Assembly (NCBI GenBank): GCA_035536915.1
Contig: DATLNE010000020.1
Location: 79,044 to 143,043 of the forward strand
Direction: 5' to 3'
Length of the DNA: 64,000 nucleotides
Source of the DNA: Acidimicrobiales bacterium
Lineage (GTDB): Bacteria > Actinomycetota > Acidimicrobiia > Acidimicrobiales > JAHWLA01
Numbering within the stretch: position 1 is the stretch's first letter; every line of letters starts with the position of its first letter. The translations under genes and the position numbers were made by a program. Below, piece by piece: positions 1 through 64,000 of this stretch. A model generated the notes under the pieces. It worked only from the letters and a program-made list of their open reading frames with translations, was not told the DNA's origin and ran no database searches.

Positions 1-647
1 GCATCGATGTCGGCGGCGCTGGCGAAGCCGGATTCGAGCATGCGAATGGCGGACAGCAGGTACGGGACGAGCAGGGCGTTGACGACGAACCCGGCGCGAT
101 CCTGCGAACGGATCACGCGCTTGCCGAGCAGGTCCACCGCCAGCAGCTCGGCTCGCTCGACAGTGGTGTCGCTCGTGAGCAATGACGGCACGAGCTCCAC
201 GAGGGGGAGCACCGGAACCGGGTTGAAGAAGTGGATGCCGATGACAGCCTCAGGGCGCTTCGTCGCCATCGCCAGTTTCATCACGGGAATCGACGACGTG
301 TTCGTCGCCAACACCGCCTCCGGGTCCTTGACGGCCTCGTCGAGGGAGGCGAACACCTCGGCCTTGGCCCGTTCCTCCTCGACCACGGCTTCGACCACGA
401 CCTGGCGGTCGGCCATCTCCGAGTACTGGGTGGTGAAGCGGATGTTGGCGAGGGCTGCCTTCTCGTCGGCCGGGTCCAGCTTCCCGGACGCAACAGCACG
501 AGCCAGCGAGGCCGCGATGCGACGCTCTCCTGCTTCGCACCCGGCCGCGTCCACCTCGCGAACGACCACGTCGAGGCCGGCCCGTGCCGCAACCTCCGCG
601 ATGCCGGCGCCCATGAGGCCACACCCGACGACTCCAACCCGCTTCAC
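1..647 (-). CDS. 3-hydroxyacyl-CoA dehydrogenase (partial)
   Basis: Partial gene: the C-terminus runs off the left edge, leaving about 215 N-terminal residues. The family oxidises 3-hydroxyacyl-CoA to 3-ketoacyl-CoA with NAD in the cytosol (fatty-acid or butyrate-type catabolism). Visible are an N-terminal Rossmann motif GCGLMGAG at residues 8-15 and the HFFNP segment that carries the catalytic His in this family. The GTG start at 647 overlaps the last four bases (GTGA) of the enoyl-CoA hydratase upstream, so two successive beta-oxidation steps are coupled. No hydratase domain is fused in front, so I favour a stand-alone HBD/FadB2-type enzyme, but the missing half prevents certainty. Confidence 0.88.
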   Translation of the reverse strand, partial: MKRVGVVGCGLMGAGIAEVAARAGLDVVVREVDAAGCEAGERRIAASLARAVASGKLDPADEKAALANIRFTTQYSEMADRQVVVEAVVEEERAKAEVFASLDEAVKDPEAVLATNTSSIPVMKLAMATKRPEAVIGIHFFNPVPVLPLVELVPSLLTSDTTVERAELLAVDLLGKRVIRSQDRAGFVVNALLVPYLLSAIRMLESGFASAADID

Positions 648-1369
648 ACGCAGCTCCTTGTCTCGTGCAGCTTGTTCAACAACGGTCGAAGTGCCGTGGT
701 CTCTCGTGCCGTGGCGGCCCGCGCCAAGTCCGCCACCGATGCGCGCAGCAGTCGTTTGGTGGCCACCAGCGCTTCAACCGGTTGACTCGCCAGCCGTCGC
801 GCGTGGGCGCCCACGACCTCGTCAAGATCCTCGGGGTCGACGACCTTCCATGCCAGCCCGATGCGGAGGCAGTCGGCGGCGTCGAGCCACTCCCCGCTGA
901 GCATCGCCCACGCCGCCTCTTGCGGACCGACTAGCCAGGGATAGAGAAAGGAGCTGCCCGCTTCCGGCACCAACCCAAGCGAAGTAAACGGGCAGCACAA
1001 CCGCGCCGTGGCCGACATGAAGACAAGGTCGGCATGTGCCAGCAAGGTGGCTCCGACGCCGACAGCGAGGCCGTTCACAGCACACAGCAGCGGCTTCGGG
1101 AAGTCGGTGAGCGCATCGACGAAGCGACTGAACGAGTCGGCTACGACGTCAGGCGCAACTGCCCCGGTGAGCTCACCGATGTCGGCTCCCGACGAGAAGG
1201 CGCGCCCGGAGCCGGTAAGCACCACAACGGCGATCGCGGGCTCGGATGCCGCCTCCACGAAGGCCTCGGTGACCGCCTCGTAGAGCGCCGAATCGAAGGC
1301 GTTGAGGCTGTCGGGACGGTCGAGCACCAGACGACGCACTCCATGGTCGTCCTCGACGCGGAGGCTCAC
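644..1369 (-). CDS. Enoyl-CoA hydratase/isomerase (crotonase) family
   Basis: A 241-residue crotonase-fold protein, expected to hydrate or isomerise an enoyl-CoA before the dehydrogenase encoded directly downstream. The family's CoA/oxyanion segment is visible as AFSSGADIGEL, followed by the VNGLAVGVG glycine-rich turn and LGLVPEAG, where the family keeps a catalytic Glu. I chose the GTG at 1369 because the conserved crotonase core begins right after it and no other in-frame start lies nearby. It has no Shine-Dalgarno sequence, but a 12-14 codon reading frame ends there with GTGA overlap. Its stop overlaps the dehydrogenase start. The exact substrate cannot be told. Confidence 0.85.
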   Translation of the reverse strand: MSLRVEDDHGVRRLVLDRPDSLNAFDSALYEAVTEAFVEAASEPAIAVVVLTGSGRAFSSGADIGELTGAVAPDVVADSFSRFVDALTDFPKPLLCAVNGLAVGVGATLLAHADLVFMSATARLCCPFTSLGLVPEAGSSFLYPWLVGPQEAAWAMLSGEWLDAADCLRIGLAWKVVDPEDLDEVVGAHARRLASQPVEALVATKRLLRASVADLARAATARETTALRPLLNKLHETRSCV

Positions 1370-1891
1370 GGGAGGAGCCCTCGGCCCCGCTCCCCCGTCG
1401 GCATCGTCACGTTCGGCGTTCCCTTCCGGTTCTCCCCGGGGTGAATGTACCGTGAAATGACAACGTGAGACAAGCGCCCTCGCGCCATCGGCCGGCTGTG
1501 CCTTGCTCGCACTACCAGGGCGCAAACAATGTCTCACCCGGCGAACGACTGCACCGGAGCCCACGTCTCAAGCCAGGACACCTCGCCGATTTGGCCTGGC
1601 CGGACGAGTCCTTGGCCGAGCACTGATTTGAGCCCGCATCGACCTGGACCTGACCAAATGTTCGCTATCCAGTTCGCCGCCGCGGTCATCCTGCGTCGAC
1701 GGTGGCCAAGCCGACAGCCACGACCAGCAGCACGCAGGCGATGCACGTCACCATGAACATGCCCTCACGTTCCCCGGCCGTGCTGACCGCTCGGCGTACG
1801 AAGTCCGTCCGACGGAGGAAAGGACGGCAAAGCCTGCGTTCGGGTCGCTCGTCCCCAGGAGGCGGAAAACCTGGGAGTGTCACCCTCCCGT
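1370..1891. other. Intergenic stretch between hydratase and phoU
   Basis: About 520 bases without a clear long gene. On the minus strand a TTGTCT...TACATT pair with 18-base spacing near 1445-1475 could be the promoter of the hydratase operon. A 12-14 codon minus-strand frame (1366-1410) ends in GTGA overlap with the hydratase start. A 24-codon hydrophobic frame (1686-1760) is listed separately. Nothing else recognisable. Confidence 0.4.
1686..1760 (-). CDS. Possible 24-residue hydrophobic membrane peptide
   Basis: Too short for ordinary gene finding. It starts ATG TTC ATG and then carries a run of Val, Leu, Ala, Ile and two Cys typical of one membrane span, ending in Val-Asp-Ala-Gly. Nearly all third codon positions are G or C, like the real genes around it, and GAGGG lies just upstream of the start. 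It sits about 130 bases beyond the phoU stop on the same strand, so it could be read from the phosphate regulator transcript. Function unknown; it may be chance. Confidence 0.28.
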   Translation of the reverse strand: MFMVTCIACVLLVVAVGLATVDAG

Positions 1892-2578
1892 TCACCGGGC
1901 GTTCAGAGATCCGGGATTCTCCACGTCGCGGAACGAGCCGGTGACCATGTAGGCGACGCGCTCGCCCGTGTTGACGGCGTGGTCGGCGATGCGCTCGAAG
2001 TAGCGACCGACCAAGGCGATCTGCACAGCCCGCTGCACGGCGGCGTCGTCGTCGACCTGCGAGCCGAAGATGACACGGAACAGCTCTTTCTGCAGCTCGT
2101 CCATGTCGTCGTCCATCTCGGCCAGCACGGCGGCCTGGCGGGGATCGCGGTCGGCGAAGGCGGACACTGCCAGGTAGAGCTGGCAGGCGGCCTGCTCGCG
2201 CATGCGATGGACGATTCCCCGGACCTTGGGATCGAGCGTGGCCGGGAACAGGCGTCGGGCAGTCTTGGCCACGTTGACCATGAGGTCGCCGGCGCGCTCG
2301 AGCTCGTGGATGACACGGAGCACGGTGACGAGCGTGCGCATGTCCACGGCCATCGGTTGCTGACGGGCCAGCAACTGGTAGCACCTGGCCTCGATGCCAT
2401 GCGTCAGAGCGTCGAGGTGGCCGTCGTTGAGGACCACGCGCTCGACCGCCGACAGGTCGGCGTCCAGGAGGGCGTCCGTGCCCGCCTGCACCGCTTCGGT
2501 GGCCATGGCGCCGAGGCGGACGACATCGCCCTGCACCTCGGCCAGCTCCTCGTGGAACGCCCTGCGGGTCCCGCTCAC
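1892..2578 (-). CDS. phoU: Phosphate signalling protein PhoU
   Basis: A 228-residue all-helical protein with two PhoU repeats. The family links the Pst transporter to the phosphate two-component system and represses the Pho regulon in high phosphate, at the inner face of the membrane. Visible are the repeated helical motifs ELERAGDLMVNVAKTARR and FERIADHAVNTGERVAY, the two metal-binding E-x3-D-like segments of the family. The GTG start at 2578 overlaps the response regulator stop (GTGA), so regulator and PhoU are made together. No sensor kinase gene lies in this operon, which is unusual next to a PhoP-type regulator. Confidence 0.93.
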   Translation of the reverse strand: MSGTRRAFHEELAEVQGDVVRLGAMATEAVQAGTDALLDADLSAVERVVLNDGHLDALTHGIEARCYQLLARQQPMAVDMRTLVTVLRVIHELERAGDLMVNVAKTARRLFPATLDPKVRGIVHRMREQAACQLYLAVSAFADRDPRQAAVLAEMDDDMDELQKELFRVIFGSQVDDDAAVQRAVQIALVGRYFERIADHAVNTGERVAYMVTGSFRDVENPGSLNAR

Positions 2579-3303
2579 CGCATCGCTCCGCGCCCGCCGG
2601 CGTGGTCGTCCTCGAACCGATAGCCCACCCCTCGGATCGTGGTGATCCTCGTCGGGTGCGCCGGGTCGTCCTCGATCTTGGCCCGGATGCGCTTGATGTG
2701 GACGTCGAGCGTCTTGGTGTCCCCCACGTAGTCGGCGCCCCAGACCCGGTCGAGAAGGCTCTCCCGGGTCATGACCCTTCCGGCATGCAGCAGCAACAGT
2801 TCGAGGACTTCGAACTCCTTCCGGGGAAGCGGCGTGACGATGCCGTGCACGGTCAGCTCGTGACGCCCCAGGTCGAGTCGGATGCCGTCGGCCTCCAGCA
2901 CCTCGATGTCGCTGTCGACCGCGGGCCCCACCGGGGTGCGCCGGAGCACGGCGCGCATGCGGGCCACCAGCTCGCGCATGCGGTACGGCTTCGTCACGTA
3001 GTCGTCGGCGCCAACTTCAAGCCCCACCACGGTGTCGAGCTCGGTGTCCTTGGCGGTCACCATGACGACGGGGACGTTCGACCGGGTCCGGATCTCGCGG
3101 CACACGTCGATCCCCGAGACGCCCGGGAGCATGAGGTCGAGCAAGACGAGGTCGGGTCGCGCCGCATCGAACAGCGTGAGCGCCTGCACGCCGTCGCGGG
3201 CGACGACCACATCGAAGCCTTCGCGCTTGAGCCCGAGTGTGAGCGCCTCCACGAACGACTCCTCGTCCTCGACCACCAGCACCCGTGTGCCGACCTGTGC
3301 CAT
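2575..3303 (-). CDS. OmpR/PhoP-type response regulator (RegX3/PhoP-like)
   Basis: A 242-residue response regulator with a receiver domain (about 1-120) and an OmpR winged-helix domain (about 135-230). All phosphorylation residues are present: acidic pair E12/D13, phosphoacceptor D56, T83 and K105. The C-terminal half carries the KEFEVLELLLLHAG and IRGVGYRF motifs of the DNA-binding domain. I chose the ATG at 3303 (MAQVGTRVLVVEDE) because a TACGGT -10 element ends 7 bases upstream and the receiver fold begins here; an upstream extension to 3384 would cross the promoter. Overlap with phoU and proximity to pst make it the likely phosphate regulator; its kinase must lie elsewhere. Confidence 0.9.
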   Translation of the reverse strand: MAQVGTRVLVVEDEESFVEALTLGLKREGFDVVVARDGVQALTLFDAARPDLVLLDLMLPGVSGIDVCREIRTRSNVPVVMVTAKDTELDTVVGLEVGADDYVTKPYRMRELVARMRAVLRRTPVGPAVDSDIEVLEADGIRLDLGRHELTVHGIVTPLPRKEFEVLELLLLHAGRVMTRESLLDRVWGADYVGDTKTLDVHIKRIRAKIEDDPAHPTRITTIRGVGYRFEDDHAGGRGAMR

Positions 3304-3447
3304 CGACGGAACCGTACGGCTCGAAAAAGGCCTACCGGCGACCAGCGGTTGAACCGAAGCCGAACTTTCGGTGATCGCCACCACTGTTCGCCCAAGCGTC
3401 GCCTTGCCGCACCCCGACGTTCAACCGCGGACCGTACGGTCCGCAGC
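3304..3447. promoter_or_regulatory. Divergent promoter region between two response regulators
   Basis: 144 bases separate the two regulator starts. Each side carries CCGTACGG (3312-3319 and 3432-3439), giving a TACGGT -10 that ends exactly 7 bases before each ATG, so both transcripts look leaderless. The right-hand copy sits in a perfect 18-base palindrome at 3427-3444. GCGGTTGAAC at 3345-3354 and its reverse complement at 3417-3428 form an additional inverted repeat; GTTCAACC resembles a single PHO-box unit. Regulation by one or both products is plausible but inferred. Confidence 0.6.
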
Positions 3448-4128
3448 ATGGCAAGGGTGGACGTCGTCGTCGTCGGCGCCGCGGAGTTGTGCGAGCGACT
3501 GATCACGGAACTGCACCGCCACGCCGTCGTGACCGCCACGATTGCCCCCGATGACGACCTCGTCGCCGAGATGCGGCGGCTCTCGCCGGTGGTGGCGGTG
3601 ATCGACATCGCCGGGCTCCACGAGCCTTCCGCGGCGCTCCGCGAGGTGCGCCGGGTCTCGGGCGCCGCCGTTGTGGCCCTGTGCGCCGACGACGTTGCGG
3701 TGGTGGACCTGCTCGGCATCGCCGACGACGCCCTGAGCCGCCCCGAACGGGTCCGTGAGTTGGTGGCCCGGGTGCGGGCGCTGCTCCGTCGGTGCCAACC
3801 CGAGGTGGCGGACGAGGACCACGAGACGATCTCGGCCGGCGACGTGGTGCTCGACCGCGAGCGGCATCGTGTCGTGGTCGCCGGAGAGGTGGTGGACCTG
3901 CCGCTGAAGCAGTTCCGCATCCTCGAGCTGCTCCTGGTCAACGCGGGCCAGGTGCTGCCCCGCCGGACCCTTGTCTCCCGGGTGTGGGGCCCGGACTCGA
4001 TGGTCGACTCCAACACGCTCGAGGTGCAGATGAAGCGCCTCCGCGACGCGCTGGCGGGCCGGTCGTCGACGACCATTCGCACCGTCCGAGGGCTCGGCTA
4101 CGTTCTCGAACGGTCCTCGACCCCGTGA
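3448..4128 (+). CDS. Atypical OmpR-family response regulator, orphan
   Basis: A 226-residue protein with a receiver-like N-terminus and a good OmpR winged helix (KQFRILELLLVNAGQ, WGPDSMVDSNTLEVQMKRL, IRTVRGLGYV). The receiver keeps the phosphoacceptor-like D53 in VVAVIDIAG, but the acidic pair is replaced by Gly10-Ala11, the conserved Thr by Cys79 and the conserved Lys by Arg98. Ordinary Mg-dependent phosphorylation is therefore doubtful. The ATG at 3448 follows a TACGGT -10 by 7 bases; a longer upstream frame is chance extension. Divergent from the PhoP-like gene and without a kinase neighbour, it may modulate the same promoters; that is inference. Confidence 0.85.
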   Translation: MARVDVVVVGAAELCERLITELHRHAVVTATIAPDDDLVAEMRRLSPVVAVIDIAGLHEPSAALREVRRVSGAAVVALCADDVAVVDLLGIADDALSRPERVRELVARVRALLRRCQPEVADEDHETISAGDVVLDRERHRVVVAGEVVDLPLKQFRILELLLVNAGQVLPRRTLVSRVWGPDSMVDSNTLEVQMKRLRDALAGRSSTTIRTVRGLGYVLERSSTP

Positions 4129-4137
4129 GGCAGGGCC

Positions 4138-5001
4138 TCAGCCGAAGCGGCCGGTGATGTAGCGCTCGGTGCGCTCGTCGTCGGGCTTGGAGAAGATGCG
4201 CTCGGTCCGGCCGAACTCCACGAGCACGCCGGTGCGCCGGTCCCCCTGCTCGCTGACCTCGGTGGTGAAGAAGGCCGTGCGGTCGCTGACCCGGGCCGCC
4301 TGCTGCATGTTGTGGGTGACGATGACGATGGTGTACTGCGCCTTGATGTCGTGCATGAGGTCCTCGATGTGCGCGGTGGCGACGGGGTCGAGGGCGGAGC
4401 ACGGCTCGTCCATGAGCAGCACCTCGGGCTCGATGGCGATGGCCCTGGCGATGCAAAGGCGTTGCTGCTGGCCGCCGGACAGGCCCAGGGCCGAGGCCTT
4501 GAGGCGGTCCTTGACCTCGTCCCACAACGCCGCGCCGCGCAACGACCGCTCCACGATCTCATCGAGCGCTTGCTTGGATCGCAGCCCGTTCACGCGGGGA
4601 CCGAAGGCCACGTTCTCGTAGATCGACTTGGGGAACGGGTTGGGCTTCTGGAACACCATGCCGATGCGGCGGCGGACCTCACCGGCGTCGGCGTCGGCGC
4701 CGTAGACGTCGATGCCGTGGTAAGTCAGGCGACCTTCCACCCGGGCGATCTCGATGAGGTCGTTCATGCGGTTGAAGCAGCGCAGGACCGTCGACTTGCC
4801 GCACCCCGACGGCCCGATGAGCGCGGTGATCTCGCTGCGCCGGATGGCGAGGTCGACGTCGCGCACGGCTCGGAACGGCCCGTAGTGGACGTGCAGCCCC
4901 GTCGCCTCCATGACAACGGGGTGGTCGTCGTCGGACTGCGGGCCGGCGTCGCCGCTGGTCACCAGGCGTATGTCCGGCAGAGAGTGCTCGGCAACCTGCA
5001 T
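4138..5001 (-). CDS. pstB: Phosphate ABC transporter ATP-binding protein PstB
   Basis: A 287-residue ABC ATPase that energises high-affinity phosphate import with PstA and PstC at the cytoplasmic membrane. Visible are Walker [10 protein letters not shown] (63-71), the PstB-typical [10 protein letters not shown] and [15 protein letters not shown], the signature [14 protein letters not shown], Walker [14 protein letters not shown] and the switch [13 protein letters not shown]. The ATG at 5001 was preferred over an ATG 10 codons upstream because AAGGAG lies about 8 bases before it and the PstA stop (5025) leaves room. It ends 9 bases from the convergent orphan regulator. Last gene of the pst operon. 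Confidence 0.96.
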
Positions 5002-5024
5002 GCGGTTGTCTCCTTCCACGGCGA

Positions 5025-5921
5025 TCACCATTTCCGTTGGTACTTGTTGCGGATGAAGATGGCGAGCCCGTTGAGGAACAGGAGCATCGCCAGCAAAACG
5101 ACGATCGTGGCCGCCGCGATCATGTGGAACTCCTGGCGGGCGTCGGTGGCGTACTGGAACACCTGGATGGGCAGCACCGTGTACGCGGAGTCGAGGGCGC
5201 CGAGGCCCGCCGGGGGGTTGAACGAGATGAAGGCGAGCCCGCCCAGCAACAGCAACGGGGCCGACTCGCCCAGCGCCCGGGAGACCGCCAGGATGCTGCC
5301 GGTGGCGATCCCCGGCGCCGCGCCGGGGAGGACCTGCCGCCAGATCGCCTGCCACCGGGTGGCGCCCAGGGCCAGCGCGCCCTGGCGCAACGACGGGGGC
5401 ACCGCCCGCAGCGCCTCGCGCGACGAGATGATCACGGTGGGGAGCACCACGAGGGTGAGGGTCAGCGCCGCGGTCCGAATGGTGGGCCCCCATCCCAGCG
5501 GGCCCCGTGCGATGAAGGCCAGCCCGAGGATGCCGTAGACGATCGACGGCACTGCCGCGAGGTTCTGGATGTTCAGCTCGATCAGGCGGTTGTACCAACG
5601 GCCCTGCCGGGCGTACTCCTCCAGGTAGACGGCAGTACCGACCCCGAGCGGGAGCGACAGCAGGGCAGTGATGCCGACGACCCACAGCGAGCCGTAGACG
5701 GCCGACTGGATGCCCGCCCGGGCCGGGCGGGCCGAGGGGAAGTTGCGGTAGAGGTCCATGCCGATCTTGGGCCTGCCCTGGTTGACGGTGTCGACCAGCA
5801 GCACCAACAGGGTGCCGAGGGCGATGCCCAGGGCCGCGTAGAGCAGGCCGCGGAACACGATGTCGCGCAGCCGTCGTCGGGCGTCGACGGTGCTGGCCAG
5901 CGAGGCCACGGGCGCGGTCAC
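5025..5921 (-). CDS. pstA: Phosphate ABC transporter permease PstA
   Basis: A 298-residue inner-membrane permease of the Pst complex, with about six hydrophobic spans. The family's cytoplasmic coupling loop is visible as [24 protein letters not shown] (read in pieces: [18 protein letters not shown] then [15 protein letters not shown]). The GTG start at 5921 overlaps the pstC stop (GTGA), so synthesis is coupled. It pairs with PstC to form the phosphate channel, driven by PstB. Length and topology are normal for the family. Confidence 0.95.
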
Positions 5922-6880
5922 TCGTAGGCCTGTCGGAAGCGGCGCACGACGCGGATGCTGACGATGTTCAGGACGAAGGTGACCGCGAACAGGAGGGCGC
6001 CCACCGCGAAGATCGTCTTGTACTGGATGGTCTGGGTGGCGATGTCGCCCAGCGCCGTGCTGCCGATGAAGGCGGTCATCGTCTGCATGTCCTCGCCCGG
6101 GTTGGCCGACAGGTTCGGGCGGTTCCCGGCGGCCAGGAGGGCGATCATCGTCTCGCCGATGGCACGCGACACGGCGAGCACGGTGGCGGCCACGATCCCC
6201 GACAGGGCGGCCGGGAACACCACCTTGGTGCAGACCTCCCGGCGGGTGGCGCCCAAGGCGACGCCTGCCTGGCGCAGCGACTGCGGCACGGCCGACATGG
6301 CGTCCTCCGACAGCGACGTCATGATCGGCAGGATCATCACGCCCATGACCAGGCCGGCGCCGAGGGCGGAGAAGGTGCTGACGTCGCCGATCGGCCACAG
6401 CTTGGCCACCAGCTCGGGGTTGACGAAGGTCAGTGCGAAGAAGCCGAACACCACGGTGGGGATGCCGGCGAGGAGCTCCAGTACCGGCTTGAGCACCCGG
6501 CGGGCTCGCGGGCGGGCGTACTCGCTGAGGTAGAAGGCAGCGCCGAGCCCGCACGGCACGGCGACCAGCAGGGCGATGCCGGTGACAACCAGCGTGCCCC
6601 CGATGATGGGCCACACGCCGAAGGACGCAGGTTCGAAGTTCGGCGACCAGTCGGTGCCGCCGAAAAACTCGCCGAACGACACCTCCTGGAAGAACTCGAC
6701 CGTCGGCTGCAGGAGCGAGAAGACGATCAGGACGGTGGTGGCCACCGACACCAGGGCGCTCGCCAACAGGACGGCCTTCACCAGCCGCTCGAACCGTTGC
6801 CGCCGACGCAGGGCGCCCGTGGGACGAAGCGTCACCACGGGCACCGCTGCGGTCGCCGCCGTCGATGCGGCGCTGGTCAC
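5918..6880 (-). CDS. pstC: Phosphate ABC transporter permease PstC
   Basis: A 320-residue permease, partner of PstA. It has an N-terminal cytoplasmic stretch, a first span near residues 35-57, then a periplasmic loop with the family's [10 protein letters not shown] segment. Five further spans follow, with the coupling loop [20 protein letters not shown] and the [10 protein letters not shown] motif. The GTG start at 6880 lies 4 bases after the pstS stop; its stop overlaps pstA. Order pstS-pstC-pstA-pstB is the classical one. Confidence 0.95.
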
Positions 6881-6884
6881 TGCA

Positions 6885-7898
6885 TCAGATCCCGGCTGCC
6901 TTGGCGGCGTCGAGGGCCTTCTGCTTCTGCTCGGCCGTGAGGGCGACGAACAACGCCTCCTTGGTGATGGTGTCGACGTTGTCGAAGTAGTAGTTCACGA
7001 ACGCCTTCACCTCGGGACGGATCGCCGCCTTGGTGGACACGTAGACGAACAGCGGCCGGCCGAGCGGGGCGTAGGTGCCGTCCTGCACGGTCTTGGCCTC
7101 GGGGGTGACGCAGCCCTTGCCTCCGTCGATCTGGACGGCCGTCACCTTGCCCTTGTTCTCGAGGGCGTACGACAGGCCCAGGAACCCGACGGCACCGTCG
7201 TCGCCCGACACGCCCGTGATGGTGACGTTGTCGTCCTCCGACGGGTTGTAGTCCTTGGTGATGACGCCGCTCTTGCCGTTGACCGCCTCGGTGAAATAGT
7301 CGAACGTGCCGGAGTCGGTGCCCGCCCCGAAGCGCTTGATGGGCTTGTCGGGGAACGACGGGTCGACGTCCTTCCAGTTGCCGACCGGGGCATCGGCACG
7401 CCACACCTTCTTCAGGTGGTCGACGGTGAGGCACTTGGCCCAGGTGTTGTCGGGGTTGACGATCACCGACAGGGCGTCGTTGGCCACCTGGAGCTCGGCG
7501 TACTGCACGCCGCCCGTGGTGCAGGCTTCCTTCTCGCCGGGCTTGTCGGCGGTTCCTGCCTTGATCTTCCGTGACGCGTTGGAGATGTCGGTCTCGCCCC
7601 GGCAGAACTTCTCGAAGCCGCCGCCGGTGCCGGACACGCCGACGGTGACGGCCACGCCGTTCTTGGTCGCCGTCTGGAAGTCCTCGGCCGCCACCTTCAT
7701 GACCGGTGCGACCGTCGACGAGCCGTCCATGCGGATCGTGCCTTTGAGCGAAGTCAGGCCGGCCGTGTCGCCGGTGGACGCCGCAGGGACGCCGGTGGCG
7801 TCGTCGTCGGTGTCGCTGCCGCATGCCGCGGTGACCAGCAACAGGGCCACGGCCACGGCCGGCACGACGGCCGAACGACGGTGCTTGATGTATCGCAA
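6885..7898 (-). CDS. pstS: Phosphate-binding lipoprotein PstS
   Basis: Periplasmic or cell-surface phosphate-binding protein that delivers phosphate to PstCAB. A lipoprotein signal ends VTAAC-G; the Cys is residue 26 from the TTG start used here. Family motifs are DGSSTVAPV (phosphate loop), GVSGTGGGFEKFCRGETDI and RFGAGTDSGTFDYF. A GTG at 7907 would add three residues, but the strong AGGAGG (7908-7913) touches that GTG, whereas the TTG at 7898 stands 9 bases away, so I prefer TTG. PHO-box-like repeats lie about 75 bases upstream, which fits induction by phosphate starvation. First gene of pstSCAB. Confidence 0.93.
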   Translation of the reverse strand: MRYIKHRRSAVVPAVAVALLLVTAACGSDTDDDATGVPAASTGDTAGLTSLKGTIRMDGSSTVAPVMKVAAEDFQTATKNGVAVTVGVSGTGGGFEKFCRGETDISNASRKIKAGTADKPGEKEACTTGGVQYAELQVANDALSVIVNPDNTWAKCLTVDHLKKVWRADAPVGNWKDVDPSFPDKPIKRFGAGTDSGTFDYFTEAVNGKSGVITKDYNPSEDDNVTITGVSGDDGAVGFLGLSYALENKGKVTAVQIDGGKGCVTPEAKTVQDGTYAPLGRPLFVYVSTKAAIRPEVKAFVNYYFDNVDTITKEALFVALTAEQKQKALDAAKAAGI

Positions 7899-7903
7899 AT
7901 GAC

Positions 7904-8317
7904 TCACCCTCCTGGGATATTCGGTGTCGAGGTGACCGTAGGAAGCCCCTCTGACGCCCCAGAGGCCAAGCCCTGAACGCGTGGTGAACCGGCCGGGAAC
8001 TCTTGGGGGGCCTCGTAGTGGCCGTTCGAGACCCGCACCGCGTCACCGGTAACGACCAGGCGGGCCAACACGCTGCGAACGCGCTGATGGGCACGGGCAG
8101 GCAGGTCCAGGCCGTCGCGGCGCAGGGCGTCGACGACTTCGGAGGGCCTCCAGGTGCGCACTTCCCGGCGCAGCAGTTCGGCCACCGCCTCCTCCAGGGT
8201 GGCGGCTGGAGCAAGGCCCGCCCGCAGCTCGTCGAGGACGGCGTCGATGCGCCCCACCTCGGCGAGCAGGAGCCGGCGAGCGGCTTCCAAGGTCACGTGC
8301 GGCTGCGCCTCGCCCAT
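7904..8317 (-). CDS. Small protein of unknown function, winged-helix-like
   Basis: A 137-residue frame not assigned to a known family. The first 110 residues look like a real protein: an amphipathic helical start, then RPSEVVDALRRDGLDLP, RVRSVLARLVVTGDAVRV and SNGHYE, which is the helix-helix-wing pattern of a small winged helix. The last 30 codons have more A/T third positions and run through the PHO-box-like site and the pstS ribosome-binding site, ending GTGA at 7904. The tail may be unconstrained sequence. No Shine-Dalgarno is visible for the ATG at 8317. It could be a regulator co-transcribed with pst or a leader frame. Confidence 0.55.
   Translation of the reverse strand: MGEAQPHVTLEAARRLLLAEVGRIDAVLDELRAGLAPAATLEEAVAELLRREVRTWRPSEVVDALRRDGLDLPARAHQRVRSVLARLVVTGDAVRVSNGHYEAPQEFPAGSPRVQGLASGASEGLPTVTSTPNIPGG
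7972..7989 (-). promoter_or_regulatory. PHO-box-like direct repeats before pstS
   Basis: On the minus strand GTTCACC (7983-7989) is followed 11 bases later by GTTCAGG (7972-7978). Eleven-base-spaced GTTCA units are the published architecture of actinobacterial PhoP boxes (studied in Streptomyces). The site lies about 75 bases upstream of the pstS start, inside the end of the small reading frame 7904-8317. Binding is inferred. Confidence 0.6.
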
Positions 8318-8389
8318 CGCTGCGACGGTACGGAGCGAGCCTGACGCGGGAGCAGCGACGAAGTGAACGACGGGCGAATCTCAGGCGAC

Positions 8390-8533
8390 TCAGGTGGGCT
8401 CGTCGGTGCCCTGGCGGAACTCACGTTGCGCCTGGCCGAGCGAGCGGGCCAGCTTCGGCAGCCGGGAGCCGCCGAAGAGCAGCAACACGACGAGGAGCAC
8501 GATCAGCAGCTCAGGCCCTCCGAGTGACGGCAT
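8390..8533 (-). CDS. tatA: Twin-arginine translocase subunit TatA/TatE-like
   Basis: A 47-residue protein too short for usual ORF lists. It begins MPSLGGPELLIVLLVVLLLF, one membrane span, followed by the family hallmark FGGSRLPKLARSLGQAQREF, the hinge and amphipathic helix of TatA. It forms the pore component of the Tat pathway at the cytoplasmic membrane. The ATG at 8533 lies 9 bases after the stop of the phoX gene, whose product carries a twin-arginine signal, so exporter and cargo are probably co-expressed. It is at the short end of the family and lacks a long acidic tail. Confidence 0.88.
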   Translation of the reverse strand: MPSLGGPELLIVLLVVLLLFGGSRLPKLARSLGQAQREFRQGTDEPT

Positions 8534-8542
8534 CGCTTCGAC

Positions 8543-10450
8543 CTACGACCCGACGACGCCGCCGTCGCGACGGCGGATGACGACGGTGGCGTCACGAGGA
8601 CGCCCGTCGGGCCGGAAGTCGGGCCAGTTGCTCTGTGCCCTGGGCTCGGTGGCCGTGCCCGCTTCGCCAGGGTGCTGGACGTTGACGAAGAGCGTGCGGT
8701 TGTCGGGCGTGAAGGCGAGCCCGGTGATCTCGCACCCCTTGGGGCCGACCAGGAAGCGGCGCACCTCCTTGGTGGCGGGGTCGGCCACGAGCATCTGGTT
8801 GTTGCACGCCACCGGCTGCGCCCCGTCCGTCTGGATCCACAGCCGACCGAAGCGGTCGAAACCCAAGCCGTCGGGCGAACCGAAGGCGTCGAGGTCGCCG
8901 GTGGTGCCGTGCGCAGGGTTGGCCGGGTCACCTGCCAGCACGAACAGGTCCCAGGCAAACGTGGTGGCGCCGTGGTCACCGCCCGTCTCTGTCCAGCGGA
9001 TGATGTGGCCCCACGGGTTGCGGGGCCGGGGGTTGGCCTCGTCGACCGGCTGCGCCGTCGTGCCCCGCCGGCTGTTGTTCGTCATGGTGCAGTAGACGTC
9101 GCCGGTCGAGGGGTCGGCGGTGATCCACTCGGGCCGGTCCATCCTGGTGGCGCCCAGGGCGGCGGCTGCCTGACGGGCGCGGACGAGGACGCTCGCCTGG
9201 TCGGGGAAGGCGGGTGCCACCAGCGGACCGTTGCCGTGTACCAGCGGCAGCCACGTGCCCACCCCGCGCCCGTCGCCTGCGGTGGCGTCGTCGTCGAAGC
9301 GGGCCACGTAGAGCGTCCCGTCGTCGAGCGGGCTCTCGCCCTCCGCCACCACGTCGCGCCACGGACGAGCACCGACGAACTTGTAGACGAACTGCCCGCG
9401 CTCGTCGTCGCCGCTGTAGACGACCACCCGCCCGTCGGCCGTCTCGCTCACGAAGGCGTTCTCGTGCTTGAAGCGCCCGAGCGCGGTCCGCTTGGTCGGG
9501 ACGGCGTTCTTGCGGAAGGGGTCGATCTCCACTATCCAGCCGAACCGATTGGGCTCGTTGGGCTCGGCGGCCACGTCGAAGCGGCGGTCCTGGCGCCACC
9601 AGCCGAGGCCGTTGCCGTCGGGCGTGATGCCGTAGGCGGCCATGTCGGTCGTGACGGTTGCGGGTGTGGCAGTCCCGAAGTAGCCGTTGAAGTTCTCTTC
9701 GCACGTGAGGTACGTGCCCCACGGCGTCTGGCCGGAGGCGCAGTTGTTGACGGTGCCGAGCACGCGGGTGCCCGCGGCGTCGCCGTTGGTCCTCATCAGG
9801 GGATGGCGGGCGGCCGGGCCTGCGAGCGCCATCGGCGTGTTCGCGGTGATGCGCCGACTGAAGCCGCTCGCCACCACTTCCCATCGGCCGTCGACGTTTT
9901 CGACCTCGACGACGGAGACGCCGTGGGCGTTCTGCGACTTCCGGACTCGCTCGGGGGTCGAGCTCGAGTCGCCGTCGGCGAAGAGCAGGAAGCTCTCGGC
10001 AAACTCGTGGTTCATCACCAGCAGGCCCCGCTCACGGCCTCGGGCCGTGGGCGCCAGGGGGAAGAAGTGCATCCCGTCGTGGCCCATGCCTGCCTGCTGG
10101 GCCTGTTCGTCGGCGCTGTTCGAGGCGTCGAACCGGAACTTCGGCCCCTCACCTCGAACGGGGTCTCCCCAGCGGTAGAGGACCTGGTACTCGTACTCCG
10201 GCGGCACGGCGACGGCATCGGCAGTGGACGCCTCGATGGGGGTGAAGCCGAAGCGCGTGGTCCGGTGCGCGTGGGCCGCCGCGGCCGGTGCCGCCCCCAA
10301 CGCCCGGAGCGGACCCGCTGTGTTGCCGTGGAGGAGAAAGGCGCCGACGGCAGCGGCGACGCCGCCGGTCAGCAGCGAGCGCCTGCTCACTGCTGCGTGC
10401 ACCAAGTCGGAAAGGTCGTTGGGCTCGTGCCGGTCGTCGAGAAGGGTCAT
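8543..10450 (-). CDS. phoX: PhoX-family alkaline phosphatase (DUF839), Tat-exported
   Basis: A 635-residue secreted phosphatase of the PhoX/DUF839 type, which releases phosphate from organic esters outside the cell. A Tat signal is seen as VSRRSLLTGG (R23, R24) followed by a hydrophobic stretch and Ala-rich cleavage region. Family segments include GMGHDGMHFFPL, LLVMNHEFAE, TYLTCEENFNGYFG, NRFGWIVEIDP and WGHIIRWTETGGD. The ATG at 10450 has AGGTGG upstream. PHO-box-like repeats lie about 70-85 bases upstream. It precedes tatA. Metal ligands (Ca and Fe in characterised PhoX) cannot be assigned by eye. Confidence 0.88.
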   Translation of the reverse strand: MTLLDDRHEPNDLSDLVHAAVSRRSLLTGGVAAAVGAFLLHGNTAGPLRALGAAPAAAAHAHRTTRFGFTPIEASTADAVAVPPEYEYQVLYRWGDPVRGEGPKFRFDASNSADEQAQQAGMGHDGMHFFPLAPTARGRERGLLVMNHEFAESFLLFADGDSSSTPERVRKSQNAHGVSVVEVENVDGRWEVVASGFSRRITANTPMALAGPAARHPLMRTNGDAAGTRVLGTVNNCASGQTPWGTYLTCEENFNGYFGTATPATVTTDMAAYGITPDGNGLGWWRQDRRFDVAAEPNEPNRFGWIVEIDPFRKNAVPTKRTALGRFKHENAFVSETADGRVVVYSGDDERGQFVYKFVGARPWRDVVAEGESPLDDGTLYVARFDDDATAGDGRGVGTWLPLVHGNGPLVAPAFPDQASVLVRARQAAAALGATRMDRPEWITADPSTGDVYCTMTNNSRRGTTAQPVDEANPRPRNPWGHIIRWTETGGDHGATTFAWDLFVLAGDPANPAHGTTGDLDAFGSPDGLGFDRFGRLWIQTDGAQPVACNNQMLVADPATKEVRRFLVGPKGCEITGLAFTPDNRTLFVNVQHPGEAGTATEPRAQSNWPDFRPDGRPRDATVVIRRRDGGVVGS

Positions 10451-10517
10451 CGGCCACCTCGTGCTCGAAGGAACGGGACGACCGTAGAAGGGCGATCTGA
10501 CCGCAATGCCGGCGTGC

Positions 10518-10535
10518 CGCGAACACCGAGTGAAC
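10518..10535 (-). promoter_or_regulatory. PHO-box-like direct repeats before phoX
   Basis: On the minus strand GTTCACT (10529-10535) is followed 11 bases later by GTTCGCG (10518-10524), the same geometry as before pstS. The pair lies about 70 bases upstream of the phoX start. The match between two independent promoters in one phosphate island supports a PhoP-type site. Confidence 0.55.
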
Positions 10536-10642
10536 TCTTGCGCGGCCTGTTCTGTGAGGTCAGGTTTCGACGATCATCGACATCGATCGCGCCCGCCACC
10601 CACCCGGCGCCTCCGCTCCCCCGCCGCAGCACCGGCAACGAA

Positions 10643-10662
10643 TAGGCACGATCCAGTGCCTA
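10643..10662 (-). terminator. Hairpin after the GNAT gene
   Basis: TAGGCAC and GTGCCTA form a perfect 7-base-pair stem with a 6-base loop, about 65 bases downstream of the GNAT stop on the minus strand. A weak TATTCGTT follows. It probably ends the HTH-GNAT transcript before the phoX promoter. The rest of 10451-10727 shows only the PHO-box-like site. Confidence 0.45.
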
Positions 10663-10727
10663 GGTTGGGAGTCGTAAGCCTGTTGGTCCACTTGCTCACC
10701 GACTGCACCGGAACCACGGTCACTGCC

Positions 10728-11228
10728 TCACGGCCAGTCGACGGAGAGGGAGGCAGCTGCGGTGCTGGCCTTCATCACGAGGCGGCTGGGGTTTGCCGGA
10801 GTCGGACGAAAGCCGAAATGCACGTAGAAGTCGTGGGCACGTTGGTCTATCGCGTCAACGACGATCACCCTCCCACCGCCTCTTCGGATAGCTGCGAGCG
10901 TCGTGTCGAGTGCGCCAACGAGCAGGTCACCGCCGTGGCCGCGTCCGTGCAGGTGCTCCGACAGCGCGAGGCGAGCGAGCAGGAAGCCGGGGATCACCTC
11001 CGGCGCGCCACGACCGACCGAGGACGGGAGGTCGTCGCGACGGACGGCGTGGGGGAGGATGCCGAAGTAACCGATGACTTGGTCGTCATCGAGCCAGACG
11101 TAGACGCGAGTGGTCCCGGCGCGGTCAGCAGTTACGCCCGCCTCTCGCAGCCAGATGTCGAGATCAGCGTTGCCGGACGAGAAGGACTCGATCGGATGCT
11201 CAGGCGTGAGCCGCTCGAACCGAGGCAC
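10728..11228 (-). CDS. GNAT acetyltransferase, toxin-like
   Basis: A 166-residue GNAT-fold acetyltransferase. It matches the pattern of toxin-type GNATs (TacT/AtaT-like, which acetylate aminoacyl-tRNA in known cases): FSSGNADLDIWLRE at the start, GYFGILP, the LLARLALSEHLHGRGHGGDLL acetyl-CoA loop (read as LARLALSEHLHGRGHG) and DQRAHDFYVHFGFRP near the end. The GTG start at 11228 follows the HTH gene stop with no gap, so the two are one operon. Known GNAT toxins usually pair with a ribbon-helix-helix DUF1778 antitoxin; here the partner is HTH-type. The toxin role is inferred from context; an ordinary acetyltransferase is the alternative. Confidence 0.75.
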   Translation of the reverse strand: MPRFERLTPEHPIESFSSGNADLDIWLREAGVTADRAGTTRVYVWLDDDQVIGYFGILPHAVRRDDLPSSVGRGAPEVIPGFLLARLALSEHLHGRGHGGDLLVGALDTTLAAIRRGGGRVIVVDAIDQRAHDFYVHFGFRPTPANPSRLVMKASTAAASLSVDWP

Positions 11229-11591
11229 CTACCGCGTAGCCGTTGCCCGACGACTGCGCTTGGCCGCCTCGGCCAGCGCCGGTACGACCTCGCCTTCCTC
11301 GCCCAACTCTTCTAGGAGCCAGTCGAAGAAATCGGGGGAAACGACGGTCTCGTCAGAGAACCGCCGATGAGCCGCCTGCCGGGAGACGCCGTAGAGGCTG
11401 CCGATCTCCGCCCACGTCATGCCCGACTCTTGGGCTTCGAGCAGGACGAGGCGCTGGAGACCGTCCACTCCCACGGCCAGATGGTGAACGGCCCGCACGC
11501 GGTCGCGGGCGTTCGGAGAGTCGAGAAGGTCTCGGACGTTCATCAGCAGCGTGTCGACGACGTGGGCGAAGTCTCGTTGCTCGGCCTTCAT
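11229..11591 (-). CDS. HTH protein upstream of GNAT, candidate antitoxin/repressor
   Basis: A 120-residue mostly helical protein with a clear helix-turn-helix, TWAEIGSLYGVSRQAAHRRF, near residues 62-81. Acidic residues follow (FFDWLLEELGEEGE) and the C-terminus is basic. I chose the ATG at 11591: a TTGACT/TATAGT promoter ends 8 bases before it, giving a leaderless message. Two similar 17-base inverted repeats overlap the -35 and -10, as expected for an autorepressor. It is directly followed by the GNAT gene. Not assigned to a named antitoxin family. Confidence 0.7.
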   Translation of the reverse strand: MKAEQRDFAHVVDTLLMNVRDLLDSPNARDRVRAVHHLAVGVDGLQRLVLLEAQESGMTWAEIGSLYGVSRQAAHRRFSDETVVSPDFFDWLLEELGEEGEVVPALAEAAKRSRRATATR

Positions 11592-11595
11592 AGTC

Positions 11596-11641
11596 GTCAA
11601 CTATACGTTGACCAGCGGTGGGTAGTCAATAGAAGGTTGAC
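11596..11641 (-). promoter_or_regulatory. Consensus promoter with two matching operators
   Basis: Reading leftwards, TTGACT (11624-11629) and TATAGT (11600-11605) are spaced by 18 bases, the best sigma-70-like promoter in the window. Two 17-base sites with the same form, GTCAAC-TATAC-GTTGAC (11596-11612) and GTCAAT-AGAAG-GTTGAC (11625-11641), cover the -10 and -35; centres are 29 bases apart. A half site GTCAAT lies near 11660. This is the layout of an autorepressed toxin-antitoxin operon. Confidence 0.7.
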
Positions 11642-11699
11642 AAAGTGCACCGGCGAGGGTGGTCAATCGGATGGGAACCCGAGCAGCTCGCGTCCTCTC

Positions 11700-12059
11700 T
11701 ACAACTTGAGCCAGTACCAGGAGATCTCTGGATCCCCGGCAACCACAGCGAGCAATGGGCGGCGGTCGACTACCCCGCGGACGGCAGCCGAGACGCTCAG
11801 TGAGGGCGAATTCAACCGCTACTACATGAGGGCTATCTGTCGTCGAGCGCAGGAAGAGGGGGATAACACCGTTCGAGTTCGACGAGGCAAGGTTGTCGAC
11901 AATCCTCGCTCCGATCCCCTCGTGAAGGTCGAGGAAGGTGATGTGCTCAGTGCCGCAGCCGTACTTGAAGACCTCAGGATTCATCCAGGCGAGGACACCG
12001 CGATCGGCATGCCCCGCGGACCCAACTCTGGATTGAGTCTGGAATTCTTGCCGGACTGA
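11700..12059 (+). pseudogene. Decayed or partial ORF in lower-GC stretch
   Basis: An open frame of about 119 codons ending TGA at 12059, without a convincing start: the only nearby option is TTG at 11706 with no ribosome-binding site. The second half reads like a genuine domain: LSEGEFNRYYMRAICRRAQ, then VRVRRGKVVDNPRSDPLVKV and a tail VLEDLRIHPGEDTAIGMPRG. I cannot name the family. Third positions are less G/C-rich than in neighbouring genes, suggesting horizontally acquired DNA that has lost its 5' part. The stretch 11642-12118 holds nothing else I can support. Confidence 0.35.
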
Positions 12060-12118
12060 GAGCACCCTCATGGCATTGCGGAACTGCCTGTCGACAAGGT
12101 GAACGCATATTCAAATAG

Positions 12119-13615
12119 TTACGGACTCCTTCCCAAACCACCACCGCCGGGGGTGAGCATTCGCAAGACATCACCCGCCTGGAGACGAACGGTGCACTTG
12201 TCGGGCAGCCGCTGCGCATGCATTACGTCGCCGCCGGGCAGCAGCAGGTTCTCGCCCGGTGAGCCCGGCTCGCCGCCTGCCAACCCCCACGGCGCGCTGA
12301 TGCGGCGCTCGGTCACCAGCGAGACCGTGGTCGGCTCCAGCACCTCCACGTCGCGCTCGATGCCGTCGCCGCCTCGGTGCTGCCCGTCCCCGCCGCTGCC
12401 GGGTCGTACCCGGTAGCGGCGCACCCGCAACGGGAACGCCCGTTCCAGCGCCTCGATCGGCGTGTTCTGCGTGTTGGTCATGCCCGTCTGGACGGCCGAC
12501 TGGCCGTCGCGCCCGGGCCGTGCTCCCTGCCCGCCGCCGATGGTCTCGTAGTACACCCAACCGTCGCCGCCCATCAGCAGGTTGTTCATCGTGCCCTGGC
12601 TCGCCGCAGGCACCCGGTCGGGCACCGCTTGGGCCAGCGCACCGAAGCAGACGTCGGCCACCCGCTGGCTCACCTCAACGTTGCCCGCGCCCACCGCCAC
12701 GGGGAACGTGGCGGCCACAACCGTTCCTTCGGGCGCCACCACTCGCACCGGCCGCAGCGCGCCACCGTTGGCCGGGATGGTCGGGTCGGTCACGCATCGC
12801 AGGGCGAAGGCGACCGACGACACCGTGACCGCTTCGACGGCGTTGACGTTGCCCCGCTGCTGCGGGTCGGTGCCCGTGAAGTCGAAGATCACCTCGTCGC
12901 CCGACACGACCAGCCGCAAGCGGATCACCGCCGGCGGCGAGTCGAGCACGTCTTCGAACGTCCACTCCCCATCAGGGAACGCGGCCAACGCCGCCCGCAT
13001 GCGTCGCTCGCCGTACTCGCACACCTCGTCAAGCGGCGCGTCGGCGAACTCGGCCAAGCGGGCCACGCCCACCACGTTGGCGCCCACCTGCGCGGCGATG
13101 TCGCCCCGTCGTTCCTCAGGCGTGCGGGAGTTGGCTTCCAACAGCGCCGCCACCGTCGGGCTCCACAACACCGGCGGAATGCGGAAGCCCTCCTGCTGGA
13201 TCTCGGTGGCATCGGGCGGGATCGATCCCGGCACCATGCCGCCCACGTCGGCGTGGTGCGCGCGGTTGGCCGCCCATCCGACCAGCCGCCCGTCCACGAA
13301 GCACGGCGCCACCAACGTGATGTCGTTCAGGTGAGTACCGCCCGCGAACGGGTCGTTGAGCACAAGCTGGTCGCCCGGTTGCAGGTCGTAGCCCGCATCG
13401 AGCGCGGCGCGCACCGAGGCAGGCATGGAGCCGAGGTGCACGGGGATGTGCTCGGCCTGCACCAACAGTTCCCCCTCGGCGGTGAACAGCGCGGCGGAGC
13501 AGTCGGCCCGCTCCTTGATGTTGGGACTGAAGGCGGCCCGGCGCAGCACGGCGCCCATCTCCTCGGCCACGCCGGTCAACTGCGAGATCAGGACTTGGAG
13601 CGACGCAGGATCCAC
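12119..13615 (-). CDS. hyuB: Hydantoinase B / 5-oxoprolinase B-type subunit
   Basis: A 498-residue HyuB-family subunit of an ATP-dependent hydantoinase or 5-oxoprolinase-like amidohydrolase; it acts with the HyuA subunit encoded upstream. Visible family segments are the N-terminal EEMGAVLRRAAFSPNIKERAD, read as MGAVLRRAAFSPNIKERAD, NDPFAGGTHLNDITLVAP, ANRAHHADVGGMVPGSI, and the C-terminal GGGDGIERDVE and GGxPG loops. The GTG start at 13615 has a strong AGGAGG 8 bases upstream and overlaps hyuA by 28 bases. Substrate (5-oxoproline, hydantoin, or another cyclic imide) is not readable from the sequence. Confidence 0.9.
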   Translation of the reverse strand: MDPASLQVLISQLTGVAEEMGAVLRRAAFSPNIKERADCSAALFTAEGELLVQAEHIPVHLGSMPASVRAALDAGYDLQPGDQLVLNDPFAGGTHLNDITLVAPCFVDGRLVGWAANRAHHADVGGMVPGSIPPDATEIQQEGFRIPPVLWSPTVAALLEANSRTPEERRGDIAAQVGANVVGVARLAEFADAPLDEVCEYGERRMRAALAAFPDGEWTFEDVLDSPPAVIRLRLVVSGDEVIFDFTGTDPQQRGNVNAVEAVTVSSVAFALRCVTDPTIPANGGALRPVRVVAPEGTVVAATFPVAVGAGNVEVSQRVADVCFGALAQAVPDRVPAASQGTMNNLLMGGDGWVYYETIGGGQGARPGRDGQSAVQTGMTNTQNTPIEALERAFPLRVRRYRVRPGSGGDGQHRGGDGIERDVEVLEPTTVSLVTERRISAPWGLAGGEPGSPGENLLLPGGDVMHAQRLPDKCTVRLQAGDVLRMLTPGGGGLGRSP

Positions 13616-15435
13616 GAGCCACCTCCTCCCACCTCGGCCGTCCATCCCTCGGGCAGCCAGACGGTGCAGTCGGGCTCGGCCAGCACCGTCGGCCCCACTG
13701 CGCCGCGCCTGGCCATGCCCTCGGGCGGCCCCAGCTTGTCGATGTCGACGGGGGACGCCACCCGGGCCGACGCCCGCAGCGCCACCACCTCGATTGCCGC
13801 ACCCTGCCGCACGAAGCCGTTGCGCCGGCGGTGCTCGTCCTCGAACTCCCCCACCGTCGGCACGGTCAGCTCGTGGCTCTGGCCCGCGTAACGGCAGTCG
13901 ACGGCCAGCTCGACCTCCACATGGGTGCCGTCGGGCAGCACCACGCCGGCCACGCCCGTGCCCGCCGCCAGCGCCACCCGGGCAGGCGTGTCGTCGGGCA
14001 AGCCCATCAACCGCCTCGCCGCCACCCGGGCCAGGTCGAACCGGGCTTGCGGCAACCCGCTGTGATCGCCCGGCACCGGCCACGATCGCACCACGTCGGC
14101 CTGCCGGGGACCGCCCACCATGCCGACCGCCGAGAGCACGCCGGCCCGCGGCGGCACGATCACCACCGGCATGCCGAGCGCGTCGGCCACCGCGCACGCA
14201 TGCAGTGGGCCGGCGCCACCAAAGGCCACCAGCGCCAGCGAACGGGGGTCGACGCCGCGCTCGACCGACACCACGCGTACCGCCTGCACCATGGCCGCGT
14301 CGACCACCGAGATCACTCCCTCGGCCGTCACCCCGGCGCCGCTCAACGCCGCGCGCGCCGCCTCCACGTCGAGGGCGCCCAAGCCCGGGAACGCATGCCG
14401 CGAGGGGATGCGCCCGGCCACCAGGTCGGCGTCGGTCACGGTGGCCTCGACGCCGCCCCGGCCGTAGCACGCAGGACCGGGGACGGCGCCCGCGCTCTGC
14501 GGCCCCACCGCCAAGGCGCCGCCGGCGTCGATGCGGGCGATGCTGCCGCCGCCCGCCCCGATGGTGTGCACGTCGAGCGACGGCAGGCGGATGGGGAACC
14601 CGGCCACCGAGCGCTGAGCTGCGGGTGCGGGCTTGCCGTCGAGCACCAGGCACACGTCGGTCGACGTGCCGCCCATGTCGAAGGTCACGGCGTCGGGGAA
14701 GCCCGCCGCCCCCGCGGCCGCAGCCGCCGCTCGCACGCCGCCCGCAGGGCCCGACAACAGCAACGACGCCGGACGGCCTGCCGCCTGTTCCACGCCGACC
14801 AAGCCCCCCGCCGAGGTCATGACCAAGACCTCGGCAGCCAACGACCGCAGGCCCAACAGGTACGAACGGCAGGCGGGCCGCAAATAGGCGTCGACCACCG
14901 TCGTCACCGTGCGCTCGTACTCACGGAACTCGGGGGAGACGTCCGACGACAACACCACGTCGGCATCGAGCGCAGCGGCCACCGCCCGCTCGTGGTCGGG
15001 GTTCAGGTCGGCGTGCAACAGGCACACGGCCACCACGTCGACGTCGTCGGGGATCTCGGGGACGGGACCGAGCGCCACCAGTTCTGCGCCGGCAGCGTCG
15101 AGGCGGCCCGCCACCTCGAACCGCAGCGATCGCGGCACCAACGGCGCCGGACGGTCGGCCCAGATGTCGTAGAGCGAGGGTCGGTCCTGACGGCCGATCT
15201 CGATGACGTCGGCGAAGCCCTCGTTGGTCACCAGCGCCACCACCGCGCCCCGCCGTTCCAACAAGGCGTTGGTGGCCACGGTGGTGCCATGCGCCAGCAC
15301 GTCGACCGCCAACCCTTCGATGCCTGCGGCCACCGCCGCCGCCGGGTCGGCCGGCGTGGACGGCACCTTGCGGATGTGGCCGTCCTCCGTCACCACGTCG
15401 GTGAAGGTGCCTCCGGTGTCGACGCCGACTCGCAC
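13588..15435 (-). CDS. hyuA: Hydantoinase A / 5-oxoprolinase A-type subunit
   Basis: A 615-residue HyuA subunit with an actin-like ATPase fold. Visible are the N-terminal phosphate loop VGVDTGGTFTDVV, AHGTTVATNALLER, the second phosphate motif TFDMGGTSTDVCLV, IGAGGGSIA and FGGAGPLHACAVADALG. I chose GTG at 15435, not the GTG at 15468, because a TAGGGT -10 ends 7 bases before it and the family's first strand begins immediately. It shares an overlapping -10 region with the divergent GNAT gene. Operon with hyuB. Confidence 0.9.
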   Translation of the reverse strand: MRVGVDTGGTFTDVVTEDGHIRKVPSTPADPAAAVAAGIEGLAVDVLAHGTTVATNALLERRGAVVALVTNEGFADVIEIGRQDRPSLYDIWADRPAPLVPRSLRFEVAGRLDAAGAELVALGPVPEIPDDVDVVAVCLLHADLNPDHERAVAAALDADVVLSSDVSPEFREYERTVTTVVDAYLRPACRSYLLGLRSLAAEVLVMTSAGGLVGVEQAAGRPASLLLSGPAGGVRAAAAAAGAAGFPDAVTFDMGGTSTDVCLVLDGKPAPAAQRSVAGFPIRLPSLDVHTIGAGGGSIARIDAGGALAVGPQSAGAVPGPACYGRGGVEATVTDADLVAGRIPSRHAFPGLGALDVEAARAALSGAGVTAEGVISVVDAAMVQAVRVVSVERGVDPRSLALVAFGGAGPLHACAVADALGMPVVIVPPRAGVLSAVGMVGGPRQADVVRSWPVPGDHSGLPQARFDLARVAARRLMGLPDDTPARVALAAGTGVAGVVLPDGTHVEVELAVDCRYAGQSHELTVPTVGEFEDEHRRRNGFVRQGAAIEVVALRASARVASPVDIDKLGPPEGMARRGAVGPTVLAEPDCTVWLPEGWTAEVGGGGSWILRRSKS

Positions 15436-15442
15436 GTGCCCG

Positions 15443-15452
15443 ACCCTAACCT
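15443..15452. promoter_or_regulatory. Overlapping divergent -10 elements
   Basis: In the 25 bases between hyuA (minus) and the GNAT gene (plus), TAGGGT (minus, 15443-15448) and TAACCT (plus, 15447-15452) overlap. They end 7 and 8 bases before their start codons. Both transcripts would be leaderless and compete for one short region. Confidence 0.5.
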
Positions 15453-15460
15453 CGGGGGCG

Positions 15461-15790
15461 ATGGGCACGACGGTGACACTCGCAGTGGAAGAAGAAGGCG
15501 TGCCGGTGGGACAGGTGACGGTGGAGCTCGACCGCTACCCCGACGCCGGCTACCTGCGCTCGCTGGCGGTCGAGCCGCACGCCCAAGGGCGAGGGGTCGG
15601 CAGCCGCCTCATCGCCTGGGCCGAACAGTTACTGGCCGCCGAAGGGTGCACGCAGGTGGTGCTCGGCGTGGAGGACGCCAACCCGCAGGCCCGCGCCCTC
15701 TACGAACGGCTCGGCTACCGCCCCACCGAGCGCGCCGTGACTGACGACGGCCGCACGTGCGGGCTGTTGGTCAAGCACCTGCCGGGCTGA
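15461..15790 (+). CDS. GNAT-family N-acetyltransferase
   Basis: A 109-residue single-domain acetyltransferase. The acetyl-CoA loop is seen as SLAVEPHAQGRGVGSRLI and the last strands as ANPQARALYERLGYRP, both standard GNAT motifs. ATG at 15461 follows a TAACCT -10 by 8 bases. Its 3' end overlaps the convergent RNase H gene by 20 bases. Substrate unknown; small GNATs act on amines, peptides or antibiotics. No operon partner on this strand. Confidence 0.85.
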   Translation: MGTTVTLAVEEEGVPVGQVTVELDRYPDAGYLRSLAVEPHAQGRGVGSRLIAWAEQLLAAEGCTQVVLGVEDANPQARALYERLGYRPTERAVTDDGRTCGLLVKHLPG

Positions 15791-16745
15791 GCACCCACAC
15801 GTCTTCTTCGCCGAGGTGGTCGCGGAACGACCGCACCAGCTTGCCGGTGAAGTCGTCGTCGCCGTCCCACACCAACACCGCCTCGTTCGCATGCCGGGCC
15901 AGCCATGCGTCGCGCCGCGACAGTGCGGCGCCCGCCTGTTGCTTGGTGGTGGGCGACTTCTCCTGGAGCACGACTCGATCGGCCGACAACGCCAGCAGCG
16001 AACGGAAGCGCTCCTGCGACGCCCACGGCCAGACGCTCTCAGGCGAGGGGTAGGGCAGCACGGCCACGAACGGCACGCCCGCGGCCACCGCGGCTTCGGC
16101 GCCCGCCATCTCGGCGCCGTGGCGCAGGCCGGTCAGCACCACCAGGTCGGCGTGCAGCGCGGCCTTGGCCGCCACGATCTCGTGCAGCCGACGTTGGGCA
16201 TCGTCGGCCAGGTCGACCCGTTGGCCGCCCACCACGAGCTTGTGGCCTTCGGGCACGCCTGGCCCGCGGGCGGGTGCGTCGGGCGCGGGCAGCACGGCGG
16301 GCGTGCCGGAGCCCGCCGAAGGCTGCTGCGTGCGGGCTGCTTCCACCGCCAAGCGGTCGACCAGGTCGTTGTAGCGGTCAGCCGAGTGCCCCTTCACCCA
16401 CCGGAACCGCACCCGAGTGGGGTCGGCCTGCACCGCCTCGATCAGCGGCTCCCACAGGTCGCGGTTGGCGACCGGCTTCTTCTGCGAGTTGAGCCACCCC
16501 CGCTTCAGCCATCCCTCCCACCACCGGTCGCGGAAGCAGTTCACGACGTAGGTGGAATCGCTGACCACTACGAGGGGCCCGTCGAGCGCCAGCACGGCCT
16601 CCAGCGCCGCCTTGATCTCCATGCGCTGGTTGGTCGTGGCCGGGTCGGGACCGGCGGCATACGGCCCGTCGGGGACGGCCCACGCCCAGCCGCCAGGGCC
16701 AGGGTTCCCCAGGCAGGCGCCATCGGTATAGACGGTGGTGGACAA
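15771..16745 (-). CDS. RNase HI fused to a SLOG/YpsA-like domain
   Basis: A 324-residue fusion. Residues 1-138 are a complete RNase HI with all catalytic acidic residues (D8 in TDGACLGNPGPGG, E43 in MEIKAAL, D63 in VSDSTYV, D127 in RYNDLVD) and H120; it should cut RNA in RNA-DNA hybrids. After a Pro/Ala-rich linker, residues about 168-324 resemble a Rossmannoid SLOG domain of the YpsA/DprA superfamily: VVGGQRVDLAD, LVVLTGLRHGAEMAGAEAAV, GVPFVAVLPYPSPES. SLOG domains bind nucleotides or nucleic acid ligands in known cases. The combination is unusual and its role unknown. Confidence 0.85.
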   Translation of the reverse strand: MSTTVYTDGACLGNPGPGGWAWAVPDGPYAAGPDPATTNQRMEIKAALEAVLALDGPLVVVSDSTYVVNCFRDRWWEGWLKRGWLNSQKKPVANRDLWEPLIEAVQADPTRVRFRWVKGHSADRYNDLVDRLAVEAARTQQPSAGSGTPAVLPAPDAPARGPGVPEGHKLVVGGQRVDLADDAQRRLHEIVAAKAALHADLVVLTGLRHGAEMAGAEAAVAAGVPFVAVLPYPSPESVWPWASQERFRSLLALSADRVVLQEKSPTTKQQAGAALSRRDAWLARHANEAVLVWDGDDDFTGKLVRSFRDHLGEEDVWVLSPAGA

Positions 16746-16765
16746 GGCGTTCAGCTTGGCCGCTC

Positions 16766-19515
<2,750 letters not shown>

Positions 19516-19540
<25 letters not shown>

Positions 19541-20460
19541 GCGTGGTCGGCGCATCGCAGGCCGGCCTCCTCGCAAGATCCGACATCCACGCCAGTGCCA
19601 TGGTCCCGAAGCGACGGGTCGCCAACTGCACCTGGCAACGGCTGCAGCGGGGCGTCTACCTGACCGGCTCGGCGCCGCCCACCTGGTGGCAGCAGCTCCG
19701 GGGCGCCACCCTGGCGGCGGGACCGAGAGCGGTGGCGTCGCACCGGGCGGCGGCCGTGCTGTGGGGCCTCGACGGCTTCCGTTCGGCCCCGCTCGAGATA
19801 CTGGTGCCGATCACATGTGGGCCGGTGCCGACAGGCGTCATCGTCCACCGCACGCGGCGCCTCGACCCGCGCGACGTGACCGTGCACAACGGCCAACCCG
19901 TCACCGTCGTGGAGCGCACCATCCTCGACCTGTGCCGCGACCGGTCGTGGCGGGTGGTCGAGGTTGCCCTTGAGAGCGCCATCCGCAAAGGGCTCACCAC
20001 GCATTCGAAGTTGCGCCGGTTCCTGGAGGAGGGCAGCCGCCAGGGGCGCAAGGGCGTGCGGAAGCTGCGCACGCTGCTCGTCCAGCGCGAGGGCGAGCGC
20101 GCCGCCGGCAGTGCGGCGGAGGTGGCGTTCCTCCGCCTCGTGCGCCTCGCCGGCCTGCCGAGGCCGAAGCGCCAACACCGCATCGCGCTCGCCCACGGGG
20201 AGGTGGCGACGGTCGACTTCGCCTGGCCCGAGGCCCGCTTCGCCGTGGAGGTCGACGGTTTCGACGCCCACGGTGGACGCGAGGCTTTTTACCGGGATCG
20301 CGCCCGCGACAACGCCATCCGCGACCGGGGCTGGGGCATGCGCCGCGTCACGCTCGACGACATCCGCCGCCGGCCGGAAACGATCGTCACCATGCTCAAC
20401 ACCGAACTGCGAAGAACCCCGTCCACCCCGCGAAGTGTGCGGATGTCGGGATCGTTGTGA
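19516..20460 (+). CDS. AbiEi-like N-terminus with DUF559 nuclease-like C-terminus
   Basis: A 314-residue protein. The N-terminal part (SQAGLLARSDI, WQRLQRGVYLTGSAPP, GPRAVASHRAAAVLWGLDG) matches the winged helix of AbiEi-type antitoxin/regulator proteins. The C-terminal third (TVDFAWPEARFAVEVDG, FYRDRARDNAIRDRGWGMRRVTLDDI) matches DUF559, a Vsr/PD-(D/E)XK-like nuclease fold with the D...EVD acidic signature. I chose ATG 19516 over 19507, which lies inside the -10. No cognate toxin lies beside it. It overlaps the odd 3' end of aceE and is framed by repeats, consistent with insertion. Common as an orphan gene in Actinomycetota; function unproven. Confidence 0.7.
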
Positions 20461-20479
20461 TCCCCAACCCCGCACACTT
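20433..20479 (+). terminator. Two-step symmetric hairpin at the 3' end of the AbiEi/DUF559 gene
   Basis: AAGTGTGCGG (20433-20442) pairs with CCGCACACTT (20470-20479); after a symmetric 5-by-5 internal loop GGGATC pairs with GATCCC around a GTTGT loop. The stop codon lies within the loop. It would end transcription before the convergent fabI, and its right arm is also the right direct repeat. Confidence 0.5.
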
Positions 20480-20500
20480 TGCAGTGGGGGGCGGCGGGGG

Positions 20501-21271
20501 TTAGGCGCCGGTGGCGTGGAAGCCGCCGTCGACGTGCACCAGCTCGCCGGTGGTGGCGGGGAACCAGTCCGACAGCAGGGCGATGCACGCCTTGGCGGCG
20601 GGTTCGGTGTCGGCGACGTCCCACCCCAGCGGCGCCCGGGTCTGCCATAGGTCCTCCATCTGCGAGAACCCGGGGATGCCGCGGGCGGCCACAGTGCGCA
20701 ACGGCCCGGCCGCCACCAGGTTGACCCGCACGTTGAGCGGGCCGAGGTCGCGAGCCAAGTACCGCGACGTCGACTCCAGCGCCGCCTTGGCCACGCCCAT
20801 CCAGTCGTAGATGGGCCACGCCACGGTGGCGTCGAAGTCGAGCCCGACGACCGAGCCGCCGCCCGCCGCCTTGAGCAGCGGCAGGCACGCCTCGGTCAAC
20901 GACTTCAACGAGTAGGCCGACACGTGCAACGCCGTCGACACGTCCTCCCACTGCGCCTTGAGGAAGTCGCCACCAAGGCACGATTCCGGCGCGAACCCAA
21001 TGGCGTGGAGCACCCCGTCGACCCGCCCCCACCGCTGCTCCAATTCGGCCGTGAGCCCGCCCAGGTGCTCGGGGTTGGTGACGTCGACCTCGAGCACGTC
21101 GGCCTCCGTCGGCAACCGACGGGACGCACGCCGCGTCAGCGACATGGCCCGTCCGAACGAGGTCAGCAGCACCTCGGCCCCCTGCTCCTGGGCCAGCCGC
21201 GCCACCGAGAAGGCGATCGAAGAATCCGTGAGCACACCGGTCACCAGCACTCGCTTGCCGTCGAGCAACAT
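20501..21271 (-). CDS. fabI: Enoyl-ACP reductase, FabI/InhA type
   Basis: A 256-residue SDR-fold enzyme that reduces trans-2-enoyl-ACP with NAD(P)H, the last step of each elongation cycle. The divergent nucleotide loop TGVLTDSSIAFSVAR is typical of FabI/InhA, as is the active-site pair Y155 and K162 (Y-x6-K in YDWMGVAK) and the GLDFD strand of InhA-like enzymes. The ATG at 21271 has AGGAGG 7 bases upstream, which overlaps the accD stop. Last gene of the fab operon. InhA-like sequence suggests an actinobacterial-type enzyme. Confidence 0.93.
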   Translation of the reverse strand: MLLDGKRVLVTGVLTDSSIAFSVARLAQEQGAEVLLTSFGRAMSLTRRASRRLPTEADVLEVDVTNPEHLGGLTAELEQRWGRVDGVLHAIGFAPESCLGGDFLKAQWEDVSTALHVSAYSLKSLTEACLPLLKAAGGGSVVGLDFDATVAWPIYDWMGVAKAALESTSRYLARDLGPLNVRVNLVAAGPLRTVAARGIPGFSQMEDLWQTRAPLGWDVADTEPAAKACIALLSDWFPATTGELVHVDGGFHATGA

Positions 21272-21279
21272 GTCGCCTC

Positions 21280-22632
21280 CTAGAGCGGGCTGTTTGAGTG
21301 GCGCCGTTGCGGCAGCCGCTCACGCTTGTTCTTCAAGGCGCGCAGGGCGCCGACCACCGCCCGCCGCGTCTCCTCCGGCGGGATGACCTCGTCGACGTAG
21401 CCCCGCTTGGCCGCCATGTCGGGCGAGCAGTAGCGGGCCGCGTAGTCGGCCTCCAGCTTGGCCCGCTCGGCCGGTTCGGTCAGCCGCTTGCCGTGCAGGA
21501 TCTGCACAGCACCGGGCGCACCCATGACGGCGAGTTCGGCCTTGGGCCAGGCGAAGCAGGCGTCGTTGCCCATGCCCTTGGAGTCCATGACGATGAACGC
21601 ACCGCCGTAGGCCTTGCGCAGCACTACGCAGATGCGCGGCACCGTCGCCGCCGCGTACGCGTGCACCAGTTCGGCCCCGTGGCGGATCATCCCCCGCCAC
21701 TCGATGTCCTTGCCCGGCTGGAACCCCGGCGTGTCGACGAAGGTGAGCAGCGGCAGGTTGAACGAGTCGCACAGCTGCACGAAGCGAGCGGCCTTCTTCG
21801 ACGCCTCGATGTCGAGGGTGCCCGCCAACTGGCACGGCTGGTTGGCGATGACCCCGACCGGCCGTCCCTCCACCGTGGCAAAGGCGGTGACGACGTTGCC
21901 CGCGTGCAGCGCCCGCACCTCGAACACCGACCCCTCGTCGACCACGTCGCGCACCACCACCCGCACGTCGTACGACGACGTGGCGGACTCGGGCACGGTG
22001 CGAGCGGCCACGTCGGAGGTCCGGTCAGCTGCGTCGTCGGTCCAATGCAGCGGCGGTTCTTCCATGTAGTTGGACGGCAGGTAGGCGAGCACGTCGGCGA
22101 CCGCGTGCAAGGCCGCTTCTTCGTCGTCGGCCACCAACGAGGCCACGCCGCTGCGCGCCGCGTGCACGGCCGCGCCGCCGAGGACCGAATGGGTAACCCG
22201 CACCCCGGTCAATTGCTCGACCACGGCCGGGCCGCTGACGTAGGCAGTCGCCTCCGCCGTCATCACCACGATGTCGGCCATGCCCAGCAGCAACGCGGGC
22301 CCCGATACGCACGGGCCCACCACGGCCAGCACGATGGGCACTGAGCCCGACGCCTGCGACAGCGCCCGGGCCACGCGCCCCCAGGCATGAAGCGACGCCA
22401 CCCCCTCGGTGACGTCGGCACCACTGGTAGCCAGCACCCCCACGATGGGCACGCCGACATCGACCGCCGTGCGCACCAAGCGCTCGATGGTCTCGCCTTC
22501 GACCGTCCCGATGGCGCCGCGGTGGGCGCCGCCGTCGAGGCGGAACCAACCGACCGTGCGCCCGTCGAACTCTCGAATGTCGGCCTCGGCCGCACCTTGG
22601 CGGCAGGCTGCGACGGCAAGCAGACGGCTCAG
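21280..22632 (-). CDS. accD: Acyl-CoA/acetyl-CoA carboxylase carboxyltransferase (AccD/PccB type)
   Basis: Carboxyltransferase of the PccB/AccD type, expected to make malonyl-CoA for the adjacent fatty-acid synthase genes; the biotin-containing subunit is not in the window. Visible are the family segments VVGPCVSGPALLLGMAD, VEGRPVGVIANQPCQLAGTL, DTPGFQPGKDIEWRGMIRHG, ICVVLRKAYGGAFIVMDSKG and the C-terminal GYVDEVIPPEETRR. It lacks about 70 N-terminal residues of a normal PccB. No ATG, GTG or TTG exists in frame between the fabF stop and TTG 22479, which would cut into the fold; CTG at 22632 in a CTGA overlap with fabF gives 450 residues and is my choice. Start uncertain. Confidence 0.85.
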   Translation of the reverse strand: MSRLLAVAACRQGAAEADIREFDGRTVGWFRLDGGAHRGAIGTVEGETIERLVRTAVDVGVPIVGVLATSGADVTEGVASLHAWGRVARALSQASGSVPIVLAVVGPCVSGPALLLGMADIVVMTAEATAYVSGPAVVEQLTGVRVTHSVLGGAAVHAARSGVASLVADDEEAALHAVADVLAYLPSNYMEEPPLHWTDDAADRTSDVAARTVPESATSSYDVRVVVRDVVDEGSVFEVRALHAGNVVTAFATVEGRPVGVIANQPCQLAGTLDIEASKKAARFVQLCDSFNLPLLTFVDTPGFQPGKDIEWRGMIRHGAELVHAYAAATVPRICVVLRKAYGGAFIVMDSKGMGNDACFAWPKAELAVMGAPGAVQILHGKRLTEPAERAKLEADYAARYCSPDMAAKRGYVDEVIPPEETRRAVVGALRALKNKRERLPQRRHSNSPL

Positions 22633-23858
22633 GACGCAGGCCCCACGATGATCGAGGCGTTGTGGCCGCCGAAGCCGAACGAGTTGGAGATGACGGGCTT
22701 GGCGCCCACCTGGCGCGGCGAACCGACCACCACGTCGAGGCTGATGTCGGGGTCGGTCTGCTCGTGGTTGGCCGTGGGCGGCACCAGGCCGTTGCCGATG
22801 GCGAGCAGCGACGCCACGGCCTCGGTGGCGCCTGCGGCGCCGATGAGGTGCCCGGTCACGCCCTTGGTCGACGTCACCGGCGGCGGCGTGCCGCCGAACA
22901 CCTTGAGCATGGCCTCGGCCTCGGCCGCGTCGTTGAGGGGCGTCGAGGTGCCGTGGGCGTTCACGTGCCCGATGTCCGCGGGCTGCAGGCCCGCGTCGGC
23001 CAATGCCAGCTCCATGCACGCCACCGCGCCGCCACCACCGGGGGCCGGCGCGGTGATGTGGTAGGCGTCGGAGTTCCGCCCATAGCCGAGGACCTCGCCG
23101 TAGATGCGGGCGCCCCGGGCCACCGCAGCGTCCCACCGCTCGAGGACGAGGAACGCCGCGCCCTCGCCCATCACGAAGCCGTCACGGGCCGCGTCGAACG
23201 GGCGCGACGCCAGCTCCGGGGCATCGCGCCGCGTGCTCAGCGCGCCCATGCGGGCGAACGCAGCCAGCGCCACCGGGGTGATGGCCGCTTCGCTGCCGCC
23301 CGCCAGCACCACGTCGGCCGAGCCGTCGCGCACCATGCGGAACCCTTCACCCAACGCGTGGGTGCCCGCCGCGCAGGCGGTGGCGATGCAGATGTTCGGG
23401 CCGGTCCACCCGTGCTTCATGCCGACCAACGCCGCGGTGGCGTTGGCCATCATCATGGGGACGAGGAAGGGGCTCACGCGGGTCGGACCCCGCTCGAACA
23501 TGACCTTCTCCTCTTCCTCCTGGGTGCTGAGGCCGCCGACGCCCGTGCCTGCCACCACGCCGCAGCGCGATGGGTCCACGTCGATGGCGCCCGCGTCCGC
23601 CATAGCGTCGACGGCCGCAGCGAAGCCGAGTTGCGCGGCGCGATCGGCGCGGCGCGACTCTTTCGGCCCGAGGTAGGCAACCGGGTCGAAGTCCTTCACC
23701 TCGCACGCGAAGCCGACCGGCAGCTCGGAGCCGTCGAACCGGCTGATCGGCGCGGCGGTGGAAACGCCCCGCAGCAGCGACGCCCAGAAGGTGTCGAGGT
23801 CGTTGCCTGCGGGCGTCTTCACGCCCAGGCCGGTGACGGCGACGCGATGCGACGTCAC
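22629..23858 (-). CDS. fabF: 3-oxoacyl-ACP synthase II (FabF)
   Basis: A 409-residue condensing enzyme that elongates acyl-ACP with malonyl-ACP. The Cys-His-His triad is present: C162 in IATACAAGTHALG, His in NAHGTSTPLND and His in KGVTGHLIGAAGA; the GFGGHNAS glycine-rich C-terminal loop also fits. The GTG at 23858 overlaps the acpP stop (GTGA). Length is normal for KAS II. Confidence 0.96.
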   Translation of the reverse strand: MTSHRVAVTGLGVKTPAGNDLDTFWASLLRGVSTAAPISRFDGSELPVGFACEVKDFDPVAYLGPKESRRADRAAQLGFAAAVDAMADAGAIDVDPSRCGVVAGTGVGGLSTQEEEEKVMFERGPTRVSPFLVPMMMANATAALVGMKHGWTGPNICIATACAAGTHALGEGFRMVRDGSADVVLAGGSEAAITPVALAAFARMGALSTRRDAPELASRPFDAARDGFVMGEGAAFLVLERWDAAVARGARIYGEVLGYGRNSDAYHITAPAPGGGGAVACMELALADAGLQPADIGHVNAHGTSTPLNDAAEAEAMLKVFGGTPPPVTSTKGVTGHLIGAAGATEAVASLLAIGNGLVPPTANHEQTDPDISLDVVVGSPRQVGAKPVISNSFGFGGHNASIIVGPAS

Positions 23859-24106
23859 GCCCGCGCCGCCACCTTCGACACGACCACGTCGATGGCTTGG
23901 CCCACGGTCTTGATGTCGGCCAGCTCTTCTTCGGGGATGGCGATGTCGAGCTTCTCCTCCAGCGCCATGACGACCTCGACCAGGTCGAGGCTGTCGGCGT
24001 CGAGGTCGTCCTTGAAGCTGGCCTGCTCGGTCACGGCGTCGGCTTCCACGCCGAGTACCTCGACGGCCACGTCACGCAGGGTCGAGAGGATGTCTTCACG
24101 GTTCAT
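23855..24106 (-). CDS. acpP: Acyl carrier protein
   Basis: An 83-residue acidic carrier protein. The phosphopantetheine site is Ser39 in DLDADSLDLVEVVMALE, the classical ACP motif. ATG at 24106 has AAGGAG at good spacing. It is separated from fabG by 56 bases carrying tandem GTTGCGAAC units, the only sizeable gap inside the operon, so it may have its own expression control; ACP is normally needed in excess. Its stop overlaps fabF. Confidence 0.97.
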   Translation of the reverse strand: MNREDILSTLRDVAVEVLGVEADAVTEQASFKDDLDADSLDLVEVVMALEEKLDIAIPEEELADIKTVGQAIDVVVSKVAARA

Positions 24107-24119
24107 GTTGCTTCTCCTT

Positions 24120-24161
24120 GTTACGAACGTTGCGAACGGTGTTGCGAACGGTGTTGCGAAA
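24120..24161. repeat. Four tandem GTTNCGAAC units between fabG and acpP
   Basis: GTTACGAAC at 24120-24128, GTTGCGAAC at 24129-24137 and 24141-24149, and a truncated GTTGCGAA at 24153-24160; the last two steps are 12 bases. They end just upstream of the acpP ribosome-binding site. They share CGAACGGT with the palindrome upstream of fabD. Either an operator array or a translational spacer. Confidence 0.6.
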
Positions 24162-24162
24162 C

Positions 24163-24909
24163 TCAGTGGCCCATGCCGAGGCCGCCGTCCACGGGGACGA
24201 CGGCTCCGGTCACGTAGCCAGATGCCTCGGAGCAGAGGAAGGCGACGACAGCCGCCACTTCCTCCGGCGTTCCGAGGCGCCCGAGCACGACCTCAGCGGC
24301 CAGTTGCTCGATGCGCTGGGGGGATAGCGCGTCGAGCATGGCGGTTGCGATCGGCCCGGGCGCCACCAGGTTGCAGGTGACGCCACGCGAGGCGAGCTCG
24401 CGGGCGACGGACCGCGTCAGGCCGATGAGGCCGGCCTTGGCGGCTGCGTAGTTGACCTGCCCGGCCGAGCCCGTGGAGCCGACAACCGACCCCACGTTCA
24501 CGATCCGGCCGTAGCGGGCCTTCATCATCCCGGGCGTGGCCCGGCGGACGGCGTAGAAGGCGCCGTCGAGATTGGTACGGAGCACTTCGCTCCACTGCTC
24601 GTCGGTCATGCGGAGCAGCAAGCCGTCGCGCGTCACCCCCGCGTTGTTGACGAGGACGGTGACCTTGCCGAGCGACAGCTCGACGGACCCGAAGGCGGCG
24701 TCGACCGACCCGGGGCGGCTGACGTCGAGCTGCACGGGCAGGCCGCGCCCGCCCGCTTCCTCGACGGCGGCGACGGTCTTGGCCGCGCCCTCGTCGTCGT
24801 GCGACCAGCCCACGGCGACGTCGTGGCCTTGCTGGGCCAGGGCCACCGCACAGGCGCGGCCGATGCCGCGCGAGGCGCCGGTGACGAAGGCGACGCGGCG
24901 CTCGCTCAC
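24163..24909 (-). CDS. fabG: 3-oxoacyl-ACP reductase (FabG)
   Basis: A 248-residue NADPH-dependent SDR enzyme that reduces 3-ketoacyl-ACP. Visible are the cofactor loop TGASRGIGRA, NNAG at 88-91, catalytic S141, Y154 and K158 (YAAAK), and the C-terminal GYVTGAVVPVDGGLGM. The GTG start at 24909 overlaps the fabH stop (GTGA); a longer upstream frame to 25308 is spurious since it lies on top of fabH. Confidence 0.95.
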   Translation of the reverse strand: MSERRVAFVTGASRGIGRACAVALAQQGHDVAVGWSHDDEGAAKTVAAVEEAGGRGLPVQLDVSRPGSVDAAFGSVELSLGKVTVLVNNAGVTRDGLLLRMTDEQWSEVLRTNLDGAFYAVRRATPGMMKARYGRIVNVGSVVGSTGSAGQVNYAAAKAGLIGLTRSVARELASRGVTCNLVAPGPIATAMLDALSPQRIEQLAAEVVLGRLGTPEEVAAVVAFLCSEASGYVTGAVVPVDGGLGMGH

Positions 24910-25844
24910 GACGCCCTCCACCGCAACACGGCACTGGCCCACGTCATGCCTGCGCCAAAGCCGCTCAACAGGACGAGGTCGCCGTCGGCGAGGTCCGCTT
25001 CGGCCAAGGCCAGGGGGATCGACGCCGCCGAGGTGTTGCCGTAGCGCTCGATGTTCAACACGGCGCGGTCCATGGGGATGCCCAGGCGGTCGGCGGCGGC
25101 CGAGATGATCCGGGTGTTGGCCTGGTGGGGCACGAACACGTCGATGTCGGCGGCCGTCACGCCGGCTTGGGCGAGCGCCTTGTTGGCCGAGTCCACCAGG
25201 GCACGCACGGCCCGGCGGAAAACTTCGGGGCCGTCCATGTGCATGTGCTGTTCGCCGAGTGGCACTTCGAGGATCGAGGCCAAGGAGCCGTCGCACCCGG
25301 TATCCCACGAGAGCAGGCCCGCTTCGCCCTCGCGGCGAGCGACGACACCCGCGCCCGCCCCGTCACCGAAGAGGATCGAGGTCCCCCGGTCGGCGGGGTC
25401 GACGATGCGCGAGAGCACCTCGGCTCCGACCACGAGCACGTTGTCAGCGCGTCCCGTCTCGACCAGCGAGGCAGCCACCCCGAGGCCGTAGACCCAGCCC
25501 GAGCACGCGGCCGTAAGGTCGAAGGCGCCGCACCGGAGGCCCAGCAGGTCCTGCACGGCCGACGACGTGGCAGGCAGCTTCTGGTCGGGCGTTGTGGTTG
25601 CCAGCACCAGCAGGCCTATGTCGTCGGGCGTGAGGCCGGCGTCCTTGACAGCCGCCGCGCCGGCGGCAGCGGCCAGCGAGGCGGTGCTGTCGTCAGGCCC
25701 GGCGACCCGCCGTTCCCTGATGCCGGTCCGGTCCACGATCCACTGGTCGTTGGTGTCGACGCGGGCTTCGAGGTCGGCGTTGGTCAATCGCCCCTCGGGC
25801 ACCGCACTCCCCAGCCCGGTGACAACGGCGCGCGCTGCCGTCAC
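24906..25844 (-). CDS. fabH: 3-oxoacyl-ACP synthase III (FabH)
   Basis: A 312-residue initiating condensing enzyme that joins acetyl-CoA (or branched acyl-CoA) to malonyl-ACP. The triad is C114 in DLTAACSGWVYGLG, His in VPHQANTRI and Asn in ERYGNTSAASIP. GTG at 25844 overlaps the stop of the lipoyl-like gene; its own stop overlaps fabG. Straight or branched primer preference cannot be told. Confidence 0.96.
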   Translation of the reverse strand: MTAARAVVTGLGSAVPEGRLTNADLEARVDTNDQWIVDRTGIRERRVAGPDDSTASLAAAAGAAAVKDAGLTPDDIGLLVLATTTPDQKLPATSSAVQDLLGLRCGAFDLTAACSGWVYGLGVAASLVETGRADNVLVVGAEVLSRIVDPADRGTSILFGDGAGAGVVARREGEAGLLSWDTGCDGSLASILEVPLGEQHMHMDGPEVFRRAVRALVDSANKALAQAGVTAADIDVFVPHQANTRIISAAADRLGIPMDRAVLNIERYGNTSAASIPLALAEADLADGDLVLLSGFGAGMTWASAVLRWRAS

Positions 25845-26113
25845 AGGGTGCGGAGCCAGGCGACGGGCTGGCTTTCGCGCACCCGCTCCCCCGACACAGC
25901 CAGCATCCCCATCAGGAACCCACGGAAGGGCGACCTGATGTGGACGGGTTCGCCGCCGACCGTCACCGTCCCGATCGACTGGCCCGCTTCCACGATCTCG
26001 CCTTCGGTGGTCACCACTTCGGGGGCCAACGGCTGGAAGACACCAAGGGCCGGGGCCACAATCACACGCTCAGGAACCAGGAGCTCCTCACCAGGTGCGA
26101 GCAGAACAGTCAT
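25841..26113 (-). CDS. Lysine-free biotinyl/lipoyl-fold-like protein in the fab operon
   Basis: A 90-residue protein between fabD and fabH. Its pattern of short strands and turns (VIVAPALGVFQPL, EGEIVEAGQSIGTVTVGGEP, IRSPFRGFLMGMLAVSGERV) resembles a biotinyl/lipoyl carrier domain, with the half-repeats and the G-x-V-x-x-G-Q turn. The residue that is normally the modified Lys in a tight turn appears as Gly (VGGEPV), and the whole protein contains no lysine at all, so it cannot be biotinylated or lipoylated. ATG at 26113 overlaps the fabD stop (ATGA) and has GGAGG upstream. A structural or regulatory role with fatty-acid synthesis is inferred from strict coupling. Confidence 0.75.
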   Translation of the reverse strand: MTVLLAPGEELLVPERVIVAPALGVFQPLAPEVVTTEGEIVEAGQSIGTVTVGGEPVHIRSPFRGFLMGMLAVSGERVRESQPVAWLRTL

Positions 26114-27009
26114 CGTCCAACCTCCATGGTCTCGGGCGTCGAGACATTGCGAACAGGAACATCGGGCACGGTGCGCTTGGCCATGCCGGCCAGGGCCGCA
26201 CCGGGGCCCACTTCGATCAGTGAGGCGACGCCGAGTGCGGCGATCGTCTCCAGGCAGGCGCGCCAGCGGACCGGCTGCACCAAGTGGTCGGCGAGGCGGC
26301 TGCGCCAACCCTCGCCGTCCGCATACGGGGTGGCGTCGCCGTTGGACACCACAGGCGCGGTGCCGGAGGCGAACGAGAGGGCGACCAGCACCGGCACAAG
26401 CGCCTCGCGGGCGTCGTCCATGAGCGGGGTGTGGAAAGCACCGCCCACGTTGAGGGGCAGCACCTTGCGCACACCTGCGGCCCGGGCCGCTTCGACGGCC
26501 AGCTCGAGGCCGGCGGGCGTGCCTGCGATCACCACTTGCCCGGGGGCGTTGTCGTTGGCCGTCCAGCAGGCGTCGGGGGCGGCGGCGCATGCGATGGCGA
26601 CCTGCTCGTCGGTGGCGCCCAGCAGGGCCGCCATCCGGCCGGGGCGGGCGTCGGCAGCGGCCTGGGTGGCGTCGGCCCGCTGGAGGGCGAAGCGGATGCC
26701 GTCTTCGAAGGAAAGCGCACCGGCGGCGATCAACGCAGTGACCTGGCCCAGCGAATGGCCGGCGAAGCAGGCGACCTCGTCGACCTCGGGGCGCACGACC
26801 TCCCACGCCAACAGCGACGCCAGTAGGACGCTCAGCTGTGCCTCACGGGTTCGTGCGGGCGCGGGGCCCACGAGCAGCGACTCCAGCGAGGCGCCCACCA
26901 CGTCTTCAGCTCGGCCGACCACTGCGTCCCAAGCCGGATGGGCTCGCCAGGGGGCGCCCATGTCCGAAGCCTGCGCGCCTTGTCCGGGGAAGAGGATCCC
27001 CACAGCCAT
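26110..27009 (-). CDS. fabD: Malonyl-CoA:ACP transacylase (FabD)
   Basis: A 299-residue acyltransferase that loads malonate from CoA onto ACP. Visible are FPGQGAQ at the N-terminus, the nucleophile S86 in GHSLGQ and the His in GGAFHTPLM. First gene of the minus-strand fab operon; ATG at 27009 has GGGAAAGG upstream, and the transcript should start near 27070 beside a palindrome shared with the divergent MerR-like regulator. A very long frame continuing upstream is chance. Confidence 0.95.
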   Translation of the reverse strand: MAVGILFPGQGAQASDMGAPWRAHPAWDAVVGRAEDVVGASLESLLVGPAPARTREAQLSVLLASLLAWEVVRPEVDEVACFAGHSLGQVTALIAAGALSFEDGIRFALQRADATQAAADARPGRMAALLGATDEQVAIACAAAPDACWTANDNAPGQVVIAGTPAGLELAVEAARAAGVRKVLPLNVGGAFHTPLMDDAREALVPVLVALSFASGTAPVVSNGDATPYADGEGWRSRLADHLVQPVRWRACLETIAALGVASLIEVGPGAALAGMAKRTVPDVPVRNVSTPETMEVGR

Positions 27010-27079
27010 ACGATGCGACCTTTCCCAGCTGGTGATCGGAGACTCCGACCAATCGCTCCCCTCAATAGTTACACAGAAA

Positions 27080-27096
27080 TCTCGAACGGTTCGAGA
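27080..27096. promoter_or_regulatory. Perfect palindrome in the fabD/MerR divergent promoter
   Basis: TCTCGAAC-G-GTTCGAGA: 8-base arms around one central base, in the 111-base gap between fabD and the divergent regulator. It lies just upstream of a TACTAT -10 (27106-27111) for the regulator, and TAACTAT on the minus strand (about 27065-27072) may be the fab -10. MerR-like proteins bind such symmetric sites, so this is the best candidate for control of the fab operon. Confidence 0.65.
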
Positions 27097-27120
27097 AATC
27101 CGTATTACTATTCGGTAGCA

Positions 27121-27882
27121 ATGATCGAGTACCGAGTCGACGAGCTGGCCTCCGCAGCAGGGATCAGCGTGGAAGTGCTCAGGTCGTACCAGTCCAAGGG
27201 ACTCGTACCGCCGCCCCGCCACACAGGCCGCGTCGCCTACTACGACGACACACACCTCGACCGGCTCAAGCTCATCCGCGACCTGAAGACACGGGGCCAT
27301 TCGCTGCGGGCCATCGCCTCGATGCTCGACAACGGCGCCGCGGCCACCCCCCAGCCCATTGCCGCGGCCGTGCTGGCTTCCGAGAACGAGACGCTCACGC
27401 TCAGCGAACTGGCGGAGCGCACCCGGGTGCCACCGGCCATGCTGCGCTCGCTGGAGGGGTCGGGCGTGCTCCGGCCGTACCGAACGGGCGAGGAACGGCG
27501 CTACACCCCGGCCGACGTGCGGGCGGTGAAGATGCTCCTCAGCCTGGTGGGCAGCGGGGTGCCCATGGAGGAGTTCATGCGGGTGGCCCGCGTGCAGTTG
27601 GAGGCGGCCGACGCGGTGGCCCAAGGCGCCGTCGAACTCTTTCTGCGCTACGTGCGCGAGCCGATGCTCGCCGCGGGCATGCCGAGCAAGGTGGAGGCCG
27701 ACCGGTTGGTGGCGGCCTTCCGCCTCACCCTGCAGGCTGCCTCCGAGCTCATCAGCTACAACTTCCAGCGCACCCTGCTCGACGCCCTCCAAGAGGAACT
27801 CGACCAGCACGGGACGCGGGCGGAGCGGGCGGCCCTGCGCAAGGACGTCGCCCGCCGCCTCAACCTGGCCAAGCCGGCCTGA
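27121..27882 (+). CDS. MerR-like transcriptional regulator with two HTH modules
   Basis: A 253-residue regulator divergent from the fab operon. The N-terminal MerR module is clear (YRVDELASAAGISVEVLRSY, then GLVPPPRHTGRVAYYDDTHLDRL and LIRDLKTRGHSLRAI). A second MerR-like HTH follows near residues 98-140 (TLSELAERTRVPPAMLRSLE, RPYRTGEERRYTPADVRAVK). The C-terminal 100 residues are helical and may sense a ligand. No Cys cluster for metals is present. ATG at 27121 has no ribosome-binding site; a leaderless start is likely. It lies 3 bases before fabZ, so it probably regulates fatty-acid synthesis, perhaps sensing an acyl intermediate; that is inference. Confidence 0.8.
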   Translation: MIEYRVDELASAAGISVEVLRSYQSKGLVPPPRHTGRVAYYDDTHLDRLKLIRDLKTRGHSLRAIASMLDNGAAATPQPIAAAVLASENETLTLSELAERTRVPPAMLRSLEGSGVLRPYRTGEERRYTPADVRAVKMLLSLVGSGVPMEEFMRVARVQLEAADAVAQGAVELFLRYVREPMLAAGMPSKVEADRLVAAFRLTLQAASELISYNFQRTLLDALQEELDQHGTRAERAALRKDVARRLNLAKPA

Positions 27883-27885
27883 GAC

Positions 27886-28296
27886 ATGGACTACGTCTCG
27901 TTGTTGCCGCACCGCCCGCCGTTCCGCTTTGTCGACGCCGTCGATGCCGTGGTGCCCGCCGAGTCGGTGACGGCGCGCTACCGGGTCACGGGCGAAGAGG
28001 CGTTCTTGGCCGGGCACTTCCCCGGCAACCCCGTGTTCCCTGGCGTGATCCAGTTGGAGGCGTTGGCTCAGGCAGGGGCCATCGCCGTGCTGTCCGACGA
28101 GCGCTACGCCGGGAAACTGCCGCTGTTCGGCGGGGTCGAGAAGGTGCGGTTCCGGCGCATCGTCCGGCCCGGCGACGAGTTGCGTTTGCAGGTCGACATC
28201 GAGCGCCTCAGCGCCCGCGGCGGCTGGTGCCAGGCGCGAGCCTCGGTCGAGGGCGCCACGACCTGCGAAGGCCGGCTGTTCTTCGCCCTGGGATAA
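27886..28296 (+). CDS. fabZ: 3-hydroxyacyl-ACP dehydratase (FabZ-like)
   Basis: A 136-residue hotdog-fold dehydratase that converts 3-hydroxyacyl-ACP to trans-2-enoyl-ACP. LPHRPPFRFVDAV at the start, catalytic H44 in GHFPGNPVFPGVIQLEALAQAGA (shown as HFPGNPVFPGVIQLEALAQ) and E58 match FabZ. ATG at 27886 lies 3 bases after the regulator stop. It supplies the step missing from the minus-strand fab operon, so both strands together encode a full type II cycle. Confidence 0.93.
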   Translation: MDYVSLLPHRPPFRFVDAVDAVVPAESVTARYRVTGEEAFLAGHFPGNPVFPGVIQLEALAQAGAIAVLSDERYAGKLPLFGGVEKVRFRRIVRPGDELRLQVDIERLSARGGWCQARASVEGATTCEGRLFFALG

Positions 28297-28305
28297 TGCC
28301 CAGCG

Positions 28306-28878
28306 ATGCCTTCGACGCTCGCCCTCTCCGGTGACCCGGCCGCCGACAAGCTGCTCTCCAAGGACCCGCTGGCCCTGTTGATCGGCATGGTCCTCGACCA
28401 GCAGGTCCCGTTGGAGTGGGCCTTCGCCGCCCCGCTGCGCCTCAAGGAGCGGTTGGGCGGGCGACTCGATGCCGCCGAGATCGCCGCCATCGACCCCGAC
28501 CGGCTGGTCGAGGTCTTCTCGCAGACACCGGCGCTGCACCGCTTCCCTGGTGCCAACGCCAAGCGGGTGCAAGAGCTGTGTCGCATCGTGGTCGACGAGT
28601 ACGGCGGCAAAGCGGCCCGGGTGTGGAAGTCGGCCAAGTCGGGCGACGAACTGTTCCGCAACATCAAGGCGCTGCCGGGTTTCGGCGAGCAGAAGGCCCG
28701 CATCTTCATCGCCCTCTTGGCCAAGCAACTGGCGGTGCAGCCCGAGGGCTGGCAGGAAGCGGCGGGCGAGTTCGGCAAGCCCGGCACGCACATGTCGGTA
28801 GCCGACATCACCGGGCCGGAGACGTTGGCCAAGGTGCGGGAGTACAAGCAGGCCAAGAAGGCAGCAGCCAAGGGATGA
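28306..28878 (+). CDS. HhH-GPD family base-excision-repair-like protein
   Basis: A 190-residue helical protein with a helix-hairpin-helix, LPGFGEQKARIFIALLAKQ (about 124-142), the DNA-contacting element of HhH-GPD glycosylases. The N-terminus LLSKDPLALLIGMVLDQQVP also fits. The catalytic Asp and the Fe-S cysteines of endonuclease III are not evident, so activity is uncertain; this matches a conserved uncharacterised actinobacterial subgroup. ATG at 28306 follows a GATAAT -10 (28292-28297) by 8 bases. It sits between fabZ and thiS without an obvious functional link. Confidence 0.75.
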   Translation: MPSTLALSGDPAADKLLSKDPLALLIGMVLDQQVPLEWAFAAPLRLKERLGGRLDAAEIAAIDPDRLVEVFSQTPALHRFPGANAKRVQELCRIVVDEYGGKAARVWKSAKSGDELFRNIKALPGFGEQKARIFIALLAKQLAVQPEGWQEAAGEFGKPGTHMSVADITGPETLAKVREYKQAKKAAAKG

Positions 28879-28935
28879 GACCCGGGGCGGACGCCCTCGA
28901 ATCGATCTTCTCGGCGTCCTTCTAGCATCGGCGCC

Positions 28936-29136
28936 GTGGAGGTCATCGCCAACGGCTCGGCCGTCAAGCTCCCCGACGACGCCACCGTCGCCGACCTGCT
29001 GGCGTCGATGGGGCTCGGCGGCAAGTGGGTGTTGGTCGAGCGCAACGGAGAGCCGGTGAAGCGGGCGGAGTTGGCGACGACGGCGTTGGCCGAAGGGGAC
29101 CGGTTGGAGTTGGTGCGGGCGGTGGCCGGTGGCTGA
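28936..29136 (+). CDS. thiS: Sulfur carrier protein ThiS
   Basis: A 66-residue ubiquitin-like carrier that donates sulfur to the thiazole ring of thiamine. It ends in Gly-Gly, the thiocarboxylate attachment site, and has the family start VIANGSAVKLPDDATVADLL. GTG at 28936 follows a TAGCAT -10 (28923-28928) by 7 bases. It overlaps thiE by 8 bases. ThiF and ThiG are not in the window. Confidence 0.92.
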   Translation: MEVIANGSAVKLPDDATVADLLASMGLGGKWVLVERNGEPVKRAELATTALAEGDRLELVRAVAGG

Positions 29137-29827
29137 GCGGCGGCTGTACCTCTGCACCCCCGACCGGCCCGACCTGGCGCAGTTCGTGGCCGCGTGCATC
29201 CGGGGCGGCGTCGACCTGGTGCAGTTGCGCGACAAGCACCTCGACGCCCGGCCGCTCCTCGATCGGGCCCGCGTCGTGCGCGACGTGTGCCGAGACCACG
29301 GCGTGCCGTTCATCCTCAACGACCGCCCCGACCTGGCGCTGGAGGTCGAGGCCGACGGGGTGCACGTGGGCCAGGACGACGCGCCGCCCTCGCTGGCCCG
29401 CCGCCTCCTCGGCCCCGACGCCATCGTGGGGCTGTCGACGCACGCACCCGCCGAACTCGACGACGCCGCAGGCGAACCCGTCGACTACATCTCCGCCGGG
29501 CCGGTGACGCCGACGCCCACCAAGCCGGGGCGCCCGGGCACTGGCCTGGAGTACGTGACATACGCAGCGCACAACGCCACCCGCCCGTTCTACGTGACCG
29601 GCGGTGTCACCCCTGAGACGGTGAGCGCGGTGGTCGAAGCGGGTGCTCGCCACGTGGTGGTGGTGCGCTGGTTGACCGAGGCAGCAGAACCGGAGCCCGC
29701 GGCGCGAGCGCTGCGGGCCGCACTCGACGGCGCGCTAGAGGTGCTGGCGGTCGAGCCAGCCGAGCAGCACGGCGACGGCCCGGGGGTCGTGGCGCAACCG
29801 GTGCCCGGCACCCGTCACCACCCGTAG
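29129..29827 (+). CDS. thiE: Thiamine-phosphate synthase (ThiE)
   Basis: A 232-residue TIM-barrel enzyme that joins the pyrimidine and thiazole halves of thiamine. Visible are VDLVQLRDKHLDAR, PFILNDRPDLALEVEADGVHVGQDD (as VPFILNDRPDLAL and GVHVGQDD), STHAPAEL, SAGPVTPTPTKPG and FYVTGGVTPETV. The GTG start overlaps thiS. The last about 30 residues exceed the usual length and overlap the convergent hydrolase by 93 bases, so they are probably an untrimmed tail. Conserved product feeds TPP enzymes such as the nearby AceE. Confidence 0.93.
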   Translation: MAERRLYLCTPDRPDLAQFVAACIRGGVDLVQLRDKHLDARPLLDRARVVRDVCRDHGVPFILNDRPDLALEVEADGVHVGQDDAPPSLARRLLGPDAIVGLSTHAPAELDDAAGEPVDYISAGPVTPTPTKPGRPGTGLEYVTYAAHNATRPFYVTGGVTPETVSAVVEAGARHVVVVRWLTEAAEPEPAARALRAALDGALEVLAVEPAEQHGDGPGVVAQPVPGTRHHP

Positions 29828-30508
29828 TTCGACCTCGCCGTCGGCGGCGTCGGCCAGAGCGCGGGCGTCCATCAGCGGCACCGTCTCGTCGTCGCCCCCG
29901 TGCACCAACAGCACAGGGCGGGGCGGGATCTTGCCGATGAGGTTGAGCGGGCGGATCTCCCGCAGCTCTCGGCCCCACGCCTCTACGTCGGCGGGAAAGC
30001 CCTTGCTGCCGACGACCCCGATCTCTCGGGAGTGCTCGAGGAACTTCTTGTGGTCGCTGGCCCAGTCGTCGAAGTCGGCCGGAGCAGCGAAGGCGGCCAC
30101 GCCCTTGACCCGTTCGTCCTCGCCTGCCGCGCACAGCGCCAGCGAGCCGCCGGTGGAGAAGCCGGCAAGCCACACGCCGTCGACGTCGGCCACCGTCGGC
30201 AAGTGGTCGATAGCGGCTCGCACGTCCTCCAGCCACCCGCCCAGGGAGAAGTCGCCGGGCGACCCGCCGGCGCCCCGGAAGTTGAACGTCAGCACCGCCC
30301 ACCCGGCATCGGCGGCCAGCCGTTCGGCCAGCTGCGGATAGGTCTGCCCCGCTGTGCGAGCGCCCTTGGTGCCCGGCGGAAACCCGTGGCACAGCACCAG
30401 GCCGTGCTGGAAGTGGCCAGGTCCGCCCGACGTCGGAGGGGGCGAGGCCAGGTAGCCACGCAGGCGCAGCCCCCCGGATTGGATCTCGGTTTCCACAGCG
30501 CTCCCCAC
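29735..30508 (-). CDS. Alpha/beta hydrolase
   Basis: A 257-residue alpha/beta hydrolase of the dienelactone-hydrolase/peptidase-like kind. The nucleophile elbow is GFSTGGSLAL, the oxyanion segment CHGFPPGTKG, the acid follows in LLVHGGDDETVP and the His in GAGHRLRHDP. GTG at 30508 is used; a GTG four codons later is possible. It overlaps the thiE tail. Substrate unknown; no partner beyond the amidohydrolase 8 bases upstream on the same strand. Confidence 0.85.
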   Translation of the reverse strand: MGSAVETEIQSGGLRLRGYLASPPPTSGGPGHFQHGLVLCHGFPPGTKGARTAGQTYPQLAERLAADAGWAVLTFNFRGAGGSPGDFSLGGWLEDVRAAIDHLPTVADVDGVWLAGFSTGGSLALCAAGEDERVKGVAAFAAPADFDDWASDHKKFLEHSREIGVVGSKGFPADVEAWGRELREIRPLNLIGKIPPRPVLLVHGGDDETVPLMDARALADAADGEVELRVVTGAGHRLRHDPRAVAVLLGWLDRQHL

Positions 30509-30516
30509 GGTACCGG

Positions 30517-31359
30517 TCAGAGGCCGAGCAACCGGCGCGCGTTACCCACCAGCAGCTTCTCCTGCACCTCGGCGGGCGGGTCGTATGTGGCGAAGGCGTC
30601 GAGCCACTTGGTGAAGCGGATGAACGGGTAGTCGCTGCCGTAGAGGGCCCGGTCCTGCATCGGGCCGAGCACCGCCTTCGTCAGCTCCGGCGACCACTTG
30701 CGAGGCGACCACCCCGACAGCTCCAGCCACACGTTGGCCTTGTGCTGGGCCACGGCCAGCATCTCGTCCTGCCAGGGCCACGAGGGATGCGCGGCGATGA
30801 TCTGCAGGTCGGGGAAGTCGGCGGCCACGTCGTCGAGCAGGATCGGCCGGCAGTAGCCGAGCTTGATCCCGCCGCCGCCGGGCATGCCCGCACCGAGCCC
30901 GGTCGTGCCGGTGTGGAACAAGGCGGGTATGCCGAGCGACACCGCCGTCTCGTAGAGGGGGTAGAAGCGGGTGTCGTTGGGGGCGAAGCGCTGGCAGCCG
31001 GGGTGGAACTTGAGGCCCTTCAGGCCCAGCTCCTCCACGGCCCGGCGGGCTTCGTCGATGGCCTTGCGGCCCTTCCACGGGTCGACCGAGGCGAAGCCCA
31101 CGAAGGCGTCGGGGTGGCGGCGCACGCAGTCGGCCACGAAGTCGTTGGTGACCGGCGGCAGGCCCGTCGCCGTCTCGGCGTCCCATGCCAACAGCACGGC
31201 GAGCACGTCGTCGGCCCGGAACTCGTCGGCCATCTCGTCGACCGTGCGTTCCTCGATGACCATGCGGAAGTGGCGCTCGGTGGCCTCCCGCATGGGGCCG
31301 AGGGAGGCGTTCAGCCACTCGTGCGTGGCCAGGTGGACGTGCAGGTCGATGGCCTTCAC
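30517..31359 (-). CDS. Amidohydrolase family 2 protein
   Basis: A 280-residue metal-dependent TIM-barrel hydrolase or decarboxylase. The metal ligands are visible: HxH in IDLHVHLA at the start, His in KFHPGCQRF, FHTGTTG, AAHPSWPW and the Asp in YGSDYPFIRF. The subfamily includes ACMSD-like decarboxylases and lactone hydrolases of aromatic or uronate breakdown. GTG at 31359 overlaps the stop of the small upstream protein (GTGA). Specific substrate unknown. Confidence 0.88.
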   Translation of the reverse strand: MKAIDLHVHLATHEWLNASLGPMREATERHFRMVIEERTVDEMADEFRADDVLAVLLAWDAETATGLPPVTNDFVADCVRRHPDAFVGFASVDPWKGRKAIDEARRAVEELGLKGLKFHPGCQRFAPNDTRFYPLYETAVSLGIPALFHTGTTGLGAGMPGGGGIKLGYCRPILLDDVAADFPDLQIIAAHPSWPWQDEMLAVAQHKANVWLELSGWSPRKWSPELTKAVLGPMQDRALYGSDYPFIRFTKWLDAFATYDPPAEVQEKLLVGNARRLLGL

Positions 31360-31574
31360 GCGCTGAGCTCGACCTCGTTGACGCAGTGGCGGCAGGGCTT
31401 GTAGTTGCGGTTGCGGGCCTCCACCAGGACGTCGGGGCCGAAGGTGGCGAACTGCTCCGACGCCAACAGGTCGTCGAGGGCGCAGTCGTCGGTGATGTTG
31501 TCGAGGTCGTGCACGACCGTGCTGCGCTTGTCGCCCAGCCAGCGGAAGTGCTCGAAGCGAATGGGTCGAGACAT
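31356..31574 (-). CDS. Small CxxC-like protein of unknown function
   Basis: A 72-residue protein. The N-terminus MSRPIRFEHFRWLGDKRST is basic and aromatic, the middle acidic, and the C-terminus carries CRHC, a possible metal-binding pair. ATG at 31574 follows a TACAGT -10 by 7 bases, so its message would be leaderless; a larger frame to 31769 crosses the hairpin and is rejected. Translationally coupled to the amidohydrolase. I do not recognise the family. Confidence 0.65.
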   Translation of the reverse strand: MSRPIRFEHFRWLGDKRSTVVHDLDNITDDCALDDLLASEQFATFGPDVLVEARNRNYKPCRHCVNEVELSA

Positions 31575-31598
31575 GGCTGGAACTGTACGCGGACGCGA

Positions 31599-31624
31599 CG
31601 AAGGGGCGCCGAAGCGCCCCTTCG
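31599..31624. terminator. Perfect 11-base-pair hairpin
   Basis: CGAAGGGGCGC and GCGCCCCTTCG form an 11-base-pair stem with a CGAA tetraloop. No T-tract follows on either strand, as is common for high-GC terminators. On the minus strand it would end the candidate RNA of 31720-31803 before the TACAGT promoter of the small protein. Confidence 0.5.
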
Positions 31625-31719
31625 CCAAGATTGTGCTGAAAGGTCTCGATCTGCCGTGCTGCGTCGGATGGGACCGGTTCCGACTGGGCGGTTCGAGCGG
31701 TGCCTGGCTTGGACTCACC

Positions 31720-31803
31720 AGGTGGTCCAGCTTGCCGCCTAGCGGCCAGCCACCTCCAGGGTCCCGCAACTATCAGACGAACTCAGTTGGACCACCTCCT
31801 TTC
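31720..31803 (-). ncRNA. Candidate structured leader RNA hiding a strong ribosome-binding site
   Basis: On the minus strand AGAAAGGAGGTGGTCCA (31787-31803) is nearly a perfect complement of the 16S rRNA 3' end, far longer than an ordinary Shine-Dalgarno. AGGTGGTCCA in it pairs perfectly with TGGACCACCT (minus strand, 31720-31729), with a small GCCGC-CTA-GCGGC hairpin between. Only an 18-codon GTG frame follows directly. The 31625-31863 gap otherwise holds no gene. The RNA end may be the hairpin at 31599. Class unknown; coding function unproven. Confidence 0.35.
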
Positions 31804-31863
31804 TCTGGTACCGGCGATGGTACAACGGCCCCGTTCGTAATTCGAACATTTACGAGGCGGTGT

Positions 31864-32301
31864 TCACGCCTGGTCCGGAGGCACCTCGGGGCCGATGGCG
31901 CCGATGGCTTCGAGGTAGCTCATCTGGGCGTCGAGCACGGCGTGCACCTGCGGCGCCGTGTAGTCCTGGCCCACCGTGGCCGCCTTGCGCAGCACGTAGT
32001 CGACGGTCTCGGCGCCGCCCACCACCACGGGGCTGCCCGAGGGCACGGCGTGGCCGTTGCCCGAGGTCGACTTGATGCGGAAGAACTCGAGGTTCCAGTC
32101 GATGATGCGGCGCACGTCGTCGTGGCTGAGCACGGCGCTGACCTCGAACGGCAGGTGCTCCGCCACCCACTCGACCGCTTCGTCGAGGTCGAAGACGGGG
32201 CGGGGCGGAACGGCGTCGAGGCGGCGGGCCTCTCGGCCGATCACCACCGCGGCGATGGCGAAGACGATCCCGACGGCGAGGGCGATCCAGACGACGGCCA
32301 T
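31864..32301 (-). CDS. Conserved membrane-anchored protein, unknown function
   Basis: A 145-residue protein with one N-terminal membrane span (VVWIALAVGIVFAIAAVVIG) followed by a cytosolic domain: FDLDEAVEWVAEHLPFEVSA, LSHDDVRRIIDWNLEFFR and GQDYTAPQVHAVLDAQMSYL. I chose ATG at 32301 because the span begins there; the frame further upstream lies over rpiB. TAGCCT on the minus strand (32312-32317) is 10 bases before it and overlaps the rpiB -10 on the other strand. Family not recognised. Confidence 0.7.
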   Translation of the reverse strand: MAVVWIALAVGIVFAIAAVVIGREARRLDAVPPRPVFDLDEAVEWVAEHLPFEVSAVLSHDDVRRIIDWNLEFFRIKSTSGNGHAVPSGSPVVVGGAETVDYVLRKAATVGQDYTAPQVHAVLDAQMSYLEAIGAIGPEVPPDQA

Positions 32302-32329
32302 GGCGAGCCCGAGGCTACCCTCGCCGCCC

Positions 32330-32785
32330 ATGCGGATCGCCATTGCCTCCGACCACGCCGGATTCCGCATGAAGACGGCGGTCATCGCCCACCTGCAGGC
32401 CAGCGGCCACGAGGTCACCGACCTCGGCACCGACAGCGAGGCGCCGGTCGACTACCCGGCGTTCTGCGCGGCGGCGGCCCGGGCGGCGGTGCGAGGCGAG
32501 GCCGACTTCGCCATCGTGCTGGGCGGCAGCGGCCAAGGTGAGCAGATCGCCGCCAACAAGGTGCACGGGGCGCGGGCGGCGCTGTGCCAGGACGAGCTCA
32601 TGGCCCGCCTGGCCCGTCAGCACAACGACGCCAACGTCCTGTCGCTGGGAGGGCGGGTGTTGGGCGAGACGGTGGCGCTGGCCGTGGTCGACGCCTTCCT
32701 GGCCACCCCGTTCGAAGGCGACCGCCACGTGGCCCGCCTGGCCCAGGTGGCCGAGATCGAACGCGAGGAAAGCGCCGGGTCGTGA
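32330..32785 (+). CDS. rpiB: Ribose-5-phosphate isomerase B
   Basis: A 151-residue RpiB/LacAB-family sugar-phosphate isomerase that interconverts ribose-5-phosphate and ribulose-5-phosphate. Visible are IAIASDHAGFRMK at the N-terminus, DYPAFC, FAIVLGGSGQGEQIAANKVHG and ARQHNDANVLSLGGRV, all family motifs; the usual active-site Cys of GTG(I)G-type enzymes appears replaced in the GGSGQGE loop, as in actinobacterial forms. ATG at 32330 follows a TACCCT -10 (32316-32321) by 8 bases. Confidence 0.92.
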   Translation: MRIAIASDHAGFRMKTAVIAHLQASGHEVTDLGTDSEAPVDYPAFCAAAARAAVRGEADFAIVLGGSGQGEQIAANKVHGARAALCQDELMARLARQHNDANVLSLGGRVLGETVALAVVDAFLATPFEGDRHVARLAQVAEIEREESAGS

Positions 32786-32811
32786 CCCGCGTTCTCTGAT
32801 AATCTGATCGC

Positions 32812-33063
32812 ATGAAGGAGATCTCGGCCACGGAAGCGGCACGGGGGTTCTCCGATGTGCTCGACGCCGTCGAGCACCGGCACCAATCGTTCGTCGTCAT
32901 CCGCGGGGGCCGACCGGTGGCGAGGCTTGAGCCCGTCGCCACGGTGGACGGCAAAGCGCTGAAAACCCTGCTCGCCACACACAAGCCCGACAAGGCGTGG
33001 CTCAAGGAGCTCACCGAGATGCGCGATTCGCTCGTCGTCGAGGAGCGGTCCTGGCCGGCCTGA
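32812..33063 (+). CDS. Phd/YefM-family antitoxin
   Basis: An 83-residue antitoxin with the Phd/YefM N-terminus MKEISATEAARGFSDVLDAV, RGGRPVARLEPV, and a flexible C-terminal toxin-binding tail. It would neutralise the PIN toxin encoded next and repress the operon. ATG at 32812 follows TAATCT (32800-32805) by 6 bases, so the message is likely leaderless. Its TGA overlaps the proposed CTG start of the toxin. Confidence 0.85.
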   Translation: MKEISATEAARGFSDVLDAVEHRHQSFVVIRGGRPVARLEPVATVDGKALKTLLATHKPDKAWLKELTEMRDSLVVEERSWPA

Positions 33064-33449
33064 TCCTCGACACGTCGGTGCTCGTCGATGCCGAACGGCA
33101 GGGCGCGGCACTCGCCCGGATCGTGGCCGATGACGACGACGTCGCCATCGCCGCCATCACCGTTGCCGAGCTGCTGGTCGGAGTGGAGTTGGCCGAGGGG
33201 AAGCGCCGGGCGGCGAGGCAGAAGCTCGTCGACGCCATCATCGACACGCTGCCGATCGAGGACTACGACCTCAACGTCGCCCGTCGCCATAGCGAGTTGC
33301 TTGCCCACGTGCGGCGAGCGGGCCGGCCGCGAGGTGCCCACGACCTCGTGATCGCCGCCACCGCACTGGCCCGGCGGCGGATCGTCGTGACGGCCGACGC
33401 CCGAGGCTTCGACGGCCTCCCCGGCGTCACCTATCGCGCCACCCGCTGA
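33060..33449 (+). CDS. vapC: VapC-type PIN-domain toxin
   Basis: A 129-residue PIN-domain ribonuclease. The acidic residues are present: D4 in ILDTSVLVD, Glu in TVAELLVGVE, Asp in AHDLVIAATAL and Asp in VTADARGFDGLPGV. The family N-terminus (MILDTSV) starts exactly at CTG 33060, inside a CTGA overlap with the antitoxin stop; no ATG, GTG or TTG lies there. The alternative is GTG 32997, adding 21 residues over the antitoxin gene. Known VapC toxins cleave tRNA or rRNA. Confidence 0.85.
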   Translation: MILDTSVLVDAERQGAALARIVADDDDVAIAAITVAELLVGVELAEGKRRAARQKLVDAIIDTLPIEDYDLNVARRHSELLAHVRRAGRPRGAHDLVIAATALARRRIVVTADARGFDGLPGVTYRATR

Positions 33450-33459
33450 GCCGATCGCC

Positions 33460-33879
33460 TCAGCCGAGGCGTCTCGATGCCCAGGCCACCACGGCGACGA
33501 TCACGCCGGACGCGGCTCCGACGAGCCAGAGCAAGCCCAGCCCGCCGACGATCACACCCGCCGATACGTCGAGATCAGGCAGGAACTGCGCCGCCCCGAC
33601 GGCGGCGGCGATCGCCAGCACGACAGAGGCGCCGCCAAGACAACCGAGCGTCGTTCCGGCAACCGCTGTGAAGATGCGGGAGTCGGCTCGACGGGCCGTC
33701 ATTCCGGCACCGATCTGGCACGCCACGCAGAAAGCCAGCAACGCGACGAGGCCGCCGACGCCCAGGAGGTCGACCGCCTCGTCGGACATGTCGAACACAA
33801 GAGCCGATGCCGAGGGAAGTGCCACGACAGCACCACCGACGACGCTTCGCCGGCGACCCCTCCGCACTGCGCCGTTCAC
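33460..33879 (-). CDS. Four-span membrane protein of unknown function
   Basis: A 139-residue hydrophobic protein with about four spans (near VVGGAVVALPSASALVF, LLGVGGLVALLAFCVACQIG, GTTLGCLGGASVVLAIAAAV and IVGGLGLLWLVGAASGVIVA). The basic start NGAVRRGRRR suggests an inside N-terminus. GTG at 33879 is chosen; the longer ATG frame runs through the 33898 hairpin. No functional motif seen. It follows the VapC gene convergently with a 10-base gap. Confidence 0.6.
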   Translation of the reverse strand: MNGAVRRGRRRSVVGGAVVALPSASALVFDMSDEAVDLLGVGGLVALLAFCVACQIGAGMTARRADSRIFTAVAGTTLGCLGGASVVLAIAAAVGAAQFLPDLDVSAGVIVGGLGLLWLVGAASGVIVAVVAWASRRLG

Positions 33880-33897
33880 GGCAACCCCCGTTCGTCG

Positions 33898-33936
33898 CGA
33901 GTACATAGCCGGCGATTTCCGCCGGCTATGTACTCG
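33898..33936. repeat. Repeated palindromic element, copy 1
   Basis: Two perfect 17-base arms (33898-33914 and 33920-33936) around a 5-base loop. The outer part CGAGTACATAGC is identical to the element at 40128-40174, while the inner stem differs but still pairs (CGGCG/CGCCG here). It lies just downstream of the acyl-CoA dehydrogenase stop on the minus strand, so it could serve as terminator here. Confidence 0.75.
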
Positions 33937-33945
33937 GGACAGCGG

Positions 33946-35061
33946 TTAGAGGCCGATGCGCTGGGCGAGGAGCTCGCGGTGGTACGAGGGGTCGCCGAAG
34001 AGCAGCTCGGACGACTTGGCCCGCTTGAAGTACAGGTGGGCGTCGTGCTCCCAGGTGAAGCCGATGCCGCCGTGGATCTGGATGTTCTCGGCCGCAGCGT
34101 GGAAGTACGCATCGGAGCAGTAGGCCTTGGCCAGCGAGGCCACCACGGGCACCTCGTCGTTGTCCTCGGACGCCGCCCAGCCTGCGTAGTACGCCGCCGA
34201 CTTGGCCGACTCGACCTCGAGCAGCATGTCGGCGCACTTGTGCTTGATGGCCTGGAACGAGCCGATGGGCCGGCCGAACTGCACCCGGTCCTTGGCGTAC
34301 TGCACGGCCATCTCCAGGCACTTCTGCGCCCCACCGACCTGCTCGGCCGCCAAGGCGATGGCAGCCAGGTCAAGCGTCTTGGTCAGCACGCGGGAGCCGT
34401 CGCCCTCGCTGCCCACCAGCCGAGCGGGCACGCCGGCGAACTCCAGCCGGGCCTGCTTGCGGGTCTGGTCCATGGTCGACAGCGCAGTGCGGGTGAGCCC
34501 CGACGCCGAGCCGTCCACGGCGAACAGGCTGATGCCGTCACCGGCACGGGCTGCGACCAGGACCAGCGAGGCGATGTGGCCGTCGAGCACGAACGACTTT
34601 GTGCCCTCCAGCGTCCAGCCGTCGCCCGACTTGGTCGCCGCCAGGGTGATGCCGCCCTCGTCCCACCGGCCGTTGTCCTCGGTGATGGCCACGGTGGCGA
34701 TGGTCTCGCCCGAGGCGATGCCCGGCAGGAACTCCTTCTTGGCGGCGGCGTCGCCCGACGCCAGCAGGGCGTTGGCGGCCAGCGCCACCGTCGAGAAGTA
34801 CGGGGCGGCCAGCAGCGCCCGGCCCATCTCCTCGAGGATGACGGTCAGTTCGACGTAGCCGTAGCCCGAGCCGCCGTACTCCTCGGGGATGGCCAGGCCC
34901 TGCAGGCCGAGCTGGTTGGCCATCTGGTCCCACACAGCGGGGTCGTAGCCCTCGGTGGTCTCCATGAGACGGCGGACTTCGGTGCTCGGAGACTTGTCGT
35001 CGAGGAAGCGGCGGACGGAGCGGCGAAGCTCTTCCTGCTCCTCGCTGAAGGCGAAGTTCAC
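33946..35061 (-). CDS. Acyl-CoA dehydrogenase family protein
   Basis: A 371-residue FAD-dependent acyl-CoA dehydrogenase with the three usual domains: N-terminal helices, the middle beta domain (VAITEDNGRWDEGG, GTKSFVLDGHIASLVLV) and C-terminal helices ending IQIHGGIGFTWEHDAHLYFK. The C-terminal position where many family members keep the catalytic Glu (as YEGT) reads LFGDPSYHR, so the usual base is not evident; such subunits often work as partners in heterotetramers. GTG at 35061 has AAGGGG upstream. Divergent from a metallo-beta-lactamase gene, sharing a palindrome near 35117. Confidence 0.88.
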   Translation of the reverse strand: MNFAFSEEQEELRRSVRRFLDDKSPSTEVRRLMETTEGYDPAVWDQMANQLGLQGLAIPEEYGGSGYGYVELTVILEEMGRALLAAPYFSTVALAANALLASGDAAAKKEFLPGIASGETIATVAITEDNGRWDEGGITLAATKSGDGWTLEGTKSFVLDGHIASLVLVAARAGDGISLFAVDGSASGLTRTALSTMDQTRKQARLEFAGVPARLVGSEGDGSRVLTKTLDLAAIALAAEQVGGAQKCLEMAVQYAKDRVQFGRPIGSFQAIKHKCADMLLEVESAKSAAYYAGWAASEDNDEVPVVASLAKAYCSDAYFHAAAENIQIHGGIGFTWEHDAHLYFKRAKSSELLFGDPSYHRELLAQRIGL

Positions 35062-35110
35062 GGCTAGGTTCCCCTTTGAATCGGGCGACAGCGGCGAAGC
35101 CAGTTTTACT

Positions 35111-35124
35111 AGACCGGGCGGTCA
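35111..35124. promoter_or_regulatory. TetR-like operator candidate
   Basis: GACCG-GG-CGGTC (35112-35123) is a perfect palindrome immediately before the ATG at 35127 and between it and a TACTAG -10 (35107-35112). A related site, TGACTGAGCGGTCA, lies before the luciferase-like gene at 46530. Symmetric GACYG...CGGTC sites are typical for TetR-family lipid regulators in Actinomycetota. Confidence 0.45.
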
Positions 35125-35126
35125 AG

Positions 35127-35726
35127 ATGCATTTCGCGGACACGCAGGCGGAGATCCACAAGCTCGTCGTAGGGCCGGTCGACAACAACGTCTTCGTGGT
35201 CCGCTGCAAGCAGACGGGCGACGCGGTGCTGATCGACGCGGCCAACGAGCACGAGAAGCTGCTCGAACTGTGCCGGCGCCTCGGGGTGCGTCGGGTGCTG
35301 GAAACCCACGGGCACTGGGACCACATCCAGGCCGTGCCCGCCGTGCGCGACGCGGGCTACGAGGTGGGCGTCACCGGGGCCGACAGCGAGATGCTGCCCT
35401 CCTACGACTTCGTGCTGGAGGACGACACCGTCATCGAAGTGGGCCGCCTGCGCCTGCGCACCATCGCCACGCCGGGCCACACCCCGGGCTCGATGTGCTT
35501 CCTGCTGGAAGGCTCGCCCGTGCTGCTCAGCGGCGACACGTTGTTCCCTGGCGGCCCCGGCGCCACCAAGTTCCCCGGCGGCGACTTCGACCAGATCATC
35601 GCCTCCATCGACCGCCGCCTGTTCACCCTGGCGCCCGACACCGTCGTGATGCCGGGCCACGGCGACGACACCACCATCGGCACCGAGCGCCCCCACCTGC
35701 AAGCGTGGGTCGAGCGAGGTTGGTGA
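35127..35726 (+). CDS. Metallo-beta-lactamase-fold hydrolase (glyoxalase II-like)
   Basis: A 199-residue MBL-fold hydrolase. The zinc site is THGHWDHIQAV with further His in TPGHTPGSMCF, Asp in LLSGDTLFPG and His in VVMPGHGDDT. Such proteins hydrolyse thioesters or glutathione-like conjugates. ATG at 35127 follows the operator-like palindrome; a longer frame from 35076 would cross the promoter. It is coupled to the small downstream gene by GTGA overlap. Confidence 0.88.
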   Translation: MHFADTQAEIHKLVVGPVDNNVFVVRCKQTGDAVLIDAANEHEKLLELCRRLGVRRVLETHGHWDHIQAVPAVRDAGYEVGVTGADSEMLPSYDFVLEDDTVIEVGRLRLRTIATPGHTPGSMCFLLEGSPVLLSGDTLFPGGPGATKFPGGDFDQIIASIDRRLFTLAPDTVVMPGHGDDTTIGTERPHLQAWVERGW

Positions 35727-35989
35727 ACACCGCCGACCTGCCCGCCACGCCGGTGCGCGACGGGGTCATCCTGGCGACCGACTGGGACGAACGGCCCGAC
35801 CGGCTGCCGCCCGATGCGCTCTACCGCCGCCGCATCGGCTCGTGGCTGCTGTGGCGCACCGGACCGCCCAAGGGCGACGACACCCACTACTACGCCTTCC
35901 ACGCCGACGACCTCGGCAACGTGCGGGAGTTCCCGTTCGAGGACCAGTCCTTCCGCACATGGAAGGAAGGCCTGCGCGACTCGCCGTAG
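35723..35989 (+). CDS. Small conserved protein of unknown function
   Basis: An 88-residue protein starting at GTG 35723 in a GTGA overlap with the hydrolase stop. It is rich in aromatic and charged residues: RRRIGSWLLWRTGPPKGDDT, HYYAFHADDLGNVREFPFED, QSFRTWKEGL. No membrane span or metal site. The coupling suggests a role with the MBL-fold hydrolase. Family not recognised. Confidence 0.65.
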   Translation: MNTADLPATPVRDGVILATDWDERPDRLPPDALYRRRIGSWLLWRTGPPKGDDTHYYAFHADDLGNVREFPFEDQSFRTWKEGLRDSP

Positions 35990-35991
35990 CC

Positions 35992-36192
35992 CTAGCCGAC
36001 GAGCGCCACGACCATGCCGAGGACGACGGGCACGACCAAGGCCAGGACGATGACGATGGCCACCACCCGGGCCAGGCCGCCTTGCCCTCGGCGGCGCCGA
36101 CGGTTGACACCGGTGGCGAAGCGCCCGAACCCCTCGACCTCGCCTGCGGGCGAGTTCGGGTTGTTCTCCAACTCCCAGTCGTCGTCGGGCAT
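35992..36192 (-). CDS. Small single-span membrane protein
   Basis: A 66-residue protein: acidic N-terminus (MPDDDWELENNPNSP), basic stretch NRRRRRGQGG and a C-terminal span VVAIVIVLALVVPVVLGMVV. ATG at 36192 lies 2 bases after the pepF stop with GGGAGG upstream, so it is in the pepF operon. Topology is probably cytosolic N-terminus. Function unknown. Confidence 0.6.
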   Translation of the reverse strand: MPDDDWELENNPNSPAGEVEGFGRFATGVNRRRRRGQGGLARVVAIVIVLALVVPVVLGMVVALVG

Positions 36193-36194
36193 GC

Positions 36195-37970
36195 CTACAG
36201 CCTCCCAGCTTCGAAGGCCGCCGTCTCCGCCGCGTCGACCTGCTGCTCGATAATCGCCAGTCCACCGTCCCAGAAACCGGGGTCGGCCAGGTCGCAGCCC
36301 ACGATCTTGCCGAGGTCCTCGGGCGCCATCGACCCGCCGCTCGACAGCAGGTGGAGGTATCGGGGCACGAAGTCGGACCCCTGCTCCTCGTACTGGCGGT
36401 AGACCGACAGCGCCAGCAACTGCCCGTAGGAATAGGCGTAGACGTAGCCGGGCGTGTTGACGAAGTGCGGGATGTACGACCACCACGACTTGTAGCCCTC
36501 GGTCACCTCCACGGCGTCGCCGAACAGCTCGCGCTGGCTGTCCGCCCACAGCTCGCCGATGCGCTCCACCGACAGCTCACCCTCGGTGCGCCGGGCGTTG
36601 TGGGCCAAGTGCTCGAAGCGGTTCATGGCCGTCTGGCGGAACACCGTGGCGATGGCGCCTTCGATGCTCTGGGCCAACAGCCCCAGCCGCGACTCCGGCG
36701 TCGACGCCGCTTCCAGCAGGCGGCCGAACGTCACCGTCTCGCCGAAGACCGACGCCGTCTCGGCCAGCGTCAGCGGGGTGCCCTGGTGGAACACCCCCTG
36801 CGGCCGCGACAGGTAGGCGTGCAGCCCGTGGCCCAACTCGTGGGCCAGCACCAGGACGTCGGAGCGCCGGGCCGTGTAGTTCAACAGCACGTAGGGATGC
36901 ACCGACGGCACCGTGTACATGCAGAACGCACCGGGCTGCTTGCCCGGGCGGGGCGGGGCGTCGATCCACCGGCGGTCGAAAAAGTCGCTCGCCACCGACG
37001 CCAACTCAGGCGAGAACGAGGCATACGAATCGAGCACGATGCGGCGGGCGTCGTCCCACTCCACCCGCTCGTCCTCGCCCACCACCGACGCGGAACGGTC
37101 GTAGTCGGCCAGCCGGTCGAGCCCGAGCAAGCGGGCCTTCAACCGGTACCAGCGCTGGGGCAGGTCGTAGCGGTTGCGCACCGACGACACCAGCGCCTCG
37201 ACCGACTCGTCGGACGCTTCGTTGGCCAGGTTCCGCGACGCCAACCAGTGGCCGTAGTGGCGCAGGCGGTCGTCGACGGCCTTGTCGAGCAGCAGCGTGT
37301 TGAAGATGAAGGCCCGGGTGCGCAGGCCCGGTGCCAGCCCGGCGGTCACGCCCTCGGCGGCCGCCTTGCGCACCGAGCGGTCGTTCGACGTCAGCCGGCT
37401 CAGCGCTTCTTCGAGGCCGATTACCTCGCCGTCGACGGGGATCTCCAGCGACGAGAGAAGCTCGCCGAACAAGCGGGCCCAGGCGCTGGCCCCGCTGACC
37501 GACTTCTCGCTGAGCACTCGCTCCTCGGGCTCCGACAGCAGGTGCTCGCGGTAGCGGCGGGCGTTCTCCAAGTGGTGGCGGGCGAACTCAAGCCCCGGCG
37601 ACTCCAGCAACGCGCCGGCCTGTTCGTCGGACAGCGCCGCCCACTCGATGTCGAAGAAGATGAGCTTGGTCGTCACCGCCGTGCCCCGTTCCTGCACGTG
37701 CTGCATGCGGGCGCCGTTGGCCGGATCGGTGGTGTCGGCGGCGAAGCGCAGGTAGGCGTACGAGCCCGCCCGCTCCAGCAACTCGTGCACCGCGGCCAAG
37801 TCGTCGACGAAGGCCACGAAGGCCTCGGCGTCCATGCCCGCAAGGGCGCCGCGCTGCGAGGCCATGGCCTCGGCGCGGGCGTCGGCTTCGTCGAGGAAGC
37901 GGTCGACGGCGTCCTCGCCGCCTCCGTCGAGCAGGTCGGAGAGGTCCCAGGCGACGTCGGTGGCGCTCAT
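36195..37970 (-). CDS. pepF: Oligoendopeptidase F (M3 metallopeptidase)
   Basis: A 591-residue M3B peptidase that degrades short peptides in the cytosol. The zinc motif is LVLAHELGHGLHAYLSR (HELGH), followed by the third ligand region TLAETASVFGETVTF. Other family parts include YTVPSVHPYVLLNYT and the C-terminal TPGYVYAYSYGQLLALSVY. ATG at 37970 overlaps the stop of the debranching-like gene (ATGA). Length is typical for PepF. Confidence 0.94.
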   Translation of the reverse strand: MSATDVAWDLSDLLDGGGEDAVDRFLDEADARAEAMASQRGALAGMDAEAFVAFVDDLAAVHELLERAGSYAYLRFAADTTDPANGARMQHVQERGTAVTTKLIFFDIEWAALSDEQAGALLESPGLEFARHHLENARRYREHLLSEPEERVLSEKSVSGASAWARLFGELLSSLEIPVDGEVIGLEEALSRLTSNDRSVRKAAAEGVTAGLAPGLRTRAFIFNTLLLDKAVDDRLRHYGHWLASRNLANEASDESVEALVSSVRNRYDLPQRWYRLKARLLGLDRLADYDRSASVVGEDERVEWDDARRIVLDSYASFSPELASVASDFFDRRWIDAPPRPGKQPGAFCMYTVPSVHPYVLLNYTARRSDVLVLAHELGHGLHAYLSRPQGVFHQGTPLTLAETASVFGETVTFGRLLEAASTPESRLGLLAQSIEGAIATVFRQTAMNRFEHLAHNARRTEGELSVERIGELWADSQRELFGDAVEVTEGYKSWWSYIPHFVNTPGYVYAYSYGQLLALSVYRQYEEQGSDFVPRYLHLLSSGGSMAPEDLGKIVGCDLADPGFWDGGLAIIEQQVDAAETAAFEAGRL

Positions 37971-40105
37971 GCCGCGGTCATGGGGTCGCGGGGCACGGAG
38001 ATGAGTTCGAGTTCAGGAGGCAAGCCTTCCACCTTCACATTCGTGTCGGAGACTTCGACGGTCACGCGCCGGCCGGCCAGCGGGATGCGGTCGACGCGCA
38101 GGTACTCGATGCCCTCGGGCAGGACGGGCGACAGCCACACCTTGCCGTGGGGCACCCACGGGTCGAGGCGCAGCAGCGTGCGCAGGAACAGCAACGGCGA
38201 GGCGGCCGCCCACGCTTGCGGGGAGCACGAGGTCGGATAGCTGACGACCGAGGGGAACTCGTCGCGGTCGAGGCCGCTGAACAACTCGGGCAGCCGACCG
38301 CCTTGGCTCAGCGCGGCATCGAGCATGGCGGTGATGACGCGCTGGGCCTCTTCCACGAAGCCGTAACGCATGAGGCCCGAGGCGATGATGGCGTTGTCGT
38401 GGGGCCACACCGACCCGCAGTGGTAACTGATCGGGTTGTAGCCGTGCATCGACGCCCCGAGCGTGCGGATGCCCCACCCGCTGAACATGTCGCGGCTCAG
38501 CAAGCGCTCGGCCACCATCGGTGCCTTGTCCTCGTCGACGATGCCCGTCCAGAGGCAGTGGCCCATGTTCGACGCCAACGAGTCGACGGGCCGCTTGTCG
38601 GCGTCGAGCCCGAGGGCGAACCAGCCCTTGTCCTCCAACCAGAAGTCGCGGTTGAAGGCCCGCTTCAACTCCGCCGCCTTGGTGCGGAAGCGCTCGGCCG
38701 TGGCGGGGTCGCCTGCCTCGGCGGCGAAGTGGGCCCGGGCCAGGTAGGCGCCGTACACGTAGCCCTGCACCTCGCACAGGGCGAGCGGGGTGCGAGCCAG
38801 GTCGCCGTTGGCGAAGCGCACGCCGTCCCAGGAGTCCTTCCACCCTTGGTTGACCAGGCCGCGGTCGGTGGCCCGCTGGTACTCGACGTACCCGTCGCCG
38901 TCGCGGTCGCCGAACTCCTCGATCCAGGCCATGGCCCGATCGGCGTGCGGCAGCAGTTGGTCGACCACCTCGGCGGCCAAGCCCCAGCGCCGCAGCTCGC
39001 CCAGCAGCATGACGAACAGCGGCGTGGCATCCGCGGTGCCGTAGTAGACGCGGCCGCCGCCCAACGACAGCGAGGCGGCGTCGCCGAAGCGCATCTCGTG
39101 GAGGATGCGGCCGGGCTCTTCGTCGTTGCGGGGGTCGACGTCTTCGCCCTGGAAACGGGCGAGCGTCTGCAGCACGCCGAGGGCGAGCTCGGGATCGACG
39201 AGCAGCGCCATCCACGACGTGATGAGCGAGTCGCGCCCGAAGAGCGTCATGAACCACGGCGCGCCTGCGGCGATCACGGCGCGCTCGGGGTAGTCGGGGT
39301 CGAAGATGCGCAGGGCGCCGAGGTCCTCGGCGCTGCGGGCGGTGACGGTGCGCAGGCCGTCGTGGTCGGTGTCGACCAACGGGATCTGGCGGCGCCACTT
39401 GGCCAAGCGCTCGACGGGGGTGGCCCGTTCCACCGGTTCGCCGCAGCGGTAGCGGGGCTCGATCTCTTCGCCGTCGATCGACGGGGTGAGCTGGACGCAC
39501 GTCGACCACTGGCCCTTGGGCGGGACGATGATCTCGAACACCGCGAGGTCGCCGCTCAGTTGCGCGGGCTGGCTGAACTGCACCCGCGCCCCCCGGCGCG
39601 AGGAGCCGTAGCGGTGGGCGAAGACGAACTGCCCGTCGGCCAGTTCGGTGGTGCGGGCGCCGACGGCTTGGGGCCTGCCTTCCTTGACCTCGAACAGCCC
39701 GGCGAAGTCGGCCTGCACGACGAGCTCGACAAGGCAGAAGGCGGGCTCGTCGCCGAAGTTGCGCAGCACGACGTCCTCGCGCATGCCCCGGCCGATGTAG
39801 CGGTAGCGGAAGACCATCAGCGTGCTGTCGGCTTGCCCCGGGCGAGGGCGGGTGCGCGACACGAAGACGGCCGAGAACGGTTCGGGCGTCTCTGCGGCCA
39901 GGGGCTCGGGCGGCTGGCCGTTGATGCGCAGTTCCAGTTGCGACAGGAAGCGGGTGTCGCGGAAGAACAGCCCTTGCGGCGAGCCGGGCACGATGTCGCC
40001 CGAGCGGCCGGAGATGGCGAAGGCCGAGCCCTCCACCAACGTGACCGTGCCGCCGGGCTGCCCCAGCGGTGCGCTCTCCCCTGCGAACGTCCACGGATCC
40101 GCCAC
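37967..40105 (-). CDS. Glycogen debranching-like amylo-alpha-1,6-glucosidase family protein
   Basis: A 712-residue protein with an N-terminal beta-domain of the glycogen-debranching N-terminal type (GLFFRDTRFLSQLELRINGQ) and a C-terminal (alpha/alpha)6 glycosidase-like domain: GAPWFMTLFGRDSLITSWMA, GYVEYQRATDRGLVNQGWKDS, VYGAYLARAHFAAEAGD and YHCGSVWPHDNAIIASGL. It may trim branched glucans or a related polyol-linked sugar. GTG at 40105 follows a TAAGGT -10 by 9 bases. A repeated hairpin lies 22 bases upstream. It is coupled to pepF, a pairing without clear logic. Confidence 0.85.
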   Translation of the reverse strand: MADPWTFAGESAPLGQPGGTVTLVEGSAFAISGRSGDIVPGSPQGLFFRDTRFLSQLELRINGQPPEPLAAETPEPFSAVFVSRTRPRPGQADSTLMVFRYRYIGRGMREDVVLRNFGDEPAFCLVELVVQADFAGLFEVKEGRPQAVGARTTELADGQFVFAHRYGSSRRGARVQFSQPAQLSGDLAVFEIIVPPKGQWSTCVQLTPSIDGEEIEPRYRCGEPVERATPVERLAKWRRQIPLVDTDHDGLRTVTARSAEDLGALRIFDPDYPERAVIAAGAPWFMTLFGRDSLITSWMALLVDPELALGVLQTLARFQGEDVDPRNDEEPGRILHEMRFGDAASLSLGGGRVYYGTADATPLFVMLLGELRRWGLAAEVVDQLLPHADRAMAWIEEFGDRDGDGYVEYQRATDRGLVNQGWKDSWDGVRFANGDLARTPLALCEVQGYVYGAYLARAHFAAEAGDPATAERFRTKAAELKRAFNRDFWLEDKGWFALGLDADKRPVDSLASNMGHCLWTGIVDEDKAPMVAERLLSRDMFSGWGIRTLGASMHGYNPISYHCGSVWPHDNAIIASGLMRYGFVEEAQRVITAMLDAALSQGGRLPELFSGLDRDEFPSVVSYPTSCSPQAWAAASPLLFLRTLLRLDPWVPHGKVWLSPVLPEGIEYLRVDRIPLAGRRVTVEVSDTNVKVEGLPPELELISVPRDPMTAA

Positions 40106-40127
40106 TGCCGCGGAACCTTACTGCCCT

Positions 40128-40174
40128 GTCCCGAGTACATAGCGTGCGGCTCCGGCACGCTATGTACTCGGGAC
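40128..40174. repeat. Repeated palindromic element, copy 2
   Basis: Perfect 20-base arms (40128-40147 and 40155-40174) around a 7-base loop. It shares 12-16 bases per arm (CGAGTACATAGC and GCTATGTACTCGGGAC) with the element at 33898, but the inner stem is different. It lies in the divergent gap between the debranching-like gene and the cytochrome b-like gene, so a simple terminator role does not fit. Confidence 0.75.
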
Positions 40175-40197
40175 GCGGGGTGGGCAAGGATGCGGGG

Positions 40198-40704
40198 ATG
40201 CGGGAGGTGGAGGACGGGGTCGACATCACCATCCGGGTGGCCTTTGCGTTGGTGGCCATGCTGCTCGCCGTGCTCCTTCTCACCGGGGTGTGGCTGACGT
40301 TCAACTACCGGCCCGGCGTGTCCGAGCCGCTCCGCACCGCCCACCGCCTCGCCGCATTCGCCGTGGTCCCCGTGGGGTTGCTGGTGCCCGCGGCGGTGGT
40401 GGTGCGCAAGCGAGGCGTCGGCATCGTCGTGGCCGTGGCGTTCTTCGCCGGCTTGGTGGCGGCGTCGTTCACGGGCTACCTGCTGCCCTGGGACCAACTG
40501 GGCCTGTGGGCGGTCACCGTGGGCCGACCAATGGCCGGCGTCCTACACCCGTTCGACGAGACCGTTCGTTTCGTCATCATCGGCGGGGCCGAGATCAGCA
40601 CCGCCCTGTACTGCATGTGGGTGATCGTCCACCTGGCGCTGCTGCCGCTGGTGCTGCTGGCCACGGGCGGCTTTCTCGTCCAGAGATTTCTCCTACGGCC
40701 GTAG
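40198..40704 (+). CDS. Cytochrome b N-terminal-like membrane protein
   Basis: A 168-residue protein with four hydrophobic spans. GYLLPWDQLGLWAVTVG is the cytochrome b/QcrB signature between spans two and three, and His residues in TAHRLAAFAVVPVG and VIVHLALLPLVLLA lie where heme is held. It is much shorter than QcrB and lacks the quinone PEWY region, so it is a stand-alone heme-binding domain or diverged relative. ATG at 40198 gives the best start. Its last bases overlap the suf operator; no bc1 partner is nearby. Confidence 0.75.
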   Translation: MREVEDGVDITIRVAFALVAMLLAVLLLTGVWLTFNYRPGVSEPLRTAHRLAAFAVVPVGLLVPAAVVVRKRGVGIVVAVAFFAGLVAASFTGYLLPWDQLGLWAVTVGRPMAGVLHPFDETVRFVIIGGAEISTALYCMWVIVHLALLPLVLLATGGFLVQRFLLRP

Positions 40705-40711
40705 GGGAAAT
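40686..40711 (+). promoter_or_regulatory. Large palindrome upstream of sufC, candidate Suf operator
   Basis: A 26-base palindrome with one mismatch pair: ATTTC and GAAAT flank a perfect 14-base core CCTACGGCCGTAGG (40692-40705). It abuts the TACAAT -10 (40711-40716) of sufC. The left half ATTTCTCCTACG recurs at 56807-56818 upstream of sufB, the other suf locus. A shared Fe-S-responsive repressor (SufR-like) is the simplest reading. Confidence 0.65.
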
Positions 40712-40722
40712 ACAATGAACTC

Positions 40723-41469
40723 GTGACGACGCCTGTGTTCCAGATCGACGGCCTCCGCGTGCAGGTGGAGGGCACCGAGATCCTCAAGGGCGTCGACCTG
40801 ACCGTGCTGCCCGGCGAGGTGCACGCGCTCATGGGCCCCAACGGGTCGGGCAAGTCGACCCTGGCCAACACCATCCTCGGCAACGGCGACTACGAAGTCA
40901 CCGCCGGGCGCATCCTGTTCAAGGGCGAGGACATCACCGACTGGCCTCCCGACGTGCGGGGCAAGGCAGGCCTTTTCCTCGCCTTCCAGTACCCCGAGGA
41001 GATCCCCGGCGTGCCTGTGGTGCAGTTCCTGCGCCAAGCGCTGGGCGCCCGCAAGGGCATGGACGACCTGTCGGTGCTCGAGACCCGCATGGCGATCATG
41101 GAGTGGATGAAGAAGCTGGAGATGGACCCCAGCTTCGGCGACCGCTACCTCAACGAGGGCTTCTCGGGCGGCGAGAAAAAGCGCAACGAGATCCTGCAGA
41201 TGGCCATCCTCGAACCCGACATGGCCGTGCTCGACGAGACCGACTCCGGCCTCGACATCGACGCCCTGCGCATCGTGGCCCGCGGCGTGCAGCAGGTGCG
41301 CAGCGAGCGTCCCGACTTGGGCGTGCTGCTCATCACCCACTATCAACGGATCCTCGACGAGCTGACTCCCGACCGGGTGCACATCCTCGTCGACGGCCGC
41401 ATCGTCGACAGCGGCGGCCCCGAGCTCGCCCGCAAGCTGGAGGAAGAGGGGTACGACGCATGGCGGTGA
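40723..41469 (+). CDS. sufC: SufC ATPase of Fe-S cluster assembly, first copy
   Basis: A 248-residue ABC-type ATPase that works with SufB and SufD to assemble Fe-S clusters. Walker A is GPNGSGKSTL, the SufC-specific LAFQYPEEIPGV, signature FSGGEKKRNEILQMA and Walker B MAVLDETDSGLDIDAL are clear. GTG at 40723 follows TACAAT by 6 bases, giving a leaderless message. It heads sufC-sufS-sufU. A second SufC lies at 49686-50462; whether both serve the single SufB/SufD pair is open. Confidence 0.94.
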   Translation: MTTPVFQIDGLRVQVEGTEILKGVDLTVLPGEVHALMGPNGSGKSTLANTILGNGDYEVTAGRILFKGEDITDWPPDVRGKAGLFLAFQYPEEIPGVPVVQFLRQALGARKGMDDLSVLETRMAIMEWMKKLEMDPSFGDRYLNEGFSGGEKKRNEILQMAILEPDMAVLDETDSGLDIDALRIVARGVQQVRSERPDLGVLLITHYQRILDELTPDRVHILVDGRIVDSGGPELARKLEEEGYDAWR

Positions 41470-42692
41470 TCGACACCGAACTGGTCAAGAAGGACTTCCC
41501 GATCCTCGACCGTCAGGTCCACGGACACCGCGTCGTCTTCCTCGACTCGGCCGCCTCGTCGCAGAAGCCCTCGTCGGTGCTCGACGCCATGCACCGCTAC
41601 TACGAGACGACGCACGCCAACGTGCACCGCGGCGTCTACACCATGGCCGAGGAAGCGACCCAGGCCTACGAGGGCAATCGCCGCAAGATCGCCCGCTTCG
41701 TGGGGGCGACGAACGAGCGCGAGATCATCTTCACCAAGAACGCCACCGAGGCCATCAACCTGGTGGCGCACTCGTGGGGCCGGGCCAACCTGCGCGAGGG
41801 CGACGCCGTCCTGCTCAGCGAGATCGAGCACCACGCCAACCTGGTGCCCTGGCTCATGCTCAAGGAAGAGCGCGGCATCGAGCTGCGCTACCTGCCCATG
41901 GCCGACGACGGCAACCTCGACCTGACCGACCTCGCCCGCCTGGTCGACGGCGTGAAGCTGGTCAGCATCACCGCGCTGTCGAACGTGCTCGGCACCATCC
42001 CGCCGGTGCGGCGCATCGCCGATGCCGCCCACGCCGTCGGCGCCTTGGTGTGCATGGACGGCAGCCAGTACGTGCCCCACATGGCCACCGACGTGCACGA
42101 GTTGGGCGCCGACTTCTTCGCCTTCACCGGCCACAAGATGCTCGGCCCCACCGGCATCGGCGTGTTGTGGGCGCGCGAGGAACTGCTCGAAGCCATGCCC
42201 CCGTTCCTGGGCGGCGGCGACATGATCCGCGACGTGCGCCTCGACGGGTTCACCCCCAACGACATCCCGTGGAAGTTCGAAGCGGGCACCCCGCCCATCG
42301 CCGAGGTCATCGGCCTCGGCGCGGCCGTCGACTACCTCAACACCTTGGGCATGCAGGCGGTGCGTGAGCACGAGATCGAGCTGACCGCCTACGCCATGCG
42401 TTCACTCAAGGGGCGTTACGGCGACGACATCGTCATCTACGGCCCGTCGGAGCCCGCAGGGCGCGGCGGCGTGCTGAGCTTCGGCTTCAAGGGCATCCAC
42501 CCGCACGACATCTCGCAGGTGCTCGACCAGCGCGGCGTGTGCGTGCGGGCGGGCCACCACTGCGCCAAGCCGCTGATGCGACGGCTGGGCATCGGCGCCA
42601 CCGCCCGAGCTTCGTTCTACGTCTACAACGACGAGTCCGACGTCGACGCCCTCACCGAGGCCCTCGACTCCGCCTCCGACCTGTTCCTCTAG
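41460..42692 (+). CDS. sufS: Cysteine desulfurase SufS
   Basis: A 410-residue PLP enzyme that takes sulfur from cysteine for Fe-S assembly. PLP Lys226 is in FAFTGHKMLGPTG and the persulfide Cys in VRAGHHCAKPLM; YLDSAAS-like start (VFLDSAASSQKP) fits. The pocket motif usually DGAQ reads DGSQ. ATG at 41460 overlaps sufC by 10 bases; GTG at 41466 is an alternative in GTGA overlap. It acts with SufU. Confidence 0.95.
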   Translation: MAVIDTELVKKDFPILDRQVHGHRVVFLDSAASSQKPSSVLDAMHRYYETTHANVHRGVYTMAEEATQAYEGNRRKIARFVGATNEREIIFTKNATEAINLVAHSWGRANLREGDAVLLSEIEHHANLVPWLMLKEERGIELRYLPMADDGNLDLTDLARLVDGVKLVSITALSNVLGTIPPVRRIADAAHAVGALVCMDGSQYVPHMATDVHELGADFFAFTGHKMLGPTGIGVLWAREELLEAMPPFLGGGDMIRDVRLDGFTPNDIPWKFEAGTPPIAEVIGLGAAVDYLNTLGMQAVREHEIELTAYAMRSLKGRYGDDIVIYGPSEPAGRGGVLSFGFKGIHPHDISQVLDQRGVCVRAGHHCAKPLMRRLGIGATARASFYVYNDESDVDALTEALDSASDLFL

Positions 42693-42703
42693 GAGTCAGC
42701 CGC

Positions 42704-43189
42704 ATGCCCGGACTGGAAGACCTCTACCGCGAGATCATCCTCGACCACTACCGCAGCCCCCGGAACCGGGGCGACCTGCCCACCCCGCCCGCCCACCGGG
42801 TCGAGGGGTTCAACCCGCTGTGCGGCGACGAGATCGTCCTCTACCTCGACGTCGCCGACGGCACGGTCACCGACCTCAAGATCGGCGGGCAGGGCTGTTC
42901 GATCAGCCAGTCGTCGGCCTCGATGATGTCGTCCGCGGTGAAGGGCAAGAGTGTCGAGGAGGCCCGGGCGCTGATCCGGGCCTTCAAGGGGATGATGTCG
43001 ATCCACGAGCAGCGCCTCGACGGCGACGGCGCCGCCGAGCCCGAGCCGGCCGAGGCTGCCGAGGTGAAGCTGGGCGACCTGGAAGCGCTGCAAGGCGTGG
43101 TCAAGTTCCCGGTGCGCATCAAGTGCGCCACCTTGTCGTGGAACACGCTGGCCCAGGGCCTCGACGAGACGGAAACCACCTCGGCATAA
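42704..43189 (+). CDS. sufU: SufU sulfur relay protein (IscU-like)
   Basis: A 161-residue SufU, which accepts sulfur from SufS. The zinc ligands are visible: C40 in NPLCGDE with D42, C65 in GQGCSIS, and C141 in KCATLSW. The SufU-specific insertion separates the second and third Cys. ATG at 42704 has AGGAG upstream and lies 11 bases after sufS. Completes the first suf operon. Confidence 0.94.
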   Translation: MPGLEDLYREIILDHYRSPRNRGDLPTPPAHRVEGFNPLCGDEIVLYLDVADGTVTDLKIGGQGCSISQSSASMMSSAVKGKSVEEARALIRAFKGMMSIHEQRLDGDGAAEPEPAEAAEVKLGDLEALQGVVKFPVRIKCATLSWNTLAQGLDETETTSA

Positions 43190-43216
43190 CTTCGGGGGCG
43201 CCGTAACCTCGTCCGG

Positions 43217-44524
43217 GTGCCGCCCTCCTCGCTGCGACCGTTCCGCCACCGGGACTTCCGGTTGCTGTGGTCGGCCAGCGCGTTCTCCAGCATCGGCACG
43301 TGGATGCAGGCCGTGGCCGTGGGCGCCTACGTCACCCAGGAGACGGGCCAGGCCCGATGGACCGCCTTGGTGGCAGTGGCCGCCTTCCTCCCCATCGGCC
43401 TGCTCACGCCCGTGGGCGGGGCGCTGGCCGACCGCCTCGACCGGCGAAAGTGGATGGCCGCCGGCGTTGCCGTCGAAGCGCTGCTGGCTGCGCTCCTCAC
43501 CGTGCTCTCGGCCACCGGCCGGGCCTCGCCCGGTGCCGTCACCGCGGTGGTATTCGCCAACGGCTGCATCGCGGCGATCGTGTTGCCCTTCTACCAGGCC
43601 ATGATCCCCGACCTGGTGAGCAAGGACGACCTGTTGGGCGCCGCCGCCCTCGGCTCCGCCCAGTACAACCTGGGCCGGGTCCTCGGCCCCGCCCTGGCCG
43701 CCGTGCTGGTGGCGGCCACCTCGTACTCGTGGGCGTTCGCGGTCAACACGGTGTCGTTCTTCGCCGTTATCGCCGCGCTCCTCTTGATTCGCCTGCCCGA
43801 CACGCGGGCGCCCGCCGACGGCCTCGGCATCGTGGCCCGCGTACGCGCCGGCGCACGTGCGGCGTGGGCCGAGCCGGGTTGCCGCACGCCGCTCATCCTC
43901 ATCGCCGTGGTGGCGTTCCTGCTGGCGCCGTTCATCGCCCTCATCCCGGCCAAGGCCCACGAACTGGTGGGCGGCGGCCTCAAGGACACCGCCGCGGCCA
44001 CCGGGGTGCTCACCACCGCCCAAGGCATCGGCGCCGTGGTGGGGGCCTTGCTCATCGCCCCGCTGGCCGACCGGTTCGGGCGGCGTCGCCTGATCGCCGG
44101 GTTCATCGTGGTGAGCTCGCTAGCCATCGCCGTCTACGGCGTGATGCCGTCGGTGCCCTTGGCCGCCGCCGCCTTGGTGGTGGTCGGTGGCAGCTACATC
44201 GGCATCCTCTCGGGCATGAACACGGTGGTGCAGCTACGGGCGCCCGCCGAGTTCCGGGGTCGCATCCTCAGCCTGTACTTCATGGGCCTCGGCAGCATCT
44301 ACCCCATCGGCGGGCTGTTGCAGGGCGCGCTGGCCGACCGGGTCGGGCTGGCCACAACGGTGGTGGCCTTCGCGGCCGCCATGCTCGTCGTGCTCGCCTT
44401 CATCTGGACGACTCGGCCCCACCTCCTGCACGCCCTCAATGACCCGCCCCGTCCCGAGGTGGGCATCGACGCCGCCGCCGTGGCCGAGGACGTCGCCGTC
44501 GCCCCCGAGGTCCGCACCGTCTGA
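43217..44524 (+). CDS. MFS transporter (MFS_3 / enterobactin-exporter-like)
   Basis: A 435-residue major facilitator with about 12 spans. Early family motifs FRHRDFRLLWSASAFSSIGTW and GGALADRLDRRKWMA (loop 2-3, G-x3-D-x2-RR) are present, and the second half repeats PLADRFGRRRLIAGF. Closest in style to the MFS_3 group that exports siderophores and drugs. GTG at 43217 follows TAACCT (43204-43209) by 7 bases. The C-terminal tail after residue 405 is acidic and cytosolic. Substrate unknown. Confidence 0.88.
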   Translation: MPPSSLRPFRHRDFRLLWSASAFSSIGTWMQAVAVGAYVTQETGQARWTALVAVAAFLPIGLLTPVGGALADRLDRRKWMAAGVAVEALLAALLTVLSATGRASPGAVTAVVFANGCIAAIVLPFYQAMIPDLVSKDDLLGAAALGSAQYNLGRVLGPALAAVLVAATSYSWAFAVNTVSFFAVIAALLLIRLPDTRAPADGLGIVARVRAGARAAWAEPGCRTPLILIAVVAFLLAPFIALIPAKAHELVGGGLKDTAAATGVLTTAQGIGAVVGALLIAPLADRFGRRRLIAGFIVVSSLAIAVYGVMPSVPLAAAALVVVGGSYIGILSGMNTVVQLRAPAEFRGRILSLYFMGLGSIYPIGGLLQGALADRVGLATTVVAFAAAMLVVLAFIWTTRPHLLHALNDPPRPEVGIDAAAVAEDVAVAPEVRTV

Positions 44525-44527
44525 CCC

Positions 44528-44577
44528 GTTCTGGTCCGTACATCCGGCGCTCCAGCGCCGGATGTACGGACCAGAAC
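44528..44577. terminator. 23-base-pair perfect hairpin between convergent genes
   Basis: Arms 44528-44550 and 44555-44577 pair perfectly with a TCCA loop, 3 bases after the MFS stop and 5 before the hydrolase stop. A bidirectional terminator is likely. It contains GTACAT like the repeated palindromes at 33898 and 40128 but is otherwise different. Confidence 0.7.
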
Positions 44578-44582
44578 CAGCG

Positions 44583-45359
44583 TCAGCGGGCGAAGTCGCG
44601 GATGAGGGCGGCCAGTTCGGCGGGCTTCTCCAGCGCCAACAGGTGGGCGGCGCCCTCCACCTCCACCAAGCGGGCGCCGTCGATGGCCTCGACGTAGGCC
44701 TCGGCATGTGCCCGCGGCACCAACGTGTCGTGCACCCCGCGCACGACCAGCGTGGGCACCGTGATGCGCCACAAACGCTTGTGCAGCTTGGGGTTGTGGA
44801 GGTACGGGTCCCACCCCAGGCGGGCCGTGGCCGCCATCGTCTGCACCACCGGGCGCACCAAGTCGAAGGGCAACGACGCCGGGTCGGCGTCGTGCAGCAT
44901 CCGCATCATCTGCGCCATGGGGTGCGACTGGTCGGCGAAGAAGTCGTCGGCCAGCTCGTCGAGCTTGCGCCCGAAGATGTCCTTGACCTCGGCCCCCTTG
45001 ATGTAGAGGCCCACCGGGTTCACCAGCACCAGCCCGCCCAGCCGCTCGGGGTACCGCACGGCCAGTTCCGCCGCGATCCATCCGCCCAACGACAAGCCGA
45101 CGACGGTGGGCTGTTCGAGGTGCAACCGGTCGAAGAGGTCGAGGAGGTGGAAGGCCACGTCCTCCATGTCGTCGATCTGCTCGATGCCCTCCGATGCCCC
45201 GAAGCCGGGGAACATGGGAGCAAAGACCTCGAACGTGGAGGCCAGCTCGTCGAGCAACAGCAGCCCCTCGCCCTCCCCCATGGCCGAGTGCAGGTAGACG
45301 ACGTTGCTGCCCGCGCCCATGCGGCGCAGCTCGATCTGGCCGACGTGGGTCTCGATCAC
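44583..45359 (-). CDS. Alpha/beta hydrolase
   Basis: A 258-residue alpha/beta hydrolase. Visible are the HG-like oxyanion stretch VVYLHSAMGEGEG, the nucleophile Ser in VVGLSLGGWIAAELA, the Asp in VVRGVHDTLVP and the His in GAAHLLALEKP. GTG at 45359 overlaps the luciferase-like gene stop (GTGA), so the two are coupled; such pairs occur in catabolism of ring compounds, where a flavin monooxygenase makes a substrate for a hydrolase. Substrate unknown. Confidence 0.87.
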   Translation of the reverse strand: MIETHVGQIELRRMGAGSNVVYLHSAMGEGEGLLLLDELASTFEVFAPMFPGFGASEGIEQIDDMEDVAFHLLDLFDRLHLEQPTVVGLSLGGWIAAELAVRYPERLGGLVLVNPVGLYIKGAEVKDIFGRKLDELADDFFADQSHPMAQMMRMLHDADPASLPFDLVRPVVQTMAATARLGWDPYLHNPKLHKRLWRITVPTLVVRGVHDTLVPRAHAEAYVEAIDGARLVEVEGAAHLLALEKPAELAALIRDFAR

Positions 45360-46510
45360 GCCGCCAGCACCTTCTCGCCCTCGGGGAACCGTTGGCGCAG
45401 TCGAGGCAGCACCTCGGCGGCGAACAGTTCGAGGTTGCGGCGGGTCGCATCCGCGGGCAGCGTGCCCAACTGGAACAGCCCGAGCAGGTTCCCCGTGCCC
45501 AGGCGGCCCATGTTCTCGACCAGCAACTCGTAGACGGTGTCGGGCGAGCCCACGATGGCGTACTGCCCCTCGACCACCTGCTCCCACGTCTCCAGGCGAG
45601 AGGCGAACGTGCCCATGCCCTTGAGCATGTTCTCCACCGAGCGCACCGAGGTGTAGCCGGGCGGGGTGATCTCGATGCCCGGCAGCAGGCGGCGCACGAA
45701 GTACCACCAGTGCTCTTCGAACTGGGCCCGGGCCTCGGCGTCGGTATCGGCGATGTAGATCGGTGTGAGCCAGCCCGCCTGCAGCGGGTCGTAGGTGTAG
45801 CCCTCCCGCTCGCACGCCTCTCGGAACAAGCGGAACTGCCGCTCGAAGACGTCGATGTGGAAGTACGGGATGCCCATGTAGGCGTAGCGGTGGCGGGCCA
45901 CGAAATCGAGGGTCTCCAACGAGCCCGCGCCCGGCACCCACACTTCGGGGTGCGGCTGCTGCACCGGCTTGGGCCACGTGTTGCCGAAGCGCAGCCGGTA
46001 GTGCTTGCCGATGTACTCCCACGGCCCGTCCTCGGTCCACGCCTTCATGACGATCTCGTGGGCCTCGGCGAAGCGCTCCCGGGCATGGGCCGGGTTGATG
46101 GAGAACGAGTAGTACTCGGGTCCGCCACCCACCACGAAGCCCGCGATCAGGCGCCCGCCGCTGATGTTGTCGATCATGGCGAACTCCTCTGCCACCCGGG
46201 TCGGCGGGTCGTACAGCGGCAGGGCGTTGCCGACCACGGCGATCTTCACCCGTGTGGTCTCACGGGCCAGGATCGAGGCCATCAGGTTGGGGCTGGGCAT
46301 GATCCCGTAGGCGTTCTGATGGTGCTCGTTCACGCACACGCCGTCGAAGCCCAGTTCCTCGGCATAGACCAGTTCGTCGAGGTAGCGGTTGTACACCTGG
46401 GTGCCGACCGCGGGGTCGTACAGGCGGTTGGGCACGGTCACCCAGGCGGGGCCGTCGTAGTCCGGCGGCAAGGCCGGGTACGGCATGAGATGGAAGCTGA
46501 AAGCTCGCAT
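45356..46510 (-). CDS. LLM-class flavin-dependent monooxygenase
   Basis: A 384-residue luciferase-like TIM-barrel monooxygenase using reduced FMN. Typical segments are LGFDGVCVNEHHQNAYG, VVGNALPLYDPPTRVAEEFA, DNISGGRLIAGFVVGGG and YFHIDVFERQFRLFREACE. ATG at 46510 starts the operon. A TetR-like site at 46530-46543 lies in its promoter, similar to the one at 35111, hinting at one lipid or terpenoid regulator for both. Substrate unknown. Confidence 0.9.
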   Translation of the reverse strand: MRAFSFHLMPYPALPPDYDGPAWVTVPNRLYDPAVGTQVYNRYLDELVYAEELGFDGVCVNEHHQNAYGIMPSPNLMASILARETTRVKIAVVGNALPLYDPPTRVAEEFAMIDNISGGRLIAGFVVGGGPEYYSFSINPAHARERFAEAHEIVMKAWTEDGPWEYIGKHYRLRFGNTWPKPVQQPHPEVWVPGAGSLETLDFVARHRYAYMGIPYFHIDVFERQFRLFREACEREGYTYDPLQAGWLTPIYIADTDAEARAQFEEHWWYFVRRLLPGIEITPPGYTSVRSVENMLKGMGTFASRLETWEQVVEGQYAIVGSPDTVYELLVENMGRLGTGNLLGLFQLGTLPADATRRNLELFAAEVLPRLRQRFPEGEKVLAA

Positions 46511-46529
46511 TGCCGATCCCCCTCCGAAC

Positions 46530-46543
46530 TGACTGAGCGGTCA
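46530..46543. promoter_or_regulatory. TetR-like operator candidate
   Basis: TGACTGAGCGGTCA, an imperfect palindrome, followed by AGTTACG. It shares GCGGTCAAG with the site before the MBL-fold gene at 35119-35126. It sits 20-33 bases upstream of the luciferase-like start. The rest of the 46511-46628 gap shows GGAACGTTGTTCC (46559-46571) before the L,D-transpeptidase and nothing else. Confidence 0.4.
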
Positions 46544-46628
46544 AGTTACGTCTTCTCTGGAACGTTGTTCCATACTTATGCGTCAAACCGGCGTGAACAT
46601 GCGCCACTTCCCCACCACCAAGGACACC

Positions 46629-47558
46629 ATGCACAGGACGGCGCGCACCTTTGGGGGCGTTGCGGCCGCTTTTCTGGTCGCAACGGGGACCGTCGCGTGT
46701 ACCGACGCGGACGGGTCGGGGACGGCGGCGAGCGTCAGTTCCACCACGACCACCGTCGAGGCCACGACCACCACCACGGTGGCGCCCACCACGACGACGA
46801 CCACGGCCAAGCCGATCCCCGCGGGCCTGGGCAAGGGCTCGAAGGGCGAGGACGTCAAGCGGCTCGAAGAGCGGCTGGCCACCCTCAAGTACGACACCGG
46901 CAAGATCGACGGCACCTTCGACGCCACCACCGCCTTCGCGGTGATGGCCTTCCAAAAGGTGCACGGGCTGCCCCGCACGGGCCGGGCCACCGACGACGTG
47001 GTCAAGGCCTTGCAGACGGCGGGGGCGCCCGAGCCGATGATGCCCACCGGCGGCGCCAACCGGGTCGAGGTCGACCTCAAGCGGCAAGTCCTGTTCCTGT
47101 ACCAAGGGGGCGCGCTGCTCCGCATCCTGCCGGTGTCGACCGGCAACGGGAAGCGGTATTGCGTCGACGGCGACTGCGCCACGGCGGTGACCCCTGGCGG
47201 CTCGTTCCGGGTCACTCGCAAGATCAAGGGGCTGCGGGTCAGCCGCCTGGGCAAGCTCTACAACCCGCTGTACTTCAACGGCGGCATCGCCATCCACGGG
47301 GCACCTTCGGTGCCTGCCGGGCCGGCGTCGCACGGCTGCGTGCGCATCCCCATGGCCACATCCGGCTGGTTCCACGACACAGTGTCCACCGGCACCGCCG
47401 TGTACGTGCTGGGCGGGCGCACTGCGCCGGTGCCCTTCGACGAGAAGGCGCCGGGCGAGGCTCCCTCGTCGACCACGACCACCACGACGGTGAAGCCGAC
47501 GACGACCACCAGCAGCAGCACGACGTCGACCACCTCGACGACGATCCCGTCGCCGTAG
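46629..47558 (+). CDS. L,D-transpeptidase with peptidoglycan-binding domain
   Basis: A 309-residue secreted enzyme that cross-links peptidoglycan (3-3 bonds). From the ATG at 46629 a signal peptide ends near TVAC (C24), a possible lipobox; then a long Thr-rich linker, a PG_binding_1 domain (GSKGEDVKRLEERLATLKYD) and a YkuD catalytic domain with IAIHGAPSVP and SHGCVRIPM holding the His and Cys. A Thr/Ser-rich C-terminus follows. I prefer 46629 over upstream ATGs because AAGGA stands 4 bases before it and the signal peptide starts there. Likely cell-wall located. Confidence 0.9.
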   Translation: MHRTARTFGGVAAAFLVATGTVACTDADGSGTAASVSSTTTTVEATTTTTVAPTTTTTTAKPIPAGLGKGSKGEDVKRLEERLATLKYDTGKIDGTFDATTAFAVMAFQKVHGLPRTGRATDDVVKALQTAGAPEPMMPTGGANRVEVDLKRQVLFLYQGGALLRILPVSTGNGKRYCVDGDCATAVTPGGSFRVTRKIKGLRVSRLGKLYNPLYFNGGIAIHGAPSVPAGPASHGCVRIPMATSGWFHDTVSTGTAVYVLGGRTAPVPFDEKAPGEAPSSTTTTTTVKPTTTTSSSTTSTTSTTIPSP

Positions 47559-47697
47559 GCGTCGGGGAACCTCCACGCGGGCGGAAGTAAAACCCCGCTC
47601 CCGATTTTGACGAGCACCAGCGCAGAGGACCGTCAGCGCCGCAGCGCTCAGCGGTGCCCGGGTAGCGCCGACTGCCGAACGATAGGCTGACGGGTGC
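47559..47697. other. Short gap before the lower-GC ATPase gene
   Basis: 139 bases. A TAGGCT -10 (47683-47688) precedes the ATPase ATG by 9 bases. No hairpin of note and no repeat was seen. Base composition changes soon after the ATPase start. Confidence 0.35.
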
Positions 47698-49092
47698 ATG
47701 CTTCGCAGCCTCGAACTCACGAACTTCAAGACGTTTCGAAACGCCAGCGTGAAGGTTTCACCACTCACTCTCGTGCTCGGATCAAACGGCGTGGGGAAGT
47801 CGAACCTATTCGACGCGTTTCGATTTCTGAAATCTGTTGGCGATGGCCAGTCAATCCGGGATGCAATCGAAGGTCATGCCACGTCGAGTCCTACGGCGCC
47901 TACTGTCCCGGGGATTCGGGGAGGTGCGAGCGGCATCCCGTCGTTTGGATCAGACTCATCAGAGTTCGAGCTGAAGGTGTCGATCACCGCTGATGGCGAC
48001 GACATCGCTTACGCCGTTCGAGTCGATGCTTCGACCTATCGGGTCGTAGCGGAGGAACTACGGTCGCGTCGACACCCGGGCTCATACGTTTTTAGTACTC
48101 ATCCCGATACGGGACCTCTGGAGCAGAGAATTGACTCACCTGCCATCGTGGCACGCTTCCACAAGGAGACGCCAGGGCTGAACCCGCGGCGGGAGTTTTC
48201 TCCTTATGAGTTCATACTCTCCCAATTCCGTCAGCGAAGGGCCGAGAGCCGTGTCAATGAGGCGGTCGCCGAAGCAGTAAGGGCAGAACTTGCCTCCATC
48301 CGGCCACTCGAGTTACGGCCTGAAGTGTTACGGCAGTATTCGCCGCTAGGTCGTTCCGAACTTGGAGAACATGGCGAGAACTTTGCCGCAGTTGCGTGGC
48401 AACTTCTTCGCGAAGTTGAAACTGGACATGCGCGCCTCGTCTATTTGAAACGGCGCCGGGAGCAACGGGAACGTCAGCTAGCCCTTTCACTCACCAACGA
48501 CCGGGCGCAGCGTGCTGATGAAAATTGGGAACCGGAGTTATATAACGAGGAAGAACTGGCAGAGCCGGGTGACCGGCTCAATGCGATAAAGGCGTGGCTC
48601 TCGGAATTGACCCCACGCCGGATTGAGGACATTACCGTAGAACAAGCCCCGACGGGCGAAGTGATCTTCGCTCTAACCGAGGAGGGTCACGAGAAACCGA
48701 TTACCGCTCGCTCCCTCTCCGATGGGACGCTTCGGTTCGCAGCACTTGTATTTGCGGCCCTTGGCGTCCGGGGACGACAGACGCTAGTAATTGAAGAGAT
48801 CGAGAATGGAATCAACCCTGCGCGCTTGGCAATACTCATTAAGATGCTCGAACAGACCGTAGACAGTTTCGATAATTTGCAAGTGATCGCCTCGACGCAT
48901 TCGCCAGGGCTGCTTGATTTCGCCTCTAAATCGACCACTGCCGCTTCAATAATTATTGGGTGGGACGCTCAGAATAAGTGCTCGTATCCACTACGCCTCT
49001 CGGACATACCGCGTCTATCTGAAGCTGTTAAAGAAACCACGTTGGGTGCGCTTCAGGCGGAAGGATGGTTGCAATTTGCCGCAAATAGGTGA
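47698..49092 (+). CDS. AAA/ABC-type ATPase of an OLD/AbiL-like pair
   Basis: A 464-residue SMC/OLD-like ATPase (AAA_21/AAA_15 type). Walker A GSNGVGKSN is at 28-36, the signature LSDGT at 340-344, Walker B LVIEE at 363-367 and the switch His at 401 in IASTHSPG. No nuclease domain is fused. It is followed 6 bases later by a TOPRIM-like gene. ATPase plus TOPRIM pairs of this layout (AbiL, PARIS, OLD-family systems) act against phages in other bacteria. Codons are clearly richer in A/T than the surrounding genes, a sign of transfer. Function here is inferred from this pattern. Confidence 0.82.
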   Translation: MLRSLELTNFKTFRNASVKVSPLTLVLGSNGVGKSNLFDAFRFLKSVGDGQSIRDAIEGHATSSPTAPTVPGIRGGASGIPSFGSDSSEFELKVSITADGDDIAYAVRVDASTYRVVAEELRSRRHPGSYVFSTHPDTGPLEQRIDSPAIVARFHKETPGLNPRREFSPYEFILSQFRQRRAESRVNEAVAEAVRAELASIRPLELRPEVLRQYSPLGRSELGEHGENFAAVAWQLLREVETGHARLVYLKRRREQRERQLALSLTNDRAQRADENWEPELYNEEELAEPGDRLNAIKAWLSELTPRRIEDITVEQAPTGEVIFALTEEGHEKPITARSLSDGTLRFAALVFAALGVRGRQTLVIEEIENGINPARLAILIKMLEQTVDSFDNLQVIASTHSPGLLDFASKSTTAASIIIGWDAQNKCSYPLRLSDIPRLSEAVKETTLGALQAEGWLQFAANR

Positions 49093-49098
49093 ACGGCG

Positions 49099-49680
49099 TT
49101 GAGTCTGCGAGTGGCAGCAGTATGCGAAGACCATACGCATGATCAGTATATTGTGCGGCCCGTACTTCAGCGCCTTCTCTCTACAGCGGGAAAGCCGCAT
49201 GCGACGGTAACAGTGGTGATGGACCCTCGCCTGAAAGGTATAGACGACCTAAAGCGACGTGCCTGCGAGGTACTGAAGCGCTACGGTGCCGTGGCGGACA
49301 TTGTTGTTTTCGTTGTCGATGCGGACGGACTCGACGGGACTGGAGGTATGGGGAACCGTCAAGAGTTACTCCAACGTCTCGTTCAGAAATGCGAGAAATA
49401 TTCCGAGCGCGCTTTCGTGGTCGCTGCTATTCAAGAAGTCGAAGTGTGGGCCCTCTGGGGCTCTCGAGCTCAACTCGGCGTTGAGTGGAAAGACGTTCGA
49501 GCTGAGCGTCACCCCAAGGAGAGGTTTTTCGAGCCACTCGTCACCTCCGCCGATCAGCGCACGCCTGGCCGAGGCCGCGTACGCCTGATTGAGAAGTCGC
49601 TGACTAATTGGGGGTCACTCGCTGGCGGATGCCCCGAATTGGGTGAATTCGCGTCTGCCGTTCAATCGCTGCTGCAGTAG
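49099..49680 (+). CDS. TOPRIM/DUF4276-like partner of the ATPase
   Basis: A 193-residue protein with TOPRIM-like features: Glu10 in AAVCEDHTHD, a D-x-D pair D74/D76 in VVFVVDADGLD and E113/E115 in IQEVEVWAL, the pattern of DUF4276/RloB-like nucleases. TTG at 49099 is the first start after the ATPase stop in this frame, with AGGTGA upstream. Like the ATPase gene it uses more A/T codons than its surroundings. It probably provides the effector nuclease of the pair. It ends 5 bases before the convergent sufC. Confidence 0.7.
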   Translation: MSLRVAAVCEDHTHDQYIVRPVLQRLLSTAGKPHATVTVVMDPRLKGIDDLKRRACEVLKRYGAVADIVVFVVDADGLDGTGGMGNRQELLQRLVQKCEKYSERAFVVAAIQEVEVWALWGSRAQLGVEWKDVRAERHPKERFFEPLVTSADQRTPGRGRVRLIEKSLTNWGSLAGGCPELGEFASAVQSLLQ

Positions 49681-49685
49681 GAAAG

Positions 49686-50462
49686 TTACAGCAGCGGGTC
49701 GGTGAAGGGGTCGGCGGCGGCAGGCGGCTCGTCGGCCTCGACGTACCCCGCGTAGCCCGTCGTCTCCAGCTCCAACGCCAACTCCGGGCCACCTGTGGCG
49801 GCGATGCGGCCTCGCGACAGCACGTGCACCACGTCGGGTTTCAGTTCGTGGAGCAGGCGGTTGTAGTGGGTGATGGCGAGCACGCCGAGGCCGTCCTCGG
49901 AGGTGGCGGCCTCGATGCGCCGGCTCACGGCCCGCAGGGCGTCGACGTCGAGGCCCGAGTCGATCTCGTCGAGCACGGCGAAGCGGGGGCGCAGCACGCC
50001 GAGCTGCAGCGTCTCGTTGCGCTTCTTCTCGCCGCCCGACAGGTCGACGTTCAGAGGCCGGGTGAGGAAGCGCTCGTCGAAGCCGATGCGCCCGGCCTCG
50101 ACCAGCACGCGGTCGCGCACCTCGTCGCGCGACCGGCCTGCGGCGGCGAACGACTCCTCCAGCGCGTCTTGCAGGCTCACGCCGGGCACCTCGACCGGGT
50201 ACTGCATGGCCAGGAACAGCCCGGCTTGGGCCCGCTGCCACGTGGGCAAGCCCAGCAGCTCAGTGCCGTCGATGGTCACGCTGCCCGCCGTCACCTCGTA
50301 CTCGGGGTGGCCCATGAGGACGTGCGACAGGGTGCTCTTGCCCGAGCCGTTCGGCCCCATCACGGCGTGGACCTCGCCGCTGTTCACCTCGAGGGAGATG
50401 CCCCGGAGGATCTCGCGGCCGACGATGCGGGCGTGCAGGTCGGTGATGCGCAGTGTGCTCAA
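49686..50462 (-). CDS. sufC: SufC ATPase, second copy
   Basis: A 258-residue SufC with Walker A GPNGSGKSTLSHVLMG, LAMQYPVEVPGV, signature LSGGEKKRNETLQLG and Walker B FAVLDEIDSGLDVDAL. TTG at 50462 overlaps the Rieske stop (TTGA). It is the last gene of sufD-Rieske-sufC, the partner of SufD. It differs from the SufC at 40723 in many positions, so this is an old duplication or separate acquisition, not a recent copy. Confidence 0.93.
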   Translation of the reverse strand: MSTLRITDLHARIVGREILRGISLEVNSGEVHAVMGPNGSGKSTLSHVLMGHPEYEVTAGSVTIDGTELLGLPTWQRAQAGLFLAMQYPVEVPGVSLQDALEESFAAAGRSRDEVRDRVLVEAGRIGFDERFLTRPLNVDLSGGEKKRNETLQLGVLRPRFAVLDEIDSGLDVDALRAVSRRIEAATSEDGLGVLAITHYNRLLHELKPDVVHVLSRGRIAATGGPELALELETTGYAGYVEADEPPAAADPFTDPLL

Positions 50463-50773
50463 GGAAGGACCACCTTCACGTCGTCGCCGTCGACGGCGAC
50501 CTCGTAGACCGGCACCGGCTTGGTGGCGGGCAGCGACTGCGGCTCGCCGGTGCGCAGGTCGAACGTGCTGCCGTGCTTCCAGCACTCGATCTCGTAGTCG
50601 GCGCCGAGCACGTCACCTTCCGACAGCGACACATCGGCGTGGCTGCAGCGGTCGCCGATGGCGTAGAAGTCGTCGCCGATGCGCACCAAGGCGATGCGGT
50701 GCCCGTCGATGTCGAAGCGCCGCGCCGAACCGGGTTCCACGTCGGCCACGCCGCACAAGCGCACTGTCGTCAC
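50459..50773 (-). CDS. Rieske-type ferredoxin
   Basis: A 104-residue Rieske [2Fe-2S] protein. The ligands are Cys and His in DRCSHADVSL and in IECWKHGSTFDL (C-x-H and C-x2-H). Small Rieske ferredoxins are regular members of actinobacterial suf operons and may supply electrons. GTG at 50773 overlaps the sufD stop (GTGA). Confidence 0.93.
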   Translation of the reverse strand: MTTVRLCGVADVEPGSARRFDIDGHRIALVRIGDDFYAIGDRCSHADVSLSEGDVLGADYEIECWKHGSTFDLRTGEPQSLPATKPVPVYEVAVDGDDVKVVLP

Positions 50774-52008
50774 CTGAGCTTCGCCGCGACGGCCTCGCGC
50801 AACGGCGCCCGCAGGCCCGGCACGGGCACCCGCTCCAACACGTCGTCGAAGAAGCCGAGCACGATCAAGCGCTCGGCCACGTCGGTGGGGATGCCGCGGG
50901 CTTCGAGGTAGTACCGCTGCTCCTCGTCGATGGGACCGACGGCCGAGGCATGGCTGCAGGTGACGTCGTTCTCCTCGATCTCCAGGTTGGGGACCGAGTT
51001 GGCCGCCGCCCCTTCCGACAACACCAGGTTGCGGTTGGTCTGGTACGCCTTAGTGCCGGCCGCCCCCTTCTTGACCCGGATGAGCCCGGTGTAGACCGAC
51101 TCGGCGGTGTCCTCGACGGCGCCCTTGAACAACAGGTCGCTGGTCGTCTTGGGGGCGTCGTGGTCCTGCATGGTGCGGAAGTCGTGCATCTGGTTGGCGT
51201 CGCCGAAGTAGACGGCCAGCAGGTTGCTGGTGGCCCCGATGCCGACGAGCTTGGAGTCGGCCCGCACCCGGGCGTAGTCGCCGCCCAGGGCCACGATCGA
51301 CGACTGCAACGTGGCGTCGCGGTCGACCCGGCTGCCCTGGTAGCCCAACTGCCACACGCGGGTGCCGAGGCGCTGCACGTTGAGGTAGCGCAGGTTGGCG
51401 GCGGGGTGGGCGTCGAGCTCCACCACGGGGACGACGAGGGCGCGCACGTCGGCCGAGGCCACCAGTTCGACCACCGTGACCTCGGAGGCTTCGCCCGCTT
51501 CGACGAAGGTGCGGGGGAACACGGCACCGGCCTCGGCGTCGATCCAGTGGATCACCACGATCGGTTCCCGCACCGCCACACCCGCCGCCACCCGCACGAA
51601 GGCGGTGTCGGCCACGAAGCCGGAGTTGAGGTAGCCGAAGGCATCGCGGGGCGTGGCCACCCGCTCCAGCACGTCGTCGTCGGCGAGGGGGCCGAGCGTC
51701 ACGCCCCGGGTGGTGGGGGCGTCGACATGCACCACCCGCCCGTTCACCGACACCAACAGGCCCGCTCGCTCGCCTACGGCGTCGACCAGCGGGCGCAGCG
51801 CATCGGGGATGTCGCCCGCCGCCACCGGCCCGTCGACCGGGGCGAACTCGTCGAGGTCGAGCTCGCCGATGCGGCTGTAGCGCCACACCTCTTCCGAAGG
51901 GCTGGGCAGGCCCAGCTCCTCGAACCGCTGCGCTGCCGCGACCCGTCGCGCCCGCAGCCAGTCGGGGCCGGGCAGGGCGGAAGCAGTATCGGCGGTGAAG
52001 CGGTTCAG
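50770..52008 (-). CDS. sufD: SufD Fe-S assembly scaffold protein
   Basis: A 412-residue beta-helix protein of the SufBCD complex. C-terminal segments DLLFKGAVEDTAESVYTGLI and NLVLSEGAAANSVPNLEIEE with the late His in VTCSHASAVGPIDEEQ are family hallmarks. No ATG, GTG or TTG is available near the start; CTG at 52008 has AGGAG 6 bases upstream and gives a normal length. A TAGAAT -10 lies about 50 bases further up, overlapping the phzF stop. Upstream extension would run across the phzF-like gene. Confidence 0.9.
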   Translation of the reverse strand: MNRFTADTASALPGPDWLRARRVAAAQRFEELGLPSPSEEVWRYSRIGELDLDEFAPVDGPVAAGDIPDALRPLVDAVGERAGLLVSVNGRVVHVDAPTTRGVTLGPLADDDVLERVATPRDAFGYLNSGFVADTAFVRVAAGVAVREPIVVIHWIDAEAGAVFPRTFVEAGEASEVTVVELVASADVRALVVPVVELDAHPAANLRYLNVQRLGTRVWQLGYQGSRVDRDATLQSSIVALGGDYARVRADSKLVGIGATSNLLAVYFGDANQMHDFRTMQDHDAPKTTSDLLFKGAVEDTAESVYTGLIRVKKGAAGTKAYQTNRNLVLSEGAAANSVPNLEIEENDVTCSHASAVGPIDEEQRYYLEARGIPTDVAERLIVLGFFDDVLERVPVPGLRAPLREAVAAKLR

Positions 52009-52060
52009 GGTCTTCTCCTCGCGGAACGAGGGCCGGCTCGCGGCCCCCGCGGCCTTGATT

Positions 52061-52843
52061 CTAAAGGGTGAACCGTCCTTCGGCACATGCGGTGACCCGG
52101 CCTCCGACCCGCACGTCGCCGTCGACCGCATGCACTTCGATGCGGCACGGCCTCCCGATCTCGTCGCCTTGTCGGATGGTGATGTCGACATCGGTGCCGA
52201 AGTGGCGTCGAGCCAGCACGCCGACGGGGCCCGCGGCCGAGCCCGTGCCCGGGTCCTCGGGGATGCCGATGTGAGGACCGAAGGCCCGCACGTGCACGGA
52301 GCGGTCGTCGAGGCGACGGAAGACGGTGAGCGTGGAGGCGCCGACCCCACCCGCCACGTTGCCGATCGCCGCCATGTCGGGCACCACTGCGTCGATGGCC
52401 TTGTCGGTGGCCACGTAGAGGTGGGTGGTGCCGCCCGCGGTGCCCTGCCAGGCGCCCACGGCATCGGGAAGGCGCAGCGCGACAATCGCCGGGGTGGGGT
52501 CGAGTTCCTCGAAGTCGGGGTCGGGTTGCGACATGACGGCGCCGTGCTCGTCGGCCTCGATCACCACGGTTGCCCCCGAGGTGGCTTGCGTCCACCGGCC
52601 AGGGCCCATCGTCCACGCCGTGCCTACCGAGGGGTGGCCTGCAAACGGCAACTCACCGGCGGGCGTGAAGATGCGCGCCTCGTAGCCGTCGTCGGACCTG
52701 GCGGTCACGAAGGTGGTCTCGCTCAGGTGCACTTCTCGGGCGATTGCCTGCATGGTCTCGGGCGGGCACGGGTCGAGGACCACGCAAAGGGCATTGCCGG
52801 CCAGCGGGCGGTCGGAGAACACGTCGACGATCCGATAGCGCAC
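52061..52843 (-). CDS. PhzF-family isomerase/epimerase-like protein
   Basis: A 260-residue PhzF/DapF-like fold protein. VDVFSDRPLAGNALCVVLD at the N-terminus, IFTPAGELPFAGHPSVGTAW and EDPGTGSAAGPVGVL are family motifs; the position of the catalytic Glu (E in LSETTFV) is kept. GTG at 52843 follows TACGTT (52850-52855) by 6 bases. Members other than PhzF have unknown metabolic roles; no phenazine genes are nearby. Confidence 0.88.
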   Translation of the reverse strand: MRYRIVDVFSDRPLAGNALCVVLDPCPPETMQAIAREVHLSETTFVTARSDDGYEARIFTPAGELPFAGHPSVGTAWTMGPGRWTQATSGATVVIEADEHGAVMSQPDPDFEELDPTPAIVALRLPDAVGAWQGTAGGTTHLYVATDKAIDAVVPDMAAIGNVAGGVGASTLTVFRRLDDRSVHVRAFGPHIGIPEDPGTGSAAGPVGVLARRHFGTDVDITIRQGDEIGRPCRIEVHAVDGDVRVGGRVTACAEGRFTL

Positions 52844-52872
52844 AAGCAGAACGTAGGCCGTACCATCCGCCT

Positions 52873-53688
52873 ATGGCCGAGGTCTTTTCCGTCGAGCGTG
52901 ATGCGCACGTCGCCACGCTTTGGCTCGACAACCCCGACAAACGCAACGCCATGGGGCCCGCATTCTGGGACGAGCTCCCCGTGGTCATGGACGAGTTGTC
53001 CGACGACGACGACGTGCGCGCCGTGGTCATCGCGGCCAAGGGGCCGGCCTTCACCGTGGGCCTCGACCTCAAGACCATGGGCTCGGCCGTGGTCGGGGGA
53101 GGCGATGGTGGGTCGCAGGCCGCAGGCGCCAAGCGGTTCCTGGGCAACGTCAAGCGGCTGCAGGGCGCCATCAGCGCAGTGGCCGACTGCCCCAAGCCCA
53201 CCATCGCCGCCGTGCACGGGTGGTGCATCGGCGGCGGGGTCGACCTCATCACCGCCGCCGACATCCGGCTGTGCTCGGCGGATGCCAAGTTCTCGGTACG
53301 GGAGACGAAGATCGCCATCGTGGCCGACCTCGGCACCCTGCAGCGCCTGCCCCGGGTGATTTCCAAAGGACATGTGGCCGAGCTCGCCTACACCGGCAAG
53401 GACGTTGACGCCGACCGTGCGCTGCGCATCGGGTTGGTCAACGACGTGCTGCCCGACGCCGAGTCGCTGCACAAGGCGGCGTACGACATGGCCGCCGAGA
53501 TCGCCGCCAACTCACCGCTGGTCGTGCAAGGGACCAAGCAGGTGCTGCGCGCCACCGAGGGACGCACGGTCGAAGAAGGGCTCGACTACGTCGGCGTGTG
53601 GAACGCCGCCCTCCTCCAGTCGAACGACCTGATGGAAGCCCTCACCGCCTTCATGGAGAAGCGCCCCCCCACCTTCACCGGCGAGTAA
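52873..53688 (+). CDS. Crotonase, dienoyl-CoA isomerase-like
   Basis: A 271-residue crotonase. GPAFTVGLDLKTM and HGWCIGGGVDLITAADIR give the CoA/oxyanion site; IVADLGTLQRLPRVI carries the Asp that marks delta(3,5)-delta(2,4)-dienoyl-CoA isomerases, and SVRETKI the Glu. It should shift double bonds of unsaturated acyl-CoA. ATG at 52873 follows TACCAT (52861-52866) by 6 bases. A nested hairpin ends the gene. Confidence 0.88.
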   Translation: MAEVFSVERDAHVATLWLDNPDKRNAMGPAFWDELPVVMDELSDDDDVRAVVIAAKGPAFTVGLDLKTMGSAVVGGGDGGSQAAGAKRFLGNVKRLQGAISAVADCPKPTIAAVHGWCIGGGVDLITAADIRLCSADAKFSVRETKIAIVADLGTLQRLPRVISKGHVAELAYTGKDVDADRALRIGLVNDVLPDAESLHKAAYDMAAEIAANSPLVVQGTKQVLRATEGRTVEEGLDYVGVWNAALLQSNDLMEALTAFMEKRPPTFTGE

Positions 53689-53708
53689 TGCCGCGGCGGC
53701 GGCCCCCG

Positions 53709-53763
53709 CCGAAGTTGCGTAGGAATCGCGCCGAAAACCGCGCCGTTCCGTACGCAACTTCGG
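53709..53763. terminator. Nested hairpin between convergent genes
   Basis: CCGAAGTTGCGTA (53709-53721) pairs perfectly with TACGCAACTTCGG (53751-53763). Inside, GGAA pairs with TTCC and GCGC with GCGC around CGAAAACC. It lies after the crotonase stop and just before the stop of the Cys-rich protein, so it can terminate both directions. Confidence 0.65.
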
Positions 53764-53764
53764 G

Positions 53765-54148
53765 TCAGTCGCGGCGTCGGCGGCGGAGCCGGGGCTTGCG
53801 GAAGATGCGGCGCCAGATGGGCGGCCGGTGCATCGCCGCCTCACGACGTTGCAGCTCCTCTTCGAGGATGGAGGGGCCGACGGCGTTGATGATCTCCTCG
53901 GCCTGGTCGAGCAGCGCGGCGGTCTGCTCGTCGAGCCGGGGAGGGTCGGCCGGCGCGGCCTTGCGGGCCAGGCTGCCCTGCGTCCATCCGGCGTCGAAGC
54001 CCCGCCGTTCGAACTTGGGGCATTCCGCCGGGCAGCGCCACGGTGCTTCCGGTGCCAAGTCGAGCCGGCACATGTGCACGGTGTCTCCGGACTTGTACGT
54101 CCGCGTCTCGTAATGCCGGCAGTCGTGGCGCATGGGCACGACCCCCAT
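53765..54148 (-). CDS. Cysteine-containing protein of unknown function
   Basis: A 127-residue protein. Its N-terminal 45 residues hold four Cys: MRHDCRHYETRTY, VHMCRLDLAP and RCPAECPKFERR, a likely metal site. The middle is helical (DEQTAALLDQAEEIINAV) and the end strongly basic (RRIFRKPRLRRRRRD). ATG at 54148 starts 1 base after the crotonase stop; ATG at 54133 with GGGGG upstream is possible. Family not recognised; coupled to the second crotonase. Confidence 0.65.
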   Translation of the reverse strand: MGVVPMRHDCRHYETRTYKSGDTVHMCRLDLAPEAPWRCPAECPKFERRGFDAGWTQGSLARKAAPADPPRLDEQTAALLDQAEEIINAVGPSILEEELQRREAAMHRPPIWRRIFRKPRLRRRRRD

Positions 54149-54149
54149 G

Positions 54150-54980
54150 CTACGGCCGACGCGATCCGTAATCTCCAAAAGGATCGTCGCGTTCGCGCAC
54201 CGCTTCGCGAAACCCGACTTCCTGCGCCTTGGCCACGAAATCGAGCCCCTCTTTGGTGTGGCGGGCGATGCCGTCGAACAAGGTGCCGATCATGCGGCTC
54301 GACGCCATGCCCATGTTCTCCGCCGTCTGGTTACACAGCAGCTTGAGCATCACGAGCTGCGTGGTGGGCACCTGCGCCATGCGCCGGGCGAAGGCCATGG
54401 CGTGGTCCTGCAACTGGTCGTCGGGCACCGTCTCGAGGATCAGCCCGGCCGCCGCAGCCTCGGGGGCGGGGATCTCGTCGCCGGTGAGCAGGTAGCGCTT
54501 GGCCTTCTCCAACCCCAGCCGGTACACCCACATGGCCGTGGTCGGCGTGCCCCACACCCGCGACGGCGGGTAGCCGAAGGAGGCGCCCTCGCCTGCGATC
54601 ACGATGTCGGCGCACAGCACCATGTCGGTGCCGCCCGCGATGCACCAGCCCTGCACGGCGGCGATGGTCGGCTTCGAGCAGTACCAGAGCTTCATGTAGG
54701 TGTCGACGAAGCGCCCGATCATCCGGTAGTCGCGCACCGAGTCCCAGTGCTGCTCGCCCGCCTGGGCCTCGGTCGACCAGTCGAGCCCGTAGCCGGCGCA
54801 GAAGGCCGGTCCTTCGGCGCGCAGCAGGATGACCCGCACCTCGTCGTCGGCGTCGGCCTCGTCGATCGCTGCCGCCAACTCGTCACGCAGGGCGGGCGTG
54901 ATGGTGTTGTACTCGGCTGCCCGGGTCAGGACGATCGATCGAACGCCGGCATCGGTCTCGGTTCGCAGGGTCGTCGGCAT
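54150..54980 (-). CDS. Enoyl-CoA hydratase/isomerase (crotonase) family
   Basis: A 276-residue crotonase. FCAGYGLDWS and AVQGWCIAGGTDMVLCADIV are the CoA/oxyanion segments; the position of one catalytic acid reads YPPSRVWGTPTT, so the exact reaction is unclear. ATG at 54980 follows TAGCGT by 6 bases. It differs from the crotonase at 52873 and is not a recent copy. Confidence 0.85.
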   Translation of the reverse strand: MPTTLRTETDAGVRSIVLTRAAEYNTITPALRDELAAAIDEADADDEVRVILLRAEGPAFCAGYGLDWSTEAQAGEQHWDSVRDYRMIGRFVDTYMKLWYCSKPTIAAVQGWCIAGGTDMVLCADIVIAGEGASFGYPPSRVWGTPTTAMWVYRLGLEKAKRYLLTGDEIPAPEAAAAGLILETVPDDQLQDHAMAFARRMAQVPTTQLVMLKLLCNQTAENMGMASSRMIGTLFDGIARHTKEGLDFVAKAQEVGFREAVRERDDPFGDYGSRRP

Positions 54981-55046
54981 GGGCGCACGCTAAACCTCCG
55001 CACGACGACGGGGACTTCTCCGCGCACTGCGGCGCACGCTGGGGCG

Positions 55047-55400
55047 GTGAACCGTCGCCGAGCCGTCGTGGTCGCAGCGTGCGCCGCCCTTGTGGCCACT
55101 CCGTTCCTCCTCGACGCTGCGCTCCCGGAAGCACGTCCGCCTGCCGGTGCCCAGCCGGGGGCGATGACAGCAGCGCGAGCCGTGTGCGGATCGCCACCGT
55201 GGGGGCGCGTCGGCCATCTCGAATGGGACAACCAGCGACCCGGGATCAAGGTGGTGTGCACGTGGCACTACTGGCGCGTCAACTGGCGGACGAACATTTC
55301 GTGCGCAGAAGGCTCGTGGAACGGACCGATCGGCTCGACAAACTGGGGCGCGATCACGCCTTGCGTCAGCCGACCGAACCCTCCATCTGCAGCTCGATGA
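55047..55400 (+). CDS. Small secreted Trp-rich protein, unknown function
   Basis: A 117-residue protein. A signal peptide is clear: basic NRRRAV then a hydrophobic run [20 protein letters not shown] and Ala-rich cleavage region. The mature part has about six Trp and paired Cys ([31 protein letters not shown]), suggesting a small disulfide-bonded exported domain. GTG at 55047 follows CACGCT by 6 bases. It overlaps the sufB 3' end by 35 bases. Not recognised. Confidence 0.6.
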
Positions 55401-56763
55401 GCCGGCTCCACTCCACGGCGTACTCCATGGGCAGGGTGCGGGTCACCGGCTCGATGAAGCCGTTGACGATCATGCTCATGGCCTGCTGCTCCGACAGGCC
55501 ACGCGACATCAGGTAGAAGAGTTGGTCGTCACCGACCTTCGAGACCGTGGCCTCATGGCCGATCTGGGCGTCCTTCGACTCGATCTCCATGTAGGGGTAG
55601 GTGTCGGAGCGGCTGTCCTGGTCGAGCAGCAAGGCGTCGCAGCGCACGAAGCTCTTGCAGTTCTGGGCGCCCTCCTCGACCTTGACCAGGCCGCGGTACG
55701 ACGTGCGCCCGCCGTCCTTGGAGATCGACTTCGACACGATGGTGGAGGTGGTTTCGGGAGCGGCGTGGACCATCTTGGCCCCGGCGTCCTGGTGTTGGCC
55801 TGCGCCTGCGTAGGCCACCGACAGCACCTCGCCCGAGGCCTTCGGCCCCATGAGGTAGACGGCCGGGTACTTCATCGTCAGCCGGGAGCCGATGTTGCCG
55901 TCGATCCACTCCATGTGGCCCTCGGCCTCGACCCGGGCCCGCTTGGTGACCAGGTTGAAGACGTTGTTCGACCAGTTCTGGATCGTCGTGTAGGTGCAGC
56001 GCCCGCCTTCCTTCACGATGATCTCGACCACGGCCGAGTGCAGCGAGTCGGAGGTGTAGACCGGCGCCGAGCAACCCTCGATGTAGTGAACCTGGGCGCC
56101 CTGGTCGACGATGATCAGGGTCCGCTCGAACTGGCCCATGTTCTCGGCGTTGATGCGGAAGTAGGCCTGCAGCGGCATCTCCACCTTCACGCCCGGGGGC
56201 ACGTAGATGAACGAGCCGCCCGACCACACCGCGGTGTTGAGGGCGGAGAACTTGTTGTCGTTCGACGGGATGACGCTGCCGAAGTAGGCCCGCACGATCT
56301 CCGGGTGCTCGCGGAGGGCGGTGTCCATGTCGGTGAAGATGACGCCCTGCTCCTCGAGGTCCTCACGGTTCTTGTGGTAGACGACCTCGGACTCGTACTG
56401 GGCGGTGACGCCGGCGAGGTACTTCCGCTCGGCCTCGGGAATGCCCAGCTTCTCGTAGGTCTCCTTGACCGAGTCGGGGAGCTGGTCCCACGAGCTGACC
56501 TGCTTCTCGGTGGGCTTGATGTAGTAGTAGATGTCGTCGAAGAAGATCTCCGACATGTCGCCGCCCCAGTTGGGCATGGGCCGCAGCTCGAAGTGGCGCA
56601 GGGCCTTGAGGCGCTTCTCCCGCATCCAGTCGGGCTCGCCCTTCATCCACGACATCTCCTTGACGATGTCGATGTTGAGCCCGCGCTTGGGCTTGAACAC
56701 GTAGTCCTCGACATCGCTCCAGCCGAGCTTGTAGCGACCGAGGTCGAGGTCCGTCGTGGTCAT
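55366..56763 (-). CDS. sufB: SufB Fe-S assembly scaffold protein
   Basis: A 465-residue scaffold on which Fe-S clusters form together with SufC and SufD. The core shows [40 protein letters not shown] with the conserved Cys, [18 protein letters not shown] and the C-terminal [23 protein letters not shown] at 56763 has AGGGAG upstream. An ATTTCTCCTACG half-operator, shared with the sufC locus, lies 44-55 bases upstream. It is separated from sufD by three other genes. Confidence 0.95.
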
Positions 56764-56806
56764 CGGTGATTCAACTCCCTGGTGAGGCGCAGGCCCCGGT
56801 GGCGGA

Positions 56807-56820
56807 ATTTCTCCTACGTA
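56807..56820 (-). promoter_or_regulatory. Suf half-operator upstream of sufB
   Basis: ATTTCTCCTACG is identical to the left half of the 26-base palindrome before sufC (40686), here followed by TAGATAGTAAC instead of the second arm. A TTGTTA/TACTAT-like promoter surrounds it on the minus strand. The gap 56764-56956 contains nothing else recognised. Confidence 0.5.
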
Positions 56821-56956
56821 GATAGTAACAATCCCTAAGTGGCTCATCATCCCGACCGGGCGTGCCGATGCATGGGGTGTGGGTAGTGCCACACTGGGGT
56901 TGACGTCCCAGCCGCCCGGGAACACCGATCGGCAAGCAGGCGTTGGAGTGGGAGAC

Positions 56957-57217
56957 ATGGAACACACGTTCAGCGAGATCGAGGCCTGGCGGGAATCTCT
57001 GCGAGGCGAGACCTACATCAGCCCCTCCCGAGCGCAGGACCGGCTGTTCACCCTCTGGGGCGGCCTGCAGGACACCCCTGCCGCCCGCCTGGTCGAGCAG
57101 TGGCTGACGTTGTCGATCTCCCGCGACCTGTTCTCGGGTGCGGAACTGATCGAGTTCCTCGACGAGCTCGAGGCCTACCTCAAGCTCCACCCCAGCACCT
57201 CCCCCGTCTCCCACTGA
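56957..57217 (+). CDS. Small helical protein of unknown function
   Basis: An 86-residue mostly helical acidic protein: [60 protein letters not shown]. No motif or membrane span. ATG at 56957 with GGGAG upstream; the longer frame from 56879 would cross the sufB promoter. Divergent from sufB. Third positions are G/C-rich, supporting a real gene. Confidence 0.6.
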
Positions 57218-57247
57218 CGCCTGGGCGGGGCGCGCATCCCGCGTAAC

Positions 57248-57269
57248 TGTCACACCCCCCGCGTACGCT
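57248..57269 (+). promoter_or_regulatory. TGTCACACCCC-type promoter of the methyltransferase gene
   Basis: TGTCACACCCC (57248-57258), five bases, TACGCT (57264-57269), seven bases, then the GTG at 57277. Geometry is the same, base for base, as at 19487-19516. Confidence 0.5.
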
Positions 57270-57276
57270 GATCCTC

Positions 57277-58689
57277 GTGACCGGGCGACGCCGAGCGACT
57301 GCCACCTCCGCCTTCGGGGTGAGCAAGCGGGAGAACCACGATGCCAGCGGGTTCTACGCGCGCTTCTCGCCGCCCGTGGTCTCCAAAGCCGAGATCGTCA
57401 GCCCGCCCGACCCCGCCTCGCTCGACCGCATCGTCTGCGGAGACGCCCGCTCCATGGACGACGTGGCCGACGGCTCGGTGGCCTTGGTCGTCACTTCCCC
57501 GCCGTATTTCGCAGGCAAGGAGTACGAGACCGCCCTCGGCTCCGGTTCGGTGCCTGCCTCCTACCTCGACTACCTCAAGATGCTCGAGGACGTCTTCGCC
57601 GAGTGCGTCCGCAAGCTGGAGTCAGGGGGACGCATCGCCGTCAACGTGGCCAACCTGGGACGCAAGCCCTACCGGTCGCTGGCCGCCGACGTCACCACCA
57701 TCCTGCAGGACCGCCTGGGCCTGCTGCTGCGAGGGGAAGTGGTGTGGCAGAAGGGCCGGGGGGCTACCGGCTCGTGTGCCTGGGGCTCGTTCCAGAACGC
57801 CTCCAACCCGGTGCTGCGCGACGTGACCGAACGGGTGGTCATCGCCGGCAAGCACCGCTTCAACCGGGCCATCTCCCGGGCGGAACGGGAGACGCAGGGC
57901 CTGCCGTCGGTGGTCACCATGAGCAAGGACGAGTTCATGGAAGCCACGCTCGACGTGTGGGAGCTGGCGCCTGAGAGTGCGGCCCGGGTCAACCACCCCG
58001 CGCCGTTCCCGGTGGAGCTGCCGTCGCGGCTGATCCACCTCTACACCTTCGAAAGCGACCTGGTGCTCGACCCGTTCATGGGCTCGGGCACCACCGCGGT
58101 GGCGGCCGTGCAGGCGGGCCGCCACTTCGTGGGCTACGACACCGACCCCGACTACGTGGCGCGGGCCGAGGCACGGGTGGCCGAGGCGCGGGCGGAAGTG
58201 GCGCCGGCGAGCGCCCGGGTGCCGGTGACCGTTCAGGCGGGTGCCGACGAGGGCTTCCAACAGCAGGCGATCCGCGAGGGGCGGGCGGCCCGTGAGGTGG
58301 CGGAGACCCTGCTGGAGGAGTGCGGGTTCACCGCCATCCGCAAGAACGTGAAGCTCGGCGGCGGGGCCGAGCTGAGCCTGGCCGCGGTCGCCGCCGACGG
58401 CTCGCGGTGGTACTTCGACGTGTGCGGTGCGTACAGCAGTTCGCGGCCCGGGCTGCGGCGCACCGAGACCGTCTACCGAGCGCTGGGGCGGCTGGCCGTG
58501 CTGCGCGAGCGCGACATCCCCGCCGACCGCATCGTGCTGCTCACCACCGACCTCCCGGCCAAGGGCTCGGTGGGCGAGCAGGCGCTGCGGGCCACGGAAG
58601 GCACGTTGTACCGGGCCGCCTTCGAGATGTTGTCGTCGGAATGCCACGAGCGGCTCTGCGACTTCGCTCGCGGCAGCACACCTCGGTAG
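57277..58689 (+). CDS. DNA methyltransferase (N4-cytosine/N6-adenine, beta class) with C-terminal extension
   Basis: A 470-residue amino-methyltransferase. Catalytic motif IV TSPPYF comes first and the AdoMet motif DPFMGSGTTAVAAVQAG later, the beta-class order typical of N4-cytosine or N6-adenine enzymes. Residues about 330-470 form an extra domain (VAETLLEECGFTAI, ELSLAAVAADGSRWYFDVCG) resembling a degenerate PD-(D/E)XK fold. GTG at 57277 follows a TACGCT -10 by 7 bases. It begins a three-gene locus with a possible nuclease and a C5 methyltransferase. Recognition sequence unknown. Confidence 0.88.
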   Translation: MTGRRRATATSAFGVSKRENHDASGFYARFSPPVVSKAEIVSPPDPASLDRIVCGDARSMDDVADGSVALVVTSPPYFAGKEYETALGSGSVPASYLDYLKMLEDVFAECVRKLESGGRIAVNVANLGRKPYRSLAADVTTILQDRLGLLLRGEVVWQKGRGATGSCAWGSFQNASNPVLRDVTERVVIAGKHRFNRAISRAERETQGLPSVVTMSKDEFMEATLDVWELAPESAARVNHPAPFPVELPSRLIHLYTFESDLVLDPFMGSGTTAVAAVQAGRHFVGYDTDPDYVARAEARVAEARAEVAPASARVPVTVQAGADEGFQQQAIREGRAAREVAETLLEECGFTAIRKNVKLGGGAELSLAAVAADGSRWYFDVCGAYSSSRPGLRRTETVYRALGRLAVLRERDIPADRIVLLTTDLPAKGSVGEQALRATEGTLYRAAFEMLSSECHERLCDFARGSTPR

Positions 58690-58695
58690 CAACCT

Positions 58696-59709
58696 GTGCC
58701 CGCGGCCCGCACGGAGGTGACCGAGCTGGTGACCGGGCTGGGCATGCTCGGGCGCTTCGACGACCCCGTCGCGGCGGTACAAGCCCGGCCGCCTGAGGTC
58801 GTCAACGTCGCCGACGACGTGTGGGAACGGCTGGCGGAGTCGGTCGGGGCCGCCGCCCACCGCCAGCACGTCTACGCGGCGTGGGCCAACGGCGGCGCCT
58901 TCCTGCGCGCCTCCGACGGCCTCCGGGGGCGACCACCGATACGCGTCGAGTGGAAGGGCAACCAGTTGGCGCCGGGCGACGAGGTGGTGCCCGCCGACCT
59001 GCGGGTCGACCACGTCTACCTCGTCAGTTGCAAGTACCTCTCCGACATCCTCCACAACGTCTCGCCCGCCCGCCTGTTCACCGACCTGTTGCGCGGCGGC
59101 CCCCGCTCCAACCGGGGCGACTGGTACGCCGAGGTGGCGCCCGACGCCTACCAGGAGGTCTACGCCGCCGTTCGGGCCGCCATGCCGGGCGACCTCGGGC
59201 TGCCGCCGTTCGTGGCCGACCTCACGCCTGCCCACCGGGTGACGCTGAAAGCGGTGCTGCCCGAGCGGCAGTGGCCGGTCGACGCCCTGCCCACAGCCAA
59301 GGCATGGTCGTGCGAGGTGGCTCGGGCCAGCGCCGCTCGATGGCGGGCCGCCCTCGGCAGCAAAGCCGAACAGGAGGCGCTGCTGTGGCGCCTGTTGCGC
59401 ATCGGATCGGCCCCGTACTTCGTGCTGGGCACGTCGAGCCAGGGCACGCTTCGGCTCCGCATCGCCACGCCGTGGGACTGGCGCCAGGCCTACGACCTCA
59501 AGCGCTTCGACGTCTCCGGCGACGAGGCGGGCCAACCCGTCGTGCGCTGGGAGGCGTCGGTGCGCGACCGGGCCACCGACGAGGTGCTGGCGGTGGCGGG
59601 CCACGTCGAGATCCGCTGGAGCCACGGCAAGTTCGGCAATCCCCCCGAAGCCAAGGTGTACCTCGACACCCCGCACCACCGGGTACCGGGATACATCACC
59701 GTGGCATGA
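58696..59709 (+). CDS. Unknown protein between two methyltransferases, candidate restriction nuclease
   Basis: A 337-residue protein I cannot assign to a family. Features compatible with a PD-(D/E)XK nuclease core are RVEWKGNQL (E85, K87), then D101 and D105 in PADLRVDHVYLV and the strand end SCK at 111-113. The rest is mixed alpha/beta (RIGSAPYFVLGTSSQGTLRL, VAGHVEIRWSHGKFG). GTG at 58696 lies 6 bases after the first methyltransferase; its stop overlaps the second (ATGA). Position between two modification enzymes is the main reason to suspect restriction. Confidence 0.55.
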   Translation: MPAARTEVTELVTGLGMLGRFDDPVAAVQARPPEVVNVADDVWERLAESVGAAAHRQHVYAAWANGGAFLRASDGLRGRPPIRVEWKGNQLAPGDEVVPADLRVDHVYLVSCKYLSDILHNVSPARLFTDLLRGGPRSNRGDWYAEVAPDAYQEVYAAVRAAMPGDLGLPPFVADLTPAHRVTLKAVLPERQWPVDALPTAKAWSCEVARASAARWRAALGSKAEQEALLWRLLRIGSAPYFVLGTSSQGTLRLRIATPWDWRQAYDLKRFDVSGDEAGQPVVRWEASVRDRATDEVLAVAGHVEIRWSHGKFGNPPEAKVYLDTPHHRVPGYITVA

Positions 59710-60794
59710 CCGGCCCGTACGCTTCGACCATGCAGCCGCCGCGCATGATCGACCTCTTCGCCGGGTGCGGAGGCATGACCGCGGGGTTCGTGGCGGCGGG
59801 CTTCGAACCGGTGCTGGCGGTCGAGTGGGAGTTGCCCGCGGCTGCCACCTACGCCGCCAACTACGGCGAGGAGCACGTCTTCTGGGGCGACATCGCCGAC
59901 CTCCCGGAAGATCGAATCCCCGAGGCCGACGTGGTCATCGGCGGCCCGCCGTGCCAGGGTTTTTCCAACCTGGGCAGCCGCAACCCCCGCGACCCCCGCA
60001 ACCGGCTGTGGCGGGAGTACGTGCGGGTGGTGAGCCGGGCCCGTCCTGCCGTGTTCGTCATCGAGAACGTGGCCCGCTTCCACTCCTCGCACGAGTTCTC
60101 CCTGCTGGAGGCCGAGGTGGCCGGCGGGGCATTGCGCGACTACCGCCTGGCCCATGCCGTGGTGAACGCCGCCGACTACGGCGTGCCCCAACGGCGGCTG
60201 CGCACGATCGTCGTCGGCAGCCGCATCGGCCAACCGTCGCTGCCGCCGGTCACCCACCGGCCTCGTGAGTGGGTCCCCGTGCGCAAGGCGTTGCGCCGGG
60301 TGCCGGCCGAGCCATTGGGTGCCGACCTGCCTGCTAGCCGTGACCTGTTCTTCGGCCGCCTGGTGCCGGGCTCGTTCAAATCGGCGGAGATCCACGTGGG
60401 GCGGCGGCCCACGCCCACATCGGCCGAGCGCTATCGGGCCATCCCCGAAGGCGGCAACCGTTTCGACCTGGCCCGGGAGCGTCCCGACCTGCTGCCGCCG
60501 TGCTGGCGCAACAAGCCGACGGGCACCACCGACGTCATGGGCAGGCTGTGGTGGGACGATCCGTCGGTCACCATCCGCACCGAGTTCTTCAAGCCCGAGA
60601 AGGGCCGCTACCTCCACCCCGCCGAGCACCGCCCCATCACCCACCTGGAAGCGGCGCGGCTGCAGACCTTCCCCGATGACTACCTGTGGTGCGGCAGCAA
60701 GGTGGCCATCGCCCGCCAGATCGGCAACGCCGTGCCCAGCCTGCTGGCCCGGCGCATCGCCGAGACGGTGGCCGAGCTCCTCGTCAAGGGTTGA
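59706..60794 (+). CDS. DNA (cytosine-5-)-methyltransferase
   Basis: A 362-residue C5-methyltransferase. Motif I DLFAGCGGMTAGFVAAGF, catalytic motif IV GGPPCQGFSNLGSRNPRDP, motif VI FVIENVARF, VIII QRRLRTIVVG and X IGNAVPSLLARRIAE are complete. ATG at 59706 overlaps the previous stop; ATG at 59730, 6 bases after a TACGCT -10, could be an internal leaderless start. It would protect one strand or site for the R-M locus. Convergent overlap of 11 bases with the VOC gene. Confidence 0.92.
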   Translation: MTGPYASTMQPPRMIDLFAGCGGMTAGFVAAGFEPVLAVEWELPAAATYAANYGEEHVFWGDIADLPEDRIPEADVVIGGPPCQGFSNLGSRNPRDPRNRLWREYVRVVSRARPAVFVIENVARFHSSHEFSLLEAEVAGGALRDYRLAHAVVNAADYGVPQRRLRTIVVGSRIGQPSLPPVTHRPREWVPVRKALRRVPAEPLGADLPASRDLFFGRLVPGSFKSAEIHVGRRPTPTSAERYRAIPEGGNRFDLARERPDLLPPCWRNKPTGTTDVMGRLWWDDPSVTIRTEFFKPEKGRYLHPAEHRPITHLEAARLQTFPDDYLWCGSKVAIARQIGNAVPSLLARRIAETVAELLVKG

Positions 60795-61176
60795 CGAACA
60801 GCTCCAGTTGGATGTTGTCGGGGTCGCGGAACACGAGCACCGAGCCGTAGTCGGCATCGGCGATGGGCGAGTGCTCCACGCCCAAGGCATCGAGGTGCGC
60901 CGCCCACTCCTCCAGCTCGTCCCGCGTGCGCACCCGCAGCGACAGGTGGTCAAGGCCAGTGCGGGCCTCGTCGAAGGGCTCGCCTTGGTTGGCGACGTGG
61001 CTGCCCACGCAGATGGCGACCTTGCTGTCGGGGTCGAACAGCACGACGGCGGACCGCACGTCTTCTGTGGTCTCGAACAGGGTCTGCATCCCGAACACCG
61101 TGCGGTACCACTCGGCACTGGCCTGCACGTCGCGTACCGTCAGGTCGACGTGCGACACCCCCGCGAAGCTCGGCAT
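60784..61176 (-). CDS. VOC-family (glyoxalase-like) protein
   Basis: A 130-residue vicinal-oxygen-chelate protein with two beta-alpha-beta-beta-beta modules. Metal-site style residues are His in VSHVDLTVRD, His in LDHLSLRVR and Glu in NIQLELFVNP. ATG at 61176 follows CACGCT by 6 bases. Possible role in aldehyde or aromatic metabolism or as resistance protein; no specific evidence. Confidence 0.88.
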   Translation of the reverse strand: MPSFAGVSHVDLTVRDVQASAEWYRTVFGMQTLFETTEDVRSAVVLFDPDSKVAICVGSHVANQGEPFDEARTGLDHLSLRVRTRDELEEWAAHLDALGVEHSPIADADYGSVLVFRDPDNIQLELFVNP

Positions 61177-61232
61177 GTCCGCAGCGTGCCACAGTCGGTT
61201 CCGCTTTGTCCCGGTTGGGGAGGGTATGCGCC

Positions 61233-61757
61233 ATGACGCGGACGCGAGTTCTGCTGCTCCTGCTGGCGGCCTTGGTGGTCGGCGGTTGCTCCGGTGACGA
61301 CGACGACCCGACGGTGGCGACCAGTACGTCGGTGACGTCGACGTCCACGTCGAGCGGCGGCGGAGGGGCCACCACCAGCACGGCGGCACCGGCACGGGCC
61401 CAGGGCGACACCGGCAGCGGCGACTTCTCGTTCAAGTCGCCGTCCGACAACATCTTCTGCACCATCGACAGCGAGGGGGCGCGCTGTGACATCCGAGAGA
61501 AGTCGTGGCAGCCGCCTGCTAAGCCCGCCGACTGCGACCTCGACTGGGGCAACTCGATGGCTGTCACCGCCGGCGGCGCGGTGTTCGTCTGCGCGGGCGA
61601 CTCCGTGGAGGACGACAAGGCGCCGCCCCTGCCCTACGGCGGCGTGGTGGCGCGGGGCGACGTCCGCTGCCGCAGCGACGAGTCGGGCATGACGTGCGAG
61701 CACACGCCCACCGGCAGCCGCTTCATGCTGTCGCGGGAGCGCTACGAACGCGACTGA
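61233..61757 (+). CDS. Secreted lipoprotein, DUF6636-like
   Basis: A 174-residue lipoprotein. From the ATG at 61233 the signal ends VVGGC-S, then an acidic and Thr/Ser-rich linker. The C-terminal domain has paired Cys and the pattern FKSPSDNIFCTIDSEGARCD, CDLDWGNSMAV, LPYGGVVARGDVRC and SGMTCEHTPTGSRFMLSRERY, which I associate with DUF6636. GGGAGG precedes the start. Function unknown; probably surface-exposed. Confidence 0.75.
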   Translation: MTRTRVLLLLLAALVVGGCSGDDDDPTVATSTSVTSTSTSSGGGGATTSTAAPARAQGDTGSGDFSFKSPSDNIFCTIDSEGARCDIREKSWQPPAKPADCDLDWGNSMAVTAGGAVFVCAGDSVEDDKAPPLPYGGVVARGDVRCRSDESGMTCEHTPTGSRFMLSRERYERD

Positions 61758-61948
61758 AGCTGCTCGACGTCGGCCTCGCCGGCGAACAACTCGGCCGCCA
61801 TGGTTTCGGCCACCAACAGGTCGTCGCCCACGAACCCAGACGCCCGCCGCCCGCTCGCTCGTAGCTCGGTGACCCGGTCGGCCACCTGCTCGGCATCGAC
61901 CCCGACCACCAGCACCGGCCTCACGCGCGAAAGCCGTTCGGCCGTCAC
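61742..61948 (-). CDS. Small protein of unknown function
   Basis: A 68-residue protein starting at GTG 61948 in a GTGA overlap with the preceding gene. It begins like a Rossmann strand (RVRPVLVVGVDAEQVADRV) and ends acidic (LLVAETMAAELFAGEADVEQ). Overlaps the lipoprotein 3' end by 16 bases. Possibly a fragment or small accessory protein. Confidence 0.45.
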   Translation of the reverse strand: MTAERLSRVRPVLVVGVDAEQVADRVTELRASGRRASGFVGDDLLVAETMAAELFAGEADVEQLQSRS

Positions 61949-62526
61949 TCCACGCCCGCCCGCGACTCGACGGCCTCGGCGATCTCGGCCAACACCTCGG
62001 CCGCTTCGGCCGTGGCCGCGGCGCTGCCCCACCAGCCGTCGGGCGCCTGGGTCTCACACATGCCGTCGGCCACCCGCTCGGCGGTGGCCAGGAAGGCTTC
62101 GTCGCCGGTGACGCCGTAGAGCAAGGCCGCCCCCCACCCGACCCGCCACGACTCGGGGCCGACCCACACCGCATCGCCCAAGGCAACAGTGAGGTCGTGG
62201 AGCTCGACGGCGGCATCGAGGTCGGCGTCGTCGCCGTCGGTCTCGAAGCGGCGGGCCAGGAACCCCACGGCCACGCCCAGCACCGAGAACGGCTGCGGCC
62301 CGGCGTGCGCGGCCACCGTCAACGACGGCCCCGCCACCACGCCGGCCACGTCGTCGGGCTGTGACCAGACGACCTCGCGGCACACTCGGGCAGCTTCGGC
62401 GGCCACCGGCGAGTCGAGCGCCACCAGCCCGGCCCACGCCGAGCGCAGGTCGCCGTCGACCACGCCCGACGGTGCCGCCGCCGCCCGCCGCCGCCATTCC
62501 TCCGGGGTGGTGTCGGCCCGGGTCAT
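61945..62526 (-). CDS. Helical protein of unknown function
   Basis: A 193-residue protein with repeated helix pairs (AWAGLVALDSPVAAEAARVC, ATAERVADGMCETQAPDGWW), resembling alpha-toroid or squalene-hopene-type repeats but without catalytic motifs. ATG at 62526 overlaps the carbonic anhydrase-like gene (ATGA) and its stop overlaps the next small gene, so all three are one operon. Family not recognised. Confidence 0.6.
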   Translation of the reverse strand: MTRADTTPEEWRRRAAAAPSGVVDGDLRSAWAGLVALDSPVAAEAARVCREVVWSQPDDVAGVVAGPSLTVAAHAGPQPFSVLGVAVGFLARRFETDGDDADLDAAVELHDLTVALGDAVWVGPESWRVGWGAALLYGVTGDEAFLATAERVADGMCETQAPDGWWGSAAATAEAAEVLAEIAEAVESRAGVE

Positions 62527-63044
62527 GCGTCGATACGGCGCAGTTCGCTGCGGTAGCGACGCCCGTTCTCCACGTAGATCTTCACGGCCTGCGCAGTGAA
62601 GCCTTCCGTCATCACGGCCTCCCGCAGCTTGGCCGGGATGCCGAGTGCCATGGCGAACGACGGCACGTCGGTGTCGGGGGCCACCAGGGCATTGGCCCCT
62701 ACCAAGGCGTGCGAGCGCACCACAGCCCGGTGGAGCACCACCGACGACGAGCCCACTAGCGAGCCGGGCTCGATGGTGCAGCCCTCGAGATGCACGAGGT
62801 GGCCGATGACGCAGTCGCTGCCGATGATGGTCGGCAGCTCAGCGGTGGCGTGCACCACGGTGCCGTCCTGCACCGACGTGCGGGCGCCGACCTCTATCCG
62901 TCCGTAGTCGCCCCGGAGCACGGCGCCGGGCCACACGGTCGCCTCCGAGTCGATGCGCACGTCGCCGATGACCACGGCATCGGGATGGACGAACGCGTCG
63001 GGGTGGATGTCGGGAACTCGGTCGCCGAGCGCGTACACAGGCAT
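62523..63044 (-). CDS. Gamma-carbonic anhydrase-like hexapeptide protein
   Basis: A 173-residue left-handed beta-helix protein. Hexapeptide repeats (IGDVRIDSEATVWPGAVLRG, VGSSSVVLHRAVV, VGANALVAPDTDV) and the gamma-class segment HATAE are clear. Zinc ligands H65 and H82 are kept, but the third His of the usual G-H-x4-H reads Glu; H85 might substitute. ATG at 63044 follows TAGCCT by 8 bases. Carbonic anhydrase activity is therefore uncertain. Confidence 0.85.
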   Translation of the reverse strand: MPVYALGDRVPDIHPDAFVHPDAVVIGDVRIDSEATVWPGAVLRGDYGRIEVGARTSVQDGTVVHATAELPTIIGSDCVIGHLVHLEGCTIEPGSLVGSSSVVLHRAVVRSHALVGANALVAPDTDVPSFAMALGIPAKLREAVMTEGFTAQAVKIYVENGRRYRSELRRIDA

Positions 63045-63064
63045 GGGATGCCAGGCTACGTGTC

Positions 63065-64000
63065 ATGCACGACTCGCAGCCCCAGCCGCCCACAGCAGAA
63101 CGGCGGCCGCACGTCATCGAGGCGCACGGCGACCAGCGGACCGACGATTGGTACTGGCTGCGCGACCGCGAGGACCCCGCCGTGCTCGCCCATTTGGAGG
63201 CGGAGAACGCCCACACCAAGGCGATGCTGGCCTCCACCGAGCCGTTGCAGCAGGAGCTCTTCGACGAGATCGTGGCCCGCATCCAGGAGACCGACCTGTC
63301 GGTGCCGGTGCGCAAAGGCGACTACTGGTACTACAGCCGCACGGTCGAAGGCCTGCAGTACCCCATCGCCTGTCGCCGTCGAGGCGCCGAGGACGGGCCC
63401 GAGCAGGTGCTGCTCGACGAGAACGAACTGGCCGAGGGGCACGACTTCCTGGCCGTCGCCAACGACGCCGTGAGCCCCGACCACAACCTGCTGGCCTACG
63501 CCGTCGACACCGACGGCGGCGAGCGCTACGGCCTGCGCTTCCGCGACCTGGCCACCGACGACGACCTCGCTGACCTGGTGGAGGACACGTACTACGGGCT
63601 GGCCTGGACCACCGACAACGCCCACGTCTTCTACACCAAGGTCGACGAGGCCATGCGGCCCTTCCAACTGTGGCGCCACCGGGTCGGCAGCAAGGCCGAC
63701 GACGACACGCTCGTCTTCCAAGAGGACGACGACCGCTTCTTCCTCGACGTCGGCCTCACCCGCAGCGAGGGCTACGTGGTGCTGACCCTGGAGAGCAAGG
63801 TCACCACCGAGGTGTGGGTGCTGCCCGCGGGCGAACCCGTCGGCGAGTTCCGGATCGTCGCCCCCCGGGAGCAGGGCGTGGAGTACCACGTCGACCACCA
63901 AGGCGACCGCTTCCTCATCGTCACCAACGCGGACGGCGCCGAGAACTTCAAGCTGGTGGAAGCGCCGGTCGACGCTCCCGGCAAGGAGAACTGGGTCGAC
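63065..64000 (+). CDS. ptrB: Prolyl oligopeptidase family / oligopeptidase B (partial)
   Basis: Partial: 312 codons to the right edge. The N-terminus HVIEAHGDQRTDDWYWLRDR, LRDREDPAVLAHLEAENAHT and the start of the beta-propeller (VSPDHNLLAYAVDTDGGERY, DEAMRPFQLWRHRVG) match S9A oligopeptidase B. The catalytic Ser-Asp-His domain lies beyond the window. ATG at 63065, 7 bases after a CAGGCT -10. Cleaves short peptides after basic residues in known enzymes. Confidence 0.88.
   Translation, partial: MHDSQPQPPTAERRPHVIEAHGDQRTDDWYWLRDREDPAVLAHLEAENAHTKAMLASTEPLQQELFDEIVARIQETDLSVPVRKGDYWYYSRTVEGLQYPIACRRRGAEDGPEQVLLDENELAEGHDFLAVANDAVSPDHNLLAYAVDTDGGERYGLRFRDLATDDDLADLVEDTYYGLAWTTDNAHVFYTKVDEAMRPFQLWRHRVGSKADDDTLVFQEDDDRFFLDVGLTRSEGYVVLTLESKVTTEVWVLPAGEPVGEFRIVAPREQGVEYHVDHQGDRFLIVTNADGAENFKLVEAPVDAPGKENWVD

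Follow-up and report, generated by a model that had tools for sequence, protein, structure and literature searches.

The three genes at positions 57277 to 60794 of the window (the whole stretch of 64,000 nucleotides that was analysed) seem, on balance, to comprise a core DNA methyltransferase (M1), an optional partner (MID) with which it would form a type II-like restriction-modification (R-M) pair, and a C5-cytosine methyltransferase (M5) that was added within the genus. The cluster is not one conserved three-gene unit, and M5 stands outside the conserved unit. All three genes lie on the forward strand, M1 (57277-58689, 470 aa) and MID (58696-59709, 337 aa) with GTG starts, and M5 (59706-60794, 362 aa) with an ATG at 59706 that overlaps the MID stop and a second ATG at 59730. 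The sister species (locus L038) retains the order M1, MID, M5, flanked likewise by sufB and a glyoxalase gene, and dN/dS values between the two species (0.29 for M1, 0.26 for MID, and 0.25 for M5) indicate that all three genes are under purifying selection. Because of this synteny, dN/dS values of about 0.25-0.29, and 24 further full-length MID relatives, the genes are considered real and not chance ORFs. An earlier note on this DNA had described a three-gene R-M-like locus; the three genes and a plausible M1-MID pairing (adjacent in 22 of 25 cases) survive from it, whereas M5 falls outside the unit and MID is a putative nuclease. Its view that an amino-methyltransferase and a C5-methyltransferase flank a 337-residue protein of no recognised family is borne out by matches of M1 to Pfam N6_N4_Mtase (E 8.8e-37) and of M5 to the C-5 DNA_methylase family (E 3.8e-59), and by the lack of any match of MID at E <= 1 in Pfam and NCBIfam.

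The methyltransferase domain of M1 (57277..58206, forward strand) also matches PADLOC MTase_II (PDLC03350, 285 bits) and aligns to M.PvuII (1boo, E 7.5e-10). Its TSPPY motif (residues 73-77, ~57493-57507) precedes DPFMGSGTT (residues 265-273, ~58069-58095), which is the order of β-class DNA amino-methyltransferases, and S74, P75, P76, Y77, D265, P266, G269, and G271 are invariant in the alignment of M1 proteins. The chemistry is probably that of an N4-cytosine methyltransferase, if the rule that SPPY denotes N4-cytosine methylation applies to the TSPPY of M1, as we assume. M1 orthologues are encoded in 55 of 59 related genomes, as a single copy except in G431, where two partial matches were seen, and most of these orthologues lie away from any nuclease gene. 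Across the phylum, 49 of 396 genomes encode M1. Near-universal in its lineage and usually without a cognate nuclease (MID occurs in 19 of the 59 genomes), M1 behaves like a lineage-wide, largely orphan core methyltransferase. Other nuclease candidates lie near some M1 genes. Conserved orphan methyltransferases such as CcrM, Dam, CamA, and the halobacterial CTAG enzyme are likewise near-universal in a high-rank lineage and mostly without a restriction partner, and for the halobacterial family cHG U of CTAG enzymes (m4C) a published survey gives 174 of 217 genomes (PMC6471742). In contrast to these orphans, M1 possesses a fused, predicted PD-(D/E)XK domain without the lysine and is accompanied in one third of the relatives by an adjoining candidate nuclease. 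No paper on an M1-type core methyltransferase or its mark was found in the literature searched, subscription journals being outside its scope; a 2019 metaepigenome study lists one incomplete Acidimicrobiia bin, without a motif and without a methyltransferase (PMC6329791).

The fused domain, M1C (58252..58686, forward strand), consists of the C-terminal 145 residues of M1 and is predicted to take a PD-(D/E)XK fold like that of XisH, Card1/Cdn1, and BsoBI. In comparisons of the predicted fold, VIA Z values reached 10.3 for Cdn1, 9.6 for XisH, 8.7 for Card1, and 8.2 for BsoBI. Unlike these proteins, M1C, which includes the motif WYFDVCG (~58408-58428), is fused to a methyltransferase and lacks the catalytic lysine, which is absent from all 59 M1 proteins with an M1C. 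An active PD-(D/E)XK nuclease in M1C was rejected, the (D/E)xK lysine being present in 0 of 59, and the domain probably helps M1 to bind DNA or a partner. This separate domain had been overlooked in the earlier note, which had instead suspected such residues in MID; as far as the tests reach, it is in M1C and not in MID that a PD-(D/E)XK domain can be recognised.

MID is found in 19 of the 59 related genomes, one of these copies being a deletion remnant, and M1 is present in all 19. Full-length MID occurs in 8 of the 396 genomes of the phylum, again always together with M1 (8/8), and no genome encodes MID without M1. In 22 of 25 full-length cases, the window included, MID is located directly downstream of M1; the three apart from M1 are those of G284 and G415 and one of the two in G135, where M1 is interrupted before M1C. 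In the set of genome contigs searched, MID was detected at one locus only, and tblastn searches of plasmids and phages gave no MID match. Two genomes document decay of MID with M1 kept: in G413, an in-frame deletion joins residues 1-81 to 315-337, and in G157, MID is reduced to two fragments about 2.4 kb apart. The remnant (L053) and the fragments (L054) were left out of the MID alignment and of the full-length count. On the M1 tree, from which L030, L111, L048, and L049 were left out, the spread of MID takes 12 changes on the best tree, of which the starred branches force only 1, and M1 and MID distances correlate weakly (r 0.27, with 78 of 2000 permutations as high). The earlier note had counted absence of the middle protein from homologous loci against its own reading, and such absence is largely what we find, since most M1 loci are without a MID gene. 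One might regard the three genes as a functionally uncoupled cluster gathered by gene gain, in which MID is a slowly decaying leftover, given that MID is broken in two genomes and M1 is solitary in most. However, MID has a dN/dS similar to that of M1 and M5 when the two species are compared, and M1-MID adjacency recurs across families, and we consider such a leftover improbable.

With regard to family and fold, searches of MID against PHROGs, Pfam, and PDB sequences gave no match of note. Structure prediction for 58696-59709, proposed in the earlier note, yielded a confident model (pLDDT 91.5), but no clear PDB match; no solved restriction-enzyme fold was among the structure matches listed, which does not amount to exclusion. 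Against BFVD, the model retrieved two phage proteins without useful names (E 4e-6 and 4e-5, TM 0.43 and 0.32 by query length). The conserved stretch EW(K)G..PADLRVDHVYLVSCKY (58948..59034, forward strand) comprises the residues E85, D101, and K113 previously taken as PD-(D/E)XK-like, and all 25 aligned sequences keep them unchanged, although MID has SCK where (D/E)xK would be expected. A C-terminal motif, GHVEIRWSHGKF...PEAKVYLD (59602..59670, forward strand), weakly resembles PADLOC REase_II (PDLC03456). In the window MID this is a single sub-threshold match (E 0.073) spanning about 22 residues, and 21 of 25 MID members match the family weakly, the best E of 0.0013 belonging to one protein only. 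A search for PDLC03456 itself in 198 genomes and 14 controls gave no match. The same motif is present in a MID-like fragment on the viral contig L055 that ends 15 bases before a C5-methyltransferase gene, and when WSHGKF was searched for as DNA with two degenerate patterns, only this already known contig was recovered. A relationship of MID to NaeI was also considered and rejected, with no PF09126 match and an hhalign probability of 0 against the two NaeI proteins of the relatives.

Because MID adjoins M1 in 22 of 25 cases, never occurs without it, decays while M1 is kept, and carries the weak REase_II motif, an R-M reading of M1 and MID is plausible, and MID is likely to be the optional, putative restriction enzyme of M1. 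The purifying selection on all three genes, the predicted fold and missing lysine of M1C, and the promoter-like element that MID-linked M1 genes share also speak for this reading. Against it count the searches of MID that recognised neither a nuclease fold nor a family, the short and weak REase_II match, the three full-length MID genes apart from M1, the lack of clear palindrome avoidance, the weak distance correlation, and the single change forced by starred branches. Alternatively, MID might be an accessory to M1 and not a nuclease, namely a DNA-binding or regulatory protein by which methylation is directed or the mark is read. A confident model without a nuclease match is consistent with such a role, as are the solitary MID genes and the housekeeping rather than defensive appearance of M1 in genomes carrying MID; in contrast, the patchy and decaying occurrence of MID and its REase_II-like motif, found also directly upstream of an unrelated C5-methyltransferase in L055, argue against it, and this role appears somewhat unlikely. 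More doubtful still is the further-reaching proposal that MID founds a family of restriction effectors with a fold new among restriction enzymes, which attaches to an indispensable core methyltransferase. Under that proposal the R-M system would have been built backwards, starting from an ancient domesticated mark into which optional nucleases were plugged and from which they were dropped, whether MID or the small nuclease-like genes that neighbour M1 in some other genomes.

In the preferred R-M reading, M1 would be the writer of a core epigenetic mark that is probably N4-methylcytosine, with M1C probably aiding DNA or partner binding, and in roughly one in three related genomes MID is joined to it downstream. 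M1 would then protect host sites while MID cuts unmodified incoming DNA, both cutting and a shared target being presumed, and MID would be repeatedly gained and lost while M1 stays. As in type II systems with a β-class amino-methyltransferase, for example PvuII, methyltransferase and putative endonuclease are adjacent on the same strand, although M1 outlives its partner in most relatives, MID matches no family, and M1C is an extra. If this is correct, a large, mostly uncultured group of high G+C content, probably the Acidimicrobiia and their kin, would share one core methylation mark. The M1C fusion and the plug-in MID would then allow the transition between an orphan methyltransferase and a restriction system to be tested directly across sister genomes with and without MID. 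CTAG has an observed/expected ratio of 0.27 in MID genomes versus 0.54, an effect that is gone after allowing for G+C, and with G+C allowed for no clear avoidance in MID genomes emerged among 50 palindromes (largest |t| 2.5); the comparison comprised 63 M1 genomes with very unequal amounts of sequence and 20 stretches without M1, one of them (L231) masked.

Of the 59 related genomes, 5 encode relatives of M5. In four of these (5 loci fetched), they are 51-61% identical to M5 and located beside genes for Vsr (PF03852) and/or NaeI (PF09126), and the only two NaeI genes in the 59 relatives both lie beside M5 relatives. M5 and the NaeI-side C5-methyltransferases share the target-recognition region RRPT..S.ERYR.IP.GGNRFDL...CW.NKPTGTTDVMGR, and with close kin beside NaeI M5 groups with the NaeI-associated enzymes; its presumed specificity is GCCGGC. 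In contrast to the NaeI system, M5 follows MID, and no NaeI gene was found in the window genome. Among the 24 other full-length MID loci, just 1 has M5 next to MID, i.e., within the genus only, which together with its relatives elsewhere rules out M5 as an obligatory part of the M1-MID locus. Two methyltransferases of different chemistry had previously suggested an asymmetric site or a methyl-dependent system, which is unsupported because of this 1/24 adjacency and of kin that accompany NaeI and Vsr. The specific version, with M1 acting on one strand and M5 on the other of a single asymmetric site that MID cuts, can point to the gene order kept in both species of the genus, but the rarity of M5 beside MID, its NaeI- and Vsr-linked kin, and the fact that in the majority of relatives M1 is accompanied by neither MID nor M5 make it highly improbable. 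We therefore return to M1 and MID as the pair, behind which M5, an unrelated NaeI-type enzyme probably translated together with MID, would methylate its own presumed site or add protection.

Upstream of M1, a promoter-like element, TGTCACACC-N7-TACGCT (57248..57269, forward strand), might drive transcription of the locus. Only 7 bases separate its -10-like TACGCT from the GTG start, suggesting a leaderless M1 transcript. The strict element TGTC[AG]CACC-N7-TANNNT precedes 10 of 19 MID-adjacent M1 genes versus 0 of 39 other M1 genes (Fisher p 1.8e-6, with only 1 phylogenetically independent pair on starred branches); from the MID-linked set, two loci whose upstream sequence was too short were dropped, L030 and L053 having already been left out. 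Strong by the Fisher test, this difference is not borne out by phylogenetically independent pairs. In 2.18 Mb, the strict element has 14 matches, 10 of them upstream of M1, compared with 0 for each of 30 shuffled cores. As the earlier note had recognised, TGTCACACC recurs at 19487, and the DUF559/AbiEi-like ORF (19507-20460) begins 20 bases further on.

Three plus-strand genes lie exactly where an earlier note had placed them, namely M1 (57277-58689), encoding an N6_N4_Mtase protein, MID (58696-59709), encoding a middle protein with no Pfam or NCBIfam match at E ≤ 1, and M5 (59706-60794), encoding a C-5 cytosine methylase. The window comes from a 3.2 Mb genome in 54 contigs, in which MID is single-copy; the host is a high-G+C bacterium, presumably of Acidimicrobiia or a neighbouring group. 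Judging from sequences and predicted folds, the locus seems to bring familiar components together in an unusual way: a core methyltransferase that also bears a dead nuclease-fold domain, a partner that is optional and probably its restriction enzyme, and, separate from these, a C5 methyltransferase.

At a cut-off of E ≤ 1e-50, an M1 orthologue is encoded in 55 of 59 related genomes, with one match per genome except in G431, which has two partial ones; in a separate, even sample of the phylum, M1 is present in 49 of 396 genomes. In relatives lacking MID, the neighbours of M1 are unrelated and, by gene names read by eye, often housekeeping genes. M1 is thus the stable part of the locus and shows the distribution of an orphan core methyltransferase. 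A TSPPY-type motif IV is characteristic of N4-cytosine methylation, and motif IV of M1, which reads TSPPY, points to this chemistry. The closest solved structures include M.PvuII and 2zie, a putative modification methylase. Residues 326-470 of M1 form a second domain (M1C) without Pfam match, present in 59 of 62 M1 proteins examined. Its predicted fold matches 13 chains at Z 8 or above, among them 2inb (9.1), Card1 (8.7), and BsoBI (8.2), which are PD-(D/E)XK proteins. The lysine of (D/E)xK is absent from all 59 M1 proteins with this domain, the strand being mostly FDV[S/A/T]G, with a C there in the window. Fold matches and missing lysine together suggest that M1C is a conserved, apparently inactivated nuclease-fold domain.

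A small gene of about 100 residues without Pfam match occurs in 11 of 26 genomes searched, i.e., the 25 with MID or pieces of it and that of locus L013, which also has MID. Judged by position, ten of the 11 have it between M1 and MID (or a MID remnant), and in G415 it follows an M1 not linked to MID. As clustering also reveals eight loci in genomes devoid of MID where it follows M1, the small gene belongs with M1. The search found none in the window genome; the sister species has one. At locus L110, M1 and the small gene are directly followed by an M1C relative encoded on its own, whose ExK is intact (FEYKG; L110:4204-4623, minus strand), a candidate active nuclease. In five MID-less loci, M1 adjoins a family of proteins of about 195 residues with a D...(V)ELKxK or DLKEK motif, located upstream of M1 (L117, L120) or beside it on the opposite strand (L097, L121, L125); in three of the five, a further M1C-like protein and, by eye, a MerR-like gene belong to the run. 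The proteins of about 195 residues may be alternative nucleases paired with M1.

The part of the locus that varies is MID, which 19 of the 59 relatives have (full length in 18, a remnant in G413), all of them among the 55 with M1; in the phylum sample, eight of 396 genomes have full-length MID and all eight also carry M1. Counting the window, 22 of 25 full-length MID genes placed lie directly downstream of M1, which is interrupted in one case (L030); the other three (L031, L037, L045) are not next to M1. Mapped onto a rapidly built M1 tree, the presence of MID requires 12 changes versus a shuffled mean of 17, but the marked branches of the tree force just one. Two genomes that keep M1 show decay of MID: an in-frame deletion in G413 fuses residues 1-81 to 315-337, and the MID of G157 is split into two pieces about 2.4 kb apart. 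Within the genus, a dN/dS of 0.26 indicates purifying selection.

The best pointer to what MID might be is its C-terminal motif WSHGKF...PEAK. Of 25 members, 21 show an alignment of this motif with the terminal part of the PADLOC type II restriction-enzyme profile REase_II (PDLC03456; best E 0.0013). On the viral contig IMGVR_UViG_3300000553_003694 (L055:88-1680), a MID-like C-terminal fragment bearing this motif matches the same profile (E 0.0012) and stops 15 bases short of a gene for a C5 methyltransferase; after another 320 bases, a second C5 methyltransferase is encoded on the opposite strand. Among 25 aligned sequences, E85, D101, and K113 are invariant, as are E305, R307, W308, E318, and K320 near the C terminus. 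The PD-(D/E)XK residues proposed earlier are conserved (D101, SCK113); the fold, in contrast, finds no PDB match better than E 0.06 (Foldseek), although the model is confident (pLDDT 91.5, pTM 0.88), and Z never exceeds 3.6 in a second structural comparison. Such weak matches would be compatible with a new fold and with PD-(D/E)XK alike. Because of the C-terminal motif, the adjacency to M1, the patchy distribution, and the decay, a putative restriction enzyme is the likeliest reading, which we favor with some reserve; MID is then an optional partner of M1 and probably its restriction enzyme.

Among the MID loci fetched, M5 adjoins MID solely in the window and the sister species, whose M5 proteins are 80% identical. 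At E ≤ 1e-40, M5 relatives are found in seven of the 59 genomes, these two included; four of the remaining five genomes supplied the five loci fetched, and the fifth, G400, has the weakest relative (36% identity). A Vsr gene or remnant lies near the methyltransferase in four of the five loci, and NaeI (PF09126) beside it in two. NaeI, whose site is GCCGGC, occurs in two of the 59 relatives, each time beside an M5 relative, and in the window genome none was found. Given this kinship and a target-recognition region closely agreeing with that of a NaeI-linked enzyme, it is probable that a C5 methyltransferase of the GCCGGC type was recruited to the position behind MID and became M5. The 4-base overlap of both genes suggests translational coupling.

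In the window and the sister species, M1 is preceded by the element TGTC[AG]CACC-N7-TANNNT, which occurs 14 times in 2.18 Mb, ten of these before M1. Ten of 19 M1 genes that adjoin MID have it, versus none of the 39 that do not (Fisher 1.8e-6), compared with 31 of 20000 random windows; kinship weakens this association, which retains one phylogenetically independent pair on the marked branches. Several of the -10-like boxes stand 6-8 bases ahead of the start codon, so that the transcript may lack a leader. The same element, as TGTCACACCCC, precedes the gene of 317 residues that the earlier note called DUF559/AbiEi-like (element and gene together 19487-20460), in agreement with the promoter match proposed there. 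Elsewhere in this genome, the same element, as TGTCACAC-N8-TANNNT, precedes genes that by eye are transketolase-like, FtsH-like, and RecB-like (L170:7683; L173:14868 and L177:16835, both minus strand), possibly forming a small regulon with leaderless transcripts. The spacing of the M1 element resembles that of the RecA-NDp/PafBC promoter, whose letters were not found in passages of PMC6789036.

CTAG is strongly under-represented in most compared genomes, and its pooled observed/expected ratio of 0.27 in MID genomes versus 0.54 in other M1 genomes tracks G+C content, not MID. The window also has, at 47698-49680, a gene for an AAA/SMC-like ATPase of 464 aa and, behind it, a 193-residue gene; by eye, the two resemble an ATPase-containing two-gene defence pair.
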